64,000 nucleotides of DNA from Ilumatobacter fluminis (GTDB lineage Bacteria > Actinomycetota > Acidimicrobiia > Acidimicrobiales > Ilumatobacteraceae). Shown here piece by piece: positions 1-64,000 of this stretch (positions are counted from its first letter, which is position 1; each line of letters opens with the position of its first letter). The translations under genes and the position numbers were made by a program. The stretch lies in assembly GCF_004364865.1 (NCBI RefSeq), contig NZ_SOAU01000001.1, forward strand, positions 2,046,001 to 2,110,000, written 5' to 3'. The notes below the pieces were generated by a model, which had not been told where the DNA came from, searched no databases, and was given only the letters and a program-made list of their open reading frames with translations.

Positions 1-1
1 G

Positions 2-334
2 GTCGACGAGGTGCCGATCGTGTCGTCGGTGCCCCAGCACCACAGCTACGACCGCCCGCTCGAGGCGCTCAGCCGAGCCGGCATCGATCACTACACGGCC
101 TTCTCCGGATCGTCGACCGGCGCGATGCTCGAAGCGGTGTCGGCCGGGCTCGGCGTCGCGATCCTTTCCGAGTCGTGGGTTGACGACAACATCGTCCCGT
201 GGCAGCGCGGCAACGAGCTCGCGCCCGTCGAACGGGTGCACCAGGTCGTGCGAGCCGCATCGGGGGAGCGACGGGAAGTCGCCGACGCACTCGTGGCGAC
301 ACTCGTCGCCGATCTCGACGAGCCGACCGCCTAG
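2..334 (+). CDS. LysR-type regulator, C-terminal fragment
   Basis: The reading frame is open from the left edge, so only the C-terminal 110 residues are present. The stretch GAMLEAVSAGLGVAILSES has the usual shape of the end of a LysR effector-binding domain, where a conserved glycine-rich segment (GLGVAIL) precedes the last strand. The DNA-binding helix-turn-helix would lie outside the window, so the family call rests on this fragment alone. The stop codon overlaps that of the convergent panC by 4 bp, leaving no room for a terminator between them. The target genes cannot be told from here. Confidence 0.6.
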   Translation, partial: VDEVPIVSSVPQHHSYDRPLEALSRAGIDHYTAFSGSSTGAMLEAVSAGLGVAILSESWVDDNIVPWQRGNELAPVERVHQVVRAASGERREVADALVATLVADLDEPTA

Positions 335-1179
335 CCCGCTTCGAGCGGCAGGTTGTCGATCAGGCGGACGTCGCCGAACCAGGCGGCCGTCAGCAACACG
401 CTGTGGTCGTCGGCCCGGTCGACGTCGCGCAGCGTCGCCGAGTCGACCAGTTCGACGTACTCGAGCCGAGCCCGGGGCTCCGCCTCGATCGAGGAGCGGA
501 CGAGGTCGATGAGCGACGAGGCGTCGGTGTCGCCGCGTTCGTACGCAGCGCGGCCGCTCTGCAACGAGCGGGACAACACGAGGGCTGCCGAACGATCGCG
601 ATCGGTGAGTCGGACGTTGCGGCTCGACAGTGCGAGCCCGTCGTGTTCGCGCACGATCGGCACGCCGACGATCTCGATGCCCATGTCGAGGTCGGCGACC
701 ATCCGGGTGATGATCGCGAGCTGTTGGAAGTCCTTCCGGCCGAACATCGCGACGTCGGGCTCGACGGCGCCGAACAGCTTGGTCACGACCGTCGTGACCC
801 CGCGGAAGTGACCGGGGCGCATCGGACCCTCGAGCCGATCGGCGAGATCGCCGGGTTCGACATGGGTCTGGAAGCCGTCCGGGTACATCACCGATGCCGT
901 CGGGGCGTAGACGGCTGCGACGCCCGCCGCCTCGCACTGGCGGACGTCGTCGTCGATCGGTCGCGGGTACGAGTCGAAGTCGGCCGACTGGTTGAACTGC
1001 AGCGGGTTGACGAAGATCGTGACGACGACGTCGTCGGCACGTTCGGCCGCCGCCCGCACCAACTCGAGATGTCCGGCGTGCAGCGCGCCCATCGTGGGGA
1101 CGACCCCGATGCGGCGACCGTCACGGCGTCGCGCCCGTGACCAGGCGCGCATCTCGTTCGGCGTCGTCAGGAGCTGCAT
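331..1179 (-). CDS. panC: Pantoate--beta-alanine ligase
   Basis: Cytoplasmic enzyme that joins pantoate and beta-alanine using ATP to make pantothenate, the precursor of coenzyme A. The 282 residues match the family length. Visible motifs are PTMGALHAGH (about 28-37, the HIGH-like nucleotide-binding signature), FVNPLQF (pantoate site), GRKDFQQLAI and the late LALSSRN (the KMSKS-equivalent loop). A TAGTCT box 6 nt before the ATG (1186-1191) and no Shine-Dalgarno suggest a leaderless mRNA. That box includes the stop codon of the upstream P1 peptidase on the same strand. panB and panD are not nearby. Coenzyme A synthesis continues with coaBC at 53.5 kb. Confidence 0.96.
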   Translation of the reverse strand: MQLLTTPNEMRAWSRARRRDGRRIGVVPTMGALHAGHLELVRAAAERADDVVVTIFVNPLQFNQSADFDSYPRPIDDDVRQCEAAGVAAVYAPTASVMYPDGFQTHVEPGDLADRLEGPMRPGHFRGVTTVVTKLFGAVEPDVAMFGRKDFQQLAIITRMVADLDMGIEIVGVPIVREHDGLALSSRNVRLTDRDRSAALVLSRSLQSGRAAYERGDTDASSLIDLVRSSIEAEPRARLEYVELVDSATLRDVDRADDHSVLLTAAWFGDVRLIDNLPLEAG

Positions 1180-1185
1180 GGGCGC

Positions 1186-1191
1186 AGACTA
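1186..1191 (-). promoter_or_regulatory. -10 box of panC, shared with a stop codon
   Basis: TAGTCT on the minus strand, 6 nt before the panC ATG. Its first three bases are the TAG stop of the preceding P1 peptidase gene. Confidence 0.55.
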
Positions 1192-2235
1192 GGGGCGCCG
1201 TGCGCCGGGGCACAGATCGAGGTACGCCGGTGCCGACCCGAGTGTCGTCGCGCTGACGACGGCGTCGACGCAGGCCAGGGCGAACACTTCCGCCGATGCC
1301 GCAGCGATCGCATTCAGGTACTGGACCCGCGACGTCGCGGTGCGGACGAGACCGTCGCTGTCGGTCGGCAGCGACCGGTCGGCGGTGGCGAGCGCGAAGA
1401 CGGCGTCGCCGTCGGTCAGTGCGTGCGCCGGACGGATCGCCCGTGCCAGCCCGTCGTGTGCCCCCATCGCGACACGGCCCGCCTCGGCGCGGTCGAGTGC
1501 CGCGTCCGTGGCGACCACGCCGATGGTGGTGTTGAGGGCCTGACGTTCGACCGTCTGCTCGTGCACCCAGGCCCGCCACGCGCGGCGATCGTCGGCCGTC
1601 GGCCGTCGGACCGCCGGGTGGTCGACCCACGGTGCTCCGGACCGTGGATCGACGGCGCAGCCGGCCGCGTTGACGACGGCGAGTGCACCGACCCTGATCG
1701 CGACGTCGCCGACGGTGACGATCGCGCATGCCATGCCGACACCACCCTGCAGGCCGCCGGCCCGTGCGCCGGTGCCTGCGCCGATCGATCCGCGACGCGA
1801 GGTTCGCTTCGCCGACCGCAGCGCTCGGGCGCCGAAGTCGGGTCCCGGCCGCGCGCCGAACCGGCCGCCCCGGCCGAGGTCGAAGACGACGGCGGTCGGC
1901 ACGACGGGCACCACGTGGGCCGGGTCGTCGCCGACCGGCACGCCGAGTCCGCGGGTCTCGAGCTCGGCCATCACGCCGTCCGCGGCGGACAAGCCGTAGG
2001 CGCTCCCGCCCGACAGGCACACGGCGTGCACCCGATCGACCAGGTTGCCGGGTGCGAGCGCATCGGTCTCGCGGGTGCCCGGGCCGCCGCCTCGGACGTC
2101 GACCGCGCACACGGCGCCCGCCGGGACGTGGACCACGGTGGTGCCCGTCTGCCAGCCCCGGCCCGTGCGCTGGTGGTGTCCGACGAGCACACCGTCGACG
2201 TCGGACAGGCTGCCTGGGTCGCGGGCGCTGCTCAC
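1189..2235 (-). CDS. P1 family peptidase (DmpA/BapA type, S58)
   Basis: Member of the self-processing N-terminal-nucleophile aminopeptidase family that includes DmpA (L-aminopeptidase/D-esterase) and beta-peptidyl aminopeptidases. The N-terminal part has the conserved DVRGGGPGTRETD and LSGGSAYGL blocks. The nucleophile motif NTTIGVVATDA lies at about 235-245, and autocleavage before Thr-236 would yield the two chains. The length of 348 aa is typical. There is no signal peptide, so it should be cytoplasmic. The physiological substrate cannot be read from sequence. The GTG start sits 6 nt after a TACCGT box, and the gene is divergent from the acyltransferase at 2259 with only 23 bp between start codons. 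Confidence 0.88.
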   Translation of the reverse strand: MSSARDPGSLSDVDGVLVGHHQRTGRGWQTGTTVVHVPAGAVCAVDVRGGGPGTRETDALAPGNLVDRVHAVCLSGGSAYGLSAADGVMAELETRGLGVPVGDDPAHVVPVVPTAVVFDLGRGGRFGARPGPDFGARALRSAKRTSRRGSIGAGTGARAGGLQGGVGMACAIVTVGDVAIRVGALAVVNAAGCAVDPRSGAPWVDHPAVRRPTADDRRAWRAWVHEQTVERQALNTTIGVVATDAALDRAEAGRVAMGAHDGLARAIRPAHALTDGDAVFALATADRSLPTDSDGLVRTATSRVQYLNAIAAASAEVFALACVDAVVSATTLGSAPAYLDLCPGARRP

Positions 2236-2241
2236 ACGACG

Positions 2242-2251
2242 ACGGTAGCGT
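2242..2251. promoter_or_regulatory. Divergent overlapping -10 boxes
   Basis: The sequence ACGGTAGCGT holds TACCGT on the minus strand (2242-2247, 6 nt before the GTG of the P1 peptidase) and TAGCGT on the plus strand (2246-2251, 7 nt before the ATG of the acyltransferase). The two hexamers share the central TA, so RNA polymerase could not occupy both at once. Inferred from spacing alone. Confidence 0.55.
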
Positions 2252-2258
2252 GCCGCCG

Positions 2259-2897
2259 ATGCGTCGTCCGCCTCCGCCCGACACCCTGTGGGTCCGCTAC
2301 GCGGGCCGGGCCAAGCTCGCCGTCGGCGAGGTGATCAATCGGGCCTACGACGTCACGAAGGAATGGGCGTCGATCGGTCCCGGCACCCGTCGGGCCGATC
2401 GTTTCGGTGCGTTCGGCGAGCGCAGCGTGATCTGCTTCCCGCCGACGACGATCATGAACGAGCACTACATCCGGATCGGCGACGACACGGTGATCGGTCC
2501 GCACGTGGCGCTGTCGGCCGGCATGGCGCCGGGGCAGACGTGCATCACCGACCCGGTCGTGTCGATCGGCGACCGGTGCCTGATCGGGCGGGGGAGCGGC
2601 ATCGTCGGCCATCTGTCGATCGAGATCGGCGACGACGTCTTTACCGGTCACTACGTGTACATCACCGACCAGAACCACGGCTACGCCGACCGCAACGTGC
2701 CCGTGTCGTTGCAGACGATGCCGGAACGCCCGGTGTCGATCGGGCGCGGTTCCTGGATCGGGCACGGTTCGGTGGTCTTGCCAGGCACCCAGATCGGGCG
2801 CAACGTCGTGATCGGTGCCAACAGTGTCGTGCGCGGCACCATCCCCGACTACTCGGTGGCAGCCGGGGTGCCGGCCAAGGTGATCAAGCGGTACTGA
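2259..2897 (+). CDS. Hexapeptide-repeat acyltransferase
   Basis: A 212-residue left-handed beta-helix acyltransferase of the maltose/galactoside/serine O-acetyltransferase fold. From about residue 70 on there are consecutive hexapeptide turns (IRIGDDTVIG, VSIGDRCLIG, IEIGDDVFTG, VSIGRGSWIG, IGRNVVIG), ending in the usual VAAGVPAKVIKRY tail. The conserved His is in TDQNHGY, where acceptor hydroxyls are normally activated. It probably moves an acetyl or acyl group from a CoA donor to a sugar or lipid-linked glycan. The acceptor is unknown and no sugar genes adjoin it. The ATG was chosen because TAGCGT lies 7 nt upstream; the frame also stays open further upstream, antisense to the P1 peptidase gene. 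Confidence 0.88.
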   Translation: MRRPPPPDTLWVRYAGRAKLAVGEVINRAYDVTKEWASIGPGTRRADRFGAFGERSVICFPPTTIMNEHYIRIGDDTVIGPHVALSAGMAPGQTCITDPVVSIGDRCLIGRGSGIVGHLSIEIGDDVFTGHYVYITDQNHGYADRNVPVSLQTMPERPVSIGRGSWIGHGSVVLPGTQIGRNVVIGANSVVRGTIPDYSVAAGVPAKVIKRY

Positions 2898-2906
2898 TCG
2901 GCGGAT

Positions 2907-3470
2907 TCAGCGAGACAGGTCGATCGGCGGGGCGCAGGTCGACATCTCGTTGTCGCCGGCGAAGGTCGCCAGGCGCTCGCTGATCGGCAGTTCGTCAACG
3001 GCGCTCTCGTAGAAGGCGCTGTTCTCGCCGGTCTCGCGGAGCGTGTCGGCGTAGGCCCGCCGGTCGTCGAGGTAGATGCGGTACTCCTCTTCCCACAGTG
3101 GGACGATGCCCTGGCCCTTCTCGTCGGTGGGCTCGACGGCGACGACGTCGTCGAGCATCTGCTCGAGGATGTCGGTCGACTCGTCGACGATCTCGGCGCG
3201 TCGGTAGATCAGTTCGGGGCCCGCCTGGTCGATGCGGGTGAGGTCGGCGAGCTGGATCCGTTCTTCGGTGGCCTCGAGGCAGATCGCCTCGGCCCGCTCG
3301 GCCCACGCCCGGTCGTCGATCCGGTTCACCGCTTCCTTCGACGCGAAGAACAGCGCCCAGATCCAGAACGCGGCGAACAGGGCGAGAATGACGAGCAGGA
3401 ACCCGCGCAGCCACGGGTTCGGGCGGCGTTCGTCGGCCTGCCGCTCGTCGGGGGTCACGGTTGCCGTCAT
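2907..3470 (-). CDS. Membrane-anchored protein of unknown function
   Basis: I do not recognise a family. After a charged N-terminus (about 25 residues, DERQADERRPNPWLR) there is one strongly hydrophobic segment (about 23-43, GFLLVILALFAAFWIWALFF), then about 140 polar, acidic residues predicted outside the membrane. Two cysteines (EAICLEA near the start of the soluble part and STCAPP near the end) could form a disulfide. A GTG at 3473 is an alternative start. I prefer the ATG because TAGCGT (3479-3484, minus) is then 8 nt upstream, in line with other genes here. It is convergent with the acyltransferase and divergent from the phosphatase gene. Confidence 0.72.
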   Translation of the reverse strand: MTATVTPDERQADERRPNPWLRGFLLVILALFAAFWIWALFFASKEAVNRIDDRAWAERAEAICLEATEERIQLADLTRIDQAGPELIYRRAEIVDESTDILEQMLDDVVAVEPTDEKGQGIVPLWEEEYRIYLDDRRAYADTLRETGENSAFYESAVDELPISERLATFAGDNEMSTCAPPIDLSR

Positions 3471-3478
3471 CACCCGTC

Positions 3479-3484
3479 ACGCTA
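3479..3484 (-). promoter_or_regulatory. -10 box, leaderless type
   Basis: TAGCGT on the minus strand, 8 nt before the ATG of the membrane-anchored protein. It favours that ATG over the GTG one codon upstream. Confidence 0.5.
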
Positions 3485-3499
3485 CCGACGAAGCGGCGG

Positions 3500-3505
3500 T
3501 ACGGT
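3500..3505 (+). promoter_or_regulatory. -10 box, leaderless type
   Basis: TACGGT, 8 nt before the ATG of the histidine phosphatase; no Shine-Dalgarno lies between. Confidence 0.5.
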
Positions 3506-3513
3506 CGTCGGCC

Positions 3514-4197
3514 ATGGAGATCGTCCTCGTCCGACACGGCCAACCGGAATGGGTACGCGACGGCCGCAACGTGGTCGACCCGCCGCTCACCCGACTCGGG
3601 CTCCGACAGGCCGACGCGATGGCCCGGCGGCTCGCCGACGAATCGTTCGACGCCGTGTTCGTGTCGCCGTTGCAGCGGGCGCGCCAGACCGCCTCGCCGC
3701 TCTACGAGCGTCTCGGCCGCGACGAGGTGATCGCCCCCTGGCTGGAGGAGATCCGCGACCCCGACTGGCACGGTGAGCCCGAGGAGATGGCGCAGCAGGC
3801 ATACCGTGAGCTGGGAGAACGTCCCGTCGCGCAGCGGTGGGACGGCCTGGTCGGCGGCGAGTCGATCCGCGAGTTCACCGACCGCATCCATCGTGGCGCC
3901 GACGAGTTCTTCGCAGCCTGTGGGGTTCGGCGGATCGACGGCGATCACGGCCTGCCGGTGTGGTCGATCGACGAACCCGATCAGCGGATCGTCCTCGTCG
4001 CCCACGTCGGTACCAACTCGATCACGATGGGACACCTCCTCGGGCTGACCCCGACGCCGTGGGAGTGGGACCGGTTCGTCATGGGACACGCGTCGGTCAG
4101 CCGGATCGAGGCGATGCCGGTCCACGACGGCTACACCTTCTGTCTCTCGTCACTGTCGAGCCTCGAACACGTCGACCCGGCCGACCGCACCCGGTAG
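3514..4197 (+). CDS. Histidine phosphatase family protein
   Basis: Phosphoglycerate-mutase-like phosphatase of 227 residues. The catalytic LVRHGQPEW motif (His-8) starts the protein. The second core arginine is in SPLQRARQTA, and the second histidine is in VAHVGTNS (about 170). This family transfers phosphate through a phospho-histidine. Many members act on sugar phosphates, nucleotides or other small substrates, and the substrate here cannot be named. The protein has no signal peptide. It stands alone with its own promoter, ahead of ctaA. A second, unrelated-by-position member of the family lies at 42507. Confidence 0.88.
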   Translation: MEIVLVRHGQPEWVRDGRNVVDPPLTRLGLRQADAMARRLADESFDAVFVSPLQRARQTASPLYERLGRDEVIAPWLEEIRDPDWHGEPEEMAQQAYRELGERPVAQRWDGLVGGESIREFTDRIHRGADEFFAACGVRRIDGDHGLPVWSIDEPDQRIVLVAHVGTNSITMGHLLGLTPTPWEWDRFVMGHASVSRIEAMPVHDGYTFCLSSLSSLEHVDPADRTR

Positions 4198-4201
4198 CCC
4201 G

Positions 4202-4207
4202 TAGCCT
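4202..4207 (+). promoter_or_regulatory. -10 box of ctaA
   Basis: TAGCCT placed just after the stop of the phosphatase gene and 9 nt before ATG 4217. The spacing is what selects this ATG among three close starts (4208, 4211, 4217). Confidence 0.45.
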
Positions 4208-4216
4208 GTGATGGCG

Positions 4217-5146
4217 ATGCAGATCACTCCCGCTCGGTACCGCACGATCGCGATCGGAGCACTGGTCGCGCTGTCGGTGATCATCATCACCGGTGCCTCG
4301 GTGCGGCTGACCAACAGCGGCCTCGGCTGCGACGACTGGCCCAACTGCAACTCGCAGCGCCTGATCGACGTGTCGTCCAAGCACGCAGCGATCGAGCAGG
4401 TCAACCGCCTGTTCACCGGCATCGTCGGTGTCGCAGTGATCGCCGCCGTGCTCGGTTCGCTCTGGCGGGTGCCACGTCGCTCCGATCTGACCTGGCTCTC
4501 GGTGTGGCTCGTGGTCGGTGTCGTCGCGAACGCCGTCCTCGGCGGCATCTCCGTCATGGTCGATCTGCACCCGATCGCCGTCCAGGGCCACATGCTGCTG
4601 TCGATGATGCTGATCACCGCCGGCAGCATCCTCGTCCGTCGTTCCGGTGAGCCCGACGGCGTGCCGCGGCGCCGGACGGTGAGCAAGCCCACCGAGCGTC
4701 TCGTGTGGCTCCACTTCGTCGTCGTCACCATCGCGATCGTCACGGGCACCGTCGTCACCGGCGCCGGACCGCACGCCGGGGACGAGAATGCCGAACGGCT
4801 CGACATCGCCATCCCGACCGCTGCCCGGCTGCACGCCGTGACGGTGCTCACGGCGATCGCCATCGCGTTGCTGATCGCCTGGCGACTCCGCACGGTCGCC
4901 ACCGACCGGCAGGCCCTGATGACGCCGCTGTCGCGATGGATCGGGATCGGGCTGACCCAGGCGGCGCTCGGCTACATCCAGTACTTCAGCGACGTGCCCG
5001 AGCTGCTCGTGGGTATCCACGTGCTCGGCGCCACCCTCGTCATGATCGCCACCACCTTCCTGGTGCTCGATACCCGCCGAGCGGTCTCGCCCGACGACGA
5101 GACCCGACGAGCCGATGGCGTTCCGTCGCAGCCGGCCGTCGTCTGA
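4217..5146 (+). CDS. ctaA: Heme A synthase (COX15/CtaA family)
   Basis: Integral membrane monooxygenase that oxidises the methyl group of heme O to give heme A for aa3-type cytochrome oxidase. About 309 residues with eight predicted transmembrane helices in two four-helix halves. Visible marks are GASVRLTNSGLGCDDWPNC with its cysteine pair in the first external loop, the glutamate of AAIEQVNRLFTG, QGHMLLSM, the TGAGPHAGD loop and the late GIHVLGATL histidine. The position usually His in EYxHR is Asn here (VNR); from memory actinobacterial members also have NR. No oxidase genes are in the window. The 3' end overlaps the J-domain gene by 32 bp. Confidence 0.9.
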   Translation: MQITPARYRTIAIGALVALSVIIITGASVRLTNSGLGCDDWPNCNSQRLIDVSSKHAAIEQVNRLFTGIVGVAVIAAVLGSLWRVPRRSDLTWLSVWLVVGVVANAVLGGISVMVDLHPIAVQGHMLLSMMLITAGSILVRRSGEPDGVPRRRTVSKPTERLVWLHFVVVTIAIVTGTVVTGAGPHAGDENAERLDIAIPTAARLHAVTVLTAIAIALLIAWRLRTVATDRQALMTPLSRWIGIGLTQAALGYIQYFSDVPELLVGIHVLGATLVMIATTFLVLDTRRAVSPDDETRRADGVPSQPAVV

Positions 5147-5699
5147 TCCGTTCGCCGAGCTCGGTCTCGGCCCCGGAGCGACGGCCGACGACGTCCGTCG
5201 CGCACGGAACCGGCTCGCCAAGCGGGCCCACCCCGACGTCGGCGGATCCGCCGACGAGATGCAACGGGTCAACGCCGCCGCCGACGCCGCCCTGCAGCGC
5301 CTCGGCGCCGTCACCGAGTCCGCGCCGATCGAACCCGAGACAGCCGGCTCGGCACCTCGACCGCCGCGTCGACCCGGGGGGCGCGTCGGGCGTGATCATC
5401 CCTCGTTCACGATCGAAGCACTGCCGGCCGAGGCCTACGAGGCCCTGCTGATCGTGGCCAACGTGCTCGGGGTGGTGCTCGACGACGAACCGCCGTACCG
5501 GCTCGAGGCCCACCTCACCGACGAGCCGACGGCCTGGTGCCGCCTCGACGTCGTGCCCGACGGTGGCGGCTCGACCGTGAGTCTGACCGTCGCCTCGCCC
5601 GACGGCGCGACGGTGAATCAGGTGCGCGACCGGTTCGTGGTGGAGCTCAACCGTCTCGACTGGGGCGACGACGGGCCCCGCCCGCCGCTGCCTTCGTGA
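5115..5699 (+). CDS. J-domain-containing protein
   Basis: The first 60 residues form a J domain: DPFAELGLGPGATADDVRRA, then AHPDVGG carrying the HPD tripeptide needed to stimulate an Hsp70 ATPase. The remaining 130 residues (after a Pro/Arg-rich linker) have no glycine-rich or zinc-finger region, so this is a class III type J protein of 194 aa. It has no membrane segment. The start lies inside ctaA, suggesting translational coupling. The last 53 bp overlap, in antisense, the end of the Sua5 gene. Its DnaK partner and client are unknown. Confidence 0.8.
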   Translation: MAFRRSRPSSDPFAELGLGPGATADDVRRARNRLAKRAHPDVGGSADEMQRVNAAADAALQRLGAVTESAPIEPETAGSAPRPPRRPGGRVGRDHPSFTIEALPAEAYEALLIVANVLGVVLDDEPPYRLEAHLTDEPTAWCRLDVVPDGGGSTVSLTVASPDGATVNQVRDRFVVELNRLDWGDDGPRPPLPS

Positions 5700-6621
5700 G
5701 CCGGTCGCGGATCGCGACGCCGATACCGGTCGCCGGGGGCAGGACGACGACGAGCTCGGCGAGGCCGCGCCGGTCGGCGTCACGCAGGTCGGCGTAGAGC
5801 AGCTGGGCGGCGAGCACGACGTCGTCGGTGCGATCGAGCAGGTCGGCGGCGAGCCCGTCGGCTCGGGCCGCGTCGACCCGGCGCTCGGCGGCTTCGACCG
5901 AGTCGGCGAGCACCACCAGGCAGTCGGGTTCGTAGTGGGCTTCGAGCATGCCGCTCGCCCGGCTCGGTCCGGTCGCCTCGGCGACGGCCGTCGCGAGGAG
6001 TCGACCGATCTCGTCGGCGTCGATCGCTCCGGCGCGCAGTACCTGCGGCGGCTCGACGGTGAGATCGACGATCGTGCTCTCGACGCCGACGAGTGACGGG
6101 CCCCCGTCGAGAATCGCGTCGCGTCCGGGAACGAGGAACTCGGCGAGGTCGTGGAGCACGTGTTCGGCCGAGGTCGGGCTGACCTTGCCGAAGCGGTTGG
6201 CCGACGGTGCCGCGAGCCCGCCGCCGAAGCGCTCCAGGAGCTCGTGGGTGAGTGGGTGCGCCGGCGCACGCAGCCCGACGGTGGGTCGGCCGCCCGTGAC
6301 CGCGTCGGTGGCCCGTTCGCCGCGAGGGAGCAGCATCGTCAGCGGGCCGGGCCAGCACGTCCGACCGAGGGTGCGGGCGGCCTCGGGCACCGAACTCGTC
6401 CAGCCGTCGATGGCATCGAGACCCGCCACGTGGACGATCAGCGGATGGTCGCGAGGGCGGCCCTTGACCTCGAAGATCCGCCCGACGGCGTCGGGCTGCT
6501 CGGCGTCGGCGGCGAGGCCGTACACCGTCTCGGTGGGGATCGCGACGAGACCGCCGTGTCGGAGCCGGTCGAGCGCGACGTCGAGGTCGGTGGTGATCAG
6601 TCCGTCAGCCGGGGACGGCAT
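5647..6621 (-). CDS. L-threonylcarbamoyladenylate synthase (Sua5 type)
   Basis: Makes threonylcarbamoyl-AMP from threonine, bicarbonate and ATP, the first step of the t6A37 modification of tRNAs that read ANN codons. The YrdC domain (about 10-200) shows IPTETVYGLAADA, the KGRPRDHPL basic motif, and SANRFGKVSPT. The length of 324 aa and the C-terminal Rossmann-like region (about 215-310) place it with Sua5 rather than the short TsaC. It follows an alpha/beta hydrolase with a 17-bp overlap, so the two probably share a transcript. Its 3' end overlaps the convergent J-domain gene by 53 bp. Confidence 0.92.
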   Translation of the reverse strand: MPSPADGLITTDLDVALDRLRHGGLVAIPTETVYGLAADAEQPDAVGRIFEVKGRPRDHPLIVHVAGLDAIDGWTSSVPEAARTLGRTCWPGPLTMLLPRGERATDAVTGGRPTVGLRAPAHPLTHELLERFGGGLAAPSANRFGKVSPTSAEHVLHDLAEFLVPGRDAILDGGPSLVGVESTIVDLTVEPPQVLRAGAIDADEIGRLLATAVAEATGPSRASGMLEAHYEPDCLVVLADSVEAAERRVDAARADGLAADLLDRTDDVVLAAQLLYADLRDADRRGLAELVVVLPPATGIGVAIRDRLTKAAAGGARRRPSRDG

Positions 6622-7324
6622 CGAGGAACTCCAAGGTCGCGTCGATGAAGTCGAACGACTCCGGTGTCGCGAAGTGGTCGGTGCGCTTCAGCGACACGAA
6701 TCGGGCGTCGGGGAGCGCGTCGACGAGCGGATCGGCCGGCAGGACGAAGTCGCGATCGCCGACCGCCACGAGCGTCGGGCAGGTGATCGCCGCCAGGTCG
6801 TCGGGTCGGAGCGGTGTCGACGGGGGGCGCTTCATGATCGCCGCCAACGCCACCGGGTCGTTGCCGGGCTGGTGCGCGTACTGGGCGAACAGCCGGGCGC
6901 GGTTGTCGGTGTCGTGGTCGGCGGTGTCGCTGTCGGTCTCGATCGCCTCGACGATGGCGGCGGTCGCCGCGTCGTCGCGCACGAACACGTTGTTGCCGAC
7001 GCCGGCCAACACGAGCCGACGGAAGCGCTCGGGGCGACGGATCGCAGCCCTGATCAGGGTCATCGCGCCGAGCGAGAAGCCCACGGCGTCGACCGGTCCG
7101 CCGTCGTCGCCGACCGCCTCGTCGATCGCCGAGAGCACGCCGGCCGACAGGTCGGCGTAGGCCTCCGGGTCGTGGGGCTTGTCGGCGTCGCCGTGGCCGA
7201 GCAGGTCGACGCCGATCACCGGCCGGTTCGCGTCGGCCAGCAGCATCGTGAACCCCGAGCGTTCCCAGGTGGTGGCGAACGATCCGCCCCATCCGTGCAC
7301 GAGTACGACCGGTGTCGAATCCAT
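6605..7324 (-). CDS. Alpha/beta hydrolase
   Basis: A 239-residue alpha/beta-hydrolase fold enzyme. The oxyanion-hole segment VLVHGWGGS opens the protein. The nucleophile elbow is GFSLGA (Ser about 97), the acid is probably in GDRDFVLPADP, and the catalytic His is in TDHFATPE. The family includes esterases, lipases and C-C hydrolases, and nothing here fixes the substrate. The chosen ATG is preceded by TACGCT with a 6-nt gap (7331-7336), and the extended upstream frame runs antisense into guaB1. It is the first gene of a two-gene unit with the Sua5 gene. Confidence 0.85.
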   Translation of the reverse strand: MDSTPVVLVHGWGGSFATTWERSGFTMLLADANRPVIGVDLLGHGDADKPHDPEAYADLSAGVLSAIDEAVGDDGGPVDAVGFSLGAMTLIRAAIRRPERFRRLVLAGVGNNVFVRDDAATAAIVEAIETDSDTADHDTDNRARLFAQYAHQPGNDPVALAAIMKRPPSTPLRPDDLAAITCPTLVAVGDRDFVLPADPLVDALPDARFVSLKRTDHFATPESFDFIDATLEFLDAVPG

Positions 7325-7330
7325 CGTGTC

Positions 7331-7336
7331 AGCGTA
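7331..7336 (-). promoter_or_regulatory. -10 box, leaderless type
   Basis: TACGCT on the minus strand, 6 nt before the ATG of the alpha/beta hydrolase. Confidence 0.5.
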
Positions 7337-7337
7337 G

Positions 7338-9489
<2,152 letters not shown>

Positions 9490-9493
<4 letters not shown>

Positions 9494-10197
9494 GCGACAC
9501 CGACCACGACCTGTTCCGACCGGGCGGCACGTTCTGGACACGGACGCTGTACAAGATCGGCTGGTTGCTGGTCGCGTTCCCGCTCAAGCTCTGGACCCGC
9601 ACCACCGTGTCGGGTCGCGAGAACCTGCCGACCGACGGGCCGTACATCGTGTGCCCGAATCACCGCTCGTACCTCGACACGCCGTACGCCGCACTCGTGC
9701 CCGGTTGGGGCCGGATGCGGTACATGGGCAAGCACACGATGTTCAAGGTCGCTCGCCTGCGTCCGTTGTTCTATGCGCTGGGTGCGTTCCCGGTGAACCG
9801 GGGCAAGGCCGACCGTGAGGCGCTGAAGCGCGCGATCCAGGTCCTCGACGCCGGTGAGGCCCTGGTGTTGTTCCCCGAGGGCGAACGCAAGTCGGGCCCG
9901 ATGGTGCAACCGTTGTTCGAGGGAGCGATGTTCGTCGCGGCCAAGGCCAACGTCCCGATGGTGCCCGTCGGCATCGGCGGCAGCGAACGCGTGATGCCGA
10001 AGGGCAAGAACTTCATCTACCCGCGCAAGGTGCACATCGAGATCGGTCCGCCGGTGCCGCCGCCGACCGCCCCCGACGGCAAGCGGGTGCCCCGCGAGGC
10101 ATACGCCGAACAGACCGAACGGTTGCACACCGAGATGCAGCGGGTGTTCGACCTGGCGATGGAACGGGTCGGCTGGAGCTACCCGGTCACCGACTGA
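9490..10197 (+). CDS. 1-acyl-sn-glycerol-3-phosphate acyltransferase family protein
   Basis: A PlsC-type acyltransferase of 235 residues that should esterify the 2-position of lysophosphatidic acid with an acyl-CoA or acyl-ACP at the inner membrane face. The catalytic NHxxxxD motif is in CPNHRSYLDTPYA (His-58, Asp-63), and the acceptor-phosphate motif is FPEGERK (about 127). The segment YKIGWLLVAFPLKLW (21-35) is hydrophobic and probably membrane-associated. It is the third gene of guaB1-cmk-plsC. The C-terminal 11 bp overlap the convergent monooxygenase-like gene. Confidence 0.9.
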
Positions 10198-11023
10198 GCC
10201 AGCGCGCCAGCAGACGCGTGAGCGGCGGCATCAGGAACCACGTCAGGATGATGACGCCGATGATGTTGCCGATCAGGATGTCGATCGCGAGCGGCGGATC
10301 GGGGAGGATCCAGTCGTCGATCAGTGTGAGCGCCAACACGGTGGGGTACAGCGCCATCAACACGACGACCGCCTGCTTCCACCTCTTGGGCTCGGTCGCC
10401 CCACCCAGGTCGAACCAGCCTCCGAAGCCACCGACGACGTTGATCAGGTGCGGCGACTCGATGAACGGCTGCATCCGCTCGATGATCGCCCGGCGTTCGG
10501 GAGAGTCGAGCCACGCGTCGAGGTGGTCTCGGCCGTCGAAGGTGAAGACGACGACGTGATCGTCCTGCGTGCCGGGCACCGGTTCGAACAGCTCGGTGCG
10601 CACGAACCCGGGCGCGCGTGACATCGCGTCGTCGATCTGGTGGTACAGCTCGAGATACTCGTCGAGGTGCTCGGGGTCGACACGGACCGAGATGATGGCC
10701 GTCACCGGGTCGAGGTTGCGCTCGATCACGACGACCTGCTCACGGGCCGGCCCCTCGGCGAGTTCGGCGCCTCGGGCGATGATCGCCTGACGGCGCGGGG
10801 AGTCGAGCCAGCGGTCGAGCAGCTCGGCCGTCTCGAACCGGTACACGGTGATCCACTCGTTCGGCTTGCCGGTCCGCGGCTGCTGGATCTCGGCGCCGAT
10901 GAATCCGGGAGCGCGCGACGATTCGTCGACCAGTTCTTCGAGCCAGACGGCGAACGCCCGCTCGCTGCCCGGCCGGGCGCTGCGAGCGACGATCACCGTC
11001 GGGGTGCCGGCCCGTCCGCTCAT
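10187..11023 (-). CDS. Tandem antibiotic-biosynthesis-monooxygenase-like membrane protein
   Basis: A 278-residue protein with two ferredoxin-like ABM domains (about 8-95 and 105-190). They are recognised by the repeated pattern APGFIGAEIQQP ... RWLDSPRRQAIIARG and APGFVRTELFEP ... AWLDSPERRAIIERM. Two hydrophobic segments follow (about 220-240, 248-268). The same arrangement occurs in bacterial proteins annotated as ABM domain proteins with a C-terminal membrane anchor, whose reaction is not established. It follows the M18 aminopeptidase by 13 bp on the same strand. The start MSGRAGTP was chosen over an upstream one overlapping that gene. Confidence 0.78.
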   Translation of the reverse strand: MSGRAGTPTVIVARSARPGSERAFAVWLEELVDESSRAPGFIGAEIQQPRTGKPNEWITVYRFETAELLDRWLDSPRRQAIIARGAELAEGPAREQVVVIERNLDPVTAIISVRVDPEHLDEYLELYHQIDDAMSRAPGFVRTELFEPVPGTQDDHVVVFTFDGRDHLDAWLDSPERRAIIERMQPFIESPHLINVVGGFGGWFDLGGATEPKRWKQAVVVLMALYPTVLALTLIDDWILPDPPLAIDILIGNIIGVIILTWFLMPPLTRLLARWLSR

Positions 11024-11036
11024 CGCCGTACAGCCG

Positions 11037-12284
11037 TCACAGCTCGAACGACGCCCGGAGCGCTTTCGCCAGGCTGACCGGGTCGTCGGTGCCGCACAGC
11101 TCGCGGGCACTGTGCATGCTCAGCTGCGGCACCCCGACGTCGACGGTGTCGATGCCGAGACGGGTGGCCGTGATCGGTCCGATGGTCGAGCCGCACGGCA
11201 TGTTGTTGCGCGAGACGAAGGTCTGGTGGGGGACCCCGGCGGTGTCGCACGCCCGGGCGAACAGCGCAGCGGTCGACGACGAGGTCGCGTAGCGCTGGTT
11301 GCTGTTGATCTTGATCGCCGGGCCGCGGTTGACGATCGGGCCGTGGGCGTGATCGTGGCGGTCCTGGTAGTTCGGGTGGATCGCGTGGGCGTTGTCGGCC
11401 GAGATACAGCTCGACGCCACGAACGCACGCAGCAGGTCGGCGCGGTCGCCGCCGCGGGCGGCGACGTGACGCTCGAGGACCTGCTCGAGGAGCGGTCCGG
11501 CGGCGCCGGTGGTCGACGACGATCCGACCTCCTCGTGGTCGTTGAGCACGATCACGGCGATCGCCTCGGTCGGGGAGGCGGCGACGAGCGCGTCGACGGC
11601 CGCCCAGCACGAGAGGAGGTTGTCGAGCCGGCCGCTGGCCAGCAGCGACTCGTCGCCGCCGAGCACGGCAGCCGGCTGGACCTCGTACAGGCACAGTTCC
11701 CAGAACGTCGGTGTCGTGCTGCCGGCCTGCTCGGCGATCCACTCGGCGAACTCGCCTCGGGTGCCCGCGCCGGTGCCCCACACGGGGTGGAGGTGCTGCT
11801 GGGCGTCGAGCTTCAGACCTTCGGCGTTCACGCCGCGGTCGAGGTGTACCGCGAGCTGGGGGACGCGTGCGATCGGACGGTTTACGTCGACGAGGACGTG
11901 GTCGCCGGTGGAGGTCGTGAGGCGACCGGCGACGCCGAGGTCGCGGTCGAGCCACGTGTTGTTCAAGATGCCGCCGTACACCTCGACGGCGAGCTGCTTC
12001 CAGCCGACGGCCGAACCGTCGGGGTTCGGCTTCACACGGAGACACGGCGAGTCGGTGTGTGCACCCGCGAGGCGGAACGGTGTGGTGACGCTCGTCGTCG
12101 CCGGCGAGCGCCAAGCGATCACGGCACCGTCGCGTCGGACGTAGCCGTCGTCGGGCAGGTCGCCCCACTCTGCGGTGAGTGCGACCTCGGTGAAACCGGC
12201 GGCGTCGAGCCGGCCGGCGGTGGTCTCGGCGGCGTGGAACGGCGAGGGCGACGCATCGAGGAAGGCGCGGAGATCGTCGATCAT
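11037..12284 (-). CDS. M18 family aminopeptidase
   Basis: Cytoplasmic, probably dodecameric, metallo-aminopeptidase removing N-terminal residues from peptides (aspartyl aminopeptidase/ApeB group). Metal ligands are visible in AGAHTDSPCLRVKP (His-76), LNDHEEVGSSS (the Glu pair, catalytic base and ligand), SADNAHAIHPNY and the late QLSMHSARELCG. The length of 415 aa is typical. A TAGAAC hexamer 8 nt upstream and GGAGG inside that gap leave it unclear whether the message is leaderless. The ABM-like gene follows 13 bp downstream and is probably co-transcribed. Confidence 0.94.
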   Translation of the reverse strand: MIDDLRAFLDASPSPFHAAETTAGRLDAAGFTEVALTAEWGDLPDDGYVRRDGAVIAWRSPATTSVTTPFRLAGAHTDSPCLRVKPNPDGSAVGWKQLAVEVYGGILNNTWLDRDLGVAGRLTTSTGDHVLVDVNRPIARVPQLAVHLDRGVNAEGLKLDAQQHLHPVWGTGAGTRGEFAEWIAEQAGSTTPTFWELCLYEVQPAAVLGGDESLLASGRLDNLLSCWAAVDALVAASPTEAIAVIVLNDHEEVGSSSTTGAAGPLLEQVLERHVAARGGDRADLLRAFVASSCISADNAHAIHPNYQDRHDHAHGPIVNRGPAIKINSNQRYATSSSTAALFARACDTAGVPHQTFVSRNNMPCGSTIGPITATRLGIDTVDVGVPQLSMHSARELCGTDDPVSLAKALRASFEL

Positions 12285-12362
12285 GATCCTCCGTTCTACA
12301 CGGTCGGCGTCGCCATCGGGCCCGTCGCTGCGTCATCGCTCACGTCGCGTCGCCGATCGTCA

Positions 12363-12368
12363 TATGCT
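12363..12368 (+). promoter_or_regulatory. Possible -10 of pyk
   Basis: TATGCT 61 nt before the pyk ATG. A GGCCC...GGGCC inverted repeat lies in the presumed leader (about 12370-12390). There is no clear -35 or strong Shine-Dalgarno. Confidence 0.3.
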
Positions 12369-12429
12369 CGGCCCCGCCCGCTCGCGGGCCGTACCGATCC
12401 ATCCACCCCCCACCCACGGACGTGACGAC

Positions 12430-13860
12430 ATGACCAGGCGAACCAAGATCGTGGCCACCATCGGCCCAGCCAGCGAGAGCCCCGAGGTGCTCGAGGCGTT
12501 GTTCCGAGCGGGGGTGAACGTCGCCCGACTCAACCTCAGCCACGGCCCGGTCGAGTCACACCTCGACAAGCTCCGGCTCGTGCGCGCCGCTGCGGAGCGG
12601 GTCGATCACGAGGTGGGCGTGCTCGCCGACCTGCCCGGTCCGAAGGTTCGCGCCGGCAAGTTCACCGAGGGCGGCATCGCACTCGACGCAGGTGCGCCGG
12701 TCCGGCTGCGCCCCGGCGTCGACCCGAGCGACGCCGACCTGATCCACGTCGACTACCCGACCCTGCTCGAAGATCTCCGCCCGGGTGACCCGATCATCAT
12801 CGGCGATGGTGGCATCTGTCTGCGGGTGGAAGCGGTCGGCGACGAGGTCGACGCGATCGTGCTCACCGGCGGCAGCGCGCAGGGCCGGCCGGGTGTGCAC
12901 ATCCCGTCCGAGAACCTGCGGTTGTCGACGCCGACCGAGGACGATCTGCGCCTCGCCGAGACGATGGCCGAGGCCGGCGTCGACTTCATGGCGGTCTCGT
13001 TCGTGCGCACCGCGGCCGACATCGAGCAGGTGCGCGAGGTCGTCGGCAACCGGGCCAAGCTGATCGCCAAGATCGAGACGAGCACGGCGTTGGCGAACTT
13101 GCAGGAGATCATCAACGTCAGCGACGCGATCATGGTCGCCCGTGGCGACCTCGGCATCGACTGTCCGATCGAGGATCTTCCCCACCTCCAGAAGTCGATC
13201 GTGCGTCAGTGCGTCGAGTACGGCATCCCGGCGATCACGGCGACCCAGATGCTCGAATCGATGGTAAGCGCCCCGTCGCCCACCCGAGCCGAGGTCACCG
13301 ACGTCGCCAACGCGATCTTCGACGGCACCGACGCTCTGATGCTGTCGGGCGAGACGGCGATCGGTCACGACCCGGTCTTGGTCGTCGAGACGATGGACGC
13401 GATCGCGGCGCGTGCCGAGGCCGAGGCGTCGTACCGGCAGTGGGCGCAGCGGCTCGGGCGTATCCAGCGAGCCCAATGGGATTCGACGGGCGACCGGATC
13501 ACGGCGGCGCTGACCCACGCGGCATCCGAGGCGGCGGTCGACGTCGGTGCCTCGGCGATCATCTGCTGCACCCACACGGGTCGCACGGCGATCGCCATGG
13601 CGCGGTTCCGTCCGGAGGCCCCGCTGATCGCATTGTCCAACGACCCGAGGACGGTGAAACAGCTGTCGCTGTTGTGGGGCGTCCAGACGCTCGGCCTCGA
13701 CACGTTCGAGAGCACGGACGAGATCGTGTGGCACGGCGTCGAGCGGGCCGTGCAGGCCGGGCTCGTCGAACCAGGGGGCACCGTGGTCGTGCTCGCCGGC
13801 TCGCCGAAGAAGTCGGCCGACACCGCCGCCGACGTGCTGCGCATCGTGCAGGTCGACTGA
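12430..13860 (+). CDS. pyk: Pyruvate kinase
   Basis: Last step of glycolysis: phosphoenolpyruvate plus ADP to pyruvate plus ATP, cytoplasmic tetramer. Landmarks are RRTKIVATIGPAS at the start, NVARLNLSHG (substrate and K+ site), GDLPGPKVRAGKF in the B-domain hinge, IAKIETSTAL with the catalytic Lys, MVARGDLGID, and ATQMLESM. The C-terminal domain (about 345-476) starts near AALTHAASEAA and ends with GGTVVVLAGSP. The length of 476 aa is standard. The start is the ATG giving MTRRTKIV; the longer upstream frame runs into the preceding gene's promoter. The GTG of the next hydrolase gene begins immediately after its stop. Confidence 0.97.
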   Translation: MTRRTKIVATIGPASESPEVLEALFRAGVNVARLNLSHGPVESHLDKLRLVRAAAERVDHEVGVLADLPGPKVRAGKFTEGGIALDAGAPVRLRPGVDPSDADLIHVDYPTLLEDLRPGDPIIIGDGGICLRVEAVGDEVDAIVLTGGSAQGRPGVHIPSENLRLSTPTEDDLRLAETMAEAGVDFMAVSFVRTAADIEQVREVVGNRAKLIAKIETSTALANLQEIINVSDAIMVARGDLGIDCPIEDLPHLQKSIVRQCVEYGIPAITATQMLESMVSAPSPTRAEVTDVANAIFDGTDALMLSGETAIGHDPVLVVETMDAIAARAEAEASYRQWAQRLGRIQRAQWDSTGDRITAALTHAASEAAVDVGASAIICCTHTGRTAIAMARFRPEAPLIALSNDPRTVKQLSLLWGVQTLGLDTFESTDEIVWHGVERAVQAGLVEPGGTVVVLAGSPKKSADTAADVLRIVQVD

Positions 13861-14607
13861 GTGGTCTGGACCGCAGCGGCCGGCGACGGCCCCGACGTGG
13901 TCGTGCTCGTGCACGGCTCGATGGATCGTTCCGCCGGACTGCTGAAGCTGAGCCGCCGACTCGACGACCGGTTCCGGGTCGTCCGGTACGACCGCCGTGG
14001 GTATGGGCGGTCGACGCCGCACGACGGTCCGTTCGGGATGCCCGATCAGGTCGACGACCTCCGTCGGGTGATCCTCGAGGCCGAACCGGAGCGCTGCGTC
14101 GTCGTCGGCCACAGCTACGGCGGCAACGTCGCCCTCGCGCTCGCCGACCACCACCCCGACCTCGTCGATGCCGTCGTCACCTACGAGTCGCCGCTGTCGT
14201 GGCTGCCCTGGTGGGGCGGCTCGGCCGGTTCGAGTGCGATGGAGGCTCGGGACGACCCGGCGGCCGCCGCCGAACGGTTCATGCGCAGCCTGATCGGCGA
14301 CGAACGTTGGGAGCGGCTCCCGTCGGGCACGCGTGCGGCGCGCCGGGCCGAAGGTGCACCGATGCTGGGCGAACTCGCCGACCTGCGGGCGGCACCGCCG
14401 TGGCGGCCCGACCGGGTGACGGTGCCGGTGCTCGTGCTGTTCGGCGAGCACGGGCGACCGCATCACCGTCGGGGCGCCGAGCACCTCGCCGACATGCTCC
14501 CCGACGCTCGACTCGAGATGGTGCCCGAGGCCAAGCACTTCGGGCCGAACACCCACCCGGACGACGTCGCCCAGCGGGTGTTGCGCTTCATCGACGCGTC
14601 AGGCTGA
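13861..14607 (+). CDS. Alpha/beta hydrolase
   Basis: A 248-residue alpha/beta hydrolase. VLVHGSMDRS supplies the oxyanion hole, GHSYGGNVAL contains the nucleophile Ser-85, the acid is probably in the LFGEHGRPHH strand, and the terminal His is in EAKHFGPNTHPDD. Its GTG directly abuts the pyk TGA, so it is surely read from the pyk transcript, but its substrate is not evident. The last 20 bp overlap the end of the convergent MFS transporter gene. Fold call sure; function open. Confidence 0.85.
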   Translation: MVWTAAAGDGPDVVVLVHGSMDRSAGLLKLSRRLDDRFRVVRYDRRGYGRSTPHDGPFGMPDQVDDLRRVILEAEPERCVVVGHSYGGNVALALADHHPDLVDAVVTYESPLSWLPWWGGSAGSSAMEARDDPAAAAERFMRSLIGDERWERLPSGTRAARRAEGAPMLGELADLRAAPPWRPDRVTVPVLVLFGEHGRPHHRRGAEHLADMLPDARLEMVPEAKHFGPNTHPDDVAQRVLRFIDASG

Positions 14608-15760
14608 ACGCGACGAACGCCACGCTCGCACACACGGCGACCATGCCGAGGGTGCCGGTCATCCCGTACGCCTCGTAGAGCTGTCCGCCGATGAAGACCG
14701 CCGACGCTCGGGCGACGGTGCCCATCGCGTTGCTCAGCCCGATCGCACGCCCGCGCGCCTCCGGGGCGGCTTCGGAGACGAGGGTGAGCGACGACACGAA
14801 GCCGAACTCGAAGCCGGTGAGGAACACGAGCAACCCGGCGATCGCGATGGCCCGGCTGTCGCCCGCCGACAGCATCGCGACCGCACCGACGGCGAGCACG
14901 ATCAGCCCGGCGATGACGGAGCGGCGGGCGCCGATCCGGTCGCCGTGGGTCGCCACGGTCGTGGACGACACGAGTTCGACGAGACCGAACGCCGCCGCCA
15001 CGATGCCGAGTCCTCCGGTCGACAGGCCGTAGGCGTCGTCGAGCCAGGCGCCGGAGACGACGAAGGTGCCGATGCCGGCTGCAGCGGTGAGCGCCGATCC
15101 GATCATCGGCGCCCATGCGGTCGCCGGCAGGGGAGCGCGCCCGGTCGTGGTGGTGGCCGTGGTCGTGGCGGTCGTCGTGGTCGTGGCGGCTCGTTCTGCG
15201 AGGTGCGGCGCGTCGGCACCGACGAAGACGACGACGACGATCGCTGCGACGACGGCGCCGATCGCGAGCGCCACGTACGGGCCTCGCCATCCGACCCAGG
15301 CGATCAGCGCGGCGAGCAGTGGTGCGCCGACGAGCAGGGCGATCGCCCATGACGTCTCGAACGTGCCGATCGCCCGTCCGCGGGCGGCGAAGGGGACGCG
15401 ATGCCCGATCCAGGCGTGACCGGCGACGGTCAGGTTGCTGACGCCGAGGATGAGCACGAGGAAGGCGATCGCGAACGACGGAACGGTGCCGTACAGCGCG
15501 ATCAGCGACGACACGGCGACGGCGGCGAGTCCGGCGACGAAGACCCGCCGCTCGTGCCCGCGGTCGAGCGACGGTCCGGTTGCGACCGTCGTGAGCCCGC
15601 CGAGCTCGCACACGCCCATGATGCCGGTGAGGGTGCCGGTGCTGGTGGAGAACGCCCGCTCGAGCGTGGGGAGGAACGGCCCGACCCATCGCAACGCCGT
15701 GTTCGAGACCACTTTCGCGCCGGTGAGGACGGCGAGTTCGGAGCGGGGGGTTCTCGGCAT
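14588..15760 (-). CDS. MFS transporter
   Basis: A 390-residue major facilitator with about twelve hydrophobic segments. The first-loop signature region reads GVCELGGLTTVATGPSLDRG and the sixth-helix side has FAARGRAIGTFETSWA. The central cytoplasmic loop (about 190-215) is a low-complexity run of Ala and Thr (coded by ACG/ACC triplets with their complement rich in GTGGTC), which looks like a slippage-expanded linker rather than a domain. The substrate is unknown. TAGGGT 8 nt before the ATG (15769-15774) implies its own leaderless promoter. Confidence 0.88.
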   Translation of the reverse strand: MPRTPRSELAVLTGAKVVSNTALRWVGPFLPTLERAFSTSTGTLTGIMGVCELGGLTTVATGPSLDRGHERRVFVAGLAAVAVSSLIALYGTVPSFAIAFLVLILGVSNLTVAGHAWIGHRVPFAARGRAIGTFETSWAIALLVGAPLLAALIAWVGWRGPYVALAIGAVVAAIVVVVFVGADAPHLAERAATTTTTATTTATTTTGRAPLPATAWAPMIGSALTAAAGIGTFVVSGAWLDDAYGLSTGGLGIVAAAFGLVELVSSTTVATHGDRIGARRSVIAGLIVLAVGAVAMLSAGDSRAIAIAGLLVFLTGFEFGFVSSLTLVSEAAPEARGRAIGLSNAMGTVARASAVFIGGQLYEAYGMTGTLGMVAVCASVAFVAFSLTRR

Positions 15761-15768
15761 CGGCGAGC

Positions 15769-15774
15769 ACCCTA
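15769..15774 (-). promoter_or_regulatory. -10 box, leaderless type
   Basis: TAGGGT on the minus strand, 8 nt before the ATG of the MFS transporter. Confidence 0.5.
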
Positions 15775-15778
15775 GGTG

Positions 15779-15814
15779 CCGCTCGTGCCGATCGTCCCGC
15801 TCGTGCCGATCGTC
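15779..15814. repeat. 18-bp tandem repeat, two copies
   Basis: Two exact adjacent copies of CCGCTCGTGCCGATCGTC (15779-15796 and 15797-15814), followed by a related GGGATCGTGGGATCGG. They fill the short gap between the MFS and GGDEF genes. No function is evident. Confidence 0.8.
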
Positions 15815-15832
15815 GGGATCGTGGGATCGGCG

Positions 15833-17467
15833 TCAGCGACGGGGGATCGAGGTGGGGGTGGCGTCGCGGGCGTCGTCGTCGGTCGCGACCCGGACCTGGT
15901 TGCGTCCGCCCCGCTTCGCTGCGTACATCGCCCGGTCGGCGGCGCCGACGACGCGTTCGGGGCCGGTGTGAGGCGTCGACGCGATGCCCATGCTGACGGT
16001 GAGGCGACGGCCGGCCGGGAGATCGGCCCAGACGTGTTGCTCGATGACCGAGCGGAGGCGTTCGCAGCGGAACGCCGCCGTGTCGGCGCCGGCGCCGGGG
16101 AACACGATGACGATCTCCTCGCCGCCGTACCGGACGACGACGTCGTCGTCACCGACCCCGTCGAGCAGGATCTGGGCGAGTTCGACCAGCACACTGTCGC
16201 CGACGGCGTGACCGAGTTCGTCGTTGACCGACTTGAAGTGATCGACGTCGACCATCGCAAGGGCGTACGGCGCCGGTTCGTCGGCGGCTGCGTTGAGCTC
16301 GGCGAGGACCCGGTTGAGGCGGCGGCGGTTGGCGAGGCCCGTGAGCGGATCGCGTTCGGCGCTGTAGCGGTGGCGTTCCGCCTCGGCCTCCGCCTCGGTC
16401 CGGGTCACGAACAGTTCGGAGGCCGACCGCAGCTGGCTCGTGGTGCGTTGGCGTTCGAGCCGCTCGTACTCGGTGAGATGGTCGAGTGCCCGGTCGTACC
16501 AGCCGAGCTCTCTGGCGGCGAGGTGGGCGGTGTGATGGGCGCGGACCCGAGTGCTGTGGGTGCCGTCCTCGTCGAGGTCGTCGACGAGCTGCTCGAGCCA
16601 CTCGAGTGCCTCGTCGGCCTGACCCGACGCCAGCAGCCAGGCGCCGATCGATGCGCGGATCCGGTCGCGGTGAGCGGTCGCATCGATCTCCTCCGCCCAG
16701 GCCAGCGCCCCTCGGAGGTGGTGGTCGGCGGCGTCGAGCTCGCCCTGGTAGATCAGGATCTCGCCGAGGTTGCCGGTGAGCGCCGCCCGGTACAGCTGGT
16801 TCGCGAACTGATCGAGCATCGGCACGGCTCGCTCGGCTGCGTCGCGGGCGGTGATCAGGAGGTCGACGGCCTCGCCGTCGTCGAGATCGCGAACCCGGTG
16901 GAACGCGCCGATCGCCGTCGCGACGATGCCGTTCAAGGTGTAGAGCATGCCGAACGACGGTGGGCCGTCGCCGTGCCGGGCCATCACGTCGTTCAGGACG
17001 CGCAACGCCTGCCAGCTGTTGCCCATCCGTTCGAGACAGATGGCCAGTGAGAACGCGGCGTCGAATGCAGCGTCGGCGCGGGTGTGGACGTCGGGGTCGT
17101 TGGCGAGTTCTTCGGCGGCGTCGATGCCGATGTCGAACTCGCCGGCCTCGCTCGCCGCGAGCGCCGTCGTGCGCAGCAGTTCGAGGCGGAGGTCGCCGAG
17201 CCGGGTGCCGGGCCGCTCGTCGGTGAGTTGCGGGCGCAACACCTGGGCGAGGCTGATCGCCTGGTGGAGCTTGCCGCGCTGGTGCAGGTTGATGCACAGC
17301 CAGACGTGCGCCACGAGCGCCAGTTCGTCATCGTGGGCGTCCTCGGCGATCGCGATCAGCTCGCGCGAGGCCTGTTCGGCCTCGGACGCGTCGCGCTTCG
17401 TCGCCGGGTCCGCGGCAGCGGTCAGGCGCTCGATGATCTCGCGCTGCTGCGCGCTGACGGACGACAT
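15833..17467 (-). CDS. TPR-GGDEF diguanylate cyclase
   Basis: A 544-residue cytoplasmic signalling protein. The N-terminal 350 residues are alpha-helical repeats of the tetratricopeptide type (no clear membrane segment), followed by a helical linker and a GGDEF domain (about 370-530). The latter contains RDPLTGLANRR, MVDVDHFKSVND and the active site RYGGEEI (448-452), so it should make cyclic di-GMP from two GTP. No RxxD inhibitory site precedes GGEEI, so product inhibition may be absent. Activity is probably set by partner binding to the TPR region. No EAL or HD-GYP gene is nearby. Confidence 0.9.
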   Translation of the reverse strand: MSSVSAQQREIIERLTAAADPATKRDASEAEQASRELIAIAEDAHDDELALVAHVWLCINLHQRGKLHQAISLAQVLRPQLTDERPGTRLGDLRLELLRTTALAASEAGEFDIGIDAAEELANDPDVHTRADAAFDAAFSLAICLERMGNSWQALRVLNDVMARHGDGPPSFGMLYTLNGIVATAIGAFHRVRDLDDGEAVDLLITARDAAERAVPMLDQFANQLYRAALTGNLGEILIYQGELDAADHHLRGALAWAEEIDATAHRDRIRASIGAWLLASGQADEALEWLEQLVDDLDEDGTHSTRVRAHHTAHLAARELGWYDRALDHLTEYERLERQRTTSQLRSASELFVTRTEAEAEAERHRYSAERDPLTGLANRRRLNRVLAELNAAADEPAPYALAMVDVDHFKSVNDELGHAVGDSVLVELAQILLDGVGDDDVVVRYGGEEIVIVFPGAGADTAAFRCERLRSVIEQHVWADLPAGRRLTVSMGIASTPHTGPERVVGAADRAMYAAKRGGRNQVRVATDDDARDATPTSIPRR

Positions 17468-17553
17468 AGTGGTGCTTTGGTTCTATCGGCTCCGGGGGCC
17501 GCTCACCTGAACCGGAATCGGCGCTCACCGGAATCACCGGGCCGATGTCCGGG

Positions 17554-17559
17554 TACTGT
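17554..17559 (+). promoter_or_regulatory. -10 box, leaderless type
   Basis: TACTGT, 9 nt before the ATG of the DUF3151 gene. It supports the ATG at 17569 over an in-frame ATG at 17545. Confidence 0.45.
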
Positions 17560-17568
17560 CGAACTCGT

Positions 17569-18021
17569 ATGTCCGACGAATCCGAACCGATCCGCATGAG
17601 TGTCTCCGGGCCGACCCCGTTCGTGCTGCCGCCCGAACCCGACGCGCTGATGGCGGCGATCGACGCCGCAGGGGGCGACCCGGCGGCGCTGCGCGATGTG
17701 GTTGCCTCGGCGCCGACGTCGCTGTTCGCATGGGCGGCGCTCGGTGACGCGGAGCCGGAGACGATCCACCGGTACGCCGCGTATCGGATCGGGTACCACC
17801 GAGGGCTCGATGCGCTGCGCGGCAACGGGTGGCGCGGTACGGGCGACGTCCGATGGTCGGAGCCGACCAACCGCGGTTTTCTCCGTTCGCTGCTCGGGTT
17901 GCACCTGATGTCGCGGGCGATCGGTGACGTCGCCGAGTCCGACCGGACGATCCAGTTCCTGCACCAACTCGACCGGGGCGGTCCGCCGCAGTCGGAGATC
18001 GACGCGATCGTGCGGCCATGA
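17569..18021 (+). CDS. DUF3151 family protein
   Basis: A 150-residue soluble protein of an actinobacterial family without known function. Characteristic parts are SLFAWAALGD, the YAAYRIGYHRGLDALRGNGW core (about 64-83) and SEPTNRGFLRSLLGL. The helical, Arg/Trp-rich core resembles TPR-like folds. The start was set by TACTGT 9 nt upstream. Its TGA overlaps the ATG of the mobA-like gene by 4 nt (ATGA), so the two are co-translated. Context does not reveal a role. Confidence 0.82.
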   Translation: MSDESEPIRMSVSGPTPFVLPPEPDALMAAIDAAGGDPAALRDVVASAPTSLFAWAALGDAEPETIHRYAAYRIGYHRGLDALRGNGWRGTGDVRWSEPTNRGFLRSLLGLHLMSRAIGDVAESDRTIQFLHQLDRGGPPQSEIDAIVRP

Positions 18022-18557
18022 GCGGGCATCCCGGCGTCGTGCTCACCGGTGGTGGGAGCCGACGCATGGGCAGTGACAAGGCGTTCGTGCTCGTCGACGG
18101 TCGGCCGATGGCGATCGCCGTCGCCGATGCGTTGTGGGAGGCCGGGTGCCACCCGGTCGAGTGCCAGGGCGGCGATCTCCCCGGGCTCGCCTCGCTCGGA
18201 CTCGACGGGTTCGCCGACGAGCACCCCGACGCCGGACCGGTCGACGCGATCCGGACGGCGTCCGCTCGTCACGACGGCCCGATCGTCGCCGTGGCCTGCG
18301 ACCTGCCGTACCTCGACGCCGCCACCGTGTCCGCGGTGATCGAGGCGGGCTCGCGCGAGCAGCGGCTCGCCGTCGCGACCGCGGACGGGCATCATCACCT
18401 CGTGGTGTACGTGCCACCCGACGCTGTCGCGTCCGAGGCGGTCGGTGCCTCGGTGCGCGAGTGGGTGTCCGGCGCGATCGGCGTGCCGGTCGACCCCGCC
18501 GTGATCCGCAACATCAACACGCCCGACGATCTCCGTCGCGACGACCCCGGCCGGTAG
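18018..18557 (+). CDS. mobA: Molybdenum cofactor guanylyltransferase-like NTP transferase
   Basis: A 179-residue MobA-type nucleotidyltransferase, expected to attach GMP to molybdopterin. The nucleotide signature is LTGGGSRRMGSDK (about 9-21), metal-binding aspartate in AVACDLPYL, and the late NINTPDDL typical of MobA. It is a little shorter than Escherichia coli MobA, and the related CTP/GTP:sugar-phosphate families share the fold, so the substrate is probable rather than proven. A mogA gene at 61087 shows the organism does make molybdopterin. Translated from the DUF3151 message. Confidence 0.72.
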   Translation: MSGHPGVVLTGGGSRRMGSDKAFVLVDGRPMAIAVADALWEAGCHPVECQGGDLPGLASLGLDGFADEHPDAGPVDAIRTASARHDGPIVAVACDLPYLDAATVSAVIEAGSREQRLAVATADGHHHLVVYVPPDAVASEAVGASVREWVSGAIGVPVDPAVIRNINTPDDLRRDDPGR

Positions 18558-18560
18558 TGT
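18555..18560 (+). promoter_or_regulatory. -10 box shared with mobA stop codon
   Basis: TAGTGT begins with the TAG stop of the mobA-like gene and stands 8 nt before the ATG of the rhodanese gene. The gap holds no Shine-Dalgarno. Confidence 0.55.
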
Positions 18561-18568
18561 CGTCCGAT

Positions 18569-18883
18569 ATGACGATCAAGGAGATCTCGGTCGACGAACT
18601 GGCCGAGCTGCTCGAACAGGGTGCGCCCCTGGTCGACGTCCGTGAACCCGACGAGTACGCAGCCGCGCGGGTGTCGGGCGGCGTGCTCGTGCCCCTGGCC
18701 ACCGTGCCCGACCACCTCGATGCCTTCGCCACCGAGGGGCCGACGTACGTGATCTGCCGATCGGGCGGCCGCAGCATGCGGGCGTGCGAGTTCCTCGCTG
18801 CGCAGGGGCGCGAGGTGGTGAACGTCGCCGGAGGAACGCTCGCGTGGATCGAGTCGGGTCGCCCGGTCGACTCCGACGCGTGA
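18569..18883 (+). CDS. Rhodanese-like domain protein
   Basis: A single rhodanese domain of 104 residues (GlpE/PspE size). The entry motif is LVDVREPDEY, and the active-site loop is VICRSGGRSM with Cys-63 able to carry a persulfide. It could act as a thiosulfate sulfurtransferase or as a sulfur carrier donor, and the neighbours do not decide. Cytoplasmic, no signal peptide. The gene has its own leaderless-type promoter and overlaps the start of the RNase D gene by 4 nt (GTGA). Confidence 0.9.
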   Translation: MTIKEISVDELAELLEQGAPLVDVREPDEYAAARVSGGVLVPLATVPDHLDAFATEGPTYVICRSGGRSMRACEFLAAQGREVVNVAGGTLAWIESGRPVDSDA

Positions 18884-20040
18884 CGGCCAAGCTCGAGTAC
18901 CGGTGGGTCGACGACGACGCCGGGCTCCACGAGGTCATCGACGCCGTGCTCCGCGAGGAGCGGTACGCGATCGACACCGAGTTCCATCGTGAACGCACCT
19001 ACTTCCCGGCGCTCGCACTGGTGCAGCTGGGCTGGGGCGACGACGAGATCGCCCTGATCGACCCGCTCGCCGTCGACGTGTCGGCATTCCGTCGGCTGTT
19101 CGACGCCGACATCACGGCCGTGTTCCACGCCGCGCAGCAGGATCTCGACGTGCTGACCCACGCCGTCGGGGCCGTGCCGCGTCACTTCTTCGACACCCAG
19201 ATCGCCGGCGGGTTCGTCGGGTACGGCACACCGTCGCTGTCCGCGCTGCTCAACGGTGAGCTGTCGATCAACCCGCCGAAGGGCGATCGGTTGACCGACT
19301 GGCTGCGACGCCCGCTCACCGATGCCCAGCGTCAGTACGCCGCCGTCGACGTGGCCCACCTCCTCGACGTGCACGACCGGCTGCTGGCCCAGCTCGACGA
19401 GCTCGATCGGGTCTCGTGGGCCGAAGAAGCGTGTCGTGAGTTGGCGGCGCGCCCGGTCGGGGCGATCGATCCGATGATCGCCTGGACCCGGCTGAAGGAC
19501 GTGAAGGGGTTGAGGCCCCGGCCGCGAGCGGTCGCCCAGGCGGTCGCAGCGTGGCGTGAACGAACCGCGGTCGAGCGCAACTCGCCGGTGCGTCAGGTGC
19601 TGCCCGACCTCGCCGTGCTCGGTATCGCCCAGCGGCAACCGTCGAACGCGAAGGAGCTGGGCCAGGCGCGCGGTGTCGACGACCGGTTCAGCAAGGGCAA
19701 GATCGCCGATCAGCTGTTGAAGGCGGTCGCCGAGGGCAAGGCTGCCGATCCGCCCGAGCAGGTGCGTGGCACCGACGATCTCGACCGCGATCTGCGTCCG
19801 GCCGTCACCTTGATCTCGGCCTGGGTCAGCCAGGTCGCGAAGCGTGAGCGGATCGACACGGCGATGCTCGCCACCCGTGCCGACCTCACGGCGTTCCTCG
19901 CCGGCGACCCGTCGGCCCGCTTGGCCCACGGTTGGCGCAACGAGTTGTTGGGCGAGGGGATCGGCCGGCTGGTCGAGGGGCGCGCTGCGCTCACCTTCGA
20001 CCGCGGCAACGGGCTGCGCCTCGTCGACGTCGCCGACTGA
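18880..20040 (+). CDS. rnd: Ribonuclease D family 3'-5' exonuclease with HRDC domain
   Basis: A 386-residue DEDD-family exoribonuclease that trims structured RNA 3' ends, such as tRNA precursors. The catalytic acids are in AIDTEFHRE (Asp-32, Glu-34), HAAQQDLDVL (third Asp) and QYAAVDVAHLLDVH (fourth Asp with the preceding Tyr of DEDDy). An HRDC helical domain follows (about 200-285, NSPVRQVLPDLAVLGIAQRQP), then a further helical C-terminus. The GTG start overlaps the rhodanese stop. Convergent with the parA-like gene, 9 bp apart. Confidence 0.9.
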   Translation: MTAKLEYRWVDDDAGLHEVIDAVLREERYAIDTEFHRERTYFPALALVQLGWGDDEIALIDPLAVDVSAFRRLFDADITAVFHAAQQDLDVLTHAVGAVPRHFFDTQIAGGFVGYGTPSLSALLNGELSINPPKGDRLTDWLRRPLTDAQRQYAAVDVAHLLDVHDRLLAQLDELDRVSWAEEACRELAARPVGAIDPMIAWTRLKDVKGLRPRPRAVAQAVAAWRERTAVERNSPVRQVLPDLAVLGIAQRQPSNAKELGQARGVDDRFSKGKIADQLLKAVAEGKAADPPEQVRGTDDLDRDLRPAVTLISAWVSQVAKRERIDTAMLATRADLTAFLAGDPSARLAHGWRNELLGEGIGRLVEGRAALTFDRGNGLRLVDVAD

Positions 20041-20049
20041 GCGACGGCA

Positions 20050-20805
20050 TCAGGAGCGGACGAGGCCGCGCACCTTGCGCCAGAGGCTGTCGAACACGGC
20101 TGCGGTGTCGGTGGCGCGGCTGCCGTAGGAGTGGACCGGGCGGCGGGCGCCGACGGCTTCGTTGATGATGACCCGCTGGGGGATCGATGGCGACCAGATC
20201 GCGCGGCGCGACACGATGCGGGCCAGTTCGTCGATCCGGCGTTCGGCCTCTCGCGACACGGCGGGGACCCGGTTGAGGATGACACCCGACAGTTCGAGGT
20301 CGGGATTGTGCGAATCCCAGATCTCGTCGATCACGTCGGCGACGCCGCCGATGCCACGAAGGCCGAGCGAGGACGGTTCGACCACGATCAGTGCATGTGC
20401 CGACGCGACGAGCGCGGACCGGGTCAGGTCGCCGAGCGACGGCGGACAGTCGACCAGGACGGCCTCGTAGTCGTCCTCGACCTGTTCGAGCAGGGCGCGT
20501 AGACGCTTGACGTGGCCGTCCTCGAGTCGTTGTAGGTCGGCCGACCCGGGCAGCACGTGGACATGGTCGGACCAGGCCGACGGCACCACGAAATCACGCG
20601 TGTTCGCACGCTTGGACGCCAACGCTTCGGCGGCCGACGGACCGCCCGGGTCGATCCCGAGTACCCACGAACTCGCCGCCTGCGGATCGAGGTCGACCAC
20701 CAGCACCCGACGGCGAGCGGCATCGGCCGCCGACGCGAGGCCCAACGTCACGGTCGTCTTGCCGACGCCGCCCTTCTGGTTCAACACCGCCACGGTTCGT
20801 TGCAT
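20050..20805 (-). CDS. ParA family ATPase (orphan)
   Basis: A 251-residue MinD/ParA ATPase. The deviant Walker A motif NQKGGVGKTT is at about 9-18, Walker A' is VVDLDPQAAS, and VLVDCPPSLG is Walker B. These proteins form ATP-dependent dimers on DNA or membrane and position chromosomes, plasmids or protein complexes. No parB, parS-like cluster or rep gene adjoins, so this is unlikely to be the main chromosomal parA, which normally lies with parB near the origin. A GTG two codons upstream (20811) is the alternative start. No clear promoter box was found. Confidence 0.87.
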   Translation of the reverse strand: MQRTVAVLNQKGGVGKTTVTLGLASAADAARRRVLVVDLDPQAASSWVLGIDPGGPSAAEALASKRANTRDFVVPSAWSDHVHVLPGSADLQRLEDGHVKRLRALLEQVEDDYEAVLVDCPPSLGDLTRSALVASAHALIVVEPSSLGLRGIGGVADVIDEIWDSHNPDLELSGVILNRVPAVSREAERRIDELARIVSRRAIWSPSIPQRVIINEAVGARRPVHSYGSRATDTAAVFDSLWRKVRGLVRS

Positions 20806-20890
20806 GGCCACATCGTGCCACGCAGCGCGGCCGCACGGGCCATGCGCGTGTCCGAGGCAGGGAAATGCGCCGCGAGCAGGGGTTGCCCGG

Positions 20891-20896
20891 TAGAGT
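20891..20896 (+). promoter_or_regulatory. -10 box of the DUF3073-like gene
   Basis: TAGAGT, 8 nt before an ATG (20905) that opens a four-codon ORF rather than the main gene. The main start (GTG 20939) has GGGAG at 20927-20931 instead. Confidence 0.45.
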
Positions 20897-20904
20897 GGCC
20901 CCCA

Positions 20905-20919
20905 ATGTCAGTTCTCTAG
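20905..20919 (+). CDS. Candidate leaderless four-codon upstream ORF
   Basis: ATG-TCA-GTT-CTC-TAG, encoding Met-Ser-Val-Leu, followed at once by a second in-frame stop (TGA). The ATG sits exactly where the transcript of the TAGAGT box would begin. It ends 19 nt before the GTG of the small gene downstream and could influence its translation. It may also be chance; no data here show translation. Confidence 0.25.
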   Translation: MSVL

Positions 20920-20938
20920 TGATTGTGGGAGCCCTACT

Positions 20939-21121
20939 GTGAAGAAGGGTCGTCATCGCCGCTTCGAAGAAGCGCGCAAGCTCAAGCAGTCCGGCCCCGG
21001 GGCCTTCGACCTCGGTTTCGGTGATCGTTCGCGCGACGATGCCTCGGAGGAGGACGAGTACGCGGCTCTGGCCGAGAAGTACGGCGTCACCTTCGACGAC
21101 GACGACGAAACCGACGACTGA
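20939..21121 (+). CDS. Small acidic/basic protein, DUF3073-like
   Basis: A 60-residue protein with a basic N-terminal third (KKGRHRRFEEARKLK) and an acidic C-terminus (DDDDETDD) around EYAALAEKYG. This charge layout and the actinobacterial setting resemble the DUF3073 family, but the match is by eye and weak. The start is the GTG with GGGAG 7 nt upstream. It stands between a divergent parA-like gene and a convergent cysteine-rich protein gene. Function unknown. Confidence 0.55.
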   Translation: MKKGRHRRFEEARKLKQSGPGAFDLGFGDRSRDDASEEDEYAALAEKYGVTFDDDDETDD

Positions 21122-21155
21122 CCTTCACGAGTCCCGGCCCGACCGATCCACCGGA

Positions 21156-21908
21156 TCAGCTTCGCCGGGCCACCGGATGGGGTAACGGCACCCAGTCCGG
21201 CCGCTCCAACAACTCGACCAGTCGGTCGTAGACCCCTTCTCCCACCAGTTCGACGATCTCGTCGCGCGCCGTGAGGTAGAGGGGGCGGCTCCCGCTGAAC
21301 GCCTCCGGTGCCTCGGTGCACCACCAGGCGAAGTCGGCACCGCCGTCGCCCCAGTCGCGTCGCTTCCACTCGCGCAGACGCGAGAGCACGTGGCCCTGTT
21401 CGTCGGTGAAGTGGTCGACGCGGATGGGGAGCTGCCAGCAGACGTTGGGTTTCCAGTCGATCGGGCGTTCTCCCGACGCTTCGGCGGCGATGTGCAGCGC
21501 ACATCCGGCGCCGCCCTCGAAACCGGGGCGGTTCAGGAAGATGCAGGCGCCGTCCACGACGCGGGTCGTCGTCGGCGGGCCGTTCTCGTCGTCGCCCGGG
21601 CCGTCACCGGCGCGCAAGAAGCCTCCCTTGGTGGCCTTGGCGTGGAACTGCATGTGCTCGGGTGACGTGCGAACGAAGGCGCGAACGACGGTCTGGACGT
21701 CGTCCTCGTCGACGAAGTGGGCGCCGTAGCTGCAGCAGCCCTGCTGGAGCTCCTCGGCGGGTTCGTCGAGGACGCCCTGGCAGCCGCAGCCCCAGATGCA
21801 CTGGTAGTTCGAACGCAGGAACGTGGCGTCGAACTCCCAGGTGCGCAGTTCGTCGTCGTCCTCGAACGAGATCCACTCGTGGATGTCGGCGTCGCTCGCG
21901 TCACTCAC
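21156..21908 (-). CDS. Cysteine-rich conserved hypothetical protein
   Basis: A 250-residue soluble protein I cannot place firmly. Eight cysteines fall in a metal-site-like pattern: NYQCIWGCGCQ (37, 41, 43), QQGCCSYGAHF (58, 59), ACIF, GCALH, and NVCWQLPIRVDH. This recalls cysteine clusters of zinc/iron-chelating families such as YkgJ or DUF3109, but the spacing is its own. Aromatic residues (WKPNVCWQLP, FAWWCTEAPEAF) are also frequent. The GTG start lies 8 nt after TAGCCT on the minus strand. It is divergent from alaS by 64 bp. Iron-sulfur or zinc binding is inference only. Confidence 0.75.
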   Translation of the reverse strand: MSDASDADIHEWISFEDDDELRTWEFDATFLRSNYQCIWGCGCQGVLDEPAEELQQGCCSYGAHFVDEDDVQTVVRAFVRTSPEHMQFHAKATKGGFLRAGDGPGDDENGPPTTTRVVDGACIFLNRPGFEGGAGCALHIAAEASGERPIDWKPNVCWQLPIRVDHFTDEQGHVLSRLREWKRRDWGDGGADFAWWCTEAPEAFSGSRPLYLTARDEIVELVGEGVYDRLVELLERPDWVPLPHPVARRS

Positions 21909-21916
21909 GCCCGGCG

Positions 21917-21922
21917 AGGCTA
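21917..21922 (-). promoter_or_regulatory. -10 box, leaderless type
   Basis: TAGCCT on the minus strand, 8 nt before the GTG of the cysteine-rich protein gene. Confidence 0.5.
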
Positions 21923-21957
21923 CGGGAACGGGCCAGGAACCTGCAGGTCACGGTCGG

Positions 21958-21963
21958 TAGGCT
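21958..21963 (+). promoter_or_regulatory. -10 box of alaS
   Basis: TAGGCT, 9 nt before the alaS ATG. Divergent from the box at 21917-21922, 35 bp apart. Confidence 0.5.
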
Positions 21964-21972
21964 GGCCGACCT

Positions 21973-24591
21973 ATGACCGACGGCATGAACGCTGACCAGC
22001 TGCGACAGTCCTTCCTCGATTTCTTCGCTGCGAAGGACCACTCGGTCGTGCCCTCCGCATCACTGATCCCGCACGACCCGACCGTGATGTTCACCGTGGC
22101 CGGCATGGTGCCGTTCAAGCCGTACTTCGTCGGCGACGAGGTGCCGCCGTACCAGCGTGCGGTCAGCTCGCAGAAGTGCGCCCGCGCCGGCGGCAAGCAC
22201 AACGACCTCGACGACGTCGGTCGCACCAAGCGTCACCTCGTGTTCTTCGAGATGATGGGCAACTTCAGCTTCGGTGACTACTTCAAGGAAGCGATCATCC
22301 CGTGGAGCTGGGACCTCGTCACCGGCTCGCCCGAGAGCGGCGGCTGGGGCATGGACGGTGACCGCATGTGGATCACCGTCCACGAGACCGACGACGAGGC
22401 CGAGGCGATCTGGCACGAGCAGGTCGGGGTGCCGATGAACCGCATCCAGCGGCTCGGCGACAAGGACAACTTCTGGCAGATGGGCGACACCGGCCCGTGC
22501 GGCCCGTGTTCCGAGATCCACATCGACCGTGGCCCCGAGTTCGGTCCCGACGGCGGCCCGCTCGGCGATCCGGCCGGCGACCGGTTCATGGAGTTCTGGA
22601 ACCTGGTCTTCATGCAGTACAACCAGGCGCCCGACGGCAGTCGCACGCCGCTGCCGAAGCCGTCGGTCGACACCGGTGCCGGCCTCGAGCGCATCCTGGC
22701 CCTGTTGCAGGGTGTCGACTCGGTCTGGGAGACCGACCTGATGGTGCCGCTCATCGACACCGCCCAGTCGATCACCGGCAAGCGCACGATCGTCGGCGAC
22801 TACGACGACCGTGACAGCTTTGCCATGCGGGTGCTCGCCGAGCACGCCCGCTCGTCGACGATGCTCGTCAGCGACGGCGTGTTCCCCTCCAACGAGGGCC
22901 GCGGCTACGTGCTGCGTCGCATCATCCGCCGTGCGGTGCGCTACGCCTTCCTGCTGGGCACCGAGCAGCTCGTCATGCCGCGCCTCGTCGAGACGGCGAT
23001 CGACGTGATGGGCAACGCCTATCCCGACGTCGTCAAGAACCGCGACTTCATCGTCGGGGTGCTCACCCGTGAAGAAGAGCGCTTCCGCCACACGCTCAAG
23101 ACGGGCCTGTCGATCCTCGACGACGAGCTCACCACCGGTGACTCGCTCTCGGGATCGACGGCGTTCGTCCTGCACGACACCTACGGTTTCCCGCTCGAGC
23201 TGACCCAGGAAATCGCCGGCGAACGCGAGGTCGAGGTCGACCTCGCCGGGTTCGAGGCCGAGATGACGGCCCAGCGCGAGCGCGCCAAGGCGGCCCGCAA
23301 GGATTCGGGCGCGTCCGACGAGCGCCTCGACGGGTACCGCGAGGTCGTCGAGCAGTTCGGCATCACCGAGTTCCTCGGCTACACCGACGTGTCGACCCAG
23401 AGTCGGGTGCTGTCGGTGCTGTCCGCCGGCACCGACGACGACGGCAACGAACTGGTCGACGTGTTCCTCGACCGCACCCCGTTCTACGCCGAGAGCGGCG
23501 GCCAGGTCGGCGACACCGGCACGATCAGCACCGAGACCGGCAAGGTCGAGGTGCTCGACACCACGTTCGCGCTCCCGAACCTGCGCCGTCACACCGGGCG
23601 CGTGGTCGACGGCACGGTGTCCGCCGGCCAGGAGGCGACGGCGGCGATCGACGGCGCCCGGCGAGATGCGACCAAGCGCAACCACACCGCGACGCACCTG
23701 CTGCACTGGGCGCTGCGCCGGGTGCTGGGCGACCACGTCAAGCAGGCCGGTTCCTACGTCGGCCCCGACCGGCTGCGTTTCGACTTCTCGCACTACGAGT
23801 CGGTGACCGCCGACGAGATCGCCGAGATCGAGCGGCTCGTCAACGCCGAGACGCTGCGCAACGAGCGGGCGCGTTCGTTCGAGACCAGCAAGAGCGAGGC
23901 CGAGGCGCTCGGCGCCATCGCGTTCTTCGGCGACAAGTACGGCGACATCGTGCGCGTGCTCGAGGCCGGCCCGTCGGTCGAGTTGTGCGGCGGCACCCAC
24001 GTGTCGGCCACCGGCGACATCGGCACGGTCAAGATCGTGAGCGAGTCGTCGATCGGTTCCAACCTGCGCCGCATCGAGGCGATCACCGGCGAGGCGTCGG
24101 TGGCGCTGCTCCAGGAGGACGAGGCGAAGCTCGGCACCATCGGCCAGCTGGTCGGTGCGACCGGCGACGTGGTCGACGGTGTGCAGCGCAAGCTCGACGA
24201 GATCAAGGAGCTCCAGAACGAGCTCAAGGCGATGCGTTCGCAGATGGCGGCCGGCCGTGCGTCGGAGATCGCCGCGGGCGCCGACGACGGCGTCGTCGTG
24301 GCGCGCGTCGACGGGATCGACCCGGGCGACCTGCGCGAGTTGGCCCTCGCAGTCCGCCAGCAGGGTGTGCGTCGGGTGGCGCTGCTCGGTGAGACGCCGA
24401 GCGGTGGTGTCTCGCTCGCCGCGGCCGTCGGCCCCGACGAGGGGATCCCGGCCGCCAACCTGATCAAGGACGCCGCCCGCGCCGTCGGTGGTGGCGGCGG
24501 CGGCAAGGGCGATGTCGCGACTGCGGGTGGCAAGGACCCGTCCGGGCTCGACGAGGCGATGCGCATCGCCACGGAGGCCGCTCGGGCGTGA
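21973..24591 (+). CDS. alaS: Alanine--tRNA ligase
   Basis: Charges tRNA-Ala and clears mischarged Ser/Gly. The class II catalytic core (about 1-240) includes LIPHDPTVMFTVAGMVPFKP, the RTKRHLVFFEMMGNFSFGDYF motif 2 and DTGAGLERI (motif 3). The editing domain carries NHTATHLLHWALR and FETSKSEAEALGA, with the zinc-type CGGTH at about 672. The C-Ala domain (about 750-872) has GGGGGGKGDVATAGG. The length of 872 aa is standard. TAGGCT is 9 nt upstream and no Shine-Dalgarno is seen. It heads the alaS-ruvX-mltG-aroE series, joined by 1-4 nt overlaps, a conserved actinobacterial order. Confidence 0.98.
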   Translation: MTDGMNADQLRQSFLDFFAAKDHSVVPSASLIPHDPTVMFTVAGMVPFKPYFVGDEVPPYQRAVSSQKCARAGGKHNDLDDVGRTKRHLVFFEMMGNFSFGDYFKEAIIPWSWDLVTGSPESGGWGMDGDRMWITVHETDDEAEAIWHEQVGVPMNRIQRLGDKDNFWQMGDTGPCGPCSEIHIDRGPEFGPDGGPLGDPAGDRFMEFWNLVFMQYNQAPDGSRTPLPKPSVDTGAGLERILALLQGVDSVWETDLMVPLIDTAQSITGKRTIVGDYDDRDSFAMRVLAEHARSSTMLVSDGVFPSNEGRGYVLRRIIRRAVRYAFLLGTEQLVMPRLVETAIDVMGNAYPDVVKNRDFIVGVLTREEERFRHTLKTGLSILDDELTTGDSLSGSTAFVLHDTYGFPLELTQEIAGEREVEVDLAGFEAEMTAQRERAKAARKDSGASDERLDGYREVVEQFGITEFLGYTDVSTQSRVLSVLSAGTDDDGNELVDVFLDRTPFYAESGGQVGDTGTISTETGKVEVLDTTFALPNLRRHTGRVVDGTVSAGQEATAAIDGARRDATKRNHTATHLLHWALRRVLGDHVKQAGSYVGPDRLRFDFSHYESVTADEIAEIERLVNAETLRNERARSFETSKSEAEALGAIAFFGDKYGDIVRVLEAGPSVELCGGTHVSATGDIGTVKIVSESSIGSNLRRIEAITGEASVALLQEDEAKLGTIGQLVGATGDVVDGVQRKLDEIKELQNELKAMRSQMAAGRASEIAAGADDGVVVARVDGIDPGDLRELALAVRQQGVRRVALLGETPSGGVSLAAAVGPDEGIPAANLIKDAARAVGGGGGGKGDVATAGGKDPSGLDEAMRIATEAARA

Positions 24592-25034
24592 GCCGCCCGC
24601 CCGGCATCCGGGCGCTCGGCCTCGATCCCGGTTCGAAACGGATCGGGGTCGCCGTCAGCGACCTGTCGGGCACGATCGCGTCGCCGCTGGTCGTCGTCCA
24701 GCGGAGTCGCTCCAAAGAGCACGACCTGCACGAGATCGCCGACCTCGCCCGCGAGGAGGAGGCCGAGGTGATCGTGGTCGGGCTGCCGCTCAACATGGAC
24801 GGCAGTCGTGGCCCGGCCGCGCGGGCTGCCACCGGCTTCGCGAAGGCGCTGGCTACGTTGGTGGACGTGCCGGTCGAGATGCACGACGAGCGCCGCACCA
24901 CTGTGACGGCCGACGAGTCGATGATGGCGGCCGGACTCGACGCGGTGCAGCGGCGGCAACGGGTCGACAAGGTGGCGGCGGCGATCATGCTCCAGTCGTG
25001 GCTCGACGCCCGAGCGAACCGGCTGTCGTCGTGA
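24588..25034 (+). CDS. ruvX: Holliday junction resolvase-like protein (RuvX/YqgF)
   Basis: A 148-residue RNase H-fold nuclease. The first metal-binding Asp is in LGLDPGSKRIGVAVSD (Asp-13), followed by EVIVVGLPLNMDGSRGPAA, the ERRTTVTADE region, and a terminal DKVAAAIMLQSWLD supplying the last acid. YqgF proteins have been tied to 16S rRNA 5'-end maturation as well as Holliday-junction resolution; which applies here is not visible. The GTG start overlaps the alaS stop by 4 nt and its own stop overlaps mltG by 4 nt. Confidence 0.92.
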   Translation: MSRPPGIRALGLDPGSKRIGVAVSDLSGTIASPLVVVQRSRSKEHDLHEIADLAREEEAEVIVVGLPLNMDGSRGPAARAATGFAKALATLVDVPVEMHDERRTTVTADESMMAAGLDAVQRRQRVDKVAAAIMLQSWLDARANRLSS

Positions 25035-26209
25035 TCGACGAGCGCGACCTCGGCCGTTCCGACTGGGTTCCCGACGAGTGGGACGAGGTCGGCGAGGTTC
25101 CCGCCGTCGAGCCGCTCCGGCGCCAGAACCGGATCGTGAAGTGGGTGATGTGGCTCGCACTGGTGCTCGTCACCGTGCTGATCATCGTGGCCGGCTACGT
25201 CGGTTGGTGGTACCTCGACCGGGTCCGCCCCGACGGTGAGCTCACCGACCCGATCGCGTTCACGGTGGTCGAGGGCGATTCCGTCGAGACGTTGGCCGTG
25301 CGGCTCGAGCTGGAAGGGTTCGTCGACGACGCGTCGGTGTTCGAGTGGTACGTCGAACGCAAGGGCGGGCTCGAGGTGACGCCCGGCTTCTATCAGATCC
25401 GCCAGGGCGACCACATGGGCAACGTGCTGGCCCGACTGCGCACGCCGCCCGACCAGACGTACCAGCGGGTGACGTTCCCGGAGGGGTTCACGATCGAGCA
25501 GATGGCCGATCGGCTGGCGGAGGAGATCCCACGGCTCGACCGTGACGCGTTCGTGGAGGCGGCCACCAGCGGCACGATCGAGTCGCGTTTCGCGCCCGAG
25601 GGTGAGTCGTCGCTGGAAGGACTGCTCTTCCCCGACACGTACCAGGTGTCGAACGCCGACAACGAGGCCCAGGTGGTCGAGCGCATGTCGGCGCTGATGG
25701 AGCGGGTCGCCAACGATCAGGAGGAGATCGAGGTCGGCGCCTACGTGAAGGGCCGGTCGGCCTACGACCTGATGATCATCGCGTCGATGATCGAGAAGGA
25801 AGCCAAGCTCGACGAGGACCGTGCGAAGATCGCCCGGGTGATCTACAACCGCCTCGAGCTGGGCATGCCGCTCCAGATCGACGCCACGCTGTACTACGAG
25901 GGCGACCGGGACACGCCGTTCCCGGTGCTCCGTCAGACGCCGGGTCCGTACAACTCGTACCTCAACACGGGGTTGCCGCCGACGCCGATCGCGAACCCGG
26001 GGCGGGCGTCGATCCGAGCGGCGATCAATCCGGCGCCCGACCCGCCGCCGGGCGATCCGATCTGCCAGGAGCTCGCGGACCCGACCCAGGATTGCCGCTA
26101 CCTGTTCTATGTGCTCGCGAACGAGCAGGGCGGACACGCGTTTGCCGCGACCGGCGAACAGCACCAGGCCAACGTCGACCGAGCAGCCGAACTGGGACTG
26201 CTCGACTGA
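25031..26209 (+). CDS. mltG: Endolytic murein transglycosylase MltG
   Basis: Membrane-anchored lytic transglycosylase that cuts nascent glycan strands and so sets their length. The 392-residue protein has a cytoplasmic N-terminus (about 35 aa), one transmembrane helix (about 38-60) and a LysM-like subdomain (FTVVEGDSVETLAVRLE). The YceG domain has catalytic Glu-255 in ASMIEKEAKL, with YNRLELGMPLQIDAT and NTGLPPTPIANPG nearby. All are hallmarks of the family. The GTG start gives MIDERDLG; longer frames run into ruvX. The aroE ATG overlaps its stop by one base. Confidence 0.95.
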   Translation: MIDERDLGRSDWVPDEWDEVGEVPAVEPLRRQNRIVKWVMWLALVLVTVLIIVAGYVGWWYLDRVRPDGELTDPIAFTVVEGDSVETLAVRLELEGFVDDASVFEWYVERKGGLEVTPGFYQIRQGDHMGNVLARLRTPPDQTYQRVTFPEGFTIEQMADRLAEEIPRLDRDAFVEAATSGTIESRFAPEGESSLEGLLFPDTYQVSNADNEAQVVERMSALMERVANDQEEIEVGAYVKGRSAYDLMIIASMIEKEAKLDEDRAKIARVIYNRLELGMPLQIDATLYYEGDRDTPFPVLRQTPGPYNSYLNTGLPPTPIANPGRASIRAAINPAPDPPPGDPICQELADPTQDCRYLFYVLANEQGGHAFAATGEQHQANVDRAAELGLLD

Positions 26210-27024
26210 TGGCGCTGCCTCGTCTCGCCGCCGTCATCGGCGCGCCCGTGCGGCACTCGCTGTCGCCGGCCATGCACAACGCCGTGTTCGCCGAGGGCGG
26301 GCTCGACTGGAGCTTCACCCGGTTCGAGGTCGTCCGTGGGGGAGCGGAGGCGGCGATCGACGCCATGGCGGTGCTCGGCATCGGCGGGTACGCCGTTACG
26401 ATGCCGCACAAGCAGCAGGCGTTCGAGTGCGTCGACGAGGTCGATCCGGCTGCCCGAGCGCTGGGCGCGGTCAACACCGTCGTGTTGAGGGACGACGGAT
26501 CGACGTACGGTGCCAGCACCGACGGCAACGGGTTCGTCGAGTCGCTGCTCGCCGAGGGGGTGGTCGTCGCCGACCGTCGCGTGGCCGTGATCGGCGCCGG
26601 GGGTGCCGCACGGTCGATCGTCGACGCGTTGGGACGGGCCGGTGCCGCGGACATCGTGATCGTGAACCGCACCAGGGCGAGCGCCGAGTCGGCCGCCGAA
26701 CTGGCCGAGGCCGCTCGGGCGGGCACGGTCGACGACGTGGCGGACGCCGACGTGCTGGTGAATGCGACGTCGGTCGGCATGGGCACCGACGATCTCCCGA
26801 TCGAGGCCCACCTGCTGCGACCCGACCTGGCGGTTGCCGACATCGTGTACCACCCCCTCGAGACGGCGTTGCTGCGGGCCGCTCGAGCGGTCGGCGCCAC
26901 GACCGTCGACGGTCTCGGCATGCTCGCCCATCAAGCGGTGCTCCAACAGGTGATCTGGACCGGCCAACGCCCCGACCCCGCCACCCTCCGCCGAGCCGCC
27001 GAGCACCAACTCGCCACCCCATGA
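26209..27024 (+). CDS. aroE: Shikimate dehydrogenase
   Basis: Reduces 3-dehydroshikimate to shikimate with NADPH, step four of aromatic amino acid synthesis. The 271 residues show the substrate pocket HSLSPAMHN, catalytic Lys in TMPHKQ (about 68), the paired Asp in STDGNGF, and the Rossmann motif VIGAGGAARS followed by NRTRASAE for the NADP phosphate. ATSVGM and DGLGMLAHQA close the fold. Coupled to mltG by a TGATG overlap. Its own stop codon is embedded in a palindromic repeat that separates it from aroC. Confidence 0.95.
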   Translation: MALPRLAAVIGAPVRHSLSPAMHNAVFAEGGLDWSFTRFEVVRGGAEAAIDAMAVLGIGGYAVTMPHKQQAFECVDEVDPAARALGAVNTVVLRDDGSTYGASTDGNGFVESLLAEGVVVADRRVAVIGAGGAARSIVDALGRAGAADIVIVNRTRASAESAAELAEAARAGTVDDVADADVLVNATSVGMGTDDLPIEAHLLRPDLAVADIVYHPLETALLRAARAVGATTVDGLGMLAHQAVLQQVIWTGQRPDPATLRRAAEHQLATP

Positions 27025-27111
27025 ACAGAAGGGGTCAGGCACCTTCTGTTCGCTGGATCGGAAGAGCCCGGCAGGCTGTCGTGAACAGAAGGTGCCTGAC
27101 CCCTTCTGTAC
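27022..27111. repeat. Inverted pair of palindromic elements (REP-like)
   Basis: Two 29-bp units stand in opposite orientation: 27023-27051 and 27083-27111. Each has 10-bp arms GAACAGAAGG/CCTTCTGTTC (one mismatch in the right unit) around a 9-bp core. The left core GGTCAGGCA is the exact reverse complement of the right core TGCCTGACC. The units lie 31 bp apart and the left one starts inside the aroE stop codon. The layout resembles bacterial REP/BIME elements. Hairpins from each unit, or one long one, are possible in the RNA. Confidence 0.85.
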
Positions 27112-27140
27112 GCATGCGGTAGCTCGGAGGGCTGCGCCGG

Positions 27141-27146
27141 TAGCCT
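27141..27146 (+). promoter_or_regulatory. -10 box of aroC
   Basis: TAGCCT, 7 nt before the aroC ATG. It shows that aroC can be transcribed separately from aroE. Confidence 0.5.
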
Positions 27147-27153
27147 CGCTGCG

Positions 27154-28323
27154 ATGCTTCGTTTCCTCACGGCCGGTGAATCACACGGGCAAGCGCTCGT
27201 CGTGGTGCTCGAAGGACTGCCCGCCGGGCTCGAGATCACGGTGGAGGAGATCCAGGCCGAGATGGCCCGGCGCCGACTCGGCTACGGCCGCGGCCCCCGC
27301 CAGCGGTTCGAGGTCGACGAGCTGACGCTGATCGGCGGTGTCCGCCACGGCCGCACGCTCGGTTCGCCCGTCGCGATCGAGATCAAGAACACCGAGTGGT
27401 TCCGCAGCGACAAGTGGCACGAGGAGATGTCGCCGGCCCCCGGAGAGACGAAAGACCCGCTCACGCTCGTCCGCCCCGGCCACGCCGACCTGGCCGGCAT
27501 GCAGAAGTACGGCTTCACCGACGCTCGCGACGTGCTCGAACGGGCGTCGGCCCGCGAAACGGCCGCCCGAGTGGCCGGGGGAGCGATCGCCAAGAAGCTG
27601 CTGTCGTCGCTCGACGTCGAAGTCATCTCGCACGTGATCCAGATGGGTCAGGCCAAGATCGCCGACGACGCCGCCCGCCCGACGCCCGCCGACCTCGAAG
27701 CGGTCGACGGCGACGAGGTGCGCTGCTTCGATCCCGCCGCCAGCGCGGCGATGATCGACGAGATCAAGGCCGCCGCGAAGGAAGGCGACTCCCTCGGAGG
27801 CGTCGTCGAGGTGCTCGGCTTCAACGTGCCGATCGGCCTCGGCTCGCACGTCCACTGGGATCGCAAGCTCGACGGCATGCTCGCCCAGGCGCTCATGTCG
27901 ATCCAGGCCGTGAAGGGCGTCGAGATCGGCGATGGGTTCGAGGTGGCCGGCCGGCTCGGCAGCGCCGCCCACGACCCGATCCGCTGGGACAGTGACCAGA
28001 AGCGCTACACGCGGCTGTCGACGCTGGCCGGTGGCCTCGAGGGCGGCATCTCGAACGGCGAGTTGGTCGTGGCCCGCGCCGCCATGAAGCCGCTGGCCAC
28101 CCTGAACCGGCCCACGCTCGAAACGGTCGACGTGGTCACCAAGGAGTCGGGCGTCTCGTTCAAGGAGCGCACCGATGTCACCGCCGTGCCCGCCATGGGC
28201 GTCGTGGCCGAGACGATGGTCGCCCTGGTCCTCGCTCAGGAGGCGCTGCGGAAGTTCGGCGGCGACTCGATGAGCGAATTCGTGCGGAACGCCGAGTCGT
28301 TCAGCGCGAACCTGGAGTCATGA
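27154..28323 (+). CDS. aroC: Chorismate synthase
   Basis: Converts 5-enolpyruvylshikimate-3-phosphate to chorismate with reduced FMN, the last common step of aromatic synthesis. The 389 residues begin MLRFLTAGESHGQALVVVLEG with the conserved catalytic His. They show RRLGYGRGPRQRFE, VRPGHADLAGMQKYG, RASARETAARVAGGA (FMN site) and GGISNGELVVARAAMKP. It carries its own leaderless-type promoter after the palindromic pair. aroB follows with an ATGA overlap; the aroK gene that many actinobacteria have between them is absent. Confidence 0.97.
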   Translation: MLRFLTAGESHGQALVVVLEGLPAGLEITVEEIQAEMARRRLGYGRGPRQRFEVDELTLIGGVRHGRTLGSPVAIEIKNTEWFRSDKWHEEMSPAPGETKDPLTLVRPGHADLAGMQKYGFTDARDVLERASARETAARVAGGAIAKKLLSSLDVEVISHVIQMGQAKIADDAARPTPADLEAVDGDEVRCFDPAASAAMIDEIKAAAKEGDSLGGVVEVLGFNVPIGLGSHVHWDRKLDGMLAQALMSIQAVKGVEIGDGFEVAGRLGSAAHDPIRWDSDQKRYTRLSTLAGGLEGGISNGELVVARAAMKPLATLNRPTLETVDVVTKESGVSFKERTDVTAVPAMGVVAETMVALVLAQEALRKFGGDSMSEFVRNAESFSANLES

Positions 28324-29336
28324 CCGGCCTGCGCCACCTGACGGTTCCCCTCGACGATCGCTCGTACGAGGTCGTCGTCGGACCGGGCGCTGCCTCGTAT
28401 CTCGGTTCCGTGTTGCCGGCGAGTGCCCGCCGAGCGGCGATCGTCACGCAAGACTCGATCCCGGTCGAGGTGCACACCGATCTGCCGTACGAGCGGTTCG
28501 TGATCGGCGAGGGTGAGCAGCACAAGTCGCTCGAGACGATCGGTGAGCTGTGCCGTGGCTTCGCCCGGATGGGGCTCACCCGCAACGACGTGGTGATCGG
28601 TGTCGGCGGCGGCATGGTCACCGACGTCGCCGGGTTCGCGGCGGCGTCGTACCACCGGGGCGTTCCCGTGGTGCACGTGTCGACGACGCTGCTCGGCATG
28701 GTCGACGCGGCGATCGGCGGCAAGACCGGCGTCAACCTGCCCGAGGGCAAGAACCTGGTCGGCGCGTTCTGGCAGCCGAGCGGCGTGATCTGTGATCTCG
28801 ACGCGCTCGAGAGTCTGCCGGACCGGGAGCGGCGCTGCGGGCTGGGGGAGATGGCGAAGTATCACTTCCTCACCGGTGACGACCTGCTCGCGCTCGACCT
28901 CACCGATCGGGTCGCCCGATGTGTCGAGATCAAGGCCGAGGTCGTGGCGAGCGACGAACGCGAGGGTGGCCGTCGGGCGATCCTCAACTACGGACACACG
29001 CTGGCGCACGCGCTCGAGATCTCGACCGAGCACCGCCTCGCCCACGGCGAAGCGGTGGCGATCGGGCTGATCTTCGCCGCGCACCTGGCGAACGTGATGG
29101 GTCGCATCCCGGTCGAGCGGGTCGACGAGCACTTCGCCGTCGTGGGGGAGGAGTACGGGCTCGCCACCGACATCCCGGCCGGCCTCGACGCCGACACCCT
29201 CGTCAGCCTGATGCACCGAGACAAGAAGGCGCTCGACGGGCTGACGTTCGTGCTCGACGGGCCGAACGGTGTCGAGGTCGTCGCCGGTGTCGACGAGGCA
29301 CCCGTGCGCGAAGCGCTCGACCGCATGCTGCCGTGA
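28320..29336 (+). CDS. aroB: 3-dehydroquinate synthase
   Basis: Cyclises DAHP to 3-dehydroquinate using NAD+ and a divalent metal. The 338 residues include GVGGGMVTDVAGFAAA (NAD site), STTLLGMVDAAIGGKTGVN, the metal-binding Glu in RRCGLGEMAKYHF, and the histidines in NYGHTLAHALE and HRLAHGEAVAIG. DKKALDGLTFVL lies near the end. There is no fused shikimate kinase domain. Coupled to aroC by a 4-nt overlap, and its stop overlaps the GTG of a GNAT gene. The dehydratase for the next step, aroQ, is 4.5 kb downstream across an accessory block. Confidence 0.96.
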   Translation: MTGLRHLTVPLDDRSYEVVVGPGAASYLGSVLPASARRAAIVTQDSIPVEVHTDLPYERFVIGEGEQHKSLETIGELCRGFARMGLTRNDVVIGVGGGMVTDVAGFAAASYHRGVPVVHVSTTLLGMVDAAIGGKTGVNLPEGKNLVGAFWQPSGVICDLDALESLPDRERRCGLGEMAKYHFLTGDDLLALDLTDRVARCVEIKAEVVASDEREGGRRAILNYGHTLAHALEISTEHRLAHGEAVAIGLIFAAHLANVMGRIPVERVDEHFAVVGEEYGLATDIPAGLDADTLVSLMHRDKKALDGLTFVLDGPNGVEVVAGVDEAPVREALDRMLP

Positions 29337-29887
29337 GCTTCGACCGGCTCGAGACCGACCGGCTGGTGCTGCGTCGGTGGACCGACGCCGACCGGCCGGC
29401 GTTCCACGCCATGAACAGCGATCCGGCGGTGATGGCGACGCTCGGCCCGGTCATGCGGCGCAGCGAGTCGGACGCGTTCATGAACCGCATCACCGAGGCG
29501 TTCGAGCTCCAGGGCTACGGCCTGTGGTGCGTCGAGGCGGACGGCGAGCCGATCGGGTTCACCGGCTACATGAAGCCGTGGTTCCGTGACGGCGTCGAGA
29601 TCGGCTGGCGCATCATGTCGCACGCCTGGGGTCGTGGATACGCGCCCGAGGCGGCGAGGGCGTGTCTCGACCTGGGGTTCCGGCCACGTGACGATGGCGG
29701 GATCGGCTTCGACGAGGTGATCACGTTCACCGCCAGGTCGAACGACAAGTCGATCCGGGTGATGGAGAAGCTGGGCTTCACGCGCGATCCCGACGGCGAC
29801 TTCGACCACCCCGGCGTCGCCGAAGGCAACCCCCTGCGCCCCCACGTGCTCTACCGCATGACCGCGACGGAGTGGTCGACCCGCTGA
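29333..29887 (+). CDS. GNAT family N-acetyltransferase (RimJ-like)
   Basis: A 184-residue GNAT enzyme. The start RLETDRLVLRRWTDAD and WRIMSHAWGRGYAPEAARA (acetyl-CoA pyrophosphate loop, about 98-115) and ARSNDKSIRVMEKLGF are typical of the RimJ/RimL-like subgroup, which acetylates N-termini of ribosomal proteins or small molecules such as antibiotics. Substrate unknown. The GTG overlaps the aroB stop by 4 nt, so it has been captured by the aro transcript. It is the first non-aro gene of the accessory block between aroB and aroQ. Confidence 0.87.
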   Translation: MSFDRLETDRLVLRRWTDADRPAFHAMNSDPAVMATLGPVMRRSESDAFMNRITEAFELQGYGLWCVEADGEPIGFTGYMKPWFRDGVEIGWRIMSHAWGRGYAPEAARACLDLGFRPRDDGGIGFDEVITFTARSNDKSIRVMEKLGFTRDPDGDFDHPGVAEGNPLRPHVLYRMTATEWSTR

Positions 29888-29921
29888 CTACTCCGAAGCG
29901 GTGACTCGGGCACAGATCGGC

Positions 29922-30125
29922 TCAGGGTCGGTAGTCGAGCAGATCACCAGGTCGGCAGTCCAACGCCTCGCAGATGGCATCCAGCGTCGTGAATCTGATC
30001 GCGCGAGCCTTCCCGGTCTTGAGAATCGACAGGTTGGCCACCGTGATGCCGACGGCGTCCGACAGTTCGGTCAGGGTCAGTCCCCGCTCGTCGAGGATCT
30101 CCTCGAGTCGGACATCGATGGGCAC
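29922..30125 (-). CDS. YozG-like Xre family transcriptional regulator
   Basis: A 67-residue DNA-binding protein that is almost only a Cro/C1 helix-turn-helix: LTLTELSDAVGITVANLSILKTGKARAIRFTTL, then ICEALDCRPGDLLDY. This is a close fit, from memory, to the YozG group, which in many bacteria sits beside a DUF2975 membrane protein, as it does here. The GTG start lies one base after the stop of the DUF2975 gene, so the pair is one operon. It may bind the palindrome over the operon start (30790-30808). What it senses is unknown. Confidence 0.9.
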   Translation of the reverse strand: MPIDVRLEEILDERGLTLTELSDAVGITVANLSILKTGKARAIRFTTLDAICEALDCRPGDLLDYRP

Positions 30126-30126
30126 G

Positions 30127-30792
30127 TCAGATCGTCTCCCGTTCGAACGACCGGAGTTCACTGCCGGTGCTGAAGACCTCGGCCAGGGCGACGATGAGCA
30201 GCGCCACCACTCCCGCACTGATCCAGCCGAGCCTGGGCAGGGAGACGTTTACTGCGAGCTCACTCTCGAGCGTCCGTGTGAGCACTCGATCTCCGATCTC
30301 GAGGACCAGCTGCCACATGAGGACGATCGCGGCGAGCCATCGGATCCGGCGGACGTTGACCGGGTCGAACGGATCGGCGACTCGTGCTGAGCGAACGATG
30401 CGGCGGAGAATGACGAGCGCGGCCCACGACAGCCCCAGGAGGACGGCTCCACCGACGACGATGGCGAGGCGGGAATCGAGGTCGTCCGGATCGACCGTGA
30501 CCGCGGCTTCGATCTCTGGCTCACGCTGGAAGGTGCCCAGACCGAGGTCGCGTTCGAAGCCGACAGAGGTGAGCGATGCACCGTCGCCGCTGACGACGAC
30601 CGAACGATCGTCATCGAAGCCGATCGTGTAGGGCGGCTCGATCGTGACACCGACCGATGCCGAACCCCGTCCACTGATCACCACGATGCCCAGCACGGCG
30701 ACGAGACACGAGAGCACCACGAGCACGACCATGGCGACCGACGTCGCCCGGTCGAGCAACCTGATGCCGGGGCGTTCGCTCGTGGAGTCCAT
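30127..30792 (-). CDS. DUF2975 domain membrane protein
   Basis: A 221-residue protein with four predicted transmembrane segments (about 17-40, 108-130, 150-170, 190-210). A 65-residue external part lies between the first two (VTIEPPYTIGFDDDRSVVV). The region DPFDPVNVRRIRWLAAIVLMWQL and the end ALAEVFSTGSELRSFERETI are DUF2975 marks. The partner regulator is directly downstream, suggesting that the membrane protein and the Xre protein form a signalling pair, although this has not been shown for the family as far as I know. TATCGT lies 8 nt before its ATG. Confidence 0.85.
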   Translation of the reverse strand: MDSTSERPGIRLLDRATSVAMVVLVVLSCLVAVLGIVVISGRGSASVGVTIEPPYTIGFDDDRSVVVSGDGASLTSVGFERDLGLGTFQREPEIEAAVTVDPDDLDSRLAIVVGGAVLLGLSWAALVILRRIVRSARVADPFDPVNVRRIRWLAAIVLMWQLVLEIGDRVLTRTLESELAVNVSLPRLGWISAGVVALLIVALAEVFSTGSELRSFERETI

Positions 30793-30808
30793 ATCGATAA
30801 ACGATATG
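30790..30808. promoter_or_regulatory. Palindromic operator over -10 and start of the DUF2975 operon
   Basis: CATATCG-ATAAA-CGATATG: 7-bp perfect arms with a 5-bp centre. On the minus strand the right arm holds the -10 box TATCGT (30801-30806), and the left arm holds the ATG start codon of the DUF2975 gene. A repressor bound here would block initiation, and the co-encoded Xre protein is the obvious candidate (inference). Confidence 0.55.
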
Positions 30809-30832
30809 CATCGCTGGTCGTGGTGTCGAGTC

Positions 30833-31777
30833 CTATTCGGGTCCTGTTGCGACGATGGCGTCGACGTCGGCTCGGTCGGCGTCGGTGAGGTGCCACCCGG
30901 CGGCGGCGACGTTGGCGTCGATCTGCCCGGCCGTCGTGGCGCCGGCGATCACGGTGGCGACCAGTGGGTGCGAGGTGTGCCAGCTGATGGCGAGATCGAG
31001 CAGGGTGCGGCCGTGATCGGCGGCGAACTCGATCAGCCGCTCGACGACGGCGAGCTTGTCGTCGTCGATGAAGTTGGCGGCGCGGTCACCCCACACGGTC
31101 AGGCGCGCGCCTTCCGGACGCTCGCTGCCGGCTCGGTACTTGCCCGTGAGGAGGCCGGATTCGAGCGGGAAGTAGGGAACGAAGGCGATGCCCAGTTCGG
31201 CGCAGGCGTCGAACACACCGTCGTGCTCGGGGTCGCGGGTGAGCACGCTGTAGTGGTTCTGCACCGACGGCCACGAGCGCAGGCCGAGCTCGGCGCCGAC
31301 GTCGAACGCTTCCCGGAGCTGTTGGGCGGTGGCGGCCGTGATTCCGATCTCGCGGATCTTGCCCTCGTTGCGCAGTTCGGCGAGGCACCCGAGGGTGTCG
31401 GCGATCGGGGTGTCGGGGTCGGGTCGGTGGAGCTGGAAGTGGTCGACGTAGTCGGTGTCGAGACGGGTCAGGCTGGCTTCCAGCCGTCGGCGGATCTGGA
31501 CCGGGTCGCCCCCACGCTCGCCGTCGGTGAGTGAGGCGGTGTGCCCCCACTTGGTGGCGATCAGGACCTCGCTCCGCCGAGCACCGAGCGCCCGACCCAG
31601 CAGCTCCTCGGATGTGCCGGACCCGTACGACTCGGCGGTGTCGAAGTAGTCGATGCCGGCGGCGATCGCCGCGTCGACGACCGCCTGCGTCTGATCGGCG
31701 TCGATCCGCCCGCCGAAGTTGTTGCACCCCAACCCGACGACCCCGACCTCGAGCACCCCCAACGACCGATGTTCCAT
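30833..31777 (-). CDS. Aldo/keto reductase
   Basis: A 314-residue NADPH-dependent (beta/alpha)8-barrel oxidoreductase of the AKR superfamily. The catalytic tetrad is visible: Asp and Tyr in YFDTAESYGSGTSEE, Lys in IATKWGH, His in VDHFQLHRPDPDTP. The cofactor end contains FVPYFPLESGLLTGKY and HPLVATVIAGATT. The layout fits the YhdN/AKR11-13-like groups that reduce diverse carbonyls; the substrate is unknown. The ATG follows TAGGTT (31785-31790, minus) by 7 nt. It is a single gene in the accessory block. Confidence 0.92.
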   Translation of the reverse strand: MEHRSLGVLEVGVVGLGCNNFGGRIDADQTQAVVDAAIAAGIDYFDTAESYGSGTSEELLGRALGARRSEVLIATKWGHTASLTDGERGGDPVQIRRRLEASLTRLDTDYVDHFQLHRPDPDTPIADTLGCLAELRNEGKIREIGITAATAQQLREAFDVGAELGLRSWPSVQNHYSVLTRDPEHDGVFDACAELGIAFVPYFPLESGLLTGKYRAGSERPEGARLTVWGDRAANFIDDDKLAVVERLIEFAADHGRTLLDLAISWHTSHPLVATVIAGATTAGQIDANVAAAGWHLTDADRADVDAIVATGPE

Positions 31778-31784
31778 CCGCCGG

Positions 31785-31790
31785 AACCTA
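31785..31790 (-). promoter_or_regulatory. -10 box, leaderless type
   Basis: TAGGTT on the minus strand, 7 nt before the ATG of the aldo/keto reductase. Confidence 0.5.
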
Positions 31791-31821
31791 CCGGGTTCGG
31801 TTCGATCTGATAGTCCGGCGT

Positions 31822-32113
31822 GTCCGAGATCTCGGCACCGATGCGGCACGGAAGTTTGCTGATCTGCTCGATGCCGTCGAGCACGACGGTGAGCGGTACA
31901 CGATCACCCGACGCGGCAGGGCCGTAGCGTTCATCGAGCCGGTGACGCGGGGAGGGGGCGGACGTCAAGGATCTGCTGGGCTGCGACGCAGCGGCGTCCG
32001 GTCGCACGGTGGTGAGTGCTGACCGGCATGCCTTCGAGGGGCTTATCGGGATCTCGGCAGTCGACTATCGATCCACCCGATTGTTGCATTTCACCTGGAT
32101 TTCCCTTGCCTGA
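31822..32113 (+). pseudogene. Decayed Phd/VapB antitoxin fused to a PIN toxin remnant
   Basis: One frame reads VRDLGTDAARKFADLLDAVE, HDGERYTITRRGRAVAFIEPV: a nearly complete Phd/YefM-type antitoxin core. No ATG, GTG or TTG is found at its expected start. Near 31950 the sense moves to another frame, which continues GADVKDLLG (antitoxin end) and then GRTVVSADRHAFEGLIGI, like the last strand-helix of a PIN-domain toxin, to a stop at 32111. The middle of the toxin is gone. So this looks like a vapBC-type pair reduced by deletion and frameshift. The assignment is by pattern only. Confidence 0.5.
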
Positions 32114-32135
32114 CGAACTGGAGTTCGGGTAAGAT
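32106..32135 (+). promoter_or_regulatory. Promoter of the DUF222-HNH gene
   Basis: TTGCCT (32106-32111) and TAAGAT (32130-32135) are 18 bp apart, a conventional -35/-10 pair. The transcript would carry a leader of about 42 nt with a strong AAAGGAGG at 32171-32178, 5 nt before the ATG, unlike the leaderless style of neighbouring genes. Confidence 0.5.
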
Positions 32136-32183
32136 GCCTGCACCGACTTCCCCTTCTTTCCCCATCATCGAAAGGAGGATGAC

Positions 32184-33455
32184 ATGCCACGAGATGGAAC
32201 CATCTCGAACGACTCGCCGGCCGAGTCGCCGATCGCTGCGGCGTTCGCGGTCGTGCGTGATTCGGATCCTGATGTGCTCGACAGCGATGAGCTGTCGGCG
32301 TATCTGGATGCGGTGTCCCAGGTTCGTGCCTGGTGCGACGCCCGTCAGGTGCGTGCCACACGCCGTCAACGACAGCTCGCTGCCGAAGGCCGGGCGACCC
32401 AACCTGAACACGCGTTGTCGAACCATGGCCGCCAGTCATCGAAAGACGCCAAGACGGCCGCGGAGCGCGAAGAAGTGTGCACCTCGATGCCCGTGTTCGA
32501 GGACGCCCTCGATCAGGGCACCGTCACGGCCGGCCACGTCGACGCCATCGCATCGGCGACCCGAAACCTCGACGAGGCAGAACGAGCCGAGTTCGTGGGC
32601 GAAGCAGAGAACCTGCTCGATGACGCCCACGACCAAGGTGTCGACCAGTTCGCGAAGAACTGCCGGGGCTTGGCCAAGAGCATCCGGGCACGACACAACG
32701 CCAGGGCCGCCGAAGACGAGCTGGAGCAGCAGCGCAAGCAGTCGAAGGTGACGCGCTGGGTCGACAAGGACACCGGGATGCACAAGACGTTGATCGAGTG
32801 CGACCCGGTCACCGACCGAGCGATTTGGGCGGCGATCCAGACCGCTCGAGGTCGGCTCCGGCGCCGCGACCAGCAGACCGGCGGCGCCCGCACGAGCTGG
32901 GACCGCCTCACGGTCGATGCCGTCGTCGACGCCGTCACGAACGGCCACGGCGCCAACGGCACCCTGGTCGTGCACGTCGGCCTCGACGGCCTGACCGACA
33001 CCATGAACGGATCGATGACCGCTGCGGTCGGGTTGTGCGAGACCGATTCGGGGGTGCCGGTGCCGATCTCGACCATGCGGCGCCTCGCCTGTGACGCCGA
33101 CATCATCCCGGTCGTGCTGGACGGCGACGGTGTCGCACTCGACCAAGGACGAGCCAAACGGCTTGCGACACCCGAGCAGCGCACCGCGATCGAAGCGATG
33201 CACGCCACGTGCGTCCACCCCGACTGTTCGGTGTCGATCGACGACTGCCGGATCCACCACACGACCCCATGGCAATACGGCGGCCGAACCGACCTCGCCG
33301 ACCTGGCCCCGGTCTGCGAGACCCACCACCACCTCGTCCACGAAGGCGGCTGGGAACTCACCATCGAACACGACCGCACCGCCACCTGGACCCGACCCGA
33401 CGGCACCATCTACTGGACCGGCCCCACCAACGACCGAACCCACCCCGCCGCCTGA
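32184..33455 (+). CDS. DUF222 / HNH endonuclease domain protein (13E12 repeat family)
   Basis: A 423-residue member of the actinobacterial DUF222-HNH family, known in mycobacteria as 13E12-repeat proteins and usually multicopy. DUF222 spans about 20-300 and is mostly helical. The C-terminal HNH site (about 345-395) reads CVHPDCSVSIDDCRIHHTTPW, then LAPVCETHHHLVHEGGW. The zinc cysteines and the HH/H catalytic set are intact, so it should be an active metal-dependent nuclease. Its biological role is unsettled. The strong Shine-Dalgarno, classical promoter, decayed toxin-antitoxin on the left and repeats on the right suggest an acquired segment. Confidence 0.9.
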   Translation: MPRDGTISNDSPAESPIAAAFAVVRDSDPDVLDSDELSAYLDAVSQVRAWCDARQVRATRRQRQLAAEGRATQPEHALSNHGRQSSKDAKTAAEREEVCTSMPVFEDALDQGTVTAGHVDAIASATRNLDEAERAEFVGEAENLLDDAHDQGVDQFAKNCRGLAKSIRARHNARAAEDELEQQRKQSKVTRWVDKDTGMHKTLIECDPVTDRAIWAAIQTARGRLRRRDQQTGGARTSWDRLTVDAVVDAVTNGHGANGTLVVHVGLDGLTDTMNGSMTAAVGLCETDSGVPVPISTMRRLACDADIIPVVLDGDGVALDQGRAKRLATPEQRTAIEAMHATCVHPDCSVSIDDCRIHHTTPWQYGGRTDLADLAPVCETHHHLVHEGGWELTIEHDRTATWTRPDGTIYWTGPTNDRTHPAA

Positions 33456-33471
33456 ACCCAGCCGCCAGCTA

Positions 33472-33759
33472 GCGCACCGGACCCGGGTCGGGTGATCTCC
33501 CAGAACGTCGACTCCGTCGCCGTCCCGTACGACACCCGACCCGAAGCAACCCGTGCCGTCCCGTACGACACCCGACCCGAAGCAACCCGTGCCGTTCGTA
33601 CGACAGCCAACCCGCGGGGTTGGTCGCCGATCCGGTCGGCGGCCGACCGGAGGTGACAAATACTGCGTCGACGGCTGTGGCTGGTGCGCGCACCGGGCTC
33701 GGGTCGGGTGATCTCCCAGAACGTCGACTCCGTCGCCGTCCCGTACGACACCCGACCCG
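33472..33759. repeat. Intergenic repeat region with palindromic 72-bp copies
   Basis: This region fills most of the 348-bp gap between the HNH gene and aroQ. A 72-bp direct repeat occurs at 33472-33543 and 33688-33759 with two mismatches seen. Each copy is bounded by the inverted pair GGGTCGGGTG / CACCCGACCC (33485-33494 and 33533-33542 in the first copy). A 36-bp unit is also tandemly duplicated at 33522-33557 and 33558-33593, with a degenerate third copy after it. No convincing gene lies here, although frames are open through the repeats. Confidence 0.85.
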
Positions 33760-33790
33760 GATGGTGGAGGGTCGTTCGCGCGCTCGCAGC

Positions 33791-33796
33791 TACGCT
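33791..33796 (+). promoter_or_regulatory. -10 box of aroQ
   Basis: TACGCT, 7 nt before the aroQ GTG; no Shine-Dalgarno. Confidence 0.5.
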
Positions 33797-33803
33797 CGGT
33801 GGC

Positions 33804-34256
33804 GTGGCTGACACAGCTGACACCCTCTTGCTCTTGCACGGCCCGAACCTGAACCTGTTGGGGGAGCGCGAGCCGCACATCTACGGCACCGACACCCTCG
33901 ACGACTACGTCGCGTTCGCGACCGCGTCCGCCGCCGAGCACGGGCTCGACGTCGAGGCCCATCAGTCCAACTTCGAAGGCGAACTGATCCAACACATCCA
34001 CGCAGCACGCAATCGTTGCGCGGCGATCGTGATCAACCCGGGAGCATTCACGCACTACGCCTGGGCGATCCACGACGCCCTCGCGGCGTTCGACGGCCCG
34101 ATCGTCGAGGTCCACATCTCGAACCCGAACTCACGCGAGCCGTGGCGACACACCAGCGTCGTCGCACCGGTGGCGACCGGTTCCATCACCGGGTTCGGCA
34201 AGCAGGGCTACGACCTGGCGGTCCGGGCGGTCGCCGCATCGTTGGCAGCCCGATGA
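33804..34256 (+). CDS. aroQ: Type II 3-dehydroquinate dehydratase
   Basis: Dehydrates 3-dehydroquinate to 3-dehydroshikimate, third step of the shikimate pathway. The 150 residues show [20 protein letters not shown] with the catalytic Tyr, [27 protein letters not shown] and [15 protein letters not shown] with the catalytic His region. All are type II signatures (dodecameric, no Schiff base). The GTG start follows the -10 box by 7 nt; upstream in-frame ATGs lie inside the repeat region and were rejected. It leads aroQ-pepQ-efp-nusB. Confidence 0.96.
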
Positions 34257-35377
34257 GTGTGCGGGAGCACCTGCCGCCCATCGGATACGCCGGCCGTATC
34301 GGTCGAGTCCGTCACCGGGCGACCGACCTCGGCTTCGACGGAGTGCTCGTCACCGACCTGATCGACATCCGCTGGCTGACCGGCTTCACCGGCTCGTCCG
34401 GCACCCTCCTGATCACACCCGACCGGGCCGTCTTCGTGACCGACGGCCGTTACCGCGACCGCGCCGCCGACGAGTTCGCGGCGTCGGGCGCCGAGGCCGA
34501 CATCGTCGCCGGGTTCACCAAGCTCGAACAGCAACAACGACTCGACGACGCCGCCCACAACCTGAGCAAGATCGGCGCCTCGGCCGCGTCGATCGACCAC
34601 GAGTCGTGGACCCGGCTCGCGACCCGTCTCCCGATCGCGCCGATCACGACGATCGTCGCCGACGAACGCCGCGCCAAGGACGAAGGCGAGGTCGCGCGGA
34701 TCGAACTGGCCGCCGAGTTCGCGGATGCAGCCCTCGCCGAAGTGGCTCCGCTGCTCGGTTACGGTCTCACCGAAGCCGACGTTCGTACCGAGCTCGAGTA
34801 CCGCATGCGTCGCCACGGTGCCGACGGCCCGAGCTACGACACCATCGTCGCCAGCGGGCCGACCAACGCCGCCCGGCCACACCACGAGCCGACCGACCGC
34901 CTGATCGTCGAGGGCGACACCGTCGTGATCGACGTCGGCGCCCTGGTCGACGGTTACCACTCCGACATGACCCGCAGCTACGTGATCGGCGAGCCGACGG
35001 CCCAACAGCGGGAGATCTACGATCTGGTGCTCACCGCACAGCTCGCAGGGCTCTCTGCAGTCACCGCCGGCCGACGGGCCGCCGCCGTCGACACCGCCTG
35101 CCGAACCCTGTTCGAGGGAGCCGGGTATCGCGACTGGTACCTGCACTCGACCGGGCACGGCGTGGGCCTCCAGATCCACGAAGATCCGTACGAATCGCCC
35201 GTCTCCGAACAGACCCTCGTCGCCGGGGACGTCGTGACTGTGGAGCCAGGCCTCTATCGTGTCGGATTCGGTGGCTTCCGCGTCGAAGACCTCGTCGAGG
35301 TCGAGAGCGACGGCTGCCGCGTATTGACTCAGTCGCCCAAGGACACCCCATGCCTGCCATCACCACCAACGACCTGA
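34253..35377 (+). CDS. pepQ: M24 family metallopeptidase (Xaa-Pro aminopeptidase/dipeptidase)
   Basis: A 374-residue creatinase-fold peptidase that cleaves bonds before proline. The N-terminal domain (about 1-140) contains [20 protein letters not shown]. The catalytic pita-bread domain holds the five metal ligands in [19 protein letters not shown] (two Asp), [12 protein letters not shown] (His), VVTVEPGLY (Glu) and FRVEDLVEV (Glu). The gene is often next to efp in actinobacteria, as here. The ATG overlaps the aroQ stop by 4 nt, and its last 28 bp overlap the efp reading frame. Confidence 0.93.
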
Positions 35378-35913
35378 AGACCGGGATCACCCTCGAGCTC
35401 GACAACGGCCTGTTCCAGGTCGTCGAGTTTCAGCACGTCAAGCCCGGCAAGGGTGGCGCCTTCGTGCGCACCAAGCTGCGCAACGTCAAGTCCGGCAACG
35501 TCTTCGACCGCACGTTCAACGCGGGTATCCGCGTCGAGCAGGCGATCATCCGCCGCGAAGACATGCAGTTCCTCTACCGCGACGGCGACGACTACGTGTT
35601 CATGAACAACGAGTCGTACGAGCAGATGAACGTCGCCCCGGTCGCCCTCGGCGACGCCGCCGACTACCTGATCGAGGGCATGACCGCCCAGGTCGCGTTC
35701 CACGAGGGCGAGATCATCGGCGTCGAGATCCCCGCCTCGGTCGAACTGACGATCACCGAGACCGAGCCCGGCCTGCAGGGCGACCGCAAGACGGGCGCCA
35801 CCAAGCCCGCCACCCTCGAGACCGGCAAGATCGTCAACGTCCCGCTGTTCATCGAGCAGGGCGAGAAGATCCGGGTCGACACTCGCAGCGGCGAGTACAT
35901 GACCCGCGTCTGA
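35350..35913 (+). CDS. efp: Elongation factor P
   Basis: Ribosome-binding factor that relieves stalling at consecutive prolines. The 187 residues form the three OB-like domains of EF-P. The tip loop of domain I is [10 protein letters not shown], with Lys-34 at the position that is modified in other bacteria. No modification enzyme (epmA, earP, ymfI-type) is in the window. [22 protein letters not shown] is the domain II/III signature. The ATG giving [12 protein letters not shown] lies inside the end of pepQ, suggesting coupled translation. nusB follows 13 bp later. Confidence 0.97.
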
Positions 35914-35926
35914 TCGGACGAGCCTG

Positions 35927-36334
35927 ATGGAACGCCCCGACGAGCGGTCCGACGCGCGCGAACGTGCGTTGTACCTGCTCTACGAAGCCCACTCGAAGGG
36001 CATCGCCCCGGTCGACACGATCGACCTCCAGGTGATCGAACCCGACGAACTCACCCAGGAACTCGTTCGCGGTGTCGGCGACCACCTCGAACGGCTCGAC
36101 GGGATGATCGACGAACGGGCCCACGGCTGGACGCTCGCCCGCATGCCCGTACTCGACCTCAACGTGATGCGCCTCGGTGCCTACGAACTGCTCGAGCGGC
36201 CCCACGTGCCGACCGCCGTCGTCCTCAACGAGGCGGTCGAACTCGCCAAGCGCTTCTCGACCGACGACTCCGGCCGGTTCGTGAACGGCGTCCTCGCGGC
36301 GATCGCGACCGACGCCCGCCCGACCGCCGACTGA
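35927..36334 (+). CDS. nusB: Transcription antitermination factor NusB
   Basis: All-helical RNA-binding protein of 135 residues that joins NusE on boxA RNA to allow read-through of rRNA operons. Family marks are RSDARERALYLLYEAHSKG at the start, ARMPVLDLNVMRLGAYELL, TAVVLNEAVELAKRFSTDDSGRFVNGVLAA and the short C-terminus. It ends the aroQ-pepQ-efp-nusB unit, an order conserved in actinobacteria. In many relatives pyrR comes next; here 6.9 kb of other genes intervene. Confidence 0.95.
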   Translation: MERPDERSDARERALYLLYEAHSKGIAPVDTIDLQVIEPDELTQELVRGVGDHLERLDGMIDERAHGWTLARMPVLDLNVMRLGAYELLERPHVPTAVVLNEAVELAKRFSTDDSGRFVNGVLAAIATDARPTAD

Positions 36335-36359
36335 ACCGGTTCTGCCCCGACGAGAGGGG

Positions 36360-36365
36360 TAGGGT
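36360..36365 (+). promoter_or_regulatory. -10 box, leaderless type
   Basis: TAGGGT, 8 nt before the ATG of the first membrane protein of the nusB-pyrR block. Confidence 0.5.
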
Positions 36366-36373
36366 CGCTGACC

Positions 36374-37837
36374 ATGCGGGCCGAGGAGTCGTGGCGATAC
36401 TTCGTCTGCCTCGGCGTCGGGCTGCTGTTGTTCGTCCTGCTCGGCCCCGGCTGGTCGTCCGGGTTCGAGTCGCCGTTCCCCGACTCCTCGTCGTACGTCG
36501 CCGTTGCCGACATCGGGCCGTTCTCGATCGACTTCTGGTTCGCCGAGCGGCCACCCACGTACCCACTCCTCGTCTGGCTCGTCGGGCCGTCGGCCCGGGC
36601 GATCGTCCTCGCGCAGACGCTGATCTGGGTGGCTGCGTCGACCTACCTCGCCGTCACCCTGTGGCAGCAACTGTCGAACCGGATCGTCCGGCTCGTGACG
36701 ATCGTGGCTGTCGGCGCCGTGCTCATCGAGACGCGCTGGATGTTCTGGCACACCCTCGTACTCACCGAGTCACTCTCGAACTCGCTCGTCCTGGCATGGC
36801 TCGCGGCATGGATCCGATGGTTCGCCGCACCGAGTGGCCGCCGCCTCGCCGGTGCGGTCGTCCTCACGGCAGCGTGGATGCTGCTGCGCGACTCCAACGC
36901 CGTGACGTTGACGGCGTCGCTGATCCCGCTCGTGGTGGCCGGGTTCGTGTGGGAGCGACGTCGTCCGGGGGAGCGGGTTCGGGGTCTGGTGACCGCCTCG
37001 GTGATCCTGATCCTGGTCGGGGTGTTCTCCGGCATCGGGCAGTGGCACACCTCGCGAGGCGAGGTGACGTTCCACAACAACGTCGGGCTGCGCTGGTTGC
37101 CCGACGAGTCGATGCGGGAGTGGATGATCGACCACGGCATGCCGTTCGACGAAGCCCTCGCCGAACGCACCGGGGGCGACGCCTGGGCCGACGGTGAGGC
37201 GTTCCTGCGAGACCCTCGTCTCGAGGAGTATCGGGACTGGGCATCGGGCCCGGGCCGTATCGCCGCCGGATGGTCGTTCGTCGCCCGCAGCCCCTGGTAC
37301 ATCGACCGGTTCGTCGACGAGTTGCCGATCCACACCGACTCGGGTTTCGCGGCCTACGACGCCCACCGGGTCGGCGAGCAGTTCCCCGACACCGTGCTGG
37401 GCCCGCTCGACCCGACCGGATCCCGATGGTCGATGGCGCTGTGGGGGCTCGCTGCGATCGGTGCGATCGCAGCGGCGTTCGCCGTCCGACGATGGCTCGG
37501 CGTGCTCATCACCTTCCTCGTGGTGCCGATCGCCGTCGATCTCTATCTCGTCTACGTCGCCGACGCGATCGAGGTGGGTCGTCACCTCGCCGGGCCGATG
37601 TTCCGGATGTCGATCGTCTGCATCGTCGCCGCCGGCCTGACGGCCGACGCACTCCTCGCACGACGCACGGACGGCAACGAGCACCACGACAGCGACCCGC
37701 CCGACAGCCACGAGCACGATCCCGACGATGGCCCCGGCGACGACCCCGGCGACGACCACCGCGACGATCGGCACGACACGGCCGAGTCCGGAGCCCGCCC
37801 GATGACCGACTCGCCCGGCGGCGCGGTGACGACGTGA
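36374..37837 (+). CDS. Polytopic membrane protein, GT-C-like
   Basis: A 487-residue protein with about nine to eleven hydrophobic helices. The first loop (ESPFPDSSSYVAVADIG) has the acidic residues often seen in the extracytoplasmic loop of GT-C polyprenyl-phosphate sugar transferases, and WFAERPPTYPLLVWLVG continues the theme, but I cannot assign a named family. The last 60 residues are a cytoplasmic His/Asp-rich tail (EHHDSDPPDSHEHDPDD and DDHRDDRHD) of low complexity that could bind metal. Its stop overlaps the GTG of the next, larger membrane protein, so the two probably work together on a surface glycan or lipid. Confidence 0.7.
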   Translation: MRAEESWRYFVCLGVGLLLFVLLGPGWSSGFESPFPDSSSYVAVADIGPFSIDFWFAERPPTYPLLVWLVGPSARAIVLAQTLIWVAASTYLAVTLWQQLSNRIVRLVTIVAVGAVLIETRWMFWHTLVLTESLSNSLVLAWLAAWIRWFAAPSGRRLAGAVVLTAAWMLLRDSNAVTLTASLIPLVVAGFVWERRRPGERVRGLVTASVILILVGVFSGIGQWHTSRGEVTFHNNVGLRWLPDESMREWMIDHGMPFDEALAERTGGDAWADGEAFLRDPRLEEYRDWASGPGRIAAGWSFVARSPWYIDRFVDELPIHTDSGFAAYDAHRVGEQFPDTVLGPLDPTGSRWSMALWGLAAIGAIAAAFAVRRWLGVLITFLVVPIAVDLYLVYVADAIEVGRHLAGPMFRMSIVCIVAAGLTADALLARRTDGNEHHDSDPPDSHEHDPDDGPGDDPGDDHRDDRHDTAESGARPMTDSPGGAVTT

Positions 37838-40044
37838 GCGACCTCGACGACGAGACGGCCGTGGACGGCGTGGACGAGGTCGTGAACGAGCGCGACGCGG
37901 GCAGCGCAGCCGCGCGGCGGCTCACCGACGAGTCGCTCGCCGAGCGGTCGAACGGTGGATCGACCGAGCAGGAACCGACGGGCGGCCATCACCCGACGGG
38001 AGGCGAGTCGGACACCAGCTTCGCCGGTGCCGCCGCGGCGTGGGGGCCGTGGGGGGCTTGGGGCGTTGCGGTCAGCTGCACCCTGATGGTGCTGGTCGCC
38101 GCTGCATCGTTGTTCTGGATGGAAGCCCGCGGCGCCGACTTCGACCCGCAGTACATGCGCACCGTCGTCGAGCGAACCATCCGATTCGGTGGCAGCTACT
38201 ACGAGAACGCCGTCCACAACAAGGGCCCGCTCGAACCGTTCCTGTACGAGATCGCGCGCCGGGTCGGTGGATTCGACGGCTTCTGGTTCATGATCGCCTT
38301 GCTGAGCCTCGCCGCGGCGTGTTGCGTCGGCGCGGCCGCTCACGTCGTGACGCGTCTGGCCGGTGGCCCGGCCGTGATCGGTGCCTCCGTGGCCGCAGGA
38401 ACGATCGTCCACTTCACCCTGTCGGGTGCCGACTACGCAGGGGTCCTCTACGCCCGCAACATCACCGTCGCCCTGCTCTGCGTCATCGTCGTGATCGCCG
38501 GCACCGATGCCTGCTGGACCACCGGCCGACGTCGCATCGCCTCGGCGGCCGGGTGCGGCGTGCTGGCCGGTCTCGCCGTGCAGACGCTGCTGACCACCGT
38601 GTTCGCCGGGTCGGTGGTCCTGCTCTGGGTCGTGTGGCGGCGCGGCCGACTCGAGACGCCCCGCTCTCGGGCCGGTGTGTGGATCGTCATCGGCGGTGCC
38701 GTCGGCCTGGTCTCGGCACCGATCTGGTACCTACTGCGTGGTTCGTGGCGTGACTTCGTCGACGGATGGTGGGTCTACGCCCGATTCATGAGCGAAGCCA
38801 CCGACCGCTCCCTCGCCGACCAGGGCCGGCTCGGTTGGGACTCGCTGTTCGAGTACTACCGCGAACGGCCCGAAGTGGTCGTGTTCGTCGTGCTGTGGGG
38901 TGTCGTCACGCTCGTCCGCTGGCATCGCCTCGACGGCGCGCAGCGGGCGCTCCGCCTCATGATCGGCGCCTGGTTCGCTGCGGCGTGGGTCGAGCTGATC
39001 CTGAGCCAGCGCTACTCCTCGCACTACTTCGCGGTGCTCGCCGTGCCGACACTGCTGATGCTCGCCGACCTCGTCGGGCAGGCGACGGCCCGCTTGGCTC
39101 GGACCGGGGCGACGCATCCGATCTTGGCGTGGATGCCGGCGCTCGCGATCGTGCTGTCGCTACAGATCGGCGCACTCGAAGGTCTCCGCGTCGGGGTCGA
39201 GTCGATGTGGGCGGTGCAGTCGACGGAGGAGTTCACCGAGCGGCGGGAGTCGGGATACAGCGGCCGGAGCCACACGATGCGGGCCACACTCGACGCCGTC
39301 TCCGACGAGCAGGATCCGATCCTCGCGTGGACCAGTTATCCGTGGACCTACATCGACCTGCACCGCACCTCGGCCACCCGCTACATCTGGAAGACGTTCC
39401 TGCTCGGCGAGATCTATCTCGGTCGGACGAGCGAGGAGTTCGTGCTCGACGGCACCTGGGATCGCTTCGCCGACGACCTCGCCGAGAGCGACCCGGTCGC
39501 GTTCGTGGTCGAGTCGGGGAACCCCGTCGACGAGTCGACACCGTTCGCCGATGTCGTGGAGTCGGACTTCACGCCGGTGTGGGAAGACGGCGACGGCACC
39601 CTGTCGTTCCGCAACGACGTCGCCGAGTGGCTCGAACCGAACACTGCGGGCACGCCGGTCGACCTGGCCGACGGCGACCTCATCGCGACCGACGAACCGG
39701 TCCGCCTCGACGCCGGGCTCGACCCGGTCGTGCCGGTCGTCGAGATCGGGCTGACCGGAACGGGGGGCGTCGACGCCTCGCTCACCATCAACCGCACCAA
39801 CGGCAGCGTCGACGTCGACTCGTGGCGCAGCGGTGTCGCGAACTGGGTCCGCAACGTGCCGGCCCCGCCCGACGCCGGCGTGACGATCATCGTCGCCGAC
39901 GACGCCGTGCTCATGGCGATCGACGGCGTCGTCGCCGGTGCGGTGTCTCGCGAGCCCGTCACCGCCGTGTGGATCACGACGGGAGCCGACGCCCTCCTCG
40001 ATCCGGTCGAGTCGTCGGCCGAGCCGCCAGGTTCCGGCGGCTGA
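37834..40044 (+). CDS. GT39-like membrane glycosyltransferase with C-terminal soluble domain
   Basis: A 736-residue membrane protein. A polar N-terminus (about 75 aa) precedes roughly ten helices up to residue 450. The segment ARGADFDPQYMRTVV, then GGSYYENAVHNKGPLEPFLY, matches the first-loop pattern of the GT39/ArnT-like class (acidic residue, then a NKGPL-type motif after helix 1), so transfer of a sugar from a polyprenyl-phosphate donor outside the membrane is likely. The last 280 residues are soluble, acidic and unassigned (DPVVPVVEIGLTGTGG). Coupled to the preceding membrane protein by GTGA. Convergent with the amidohydrolase, 15 bp away. Confidence 0.72.
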   Translation: MSDLDDETAVDGVDEVVNERDAGSAAARRLTDESLAERSNGGSTEQEPTGGHHPTGGESDTSFAGAAAAWGPWGAWGVAVSCTLMVLVAAASLFWMEARGADFDPQYMRTVVERTIRFGGSYYENAVHNKGPLEPFLYEIARRVGGFDGFWFMIALLSLAAACCVGAAAHVVTRLAGGPAVIGASVAAGTIVHFTLSGADYAGVLYARNITVALLCVIVVIAGTDACWTTGRRRIASAAGCGVLAGLAVQTLLTTVFAGSVVLLWVVWRRGRLETPRSRAGVWIVIGGAVGLVSAPIWYLLRGSWRDFVDGWWVYARFMSEATDRSLADQGRLGWDSLFEYYRERPEVVVFVVLWGVVTLVRWHRLDGAQRALRLMIGAWFAAAWVELILSQRYSSHYFAVLAVPTLLMLADLVGQATARLARTGATHPILAWMPALAIVLSLQIGALEGLRVGVESMWAVQSTEEFTERRESGYSGRSHTMRATLDAVSDEQDPILAWTSYPWTYIDLHRTSATRYIWKTFLLGEIYLGRTSEEFVLDGTWDRFADDLAESDPVAFVVESGNPVDESTPFADVVESDFTPVWEDGDGTLSFRNDVAEWLEPNTAGTPVDLADGDLIATDEPVRLDAGLDPVVPVVEIGLTGTGGVDASLTINRTNGSVDVDSWRSGVANWVRNVPAPPDAGVTIIVADDAVLMAIDGVVAGAVSREPVTAVWITTGADALLDPVESSAEPPGSGG

Positions 40045-40059
40045 GACCCGACGTGACGC

Positions 40060-41769
40060 TCAGCGGGGACCGCGGACGAGTCGGCCCGGCAGCTCCCCGG
40101 TGAACTCGTCGTCGGTCACGGTCTCGACGCCGGCGCAGAACGTGTGGCGGTAGCCGCTCGCCTTCTGCACGAGGCGGGGAGCACCGCCGGGGAGGTCCCA
40201 GGCCATGCGCGGCTTGCCGAACGTGAGGGCGTCGTAGTCGATCACGTTGATGTCGGCCCGCATCCCGGGCGCCAGCAGCCCACGATCGCCGAGCCCGTAC
40301 AGCTCGGCGGTCTGGCGGGTCTGACGATGCACGACGTACTCGAGCGGCATCTTCGGGCCGCGGGTGCGATCGCGCGTCCAGTGGGTCAGCATGAACGTCG
40401 GGCAGCCGCCGTCGCAGATCACCCGCACGTGGGCGCCGGCATCGGCGAGACCCATTCGGGTGCCGGGATGCATGTGCGCCTCGTAGTTGAACGACAGGTC
40501 GCCGTAGCTGTAGTTGAAGAACGGCGAATAGAGCATCCCGTGACCGTCGGCGGACAGCAGATGATCGATGACCAGCTCGATGGGGGAGACCCCGGTGCGC
40601 CCGGCGACCGAGCCGATCGAATCGTCGGGGTGCGGCTCGTAGTCGATGTCGCCGTCCGCGACCGCCCACGTCTTCCACATCGTGCCGAGCACGACCTTCT
40701 CGAAGAAGCCGTCGTCGTCGGGCGTCTCGGCGATCAGCCGGTCGCGGACCGGACCCGACCGGAGTGCGGCACACCGCTCGGCGAGGGGCAGGTCGGCGAT
40801 CTCGCCGTAGGCCGGGTGGAACATCAGCGGGTGATAGCTGCCCTCCAGGCACATCAGCAGACCGACGGTACGACCGTGCACCTGGGCGACGATCGGGATG
40901 CCGTCGGCGATCGCCTCGTCGAGCTTGTCGAGCACCTCGCGCCACAGGTCGGGCGCCTGGTCGAACTGGCTGAAGTTGACGCTGACGGTGCGTCCGAAGC
41001 GGCTGGCCAGCTCTCTCATCCACGGCCACTCGCGCTCGGGCAGGATCGCGTGTTCCGGGGCGAACTGGAACACCCCGTGACCGACGTCCTGCATCGCTGC
41101 GGCGATGGCGAACAGTTCGTCGGATTCGACCATCGTGCCCGGCACCAGTTCGCCCGACTTCGACTTGTGCAGCGGGGTGCGGCTCGTGGAGAAGCCCAGC
41201 GCGCCGGCGCGCAGACCGTCGGCGACGATCGACGCCATCCGCTCGAGGTCGTCGGCCGTCGCCGGGTTGTTGACGCCGCTGCGGTCGCCCATGACGTAGC
41301 CGCGCACGGCGCTGTGTGGTACCTGGGCGCCGAGGTCGAGTACGTAGTGGCGGCGATCGAGCGCGTCGAGATACTCGGTGAACGACTCCCACTCCCACTG
41401 GATGCCTTCGGTCAACGCGGTGCCGGGGATGTCCTCGACGCCCTCCATCACCTCGATCAGCCACTCGTGCTTGTCGGGCTGAGCGGGTGCGAAGCCGACG
41501 CCGCAGTTGCCCATGACCGCCGTGGTGACCCCGTGCCACGACGACGGGGTGAGGTACGGGTCCCAGGTGGCCTGGGCGTCGTAGTGCGTGTGCACGTCGA
41601 CGAAGCCGGGGGTGACGAGCAGGCCGTCGGCATCGATCTCGCGCGTGCCGGCGCCGACGTCGCTTCCGACTTCGACGACGCGATCGCCGTCGATCGCGAT
41701 GTCGGCGTTGCGAGCGGGGCCGCCCGACCCGTCGATCACGTTCCCCCTGCGGATCACCAGATCATGCAT
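40060..41769 (-). CDS. N-acyl-D-amino-acid deacylase family amidohydrolase
   Basis: A 569-residue metal-dependent amidohydrolase of the D-aminoacylase group. It opens with DLVIRRGNVIDGSGGPARNADIAI, then the metal-binding GFVDVHTHYDAQATWDP (HxH) and SSWHGVTTAVMGNCGVGFAP with the Cys typical of the group. Further ligands fall in VHGRTVGLLMCLEGSYHP and MHPGTRMGLADAGAHV. The C-terminal barrel edge reads LLAPGMRADINVIDYDALTFGKPRM. Whether it deacylates N-acyl-D-amino acids is not certain, since the group includes other activities. The ATG has TACCGT 6 nt upstream. Confidence 0.88.
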   Translation of the reverse strand: MHDLVIRRGNVIDGSGGPARNADIAIDGDRVVEVGSDVGAGTREIDADGLLVTPGFVDVHTHYDAQATWDPYLTPSSWHGVTTAVMGNCGVGFAPAQPDKHEWLIEVMEGVEDIPGTALTEGIQWEWESFTEYLDALDRRHYVLDLGAQVPHSAVRGYVMGDRSGVNNPATADDLERMASIVADGLRAGALGFSTSRTPLHKSKSGELVPGTMVESDELFAIAAAMQDVGHGVFQFAPEHAILPEREWPWMRELASRFGRTVSVNFSQFDQAPDLWREVLDKLDEAIADGIPIVAQVHGRTVGLLMCLEGSYHPLMFHPAYGEIADLPLAERCAALRSGPVRDRLIAETPDDDGFFEKVVLGTMWKTWAVADGDIDYEPHPDDSIGSVAGRTGVSPIELVIDHLLSADGHGMLYSPFFNYSYGDLSFNYEAHMHPGTRMGLADAGAHVRVICDGGCPTFMLTHWTRDRTRGPKMPLEYVVHRQTRQTAELYGLGDRGLLAPGMRADINVIDYDALTFGKPRMAWDLPGGAPRLVQKASGYRHTFCAGVETVTDDEFTGELPGRLVRGPR

Positions 41770-41775
41770 GGAACC

Positions 41776-41781
41776 ACGGTA
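41776..41781 (-). promoter_or_regulatory. -10 box of the amidohydrolase
   Basis: TACCGT on the minus strand, 6 nt before the ATG. On the plus strand an overlapping TAGTGG (41780-41785) faces the other way, a weaker -10 candidate for the divergent gene at 41800. Confidence 0.45.
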
Positions 41782-41799
41782 GTGGACCATCATGAAGGC

Positions 41800-42510
41800 G
41801 TGACGACGGAGCACCACGGCGCCGAGCAGGCCGACGACGCGTCCGACGACGACGGATCGTCCCGAGCGCTTCGCCGGGCGTGGTTCGGTGTGGCCGTGCT
41901 CGCCGTGGCGATGGCGGGGTTGCTCGTCGGCACCGGGTTCGACCTCGGATCGTTGTTCGGCGGTGACGATCCGCCCGATCCGCTCGCCGGTCTCGACGAG
42001 ATCGATTGGTCGACCGGCGTGGTGGTCGCCGGCGACGAGCACGACGGCGTGGGCGCCGACATGGTGCTGGCCGTCGGCGGTGACGACGCACGATGCGTCG
42101 GCATCCGAACCGACCCGGGCGACGAGCCGGCCCCCGTTCGGTGCGGTCTCGACGGGTTCATCAACCGGTGGGACGATCCGCAGGCGCAAGCGACCGTCCT
42201 GAGCGACTACTTCGGCTTCCTCGACGAGGTCGTGGTCGCCGACGGCGACGGCACCTGGACCAACGTGCTCGCCGGCGCCGTCAGCCCTCAGGTCGTGCGG
42301 GTGACCGCTCATCTCGGCGACGGCGGCGAGTACAGCTTCGTGACCCGCAACGAGGGCGGCTGGTTCGTGGCCGTCCTGCCGGCGTCGATCACCGATCCCG
42401 ACGTCGAGACGGGCGAGCTGCTCAACGGTCCGGTCGAACTCGACCTGTACGACGACGAGGGCAACCGCATCACCGTCATCGACCTGACCCGGCCACCGGA
42501 GTTCCTGTGA
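41800..42510 (+). CDS. Membrane-anchored protein of unknown function
   Basis: A 236-residue protein with an acidic N-terminus (GAEQADDASDDDGSS), one transmembrane helix (about 28-46, WFGVAVLAVAMAGLLVG) and a 190-residue exported domain rich in Asp and Gly. Two cysteines (DARCVGI and PVRCGLDG, about 90 and 105) could pair. No family is recognised. The GTG start overlaps the TGA of a three-codon ATG ORF (41792-41803). The stop overlaps the next GTG by 4 nt, so it is co-translated with the phosphatase downstream. Confidence 0.68.
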   Translation: MTTEHHGAEQADDASDDDGSSRALRRAWFGVAVLAVAMAGLLVGTGFDLGSLFGGDDPPDPLAGLDEIDWSTGVVVAGDEHDGVGADMVLAVGGDDARCVGIRTDPGDEPAPVRCGLDGFINRWDDPQAQATVLSDYFGFLDEVVVADGDGTWTNVLAGAVSPQVVRVTAHLGDGGEYSFVTRNEGGWFVAVLPASITDPDVETGELLNGPVELDLYDDEGNRITVIDLTRPPEFL

Positions 42511-43142
42511 CGCAACGATTCGACACCCGCCACACCGACGTGCCGCAGTTGTTGGTGATCCGGCACGGCCAGACCGAGTGGTCGAAGGTCGGCAAGCACA
42601 CCGGCCGCACCGACATCCCGCTCACCGACGTCGGTCGGGCCGAGGCGAGCGACGCCGCACTCACCCTCGAAGGCTGGAACCTCGTGCGGGCGTACTGCAG
42701 CCCGCTCCAGCGGGCACGCGAGACCGCCGAGATCGTGAGCCCGGCGTGCGGACTCGTCACCGATCCCGACCTCGTCGAGTGGGACTACGGCGACTTCGAG
42801 GGCGAGACCACCCCCGAATCGCGCAAGCGCATCCCCGACTGGTCGGTGTGGACGCACGAGATCACCGGCGGCGAGTCGTACGACGAGGTGGGGGAGCGGG
42901 CCGACCGGTTCCTCGCCCGGTTCGACGACGAGGTCCCCACCGGGAACGGCGTGGTGTTCGCCCACGGCCACTTCCTGGCGATCCTGATCGCCCGCTGGTG
43001 CGGCCTGCCTGCCATCGAGGGTCGCCGGTTCGCCTTGGCGACCGCGACGGTGAGCCTGCTGGGCTGGCATCGGGAGGATCGTGTGATCCGCGCCCTCAAC
43101 CATCGTGTCGGCCGAGTTCTCGACCCGCCGTTCCGAACCTGA
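42507..43142 (+). CDS. Histidine phosphatase family protein
   Basis: A 211-residue phosphatase of the phosphoglycerate-mutase-like family. The catalytic motif LVIRHGQTEW (His about 20) is followed by PLTDVGRAEA, SPLQRARETAEI, VEWDYGDFEGETT with the proton-donor Glu, and FAHGHFLAIL (second His). The ITGGESYDEVGERADRF stretch is typical of the CobC/GpmB-like subgroup. Substrate unknown; no cobalamin genes adjoin. Coupled to the membrane protein before it. The pyrR promoter begins directly after its stop. Confidence 0.9.
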   Translation: MTQRFDTRHTDVPQLLVIRHGQTEWSKVGKHTGRTDIPLTDVGRAEASDAALTLEGWNLVRAYCSPLQRARETAEIVSPACGLVTDPDLVEWDYGDFEGETTPESRKRIPDWSVWTHEITGGESYDEVGERADRFLARFDDEVPTGNGVVFAHGHFLAILIARWCGLPAIEGRRFALATATVSLLGWHREDRVIRALNHRVGRVLDPPFRT

Positions 43143-43156
43143 CCCGGTTTTCGCGC

Positions 43157-43210
43157 TAGGTTGCACGCCTGACCGTTAAGGCGGGTCCCGTGAGGCCCGA
43201 ACGGCAGGAG
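43157..43210 (+). promoter_or_regulatory. pyr operon promoter and PyrR-binding leader
   Basis: A TAGGTT -10 box (43157-43162) precedes a leader of about 47 nt. TCCCGTGAGG at 43186-43195 fits the PyrR-binding consensus UCCNGNGAGG. The flanking GGG (43183-43185) and CCC (43196-43198) extend it into a hairpin with loop CGUGA. AGGAG (43206-43210) lies 6 nt before the GTG of pyrR, just beyond the hairpin. No terminator stem with a U-tract follows, so control of translation, as described for mycobacteria, is more likely than attenuation. Confidence 0.65.
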
Positions 43211-43216
43211 TACAAC

Positions 43217-43723
43217 GTGAGTCACCCCAAACAGGTCCTCGGACCTGACGACGTGCGACGCGCGGTCACGCGCATGGCGCACGAGATCATCGAGCGCAAC
43301 CAGGGCACCTCGGGCATCGCCCTCGTCGGGTTGCAGCGAGGCGGCGTCTGGCTCGCCGAGGCGTTGGGCGAGGCGATCGCCCGCATCGGCACCACTGTTC
43401 CGGTCGGTTCCGTCGACTGCTCGCTCTACCGCGACGACATCGGCCTGCGACCCGTCTCACCCGGCAGCGTCAGCCAGATCGACTTCGACGTCGACGGTGC
43501 CACGATCGTTCTCGTCGACGACGTGCTGTACACCGGACGAACCGTGAAAGCGGCCCTCGACGCGATCACCGACTACGGCCGACCGACGGCGGTCCAACTC
43601 GCCGTGCTCGTCGACCGCGGCCACCGCGAACTGCCGATCCGGCCCGACTTCGTCGGCAAGAACCTGCCGACCTCGTCCGACGAACAAGTCGCCGCCACCG
43701 CCGACGGCGTCACGATCGCCTGA
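43217..43723 (+). CDS. pyrR: Bifunctional pyr operon regulator / uracil phosphoribosyltransferase
   Basis: A 168-residue RNA-binding protein of phosphoribosyltransferase fold that senses UMP/UTP and represses the pyr genes by binding leader RNA; it may also convert uracil and PRPP to UMP. The PRPP loop is TIVLVDDVLYTGRTVKAALD (about 96-115). Other marks are ALVGLQRGGVWLA, SVDCSLYRDDI and VLVDRGHRELPIRPDFVGKNLPTS. The GTG at 43217 with AGGAG 6 nt upstream is preferred over a GTG at 43190, which lies in the PyrR site. It is the first gene of the operon and has a matching RNA target in its leader. Confidence 0.96.
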   Translation: MSHPKQVLGPDDVRRAVTRMAHEIIERNQGTSGIALVGLQRGGVWLAEALGEAIARIGTTVPVGSVDCSLYRDDIGLRPVSPGSVSQIDFDVDGATIVLVDDVLYTGRTVKAALDAITDYGRPTAVQLAVLVDRGHRELPIRPDFVGKNLPTSSDEQVAATADGVTIA

Positions 43724-43734
43724 GGAACCCGCCC

Positions 43735-44673
43735 GTGCAGCACTTCCGCTCGATCGACGAGGCCGGCCCCGACGCCGTCCGTCGTCTGCTCGACCTCGCC
43801 GATCACATGGCCGAGGTCAACCGCCGCCCGAACCCGAAGGTGCCGGCCCTGCGAGGCAAGACCGTGTGCAACGTGTTCTTCGAGGACTCGACCCGCACCC
43901 GGCTCAGCTTCGAGACCGCCGCCAAGCGGCTGTCGGCCGACACGATGAACTTCGCCGTGTCGTCGTCGAGCCTCAACAAGGGGGAGAGCCTCCGCGACAC
44001 GATCGAGACGATCGCCGCGATGGGCGTCGACGCCTTCGTGATCCGGCACAAGTCGACCGGCACACCCTGGCAGATCGCCCAGTGGACGAACGCTGCGATC
44101 GTCAACGCCGGTGACGGCTGGCACGCCCACCCGACCCAGGCCCTGCTCGACTGCTACACGATCCGGACCGCGTTCAATCGCCCCGATGGATTCGACGGGT
44201 TGCGGATCGCGATCGTCGGCGACGTCAAGCACAGCCGGGTCGCCCGCTCCGACATCGAGGCGTTCGCGATGCTCGGCGCCGACGTCACCCTCGTCGCGCC
44301 GAAGACACTGCTGCCTCCCGAGACCGACGGCATGCCGGTCACCGTCACGACCGACCTCGACGCGGTCCTGCCCGACCTCGACGTGCTCTACCTGCTGCGC
44401 ATGCAGACCGAGCGCATGACCGAGGCCCTGGTGCCCGACCTGCGTGAGTACACCACCCGGTTCGGCCTGACGCCCGAGCGGGTGCCGCGGCTCGCCGACC
44501 ACGCCCTGGTGATGCACCCCGGCCCGATGAACCGTGGCGTCGAGATCGCCGTCGACCCGGCCGAACTGCCCGGTTCGGTCATCACCCAGCAGGTCACCAA
44601 CGGCATCGCCGTCCGCATGGCGGTCCTGTTCGACCTCCTCGGCAGCGGCACCCTGCCGGAGGCATCGTCATGA
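43735..44673 (+). CDS. pyrB: Aspartate carbamoyltransferase catalytic subunit
   Basis: Joins carbamoyl phosphate and aspartate, the first committed step of pyrimidine synthesis. The 312 residues show FFEDSTRTRLSFE (carbamoyl phosphate loop), NKGESLRDTIET, the HKSTGTPW region, AGDGWHAHPTQALLDCYT, and VMHPGPMNRGVEI for aspartate. No regulatory pyrI is present, so it is probably the stand-alone trimeric type. It begins 11 bp after pyrR with a GTG. Its stop overlaps the ATG of a repeat-built ORF leading to pyrC. Confidence 0.97.
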   Translation: MQHFRSIDEAGPDAVRRLLDLADHMAEVNRRPNPKVPALRGKTVCNVFFEDSTRTRLSFETAAKRLSADTMNFAVSSSSLNKGESLRDTIETIAAMGVDAFVIRHKSTGTPWQIAQWTNAAIVNAGDGWHAHPTQALLDCYTIRTAFNRPDGFDGLRIAIVGDVKHSRVARSDIEAFAMLGADVTLVAPKTLLPPETDGMPVTVTTDLDAVLPDLDVLYLLRMQTERMTEALVPDLREYTTRFGLTPERVPRLADHALVMHPGPMNRGVEIAVDPAELPGSVITQQVTNGIAVRMAVLFDLLGSGTLPEASS

Positions 44674-44903
44674 CCGAGATGACCACCATGGCCGCGAGTA
44701 CCACCATGCCCGCGAGTACCACCATGCCCGCCCGACCGACGCCCCGGACGTGCAGTCGATTCAATCGCCTGGGTGTCCACGGGTGGACGCCTGGTGGATT
44801 CAATCGCCTGGGTGTCCGGTCGGGGGCGGCAACGGGGCTCCGGACGTGGAGTGGTTGGAATCGCCCGGGTGTCCGGGCCGGAGATGAGGAGCGACAGCGA
44901 TGA
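44670..44903 (+). CDS. Repeat-built spacer ORF between pyrB and pyrC
   Basis: A 77-codon frame that fills the pyrB-pyrC gap exactly. Its ATG overlaps the pyrB stop (ATGA) and its TGA overlaps the pyrC ATG (ATGA). The product would be Thr/Met-rich at first (ASTTMPASTTMPARPT), then has repeated peptides (FNRLGVHGWTPGG, FNRLGVRSG, WNRPGVRAG). The underlying DNA repeats are spaced by multiples of three, so the frame survives. It resembles no protein I know. Either it is a non-functional filler that keeps ribosomes moving to pyrC, or simply repeat DNA that happens to stay open. Confidence 0.35.
   Translation: MTEMTTMAASTTMPASTTMPARPTPRTCSRFNRLGVHGWTPGGFNRLGVRSGAATGLRTWSGWNRPGVRAGDEERQR
44694..44874. 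repeat. Short direct repeats in the pyrB-pyrC gap
   Basis: An 18-bp unit GCGAGTACCACCATGCCC is repeated at 44694-44711 and 44712-44729. A 21-bp unit occurs exactly at 44758-44778 and 44797-44817 and imperfectly at 44854-44874. The first and third of these belong to a longer 35-bp match (44744-44778 and 44840-44874). All offsets (18, 39, 96) are multiples of three. Confidence 0.8.
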
Positions 44904-46195
44904 ACCAGTACCTGATCCAGGGTGGCACCGTGATCGACCCGACGGGGGAGCGGCGTGCCGACGTCCTCGTCCGTGACGGTGTGGTCGCCGCCGTCGACGA
45001 GCACCTCGGCGAGTCACCCGACGCCGGTGGTGCGACCGTGATCGACGCCGCCGGCTGCGTGGTGTCGCCCGGGTTCGTCGACCTGCACACCCACCTCCGG
45101 GAGCCCGGCAAGGAAGAGGCCGAGACGATCGAGACCGGTTCACGTGCCGCCGCCAAGGGTGGCTACACGTGCGTGGTTGCGATGCCGAACACCGACCCGA
45201 CGCAGGACTGCGTCAGCGTCGTCGAGTTCGTCCGCAAGCAGGGCGAGGCGGCCGGGCTGTGCGACGTGCGGCCCTCCGGCTCGATCACCGTGGGCCGCGC
45301 CGGCACCCAGCTCACCCCGTTCGCCGAGTTGGCCGAGGCGGGTGTGCGGATCTTCACCGACGACGGCTCGGGGGTACAGGACCCGCTCCTGATGCGTCGG
45401 GCGTTCGAGTACGCGCTCGATCTCGACATCGTGCTCGCCCAGCACTGCGAGGTCGCCCGGCTGACCGAGGGTGCCGTGATGCACGAGGGGCACTGCTGCT
45501 CGACGTTCGGTCTGCCCGGATGGCCGTCGATCGCCGAGGAGCTGATGGTGTACCGCGACATCGAACTGGTCCGCCTCACGGGTGCCCCGGTGCACATCCT
45601 GCACCTGTCGACCGCCGGCAGCGTCGAGTTGGTGCGTCGGGCGAAGGCCGATGGCCTGCCGGTCACCGCCGAGGCGACGCCGCACCACATCAGCCTCACC
45701 GACGAACTGCTCGCCGGGTACTCGGCGCTCTACAAGGTCAACCCGCCCCTGCGGACGATGGCCGACGTCGAGGCGGTCCGCGGCGGACTGGCCGACGGCA
45801 CGATCGACGCGATCGCCACCGACCACGCGCCGCACGCACCGGAAACGAAGGAGCAGCCGCTCGACCAGGCGCCTCCGGGCATGCTCGGCCTCGAGACCGC
45901 GCTCGGTGTCGGCCTGGCCAGCCTCGAGATGTCGGTTGCGGAGGTCGTCGCCGCCCTCAGCTGGAAACCCGCCGCCATCGCCGGCGTCGCCGACACCCAC
46001 GGCCGCCCGATCGCCCCGGGAGAACCCGCCAACCTCACGATCTTCGACCCGAACGAGACCTGGGAAGTGATCCCGGCAACCCTCGCCAGCAAGTCCAAGA
46101 ACACCCCCTTCGTCGGAGTCGAACTGAAGGGCAAGACCAAGCACACCCTCCTCCACGGAGCCCCTACGGTCCTGGACGGGAACCCCCAACGCTGA
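44900..46195 (+). CDS. pyrC: Dihydroorotase
   Basis: Cyclises carbamoyl aspartate to dihydroorotate. The 431-residue amidohydrolase is of the class I type: GFVDLHTHLREPGKEEAETIETG (metal-binding HxH and substrate Arg), PNTDPT, AQHCEVARLTEG, LHLSTAGSVELVRRAKADG, EATPHHISLTDELL (further His ligands), and IATDHAPHAPETKEQPLDQAPPG with the catalytic Asp. The start is the ATG overlapping the spacer ORF stop; GAGATGAGGAG lies shortly before it. The stop is followed through a one-base overlap by a second repeat-built ORF. Confidence 0.97.
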   Translation: MNQYLIQGGTVIDPTGERRADVLVRDGVVAAVDEHLGESPDAGGATVIDAAGCVVSPGFVDLHTHLREPGKEEAETIETGSRAAAKGGYTCVVAMPNTDPTQDCVSVVEFVRKQGEAAGLCDVRPSGSITVGRAGTQLTPFAELAEAGVRIFTDDGSGVQDPLLMRRAFEYALDLDIVLAQHCEVARLTEGAVMHEGHCCSTFGLPGWPSIAEELMVYRDIELVRLTGAPVHILHLSTAGSVELVRRAKADGLPVTAEATPHHISLTDELLAGYSALYKVNPPLRTMADVEAVRGGLADGTIDAIATDHAPHAPETKEQPLDQAPPGMLGLETALGVGLASLEMSVAEVVAALSWKPAAIAGVADTHGRPIAPGEPANLTIFDPNETWEVIPATLASKSKNTPFVGVELKGKTKHTLLHGAPTVLDGNPQR

Positions 46196-46929
46196 TGCAA
46201 GAACATGCAGTGAGCTGTATGATCATGCGTATCGATCAGTCAGCTCGGACCCACCACGACGCGAACCGCACGGCGCAAGACGCCAGGCCCACGTCCTGCG
46301 TATCAACGCATCCCCGTGGTAGCGACGACGAACGGAGTGAGCCTTGGAGCGTTCACCATGACGTCTCTGAGGGCACAGGTCGACCTGACCGAGCAACAGC
46401 ATCTGCGAGCCTCAGCCGCCGGTGCCACCCACCGGTATCCCGGACCCTGCTCGACGTCCACCACCCACCGGTGTCCCGGACCCTGCTCGGCGTCCATCAC
46501 CCACCGGTGTCCCGGACCCTGCTCGGCGTCCATCACCCACCGGTGTCCCGGACCCTGCTCGACGTCCATCACGCATCCCGACCCGACCCCGCAACAGCAC
46601 CTGCGAGCCTCAGCCGCCGGTGCCGCCCACCGGTATCCCGGACCCTGCTCGACGTCCACCGCCCACCGGTATCCCGGACCCTGCTCGACGTCCACCACGC
46701 ATCCCGGCCCGACCCGGCAGCAGCACCTGCGACCACCACGAGCCGGTGCCACCCACCGGTAACCGGGACCCTCCTCGACGCCCCTCCCGCACCCACCCCA
46801 GGAGCAACACCCATGACCATCGACTTCGTAGACGGTTTCCACCCGAGTCTGCGCCCCCGGTTCTGCCCGGCCACTCGAGTTGGTCGAAGCGACGGCGAGC
46901 GCAGCGAGCCCTGGAGCGTGGCGAAGTGA
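46195..46929 (+). CDS. Repeat-built spacer ORF between pyrC and carA
   Basis: A 244-codon frame occupying the whole pyrC-carA gap. Its ATG overlaps the pyrC stop by one base (TGATG), and its TGA overlaps the carA GTG by 4 nt (GTGA). The centre consists of 12-residue units such as PPVSRTLLDVHH (four in tandem, two more later) joined by ASRPDPATAPASLSRRC-type links. A similar peptide, ERSEPWSV, flanks both sides. It is rich in Arg, Pro, Ser and His and has no recognisable fold. In other actinobacteria a small membrane protein gene often sits between pyrC and carA; nothing here resembles it. Coding status is uncertain. Confidence 0.4.
   Translation: MQEHAVSCMIMRIDQSARTHHDANRTAQDARPTSCVSTHPRGSDDERSEPWSVHHDVSEGTGRPDRATASASLSRRCHPPVSRTLLDVHHPPVSRTLLGVHHPPVSRTLLGVHHPPVSRTLLDVHHASRPDPATAPASLSRRCRPPVSRTLLDVHRPPVSRTLLDVHHASRPDPAAAPATTTSRCHPPVTGTLLDAPPAPTPGATPMTIDFVDGFHPSLRPRFCPATRVGRSDGERSEPWSVAK
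46321..46352. repeat. Left copy of a 32-bp flanking repeat
   Basis: This sequence matches 46888-46919 at 27 of 32 positions by eye (core GAGCC-TGGAGCGT). Read in the spacer frame both encode ERSEPWSV. The two copies bracket the 36-bp array. Confidence 0.65.
46402..46785. repeat. 36-bp tandem repeat array
   Basis: Four units in exact register span 46426-46569 (consensus begins CACCCACCGGTGTCCCGG). Two more lie at 46624-46659 and 46660-46695, and a degenerate one at about 46750-46785. A larger duplication with an offset of 198 bp repeats the preceding AGCCTCAGCCGCCGG part (about 46402 and 46600). Units differ by a few bases (A/G). There are no unique spacers, so this is not a CRISPR array. All three forward frames remain open through it. 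Confidence 0.88.
46888..46919. repeat. Right copy of the 32-bp flanking repeat
   Basis: Partner of 46321-46352. It ends 6 bp before the carA start and contains CTGGAG, which is the only candidate ribosome binding site for carA. Confidence 0.65.
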
Positions 46930-48046
46930 TTCGTGAAGGAGCCCTCGTCCTCGCCGACGGCAGTGTTTTCGAGGGCGAGCTGATCGGCCCCGATCCCGCC
47001 GGCACGGCGCGCATCGCCACCGGGGAGGTCGTGTTCAACACGGCCCTGTCCGGCTACCAGGAGATCATCACCGACCCGAGCTATGCGGGCCAGATGGTCA
47101 CGTTCACCTACCCGCACATCGGGAACTACGGCGTGAACGCCCACGACGTCGAGTCGCGCGGCGCCTTCGCCCGCGGCGTGATCGTCCGCGACCTCGCCCG
47201 CCGCGCCAGCAACCACCGGTCCGAGGGCCACCTCGCCGACCTGCTCGAGCAGCACGGCATCCCGGGCATCGCCGGGATCGACACCCGTCGCCTCACGCGC
47301 ATCATCCGTGACTCGGGTTCGATGCCCGGTGCATTCGGCGACGCGAGCGAATCCGACCTGCGGGCCGCTGCCGAGGCCGAGCCCGGTACCGACGGCATCG
47401 ACCTCGTCGCCACCGTCACCACGGCCGAGCCGTACACGGTCGAACTCGACGGGGCGCCGGACCGGACGATCGTCGCCTACGACTTCGGCATCAAGACCAC
47501 GATCGTCCGCCAGCTCGCTCAGCTCGGCCGCGTCGAGGTCGTCCCGGCGGACACCAGCGCCGACGACGTCATGGCCCGGAACCCCGACGGCGTGTTCCTC
47601 TCGAACGGACCCGGCGACCCCGCCGAGGTCGGCTACGCCGCCGAGGCGATCGCGCAGCTGATCGGCAGGGTCCCGATCTTCGGGATCTGCCTCGGTCACC
47701 AGCTGCTCGGCCTGGCGCTCGGCGCCGGCACCGTCAAGCTGCCGTTCGGGCATCACGGCGGCAACCATCCGGTCCAGAACGTCGACACCGGCCGGGTCGA
47801 GATCACGAGCCAGAACCACAACTTCGCCGTCGACCCCGACTCGTTCGCCTCGCTCGACCGCGCCGTGCGCATGACCCACGTCAACCTCAACGACGGTGTC
47901 TGCCAGGGCCTGGAGGTGGTGGGCGAACGCTGCTTCAGCGTGCAGCACCACCCCGAAGCCGGACCAGGGCCGCACGACGCCCGCTACCTCTTCACCCAGT
48001 TCGACGAGCTCATGGCCGGGAACACGAACGGAAAGGTCTCCGCCTG

Positions 48047-48047
<1 letters not shown>
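46926..48047 (+). CDS. carA: Carbamoyl phosphate synthase small subunit
   Basis: Glutaminase subunit that passes ammonia to CarB. The 373 residues comprise an N-terminal domain ([55 protein letters not shown]) and a class I amidotransferase domain. The latter has [12 protein letters not shown], the nucleophile Cys in [13 protein letters not shown], and the His/Glu pair in [14 protein letters not shown]. The GTG start is chosen because [13 protein letters not shown] aligns with the family and overlaps the spacer ORF stop. carB follows with a TGATG overlap. Confidence 0.96.
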
Positions 48048-51330
<3,283 letters not shown>

Positions 51331-51334
<4 letters not shown>

Positions 51335-52251
51335 TCGTCGACGGCGTCGATCTGTCGGTCTCGATCGGCTCGGTCGAGCTCGGGTCGCCGGTGATGGCGG
51401 CGTCGGGCACCGCCGGGTACGGCGACGAGTTCGCGCCGTTCTTCGACCTGTCGACGATCGGCGCGATCGTCACCAAGTCGATCGCCGCGTTCGAGTGGGC
51501 CGGCAACCCGGCGCCGCGCGTGCACTCGACCCCGCAGGGCATGATCAACGCCGTCGGCCTGCAGGGCCCGGGGATCGACGTCTGGCTCACCGACCACCTC
51601 CCGGCGCTCCTCGCCACGGGCGCGACCGTGGTGTGCAGCATCTGGGGCCGCTCGGTGGACGACTACCGGCAAGCCGCCGATCGCCTCGCCGACGCCCCCG
51701 AGGGTGTCGTCGCCGTCGAGGTCAACCTGTCGTGTCCCAACCTCGAAGGGCGGGGCAGCATCTTCGCCCACGACGCCGAGCTGTCGGCCGAGGTGATGGC
51801 CGCCACCGCCGGGTGCGGCCGTCCGCGGTGGGCGAAGCTCAGCCCGAACACCGACCGGATCGTCGACGTGGCCCGAGCGGTCGCCGATGCCGGCGCCGAG
51901 GCGGCCACCGTGGCGAACACCCTGCTCGGCCTGGTGTACGACCCCGACACGTGGCAGCCCGCACTCGGCAACGGCGGGGGAGGCCTGTCCGGACGAGCGG
52001 TCCATCCGGTCGCCGTTCGCGCCGTCCACGACGTCCACCAGGCGTTGCCCGATCTGCCGATCATCGGCGTCGGCGGTGTCGCCGGCGGCTGGGACGCGAT
52101 CGAGTTCCTCCTCGCCGGAGCGAGCGCGGTCCAGGTCGGCACGGCCAACTTCGCCGACCCGCGCACGTGCCCGCGCGTTCGCGACGAGATCGCCGCGACT
52201 CTCGCAAAGCGCGGTATCCACCGCGTGATCGACGTGCACGCGGTAGTTTGA
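51331..52251 (+). CDS. pyrD: Dihydroorotate dehydrogenase (class 1B-like)
   Basis: Oxidises dihydroorotate to orotate with FMN. The 306 residues show [42 protein letters not shown] and [15 protein letters not shown]. The catalytic base at about 135 is Cys, which marks class 1 cytosolic enzymes rather than the membrane class 2 (Ser). The length and ends fit class 1B, which normally works with the flavoprotein PyrK to use NAD+. No pyrK is adjacent, and pyrF and pyrE are also outside the window. Starts by ATGA overlap with carB and ends the operon. Confidence 0.93.
52244..52249 (+). promoter_or_regulatory. -10 box of mihF
   Basis: TAGTTT, 6 nt before the mihF ATG and overlapping the last bases of pyrD; its final T is the first base of the pyrD TGA. 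Confidence 0.5.
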
Positions 52252-52255
52252 ACGC

Positions 52256-52564
52256 ATGGCAACACCTCCTCAGTTGACTCCGGAGCAGCGGGCTGCGGCC
52301 CTTGCGAAGGCCGCCGAGGCACGCGCCGCCCGAGCCGACATCAAGGCCCGCCTCAAGATGGGGTCGATGAGCCTGCAGGAAGCCCTCGACTCGGACGACC
52401 AGAACGTCGGCAAGCTGAAGGTCGTCTCGATGCTGGAATCCCTGCCCGGTGTGGGCAAGGTGAAGGCCCGCCGCGTGATGGAGGAGATCGGCATCGCCGA
52501 CAACCGTCGCGTCCAGGGTCTCGGCGCGCAGCAGCGTGCGGCACTGCTCCAGCAACTTGGCTGA
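52256..52564 (+). CDS. mihF: Integration host factor, actinobacterial type (mIHF)
   Basis: A 102-residue nucleoid-associated DNA-binding protein unrelated in sequence to proteobacterial IHF. The core MGSMSLQEALDSDDQNVGKLKVVSMLESLPGVGKVKARRVMEEIGI contains the helix-hairpin-helix-like LPGVGKVKARRV and the helical lid. An Ala/Arg-rich N-terminus (EQRAAALAKAAEARAARAD) precedes it. It bends and compacts DNA and supports phage integration in mycobacteria. The gene stands before gmk and rpoZ as in other actinobacteria. The leaderless-type promoter overlaps the end of pyrD. Confidence 0.95.
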   Translation: MATPPQLTPEQRAAALAKAAEARAARADIKARLKMGSMSLQEALDSDDQNVGKLKVVSMLESLPGVGKVKARRVMEEIGIADNRRVQGLGAQQRAALLQQLG

Positions 52565-53129
52565 CCGTCGGCTCATCATCGTCGTCTCCGGCCCCGGAGG
52601 CGTGGGCAAGGGCACGATCGTCGATGCCCTCGTGAAACGCGACCCTGGCCTGTGGCTCAGTCGGTCGTGGACCACCCGCGACCAGCGGCCGGGCGAGGCG
52701 GACGACGCGTACGTGTTCACGACCGGTGAACGGTTCGAGGAGCACATCAGCAACGACGGGTTCCTCGAGTGGACCGAGTTCCTGGGCAACTACTACGGCA
52801 CCCCGCGTCCCGATCAGCTCGACGACCCCGAGTCGCCCGACATCGTGCTCGAGATCGAGGTCGACGGCGCTCAGCAGGTGAAACAGCAGTATCCCGAGGC
52901 GATCCTCATCTTCGTGACGCCGCCGAGTCGCGACGAACAGGAGCGTCGCCTGCGCGGCCGTGGCGACCCCGACGACAAGGTGCACGCCCGACTCCGCAAG
53001 GCCGAGAAGGAAGAACCGGTCGGACGGGCGATCGCCGATCACATCGTCATCAACGACGAACTCGACCGGACCCTCGACGAGATGCAGTCGATCATCGCGG
53101 TCGAACGGTCTCGGCGCTGCGGCCGGTAG
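52557..53129 (+). CDS. gmk: Guanylate kinase
   Basis: Phosphorylates GMP to GDP. The 190 residues have P-loop SGPGGVGKGT (about 10-18), the GMP-binding SRSWTTRDQRPGE and DAYVFTTGERFEE, LEWTEFLGNYYGTP, VLEIEVDGAQQV and FVTPPSRDEQERRLRGRG for the lid. The best start is a TTG overlapping the mihF stop by 8 nt, since it gives a normal N-terminus; a GTG at 52536 would add seven residues read inside mihF. Its TAG stop is also the first half of the rpoZ -10 box. Confidence 0.95.
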   Translation: MADRRLIIVVSGPGGVGKGTIVDALVKRDPGLWLSRSWTTRDQRPGEADDAYVFTTGERFEEHISNDGFLEWTEFLGNYYGTPRPDQLDDPESPDIVLEIEVDGAQQVKQQYPEAILIFVTPPSRDEQERRLRGRGDPDDKVHARLRKAEKEEPVGRAIADHIVINDELDRTLDEMQSIIAVERSRRCGR

Positions 53130-53132
53130 GCT
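53127..53132 (+). promoter_or_regulatory. -10 box of rpoZ, shared with gmk stop
   Basis: TAGGCT begins with the gmk stop codon. The start of rpoZ is 41 nt further and has its own TGGAG site (53161-53165), so this message has a leader of about 33 nt. Confidence 0.45.
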
Positions 53133-53172
53133 GGCCGACGCTGTTCGAACACCCTCGTACTGGAGTTGATGC

Positions 53173-53484
53173 ATGGCGCAGAGCCACGACACGATGATGA
53201 ACCCCTCGATCGAGGGCCTGCTCGGCCGGGTGGACTCCAAGTTCAGCCTGGTCACGCTGGCCGCTCGTCGGGCGCGCAACATCAACTCGTACTTCAACCA
53301 GCTCGGTGAGGGCCTCGGTCACATGGTGCCGCCGCAGGTGTCGTCGACCGCTCGCAAGCCGATCAGCATCGCCTTCGAGGAGATTGCGGCCGACAAGATC
53401 GTGCTGACCGACGCTCCCGAGGAGCCCGAGGCGACGCTCGACCTGCCCGAGGGCGACGCCGAACTCGCCGACGGCGACAGCTGA
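53173..53484 (+). CDS. rpoZ: DNA-directed RNA polymerase omega subunit
   Basis: Small RNA polymerase subunit of 103 residues that clamps the C-terminus of beta-prime and aids assembly. The conserved region MNPSIEGLLGRVDSKFSLVTLAARRARNINSYFNQLGEG is the RpoZ signature, with KPISIAFEEIAADKI later. An acidic C-terminal tail (EEPEATLDLPEGDAELADGD) is longer than in E. coli. The ATG has TGGAG seven nt before it. The position after gmk is conserved through most bacteria. coaBC follows 21 bp later. Confidence 0.95.
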   Translation: MAQSHDTMMNPSIEGLLGRVDSKFSLVTLAARRARNINSYFNQLGEGLGHMVPPQVSSTARKPISIAFEEIAADKIVLTDAPEEPEATLDLPEGDAELADGDS

Positions 53485-53505
53485 CCCATCTCGGTCGACA
53501 CGGTC

Positions 53506-54705
53506 ATGCTGGCCGGTAAGCGGATCGTTCTCGGCGTCACCGGGGGCATCGCCGCGTACAAGGCCGTCGAACTGAGCCGTCGCCTCGTCGACGCCGGCGC
53601 CCACGTCGTGCCGGTGATGACGAAAGGCGCCGAGCGATTCCTCGGCCCGACGACGCTGTCCGCGCTCGCCAGCGAAACCGTCAAGACCCGGCTCTGGGAC
53701 GACCCCGAGACGCCGATCCCGCACACCAAGCTCGGTCAGGGTGCCGATCTGATCCTCGTCGCCCCGGCGACCGCACGGTTGATCGGCGCCTACCGCTCCG
53801 GCCTGTCGACCGATCTGCTCACGAACGTGCTGCTCGCCACGCGGGCACCGGTGATGCTGTGCCCGGCGATGCACACCGAGATGTGGGAGCACCCCGCCGT
53901 CGTCGACAACATCGCAACGCTTCGTTCGTGGGGCGTCCACATCGTCGATCCCGAGAGCGGCCGGCTGGCCGGTGGCGACTCGGGCGCCGGCCGCCTCGCT
54001 GCGCCCGAGACCATCGTCGCCGCCGTCGAGCGGCTGCTCGGCCCTCGCGACCTCGACGGCGTGCACGTCGTCGTCAGTGCCGGCGGCACCCGCGAGCCGA
54101 TCGACGCCGTCCGCGTCATCGCGAACCGCTCGTCGGGCAAGCAGGGCTACGCCGTCGCCGCCGAAGCGGCAGCACGCGGCGCGTCGGTCACGATCGTGTC
54201 GACCGTCGACCGCCCGGCTCCGGTCGGTGCCGCCGTCGAGCGCGTCGAGACCGCCGCCCAGATGCAGTCGGCCATGGAGCGCCTCGCGCCGAGCGCCGGC
54301 GTGGTCGTCATGGCCGCCGCCGTGGCCGACTTCCGCCCCGCTGCAGCGGTCGACCGCAAGATCAAGAAGCACGACGGCGTTCCCGAGATCGTCCTCGAAC
54401 CGACGCCCGACATCCTCGCCGGGCTCGGCGCGAACAAGCCGGCCGGTCAGGTGCTCGTGGGCTTCGCCGCCGAGACCGACGACATGGCCGCGAACGCGCA
54501 GCGCAAGCTCGTCGCCAAGCACCTCGACCTGATCGTCGCCAACGACGTCGCCGCCGACGCGACCGGCTTCCAGCACGACACCAATGCCGTGACGCTGTTC
54601 TCGCCCGATCAGTCGCCGGTCGAGGTCCCCCTCGCCGACAAGCGGCAGATCGCCGCCGCCGTCATCGACCGGGTGGTCGCCCTCCGACGGGCCGCCACCG
54701 ACTAG
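53506..54705 (+). CDS. coaBC: Bifunctional CoaBC (phosphopantothenoylcysteine synthetase/decarboxylase)
   Basis: Two-step enzyme of coenzyme A synthesis. The N-terminal CoaC flavoprotein (about 1-185) decarboxylates phosphopantothenoylcysteine: LGVTGGIAAYKAVELSRRL, the catalytic His in PIPHTKLGQGADL, and LCPAMHTEMWEHPAV with the Cys of the substrate clamp. The CoaB part (about 190-399) joins cysteine using CTP: VVSAGGTREPIDAVRVI, NRSSGKQGYAVA, AAVADFRP and KIKKHDG with the conserved Lys. It supplies the pathway also served by panC at the left end. metK follows after 33 bp. Confidence 0.96.
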   Translation: MLAGKRIVLGVTGGIAAYKAVELSRRLVDAGAHVVPVMTKGAERFLGPTTLSALASETVKTRLWDDPETPIPHTKLGQGADLILVAPATARLIGAYRSGLSTDLLTNVLLATRAPVMLCPAMHTEMWEHPAVVDNIATLRSWGVHIVDPESGRLAGGDSGAGRLAAPETIVAAVERLLGPRDLDGVHVVVSAGGTREPIDAVRVIANRSSGKQGYAVAAEAAARGASVTIVSTVDRPAPVGAAVERVETAAQMQSAMERLAPSAGVVVMAAAVADFRPAAAVDRKIKKHDGVPEIVLEPTPDILAGLGANKPAGQVLVGFAAETDDMAANAQRKLVAKHLDLIVANDVAADATGFQHDTNAVTLFSPDQSPVEVPLADKRQIAAAVIDRVVALRRAATD

Positions 54706-54738
54706 ACAATCCATTCGCCGACTACACAGGAGACAACC

Positions 54739-55926
54739 GTGGCTCAGTGGACCTTTACCTCCGAGAGCGTGACCGAGGGTCACCCCGACAAGATGGCCGA
54801 CCAGATCAGCGACTCGGTCCTCGACGCGATCCTGGAGAAGGACCCCGACGGTCGCGTCGCCTGCGAGACGATGGTGACGACCGGCCTGTGCGTCATCGCC
54901 GGTGAGATCACGACCGACGCGTACGTCGAGATCCCCAAGATCGCTCGCGAGACGATCATCGACATCGGTTACGACGACGCCCGCAAGGGCTTCGACGGCA
55001 ACACCTGCGGGGTGATCGTGTCGATCGACGAGCAGAGCCCCGATATCGCGCAGGGTGTCGACTCGTCGGAAGAGGTCCGCTCCGGCACCGCCGGTGAGGA
55101 TGCGCTCGATCTCCAGGGCGCCGGCGACCAGGGCATGATGTTCGGCTACGCCTGCGACGAGACCGACGACCTGATGCCGCTGCCGATCTGGACGGCGCAC
55201 CGTCTCTCGGAGCGCCTGACCGAGGTCCGCAAGTCGGGTGCGCTCCCGTACCTGCGTCCCGACGGCAAGACCCAGGTCACGTACCGGTACGAGGACGGCA
55301 AGCCGGTCGGCGTCGACACCGTGCTCATCTCGACCCAGCACCAGGACGGGATCGACCGCGACTCGGTCATCCGCCCCGACCTGATCGAGCAGGTCATCCG
55401 TCCGGTGATCCCCGAGCAGTTCGCCGACGACGACTACACGATCTGGATCAACCCGACCGGCAACTTCGTCATCGGTGGTCCGCACGGCGACTGTGGCCTC
55501 ACGGGTCGCAAGATCATCGTTGACACCTACGGCGGCATGGGCCGCCACGGCGGCGGCGCCTTCTCGGGCAAGGACCCGTCGAAAGTCGACCGCTCGGCTG
55601 CCTACGCATCGCGCTGGGTCGCCAAGCACGTCGTCGCCTCCGGTGCCGCCGAGCGCTGCGAGATCCAGGTCGCCTACGCGATCGGTGTCGCCCACCCGAT
55701 GTCGATCTTCGTCGAGACGTTCGGCACCGCCAAGGTCGACCCGGCCACGATCGAGTCGGCCGTGCGTGAGGTCTTCGACCTGCGCCCGGGCGCCATCGTC
55801 CGCGATCTCGAACTGAAGCAGCCCGGCTACCGCCGCACCGCCGCTTACGGCCACTTCGGCCGCTCGGGCTTCAGCTGGGAAGAGGTCTCGCGCCTCGACC
55901 AGTTCAAGGCTGCCGTCGGCCTCTGA
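54739..55926 (+). CDS. metK: S-adenosylmethionine synthetase
   Basis: Makes S-adenosylmethionine from methionine and ATP, a cytoplasmic tetramer. The 395 residues include [20 protein letters not shown] (metal and ATP His), the [12 protein letters not shown] hexapeptide-like motif, [12 protein letters not shown], and [19 protein letters not shown] (ATP phosphate loop). [11 protein letters not shown] is near the end. The GTG start follows AGGAG. No SAM riboswitch fits in the 33-bp gap to coaBC. The order rpoZ-coaBC-metK-priA is standard for actinobacteria. Confidence 0.98.
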
Positions 55927-55948
55927 TCGCCGACACGGGGCTCCGGCC

Positions 55949-57658
55949 GTGATCGCCCGGGTCGTCCCGAACGTCACGGGGCTCGACAAGCGATTCGACT
56001 ACGCCGTTCCCGACACGATGGTCGTGTCGGTCGGCGATCGCGTGCGCGTCGAACTGCACGGGCGGCGCATCGGCGGCTGGATCGTCGACCTCGACCCGCC
56101 CGACGCCCACGTCGACGGGCTGAAGCCGATTGCCAAATGGTCGGGCCGCGGACCCACTGCGGAGCTCATCGAGCTCGCGGAGTGGGCGGCCGTCCGCTGG
56201 GCCGGTCGCCAGCGTCACTTCCTCGGCGCGGCGTCGCCCGATCGCAACGTCGACCGTGTGCCGTCGTCGCGCAGAACGGGCGCCATCGTCGAGCCACGTT
56301 CGCCCGCGTCGACCGGCATCCTCCAGCGCGGCGGCGGCGTCCTGCGGCTGCCACCGACCAGCGACCCGATGCCGGCGGTGCTCAGTGCCGCTGCCATCGG
56401 ACCGACGATCGCGATCGTGCCGGCTCTCGACGACGCGATGCTGCTCGCTGCCCGGCTGCGACGGTCCGGGCTGTCGGTTGCGTTGGCGCCCGACGACTGG
56501 GCCTCGGCCGCCGGCGGTGTCGACGTCGTCGTTGGTAGCCGCACGGCCGCGTGGGCGCCGTGCCCGGGACTCGCCGCCGCTGTGATCGTCGACGAACACG
56601 ACGAAGCCCTGCAAGACGAGGGATCGCCGACGTGGCACGCCCGCGACGTGATGATCGAGCGATGCCGACGGGCCGGCGCGCCGCTGCTGCTCGTCTCGCC
56701 GTGCCCGACCCTGACGGCGCTCGAATGGGGCGAGCTCACCCGACCGCCGCACCAGCGCGAACGCGACGGCTGGCCCATCGTCGACGTGATCGACCGCTCC
56801 GACGACGAGCCTTGGAAGCGATCGCTGGTGACCTCCGAACTGATCCGGCACCTGCGCGATCCCGACCGGCGGGTCGTCTGCGTCAGCAACACGACGGGGC
56901 GCGCTGCGCTCCTGGCCTGTCGCTCGTGTCGAGAACTCACACGCTGCGAACGCTGCGACGCCGCCGTCGTGCAACTCGACGACGGCACGTTGCACTGCCG
57001 ACGATGCGGCACCGATCGTCCGCCGGTGTGCAGCAACTGTGGCGCCGGCACGTTCGCCAACCTCCGGCCCGGAATCACCCGACTGCAGGAAGAGCTGGAG
57101 GCCGCTGCCGCTCGACCGGTGGCCACGGTGACCGGCAACGGGTGGGAGGGGCCGGCCGACGCGCACATCGTCGTCGGCACCGAAGCTGCGTTGCATCGTG
57201 TCGACCGCGCCGACACGGTCGCGTTCCTCGACTTCGACCGCGAACTCCTGTCACCGCGCTACCGGTCCGGCGAGCAGGCGATGGCGCTCCTCGTGCGAGC
57301 GGCGCGTCTCGCCGGTCCACGAGGACGTGGCGGGCGGGTGCTCGTGCAGACGTTCCTGCCGAACCACGACGTCGTGCAGGCGGCGCTCCTGGCCGACCCG
57401 GGGCGGATGATCGGACCCGAGCGAGAACGCAGACAGATGCTCGGCCTCCCACCCTTCGGTGCGTACGCCGAGGTGTCGGGCAAGGGTGCCGACGAGTTCG
57501 TCGCGTCGCTCGAGCCGGTCGACGACGTGATGGTGGTCGGCTCCGACGACGAGTACGTGGCACGAGCGTCGTCGTGGATGACGCTCGGCCAGGTGCTCGT
57601 CGCCGGTGAGCGCCCTTCCGGCAGCCGTCTGAGGATCGCCGTCGACCCGCCGCGCTGA
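55949..57658 (+). CDS. priA: PriA-like primosomal protein N', ATPase-degenerate
   Basis: A 569-residue relative of the replication-restart helicase PriA, shorter than the 730 aa of E. coli. The N-terminal DNA-binding domain is present (VTGLDKRFDYAVPD, VGDRVRVELHGRRIGGWIV). The eight zinc-binding cysteines are kept (CRSCRELTRCERC and CRRCGTDRPPVCSNCG). Yet the Walker A loop (GVTGSGKT) is missing, the DEEH box reads VDEHDEA, and helicase motifs are reduced. Mycobacterial PriA is known for the same loss, so it probably acts as a DNA-fork binding scaffold without ATPase. The position after metK supports orthology. Confidence 0.88.
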   Translation: MIARVVPNVTGLDKRFDYAVPDTMVVSVGDRVRVELHGRRIGGWIVDLDPPDAHVDGLKPIAKWSGRGPTAELIELAEWAAVRWAGRQRHFLGAASPDRNVDRVPSSRRTGAIVEPRSPASTGILQRGGGVLRLPPTSDPMPAVLSAAAIGPTIAIVPALDDAMLLAARLRRSGLSVALAPDDWASAAGGVDVVVGSRTAAWAPCPGLAAAVIVDEHDEALQDEGSPTWHARDVMIERCRRAGAPLLLVSPCPTLTALEWGELTRPPHQRERDGWPIVDVIDRSDDEPWKRSLVTSELIRHLRDPDRRVVCVSNTTGRAALLACRSCRELTRCERCDAAVVQLDDGTLHCRRCGTDRPPVCSNCGAGTFANLRPGITRLQEELEAAAARPVATVTGNGWEGPADAHIVVGTEAALHRVDRADTVAFLDFDRELLSPRYRSGEQAMALLVRAARLAGPRGRGGRVLVQTFLPNHDVVQAALLADPGRMIGPERERRQMLGLPPFGAYAEVSGKGADEFVASLEPVDDVMVVGSDDEYVARASSWMTLGQVLVAGERPSGSRLRIAVDPPR

Positions 57659-57661
57659 CGG

Positions 57662-57667
57662 TACTGT
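57662..57667 (+). promoter_or_regulatory. -10 box, leaderless type
   Basis: TACTGT, 7 nt before the ATG of the HNH gene and just after the priA stop. Confidence 0.5.
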
Positions 57668-57674
57668 CGGGCCG

Positions 57675-58031
57675 ATGGCGGCGACCGGAGCACGCAAGGC
57701 ACGTTTGGCACGCAAGCGACGTCGCCGGGTCGCTGCCCGTGACAACGATCTGACCGACGAGCAGTGGGCGTCGATCGTCGAGCACTGGGCCGGGTGCGCG
57801 TACTGCGGTGCGACCGACGTCGCGCTCCAACGTGACACCGTGCAGCCGATCTCCCGTGGCGGTCGCTACACGCTCGACAACGTGGTGCCGGCATGCCGTT
57901 CCTGCAACGCCAGCAAGTGCAACGACGAGGTGACGGGTTGGCTCCGTCGCAAGAAGCTCGACGAGGGCCGGTTCCTCGTGCGGTACGCCGAGATCAGCGC
58001 CGCGCTCTCAGCCGCGAACCGTCCGGAGTAG
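57675..58031 (+). CDS. HNH endonuclease
   Basis: A 118-residue compact HNH protein. Zinc knuckles CAYCGATD and CRSCNASK flank the beta-beta-alpha metal fold with the catalytic segment VQPISRGGRYTLDNVVPACRSCN. The first residue of the HNH triad appears as Gln/Val rather than the usual Asp-His, so activity is not assured. The N-terminus is very basic (RKARLARKRRRRVAARD), suited to DNA or RNA binding. It has its own leaderless-type promoter and its last 24 bp overlap the convergent methyltransferase. Role unknown. Confidence 0.82.
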   Translation: MAATGARKARLARKRRRRVAARDNDLTDEQWASIVEHWAGCAYCGATDVALQRDTVQPISRGGRYTLDNVVPACRSCNASKCNDEVTGWLRRKKLDEGRFLVRYAEISAALSAANRPE

Positions 58032-58613
58032 CCGGAAGCCGGCCTTGCTGGCGATTCGGTCGGTCGGAAAGCCCTGTTCGCCGAGCCAGCGTTGCAGCGA
58101 GTCGGCCCCCAGGTGCTTCTGCACGACGAGCACCGCCTGCCCGTCGGGCGCGAGTCGCGGCAGCCACGTGAGCAGGAGTTCGTGGAGCGCCGCCTTGCCG
58201 ATGCGGATCGGCGGATTCGACCAGATCGCCGTGAACTCCAGGTCGTCGGCCACGTCGTCCGGCGCTGCCGTCCGGAGGTTGGCGACGCCGTTGCGTTCGG
58301 CGTTGGCGGAGGTGAGCGCCCGTGCCCGCTCGTTCGTGTCGACGGCCCAGACCGTGGCGCCGGGCGATCGCTTGGCCATGGCGAGCGCGATCGGCCCGGC
58401 GCCGCAACCGAGATCGAGCAGATGCCCGACGTGTGGGGGAGCAGGGGCCTCTCGGAGCAGCAGCGACGTCCCGGTGTCGAGGTGACCGTGACTGAACACG
58501 CCACGGTCGGTCAGCATGCTGAACGCGACGTCGGGCAGGGCGACGTCGACGGTCTCCGTCGACGAGGCGACCTCGGGGTTCTCCGACCAGTAGTGCGACA
58601 CCGTCGGTAGCAT
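58008..58613 (-). CDS. RsmC/RlmG-like class I methyltransferase
   Basis: A 201-residue SAM-dependent methyltransferase. LLDLGCGAGPIALAMA is motif I, WAVDTNERARALTSANAE is the acidic end of the second strand, and WSNPPIRIGK is the NPPY-type catalytic motif of N-methyltransferases that act on guanine in rRNA (RsmC, RlmG). The start HYWSENPEV also fits. It equals only the catalytic half of E. coli RsmC. The ATG giving MLPTVSHYW is preferred. A longer form from ATG 58622 would overlap the divergent def start. Confidence 0.87.
   Translation of the reverse strand: MLPTVSHYWSENPEVASSTETVDVALPDVAFSMLTDRGVFSHGHLDTGTSLLLREAPAPPHVGHLLDLGCGAGPIALAMAKRSPGATVWAVDTNERARALTSANAERNGVANLRTAAPDDVADDLEFTAIWSNPPIRIGKAALHELLLTWLPRLAPDGQAVLVVQKHLGADSLQRWLGEQGFPTDRIASKAGFRLLRTVRG
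58608..58613 (+). promoter_or_regulatory. -10 box of def inside the divergent methyltransferase gene
   Basis: TAGCAT, 7 nt before ATG 58621. It coincides with the first codons of the divergent methyltransferase on the other strand. Confidence 0.5.
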
Positions 58614-58620
58614 GCCATCC

Positions 58621-59169
58621 ATGGCCTACTCGATCCGCACCTTCGGCGACCCGGTGCTCAAGTCGAAGGCCGCGCCCATCACCGACGTCGACGGCAAACT
58701 GGTGCGGCTGGTGGACGACATGTTCACGACGCTGTACGACAGCGGCAACGGCATCGCGCTCGCCGCACCCCAGATCGGCGTTCAGAAGCAGATCTTCGTC
58801 TGGGATCTCGGCGAAGGCGATCAGCAGGTGATCTTCAACCCCGAGATCGTCGAGTCCGACGGCGAGTGGGTGTACGACGAGGGATGCCTGTCGATCCCCG
58901 GCCTGTACGTCGAGATGGTCCGGCCGAAGACCGTGCTGATGCGCGGCGTCGACATCAACGGCGAGGTCGTCGAGCGCGAGGCCGACGAGCTCGAGGCCCG
59001 GATGTACCAGCACGAACTCGACCACCTCCACGGTGTGCTCATGTTCGACCGGATGACATCCGACCAGCGCAAGGAAGCGATGGCCGAGTTCCGTCGCATC
59101 AAGGAAGCCGAGCAGGCCGAGGCGCTCAAGCCGGCCGACTCCCGGTTCCGACGCCTCCGCCTCAAGTGA
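58621..59169 (+). CDS. def: Peptide deformylase
   Basis: Removes the formyl group from nascent proteins using a bound ferrous or zinc ion. The 182 residues show the three signatures in order: GIALAAPQIGV (about 45-55), EGCLSIPG with the metal Cys, and HELDHLHGVLMFD with the two metal His and catalytic Glu. The length and long C-terminal helix (KEAMAEFRRIKEAEQAEALK) suit the actinobacterial enzymes. The ATG was chosen by the 7-nt distance from TAGCAT rather than ATG 58612. Forms a translationally coupled unit def-fmt-rsmB-mogA. Confidence 0.96.
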   Translation: MAYSIRTFGDPVLKSKAAPITDVDGKLVRLVDDMFTTLYDSGNGIALAAPQIGVQKQIFVWDLGEGDQQVIFNPEIVESDGEWVYDEGCLSIPGLYVEMVRPKTVLMRGVDINGEVVEREADELEARMYQHELDHLHGVLMFDRMTSDQRKEAMAEFRRIKEAEQAEALKPADSRFRRLRLK

Positions 59170-59981
59170 GGCTCGTGTACCTCGGCACGCCGCAGATGGC
59201 GGTGCCGCCGCTCGAAGCCCTGGTCGAGGCCGGACACGAGGTCGCTCTCGTCGTCACCAACCCCGACCGCCGACGCGGCCGCGGGGGGACGCTGTCACCG
59301 AGCCCGGTCAAGGAAGCGGCGGAACGGCTCGGGATCCCGGTCGCTCACGCCGTCGACGACCTCCTCGCCGTCCACGCCGAGCACCCCGTCGACCTCGGCG
59401 TCGTGGTGGCGTACGGCCGACTGATCAAGCCGCACGTGCTCTCCGAACTCGACTTCGTGAACCTGCACTTCTCGTTGCTGCCCCGCTGGCGCGGTGCGGC
59501 GCCCGTCGAGCGAGCGCTGCTGGAGGGCGACGACGTCACCGGCGTCTGCCTGATGCAGCTCGAAGAAGGGCTCGACACCGGAGGCGTCTACGACTGCGTC
59601 GAGGTGCCGATCGGCGCCGACACCACCGCGGACGAACTCCGGCACGAGTTGGTCGACGTCGGTACCCGGCTCCTCGTCGATCGCCTCGCCTCCGGACTCG
59701 GTGAGCCCGAGCCGCAGACGGGCGAGACGACATACGCCGCCAAGATCGACCCCGCCGAGCTCCGCATCGACTGGAGCGCACCGGTCGAGCAGACGCACCG
59801 GCTGATCCGCCTCGGTGGTGCGTGGACGACGTTCCGCGGTGCCCGTTTCAAGATCCACGCGGCGAACATCGTCGACGGCGAACTCGTCCCGGTGACGGTG
59901 CAACCCGAAGGCAAGCCGCGGATGGACTACGAGGCGTGGCGCAACGGTGCCCGCCCGGCCGACGGCGAGTGGTTCGAGTGA
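59166..59981 (+). CDS. fmt: Methionyl-tRNA formyltransferase
   Basis: Formylates initiator Met-tRNA with 10-formyltetrahydrofolate. VYLGTPQMAVPPLEALVEAGHEV begins the protein, VVAYGRLIKPHVL and VNLHFSLLPRWRGAAPVERALL carry the catalytic Asn-His part of the SLLP motif, and the Asp is in LEEGLDTGGVYD. At 271 aa it is shorter than E. coli Fmt (about 315), because the C-terminal tRNA-binding domain is reduced, which could be compensated elsewhere. The GTG overlaps the def stop and its stop overlaps rsmB, each by 4 nt. Confidence 0.94.
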   Translation: MRLVYLGTPQMAVPPLEALVEAGHEVALVVTNPDRRRGRGGTLSPSPVKEAAERLGIPVAHAVDDLLAVHAEHPVDLGVVVAYGRLIKPHVLSELDFVNLHFSLLPRWRGAAPVERALLEGDDVTGVCLMQLEEGLDTGGVYDCVEVPIGADTTADELRHELVDVGTRLLVDRLASGLGEPEPQTGETTYAAKIDPAELRIDWSAPVEQTHRLIRLGGAWTTFRGARFKIHAANIVDGELVPVTVQPEGKPRMDYEAWRNGARPADGEWFE

Positions 59982-61090
59982 GCGCGCCCAGCGCACGTCG
60001 CGTCGCGTTCGACGCGCTCCGCCGGATCGACGGCGACGGCGCCTACGCCAACATCGTGCTCGGGGCGATGCTCGACCGCTCCGAACTCCACGAGCAGGAT
60101 CGACGCTTCGCCACCGACCTCGTCTACGGCACCACGCGGATGCGTCGGGCGTGCGACGCCCTCGTCGACCGCTTCATCACGAGCCCGCCCGACGACGCGA
60201 CCCGCACGCTCCTGCGCCTCGGCGCGTACCAGTTGGTGTTCGGCGACGTCGCGCCCCATGCGGCCGTGTCGGAGACCGTCGGCCTCGCGCCGCGTCGGAC
60301 TCGCGGCTTCGTCAACGCCGTGTTGCGCAAGGTGTCGTCGACCGACATGGTGTGGCCCTCCGAAGCGGCGCGGCTGAGCTATCCCGACTGGATCGTCGAT
60401 CGCCTCACCGACGAACTCGGCCGCGACGACGCGCTCGCGTCGTTGATCCGGATGAACGAGCCGGCGACCGTCAGCGTGCGCGACGACGGCTACGTCCAGG
60501 ACCCGTCGTCACAGTGGGTCGCGGCAGCCGTCGAGGTCGCGCCAGGGGAGCGGGTGCTCGACACCTGTGCTGCTCCGGGCGGCAAGGCAACCGCCCTGGC
60601 TGGCGCCGGCGCGGTCGTCACCGCCGCCGATGTCCGGGCGAACCGGGTGTCACTCGTGGCAGCGAACGCCGAACGGCTCGGCCTCGACATCGACTGTGTG
60701 GTCGAGGACGCGACGCAGCCGTCGTTCGCACCCGCCTCGTTCGACGCCGTCCTGATCGACGCTCCCTGCAGCGGGCTCGGCGCGCTTCGCCGACGACCCG
60801 ACGCGCGCTGGCGGCTGCAGCCGTCCGACGTGGACGATCTGGTCGAGCTGCAGCACCGCATCCTCGCCGCGTCGGCACGGCTGGTCCGCCCCGGCGGCCG
60901 GCTGGTGTACAGCGTCTGCACGCTCACCGCAGCCGAGTCGATCGACCATGCGACGCCCGACGGCTTCGAGGTCGACGACCGACCCCCGCCGGTCGGTTCG
61001 TGGCGACCGTTCGGTCACGGCTGGCGCGTCCTGCCACACGATGCCGACACCGACGGCATGGTGCTCGTCCGGTACCGTCGCCCGGCATGA
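59978..61090 (+). CDS. rsmB: 16S rRNA (cytosine-C5) methyltransferase RsmB family
   Basis: A 370-residue protein with a NusB-like RNA-binding domain (about 1-130, ARRVAFDALRRIDGDGAYANIVL, LRLGAYQLVFGDVAPHAAVSETV) and a class I methyltransferase domain. The latter shows LDTCAAPGGKATALAGAG (SAM), LIDAPCSGLGALRRRPDARW and VYSVCTLTAAE, supplying the two cysteines of m5C RNA methyltransferases. It is shorter than E. coli RsmB (429). It probably modifies C967 of 16S rRNA or the equivalent. The GTG is coupled to fmt, and the mogA ATG overlaps its stop. Confidence 0.93.
   Translation: MSAPSARRVAFDALRRIDGDGAYANIVLGAMLDRSELHEQDRRFATDLVYGTTRMRRACDALVDRFITSPPDDATRTLLRLGAYQLVFGDVAPHAAVSETVGLAPRRTRGFVNAVLRKVSSTDMVWPSEAARLSYPDWIVDRLTDELGRDDALASLIRMNEPATVSVRDDGYVQDPSSQWVAAAVEVAPGERVLDTCAAPGGKATALAGAGAVVTAADVRANRVSLVAANAERLGLDIDCVVEDATQPSFAPASFDAVLIDAPCSGLGALRRRPDARWRLQPSDVDDLVELQHRILAASARLVRPGGRLVYSVCTLTAAESIDHATPDGFEVDDRPPPVGSWRPFGHGWRVLPHDADTDGMVLVRYRRPA
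61073..61078 (+). promoter_or_regulatory. Possible internal -10 box of mogA
   Basis: TACCGT within the end of rsmB, 8 nt before the mogA ATG. The gene could be read both by coupling and from this box. Confidence 0.35.
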
Positions 61091-61584
61091 GCCACGCTCA
61101 CGACACCGACTCGACGCCCCTCCGCGCCAAGGTGCTCACCGTCAGCGACGGGGTGTTCCACGGCAGCCGTGACGACACCGGCGGACGTGGCCTCGCAGCC
61201 CATCTCGCTGCGAACGGGTTCGAGGTCGTCGACCATCGGGTGACGGCCGACGGCGCCGACGCCGTCGCGTCGACGTTGACCGAGATGAGCGACGGATTCG
61301 CCGGGCTGATCGTCACCACCGGCGGTACCGGCTTCGCGCCGCGCGATCAGACACCCGAGGGCACGGCACGGGTGATCGAGCGCGACGCACCCGGACTCGC
61401 CGAGGCGATGCGTCTCGTCAGCCCGTTCGGCCGGCTGTCACGTGGTGTCGCCGGCATCCGGGGTCGAACGATCGTCTGCAACACGCCGGGCAGCCCGAAG
61501 GGGACGATCGAGCAGATCGATGCCGTCATCGACGTGTTGCCGCACGCGCTCAGACTGCTGGCGAGCGATCCGACCGAGCACTGA
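61087..61584 (+). CDS. mogA: Molybdenum cofactor biosynthesis protein (MogA/MoaB type)
   Basis: A 165-residue molybdopterin adenylyltransferase-type protein that activates molybdopterin with ATP for metal insertion. KVLTVSDGVFHGSRDDTGGRGLA, IVTTGGTGFAPRDQTPEGT (the GGTG and Asp of the active site) and NTPGSPKGTIEQIDAVIDVLPHAL are the family marks. It fits the shorter MoaB/MogA group found in actinobacteria. Together with the mobA-like gene at 18018 it shows that the organism makes a molybdenum cofactor. Convergent with cdd, 12 bp away. Confidence 0.92.
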   Translation: MSHAHDTDSTPLRAKVLTVSDGVFHGSRDDTGGRGLAAHLAANGFEVVDHRVTADGADAVASTLTEMSDGFAGLIVTTGGTGFAPRDQTPEGTARVIERDAPGLAEAMRLVSPFGRLSRGVAGIRGRTIVCNTPGSPKGTIEQIDAVIDVLPHALRLLASDPTEH

Positions 61585-61596
61585 GCCCGGGCGGTC

Positions 61597-62010
61597 TCAC
61601 GAGCGGTGCGGACCGCAGGGGAGGAGTTCACCGACGGTCGACGTCGCCGACTCGCCGTCGGGGTCGACCACGACGACCTCGACACCCGGCCCGCCCAGTT
61701 CGAGCGCGACCTGGAGGCAGGCACCACACGGGTGCGTGAGCGTGCCGTCGGTCCGCGGTGACACGAGTGCCAGGCGGACCGGTTTGTGTCCGGTGGTGAC
61801 GGTGCCGAACAGCGCCACCCGTTCCGCACACATCGCCAGACCGAGCGACACGTTCTCGACGAGCGCTCCCGGGATGATCTCGTCGTCGTAGGTGCGCACG
61901 GCGGCACCCATCCGGAACTTGCTGTAGGGGGCGTACGCACGCTCCCGGGCGGTTCGGGCGACGTCGATCAGTTCGGCGTCGAGCGACTGGGAGCCATCGT
62001 TGTCGGACAC
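61597..62010 (-). CDS. cdd: Cytidine deaminase
   Basis: Homotetrameric zinc enzyme of 137 residues converting cytidine and deoxycytidine to uridines. The zinc site is in LAMCAERVALF (Cys and catalytic Glu) and HPCGACLQVALEL (two Cys). AYAPYSKFRMGAAVRT is the substrate region, with ALVENVSLGL following. An N-terminal extension of about 12 residues is unremarkable. The GTG start has TACCGT 6 nt upstream (62017-62022, minus). It stands alone, divergent from hisG. Confidence 0.94.
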   Translation of the reverse strand: MSDNDGSQSLDAELIDVARTARERAYAPYSKFRMGAAVRTYDDEIIPGALVENVSLGLAMCAERVALFGTVTTGHKPVRLALVSPRTDGTLTHPCGACLQVALELGGPGVEVVVVDPDGESATSTVGELLPCGPHRS

Positions 62011-62016
62011 GGCTCG

Positions 62017-62022
62017 ACGGTA
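62017..62022 (-). promoter_or_regulatory. -10 box of cdd
   Basis: TACCGT on the minus strand, 6 nt before the cdd GTG. Confidence 0.5.
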
Positions 62023-62098
62023 CCCCGGGGCGCCGGGACGGAAACGGTCGGAGACCGCCGTCGACCAAACCTCATGGGAGAAGTCGTGCGGGCGTCGC

Positions 62099-62104
62099 TA
62101 GCCT
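62099..62104 (+). promoter_or_regulatory. -10 box of hisG
   Basis: TAGCCT, 8 nt before the hisG GTG. It decides this start over longer upstream frames. Confidence 0.5.
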
Positions 62105-62112
62105 CGGTCCAC

Positions 62113-62985
62113 GTGCTGAAGCTGGTCCTCCCGAAGGGGTCGCTCGAGAAGGCGACCTTCGAGCTGTTCGACGCCGCCGACCTGAACGTGTCCCGGAACT
62201 CGTCGGTCGACTACAAGGCGATCATCGAAGATCCCCGGGTCGACGAGGTCCGAATCCTGCGGCCGCAGGAGATCCCGACCTACGTCGCCGAAGGACTGTT
62301 CGACATCGGGATCACCGGTCGTGACTGGGTCGAAGAGACCGGAGCGCAGGTCGAGAGCCTCGGCGAACTGAAGTACTCCAAGGCGACCTCCAAGCCGGTC
62401 CGGGTCGTCGTCGCCGTGGCCGGCGACAGCGAGGTCACCAGCGTCGCCGACCTGCCCGACGGCGTTCGGGTCACGTCGGAGTACCCCGAGCTGACGCGCC
62501 GCTTCTTCGCCGACCGCGGCGTCGACGCCGACGTGCGCCTGTCGTACGGCGCCAGCGAGGCCAAGATCCCCGACATCGCCGACTGCGTCGTCGACATCAC
62601 CGAGACGGGCCGTGCGCTCCGCGCGGCCGGCCTCAAGGTGATCGACACGATCCTCACGAGCTACACCGAGGTCGTCGCCAACCCGGCCGCCTTCGCCGAC
62701 CCCGAGAAGCGGGCGGCGATGGACGACATCATGACCCTGCTGAACGGCGCGCTCGACGCCCGCGGCAAGGTGCTGTTGAAGGTCAACGTGTCGGCCGCCG
62801 ACCGTGACGCCGTGCTCGACGTGCTGCCGTCGGCCAAGTCGCCGACGGTCAACCAGCTCGCCAACGGCGACTACGCGATCGAGACCGTCGTCGAAAAGCG
62901 CGGCATCAACCTCCTGATCCCCGATCTGCGTGCGGCCGGTGCCTCCGACCTGCTCGAGATCCCGATCACGAAGATCGTCAAGTAG
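62113..62985 (+). CDS. hisG: ATP phosphoribosyltransferase (long form)
   Basis: First step of histidine synthesis, condensing ATP with PRPP. The 290 residues are of the long, self-regulated class. The catalytic part has LKLVLPKGSLEKATFELF, PQEIPTYVAEGLFDIGITGRDWV and the PRPP motif in IADCVVDITETGRALRAAGLK. The C-terminal regulatory domain (about 215-290) has LLKVNVSAADRDAVLDVLPS, the histidine-binding ACT-like fold. No hisZ is needed. The remaining his genes are not here. A leaderless-type promoter precedes it, and a cold-shock-like gene follows after 2 bp. Confidence 0.96.
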   Translation: MLKLVLPKGSLEKATFELFDAADLNVSRNSSVDYKAIIEDPRVDEVRILRPQEIPTYVAEGLFDIGITGRDWVEETGAQVESLGELKYSKATSKPVRVVVAVAGDSEVTSVADLPDGVRVTSEYPELTRRFFADRGVDADVRLSYGASEAKIPDIADCVVDITETGRALRAAGLKVIDTILTSYTEVVANPAAFADPEKRAAMDDIMTLLNGALDARGKVLLKVNVSAADRDAVLDVLPSAKSPTVNQLANGDYAIETVVEKRGINLLIPDLRAAGASDLLEIPITKIVK

Positions 62986-62987
62986 CG

Positions 62988-63185
62988 ATGTTGCGCGGCA
63001 CCGTCACCGAGTTCGACGAGGCCAAGGGGCTCGGCACCGTCACGTCCGACGACGGCGCCCCCTTCTTGTTCCACGTGATCGAGATCGCCGACGGCACCCG
63101 CACGATCGACGTCGGCCAGCCGGTCAGCTTCCAGCCGCTCCCGAAGTTCGGCACCCTGCAGGCCGGCCACGTCGCCAAGCTCTGA
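62988..63185 (+). CDS. Cold-shock-domain-like small protein
   Basis: A 65-residue OB-fold protein. GTVTEFDEAKGLGTVTSDDGAPFLFHVIEIADGTRTIDVGQPVSF follows the cold shock domain plan (first RNP-like strand, FxFHV second strand). However, the aromatic RNP1 motif KGFGFI is replaced by KGLGTV, so nucleic acid binding may be weaker. It is placed 2 bp after hisG and 4 bp before the alkyltransferase-like gene, and all three probably share one message. Confidence 0.8.
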   Translation: MLRGTVTEFDEAKGLGTVTSDDGAPFLFHVIEIADGTRTIDVGQPVSFQPLPKFGTLQAGHVAKL

Positions 63186-63189
63186 CGTC

Positions 63190-63513
63190 GTGAACGCCGA
63201 CGACGACACCGAACCCGACCCGGTCGTCGTGCGGGAGCGTCGGATCGTCGACGTGCTGATGGCGCTCCAGCAGGGCGAGGTCACCACCTACGGCGACGTC
63301 GCCGCCGTCGCTGGTTACCCGAAGCAGTCACGTCTCGTCGGTCGCATCCTCCAGACCACCGACCACGAGGTGCCGTGGTGGCGGGTGGTCAACGCCGCGG
63401 GACGACTTGTGCCCGGCCACGAAGCCGAACAGATCGAGTTGTTGCGTGAGGAAGACGTCATCACCCGCAACGGGCGGGTGGTGTCGGCCCCACACGGACG
63501 GTTCGGCGCCTGA
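63190..63513 (+). CDS. Alkyltransferase-like protein (MGMT family, no active Cys)
   Basis: A 107-residue relative of O6-methylguanine-DNA methyltransferase limited to the DNA-binding helix-turn-helix part: LQQGEVTTYGDVAAVAGYPKQSRLVGRIL. The active-site PCHRV reads PWWRVVNAAGRL, so it has no methyl-accepting cysteine. Such ATL proteins bind alkylated guanine and hand the lesion to nucleotide excision repair. A GTG start in the hisG message. Whether it functions in repair here is inference from the family. Confidence 0.87.
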   Translation: MNADDDTEPDPVVVRERRIVDVLMALQQGEVTTYGDVAAVAGYPKQSRLVGRILQTTDHEVPWWRVVNAAGRLVPGHEAEQIELLREEDVITRNGRVVSAPHGRFGA

Positions 63514-63538
63514 CCCGGCGCCGCTGACGCCGCGACAC

Positions 63539-63883
63539 TCAGTCGTCGTTCGTCGCCGACTGGCCCGTCTGGGCCTTGACGCTCACGAACGCCATGCGGA
63601 TGTTGGCGAGCGCGTCGGCCATCGTCTGGGCGTCGTCACCGAGACGCTCGCCCAGACCCTCGACCAGGAGTGCCATCGAGTCGATCGCCAGCTGAGCGGC
63701 GACCAGATCGGGTGTTTGCGACGACAGATGGATGGCGCCCAGCTCGTAGAGCCCCATGATGTGGTTGACGACGACGACCTCGGCGGGCACCTCGGCGAGG
63801 CGGGCCCGGGCTTCGGCCATCGCGGCTTCGATCTCGGCGGTCGATTCGGCGCCGTCGGGGGAGAGGTCGGTTTCGTCGGTCAC
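63539..63883 (-). CDS. DUF1844 family protein
   Basis: A 114-residue acidic protein with the DUF1844 core VVVVNHIMGLYELGAIHLSSQ, then LAIDSMALLVEGLGERLGDD and ALANIRMAFV. The family is widespread in actinobacteria, often near infC-rpmI-rplT, and has no established function. The GTG start is taken from the TAGGGT box 7 nt upstream (63891-63896, minus). A longer frame from 63967 would place the promoter inside the gene. The last gene fully inside the window on this strand. Confidence 0.85.
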   Translation of the reverse strand: MTDETDLSPDGAESTAEIEAAMAEARARLAEVPAEVVVVNHIMGLYELGAIHLSSQTPDLVAAQLAIDSMALLVEGLGERLGDDAQTMADALANIRMAFVSVKAQTGQSATNDD

Positions 63884-63890
63884 CTGCGAT

Positions 63891-63896
63891 ACCCTA
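63891..63896 (-). promoter_or_regulatory. -10 box, leaderless type
   Basis: TAGGGT on the minus strand, 7 nt before the GTG of the DUF1844 gene. Confidence 0.5.
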
Positions 63897-63938
63897 CCGA
63901 GGTCGGTCGTTTCGGCGACCGGCCACAATTGAGGCGAA

Positions 63939-63959
63939 GTGGGGCCCTCGGGCTCCCAC
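63939..63959 (+). other. Stem-loop in the right-end noncoding region
   Basis: GTGGG (63939-63943) can pair with CCCAC (63955-63959) around a GC-rich loop. No gene starts on the plus strand before the window ends. It may belong to the leader of a gene beyond the edge. Confidence 0.3.
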
Positions 63960-64000
63960 CCGGCCACCAGATCACCCTCGAGGCGATCATCAGGTGCGTC

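Follow-up and report, generated by a model that had tools for sequence, protein, structure and literature searches.

Paired hairpin repeats dispersed in the genome of Ilumatobacter fluminis and their probable spread by a RAYT-like Y1 transposase

Two near-identical palindromic repeats between an HNH gene and an aroQ-like gene of Ilumatobacter fluminis belong to a large population of units with a predicted hairpin fold, which are probably REP/REPIN-type non-autonomous mobile elements spread by a RAYT of the TIRYT type; we put the probability of this reading at roughly 0.73. The locus was analysed within a stretch of 64,000 nucleotides, hereafter the window, which corresponds to C1:2046001-2110000 of the genome, a single contig (C1) of 4,775,416 bp.

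Results

The repeat locus in the window

The two copies of 72 nt (33472-33543 and 33688-33759) lie between the HNH gene and the aroQ-like gene, both of which are encoded on the plus strand. As the sequence-only reading had noted, they are nearly identical (97%, 2 mismatches), start 216 bp apart and are bounded by palindrome arms: each consists of a 58-nt unit, identical in both copies, that ends in GGGTCGGGTG / CACCCGACCC, and of 13-14 bp of flanking sequence. A 36-bp tandem duplication had been placed inside each copy. This tandem repeat exists (TRF 33514-33614, 2.8 copies), but it begins within copy 1 and extends downstream as an extra 3' half-unit, while copy 2 lacks it. A promoter had also been proposed just after copy 2 for the downstream gene, which we, like the sequence-only reading, take to be aroQ-like; a consensus scan for promoters of the sigma-70 type found no site between 33400 and 33900. 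Throughout the 64-kb window, CACCCGACCC with at most one mismatch occurs 33 times versus a mean of 16.9 in shuffled sequence, and none of 100 shuffles reached 33.

The flank of the window copies contains the word GCGCACC, which is also present, on either strand, in 26 of 49 mirror-pair spacers elsewhere in the genome. Among the sampled units, those in the window are the sole same-strand neighbours less than 400 bp apart (158 bp), and the nearest other unit, C1:4133559, is one change away. The identity of the two window units, as against one difference from this nearest other unit, makes it likely that they arose by local duplication. They do not form a mirror pair, and in view of the missing partner, the local direct duplication and the expansion of the half-unit, both copies seem to be relics, which probably serve no function tied to HNH or aroQ.

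Table 1. Features of the repeat locus (window coordinates) and HNH homologues with a unit within 1 kb (C1 coordinates)
Feature	Position	Strand	Basis or nearest unit
HNH-domain protein, 423 aa, neighbour outside the element	32184..33455	+	29 bp upstream of unit 1; F1 unit at 33 bp in the 1-kb count
Unit 1 left flank (GCGCACCGGACCC), probable spacer remnant from a lost mirror pair	33472..33484	+	GCGCACC word; probable relic
REP-like unit 1, family F1, 58 nt	33485..33542	+	Pattern scan, predicted fold (complementary strand)
3' half-unit, 36 bp, first copy, overlapping unit 1	33519..33554	+	TRF
3' half-unit, 36 bp, exact tandem copy	33555..33590	+	TRF; matches beside other units in the genome
Third half-unit, degenerate	33591..33614	+	TRF
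Unit 2 left flank, unit 1 remnant with 2 changes	33688..33700	+	Sequence comparison
REP-like unit 2, family F1, identical to unit 1, same orientation	33701..33758	+	Sequence comparison
aroQ-like gene (presumed), neighbour outside the element	33804..34256	+	45 bp downstream of unit 2; GTG start (33804) picked by inspection, longest ORF starts at 33684 within the repeat region
HNH homologue	C1:830901		F2 unit, 320 bp
HNH homologue	C1:2924251		Degenerate F1 unit (2925568), 133 bp
HNH homologue	C1:2345129		F1 62-nt unit C1:2344245-2344306, 823 bp upstream of the matched part

Two families of units populate the genome

The genome search that the sequence-only reading had proposed for the 58-bp unit did return copies elsewhere. 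In 331 kb of sampled stretches from the 4.78-Mb genome, a pattern scan identified 163 full units, about 161 of them credible; the matches at 1095960 and 2425149 are 31 and 34 changes away from every consensus and are likely due to chance. The units fall into two families, F1, the family of the window, with the arms GGGTCGGGTG/CACCCGACCC, and F2 with the arms GGGTCAGGTG/CACCTGACCC. Leaving out the chance hits, F1 comprises units of 58 nt (n=58), 62 nt (n=40) and 64 nt (n=2), and F2 units of 64 nt (n=34), 58 nt (n=25), 62 nt (n=1) and 63 nt (n=1). Searches of the genome, half-units included, yielded at least 84 matches for the window unit (40 of 149 candidates scored), at least 66 for an F2 64-mer (40 of 76) and at least 97 for an F1 62-mer (40 of 123), which are lower bounds because 40 candidates were scored per search. 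The word CACCCGACCCG occurs 252 times (127 + 125) in the whole genome versus 4 times for its reversed, non-complemented control.

Of the 108 sampled clusters, a number that includes one chance hit, 87 lie mostly outside the crude gene calls made with a home-made GC-frame rule; arm-based clusters also take in chance arm pairs within genes. By the same crude calls, the neighbouring genes of the 84 callable clusters are co-directional in 44 cases, convergent in 34 and divergent in 6. Like REPs, which are imperfect palindromes of about 20-65 nt, the units are imperfect palindromes of high copy number and mainly extragenic location. An F1 pair at C1:460635-461184 is followed by six more copies of the 3' arm at a spacing of 43 bp, and in the arrays examined visually, half-units are located beyond the 5' end of the folded strand.

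The sequence-only reading had considered a nuclease recognition region and had asked whether copies accompany DUF222-HNH genes. The window HNH protein matches Pfam HNH with an E of 0.0083, below the cut-off; it has no DUF222 match and reaches no Pfam cut-off. It is 33-34% identical to several PF02720 genes of the genome and 80% to one paralogue, and on these identities we regard it as a diverged branch. An element linked to such genes, in which a DUF222-HNH nuclease would cut or mobilise the repeat or reside at it, gains from the presence of a unit within 1 kb of 4 of the 17 HNH homologues in the genome, versus a mean of 0.96 upon rotation (P 0.018) and of 0.55 upon local shifts (P 0.003); the chance hit 2425149, which lies 549 bp away from the HNH match 2425755, was left out of this count. 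Once the window gene, which had prompted the question, is removed, 3 of 16 homologues are left (P 0.054 by rotation, 0.014 by local shifts), and once unit 2925568, sampled only via its HNH locus, is removed as well, 2 of 16 (0.86 expected by rotation, P 0.21; P 0.08 by local shifts). A fifth homologue has an F2 match at 1.86 kb, and the other 12 have no known unit within 2 kb. Moreover, only 4 of the 108 sampled clusters have an HNH gene next to them, and 43.6 kb separate the most similar paralogue (80% identity) from its nearest known unit. The association of repeats and HNH genes is thus weak and unproven, a dependence of the former on the latter is unlikely, and an HNH-linked element is barely credible; the mild excess may mean that both slightly favour the same intergenic regions. 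The unit C1:2344245-2344306 lies in the same long open frame as its HNH homologue or just before the gene start.

Both families share a predicted hairpin with a favoured strand

F1 and F2 units are predicted to adopt the same two-stem hairpin, whose consensus fold runs from an outer stem of 10 bp past a bulged A, 2 bp and a 3x3 internal loop to a stem of 7 bp and an apical hairpin. Covariation is present in an alignment of 47 of the 53 distinct 58-mers: 95.5% of the cells are paired versus 89.7 in shuffled alignments, the covariation score is 0.197 versus 0.097, and 51 cells are changed on both sides versus 14.7, a value attained in 0 of 500 shuffles (slid structures 0-6), in a control that ignores relatedness and with many of the covarying cells stemming from F1 versus F2. 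The numbers of base pairs with both sides changed (6 versus 4.7, 88 of 500 shuffles as high) and of further pair types (18 versus 16.0, 30 of 500) are not unusual. The telling changes are U-A to C-G at columns 11/47, G-C to C-G at 16/42, G-U to U-A at 18/40 and G-C to A-U at 6/53, while the apical pairs 25/33 and 26/32 fail in about one third of the rows.

Over the 163 units in their written orientation, A.C mismatches (218) by far outnumber G.T mismatches (30), which points to G.T wobbles on the complementary strand. Folding predictions favour this strand by 4 to 11 kcal/mol as RNA (four sequences) and by 4 to 6 kcal/mol as DNA (three sequences, one of whose DNA minima departs from the consensus fold). 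The wobble is found at columns 18/40 in F1 and at 19/39 in F2, and this difference argues against one inherited change.

The asymmetry of the wobbles would also agree with a hairpin formed by RNA, that is, a transcriptional element in which the units act as 3'-end terminators or mRNA stabilisers and selection explains both folding and location. The position of most clusters outside the called genes and the rarity of divergent settings relative to convergent ones agree with this as well. Against it, no terminator-like site was found in 33400-33900 and no Rfam match at E≤1 in 33300-33900, a mirror pair should form hairpins on either transcript, and 7 of 15 comparable sites lack the unit in a sister genome (see below). 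We consider an RNA element unlikely as the origin of the repeats; any RNA role may have been taken on later by copies already in place, without having driven their dispersal.

Units form mirror pairs

All 53 neighbours less than 150 bp apart are in opposite orientation with a short spacer, the arrangement of BIMEs and REPINs: 49 face each other with their 5' ends (head-facing), 4 are tail-facing and none are on the same strand. Head-facing F1 pairs mostly combine a 58- and a 62-nt unit across a spacer of 15-29 bp (about 20), and head-facing F2 pairs mostly a 58- and a 64-nt unit across 53-56 bp, with two pairs of 64 + 64 nt. At the 98 outer ends of the 49 pairs, no conserved GT[AG]G was found 5' of the foot; outside the 5' foot of the folded strand, 95 of these ends carry a C at the first position, followed by weak preferences.

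With their inverted outer ends, a length of about 135-185 bp and dispersed copies, the mirror pairs could each be regarded as one classical MITE whose mobilising DDE transposase duplicates the target site, in which case a DDE transposase with ends matching CGGGTCGGGTG would be expected. However, the 49 pairs showed no excess of target-site duplications over shuffled flanks (k 2-6, offsets 0-2), in a test that misses the true edge where half-units lie outside the pair. Y1 enzymes are expected to make no such duplications, and the result is as expected for them. Furthermore, each half alone is a hairpin with covariation, single units and half-unit arrays occur, and related units flank a Y1 gene, all of which makes the MITE very unlikely.

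F2 units flank a RAYT-like gene

The genome contains one match to PF01797 (Y1_Tnp) at E≤0.001, a RAYT-like protein of 272 aa (frame C1:4552074-4552889) with the motifs NHYH and YVALNP, which matches NCBIfam REP_Tyr_transpos with an E of 2.4e-14, below the cut-off of that model. An F2 unit on the minus strand ends 54 bp before the gene and another on the plus strand overlaps its 3' end, so that both stand in the orientation of a mirror pair with the gene as spacer; half-units lie outside both. Judged by its Y motif, the protein appears nearest to subclass 2.1 or 2.3, and 2.3 seems nearly as close as 2.1; the motifs of subclass 2.3 are NHYH and YVDLNP (accessible part of PMC6006769). Subclass 2.1 is marked by the HUH motif NH[YF]H, a Y motif with LNP and a C-terminal HTH domain. 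No HTH domain was detected in the protein at E≤1, and Bac_DnaA_C matches only dnaA in the genome. The downstream F2 unit (GGGGTCAG) fits GGGGWSAS, while neither the upstream unit (CGGGTCAG) nor F1 (GGGTCGGG) does. Further downstream, two stretches (approximately C1:4553092-4553929 and 4555034-4555871) are 82% identical DNA in tandem, and the F1 pair 4554777-4554924 sits between them.

A cognate Y1 gene flanked by its own family was found for F2 only. No F1-flanked transposase gene was found in the 41 genomes searched, of which, the own genome included, 3 carry F1 (own, G003 and G004) and 11 a Y1 match, with several of these genes bounded by other palindromes. The RAYT-like genes visible in G003 and G004 share 34% identity with the RAYT of the own genome. 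F2-like matches occur in G003, G004 and G005 among the matches listed, and a wider contig scan, which may leave out the own genome, placed 34 of 66 stretches in these three genomes and the other 32 as single matches in scattered genomes. A search with protein patterns for relatives of the RAYT in the named genomes found none. At the orthologous RAYT locus, contig C11 of G004 ends and contig C259 of G003 starts in such repeats, hence a RAYT may be unassembled there. We infer that F1 is also moved by this RAYT or by a relative now lost or unassembled.

The Y1 genes in G003, G001, G002 and G021 have their own, different palindromes around or near them, several with GGTCAGGCACC or GGTGCCAGGCACC. 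At G004:C46:18473-19114, long palindromes that contain GGTCAGACCCCAACCGAC bound a RAYT-like gene that is interrupted by a single internal TAG stop.

Occupied sites differ in a sister genome

In 362 kb of G004, 15 occupied loci of the own genome could be aligned with both flanks in order, in contigs mostly chosen as unit carriers, so that the sample leans that way. Seven sites (60560, 68320, 70109, 80728, 440067, 3336389 and 4570680) have no arm in G004, two have one arm in a large interval and six are shared. No base-exact empty sites were obtained, as the G004 intervals consist of replaced, diverged intergenic DNA, which makes loss indistinguishable from gain; the alignments at 80728, 440067 and 4570680 are misplaced and show little. 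By eye, the G004 interval around 8371-8484, orthologous to the F1 pair 68199, contains another inverted repeat, GATGGTGTCGGA / TCCGACACCATC. The proposal of a small non-autonomous element in the sequence-only reading is supported by the dispersed copies, by presence and absence between sister genomes and by the related units around the Y1 gene.

Pair polarity differs between replichores

Since the two units of a pair can be told apart, we scored which unit type lies on the left of each head-facing pair, for F1 by the stem-2 pair, a rule chosen after the data had been seen, and for F2 by length; 2 of the 49 pairs were unscorable. With dnaA at C1:4680926 and the terminus taken as the point opposite, the polarity is 22:0 on the clockwise replichore and 10:15 on the other (P 4.6e-6), and thus 37 of the 47 scorable pairs agree with the direction of replication, while 10 of 25 on the counter-replichore carry the other polarity. 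Taken alone, F1 gives 13:0 versus 6:12 and F2 9:0 versus 4:3 (P 0.06). The difference persists when neighbours within 10 kb are collapsed (14:0 versus 7:12, P 1.6e-4) and when polarity is scored by unit length alone (20:2 versus 9:16, P 2.0e-4). All 16 clockwise pairs with a callable gene context are of the L type, in ++, --, +- and -+ settings, hence gene direction is not an obvious cause of the polarity. Contig coordinate 0 was rejected as the origin, as no dnaA was recognised among the ORFs of positions 1-4000 and dnaA lies at 4.68 Mb; tabulated from coordinate 0, the polarity is 21:0 versus 11:15.

Single units do not show a replichore bias in the sense of the pairs, and F1 singles lean the opposite way: with respect to the folded strand, leading:lagging template counts are 15:7 for the G-type and 3:9 for the C-type (Fisher P 0.03).

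The units might instead be passive sequence, a protein-binding or chromosome-organisation motif spread by recombination with no transposase. E. coli BIMEs with gyrase or nucleoid proteins offer a parallel. Such a motif would suit both the difference in polarity between replichores and the concentration of sampled clusters around dnaA (62 of 108 at most 0.6 Mb away versus 27 expected), an excess that is inflated because the sampling favours low coordinates. It leaves the F2 units around the RAYT gene, the same fold in two families and the turnover in the sister genome unexplained, and we regard it as highly improbable.

Discussion

Spread by a TIRYT-type RAYT as REP/REPIN-type elements remains our preferred reading of the repeats. 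One strand of each 58-64 nt unit would fold into the two-stem hairpin, and the usual paired copy would consist of two mirror-oriented units with a spacer of about 20 bp in F1 and about 55 bp in F2. A Y1 transposase (HUH, single tyrosine) of the RAYT/TIRYT kind would recognise the hairpin while the DNA is single-stranded, with the lagging-strand template as the most likely place, and would move or copy the pair into intergenic sites; movement probably proceeds via single-stranded DNA.

The population resembles REP/BIME/REPIN sequences and their RAYT (TnpAREP) in its high-copy, mainly intergenic imperfect palindromes, in the mirror pairs of two unit types and in the single Y1 gene flanked by related units. 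It differs in the 58-64 nt length of the units, the bulged two-stem hairpin and the lack of GT[AG]G at the foot, and, unlike in RAYT systems, no transposase of its own is visible for F1. PMC3733652 describes GTAG REPs, dimers and TIRtrons, and the present host is outside the phyla that the accessible part of this paper names for GTAG repeats.

A second likeness is to the TIRtrons/TIRYT of PMC3733652 (subclass 2.1 of PMC6006769, both as far as accessible): a Y1 gene between inverted repeats, one of which overlaps its 3' end, with NHYH and Y..LNP-type motifs and a downstream unit that fits GGGGWSAS. In contrast to TIRtrons, the upstream unit and F1 depart from GGGGWSAS and no HTH domain was detected. 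According to the accessible part of PMC3733652, TIR repeats can occur as dimers or in clusters and can make up families of moderate abundance, while the accessible part of PMC6006769 states that REP-like sequences were not found near subclass 2.1 and 2.3 genes. Here, by contrast, the flanking units belong to a family with at least 66 matches in the genome. IS200/IS605 elements likewise combine a Y1 HUH enzyme with hairpins, and lagging-strand targeting is a known habit of theirs (PMC6006769, accessible part); they differ from the present case, in which the genome has one PF01797 match and the dispersed unit is non-coding and paired. For P. fluorescens, the accessible part of PMC3116915 reports tandem REP arrays whose orientation on one side of the genome is opposite to that on the other, hence orientation by chromosome half had already been noted for arrays.

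More tentatively, a TIRYT-type (subclass 2.1-like) Y1 transposase might have made both mirror-pair populations in this actinobacterium, with one defined strand moving from or into the lagging-strand template and pair polarity as a record of replication direction. Our literature search found no such repeats in Ilumatobacter or other Actinobacteria, a weak negative since most subscription literature was outside its scope. The accessible part of PMC6006769 reports that the sampled high-GC Actinobacteridae carry only Y1 genes of subclass 1.1, a count that probably does not include Acidimicrobiia.

If true, our reading would bear on these statements about Y1 subclasses in Actinobacteridae and about the absence of REPs with subclass 2.1, as made in the accessible part of PMC6006769, and REPIN-like dispersal would reach beyond the GTAG-type RAYTs. 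As the two units of a pair can be told apart, strand use can be read off the sequence alone, and the coupling of REPIN movement to replication would become directly testable.
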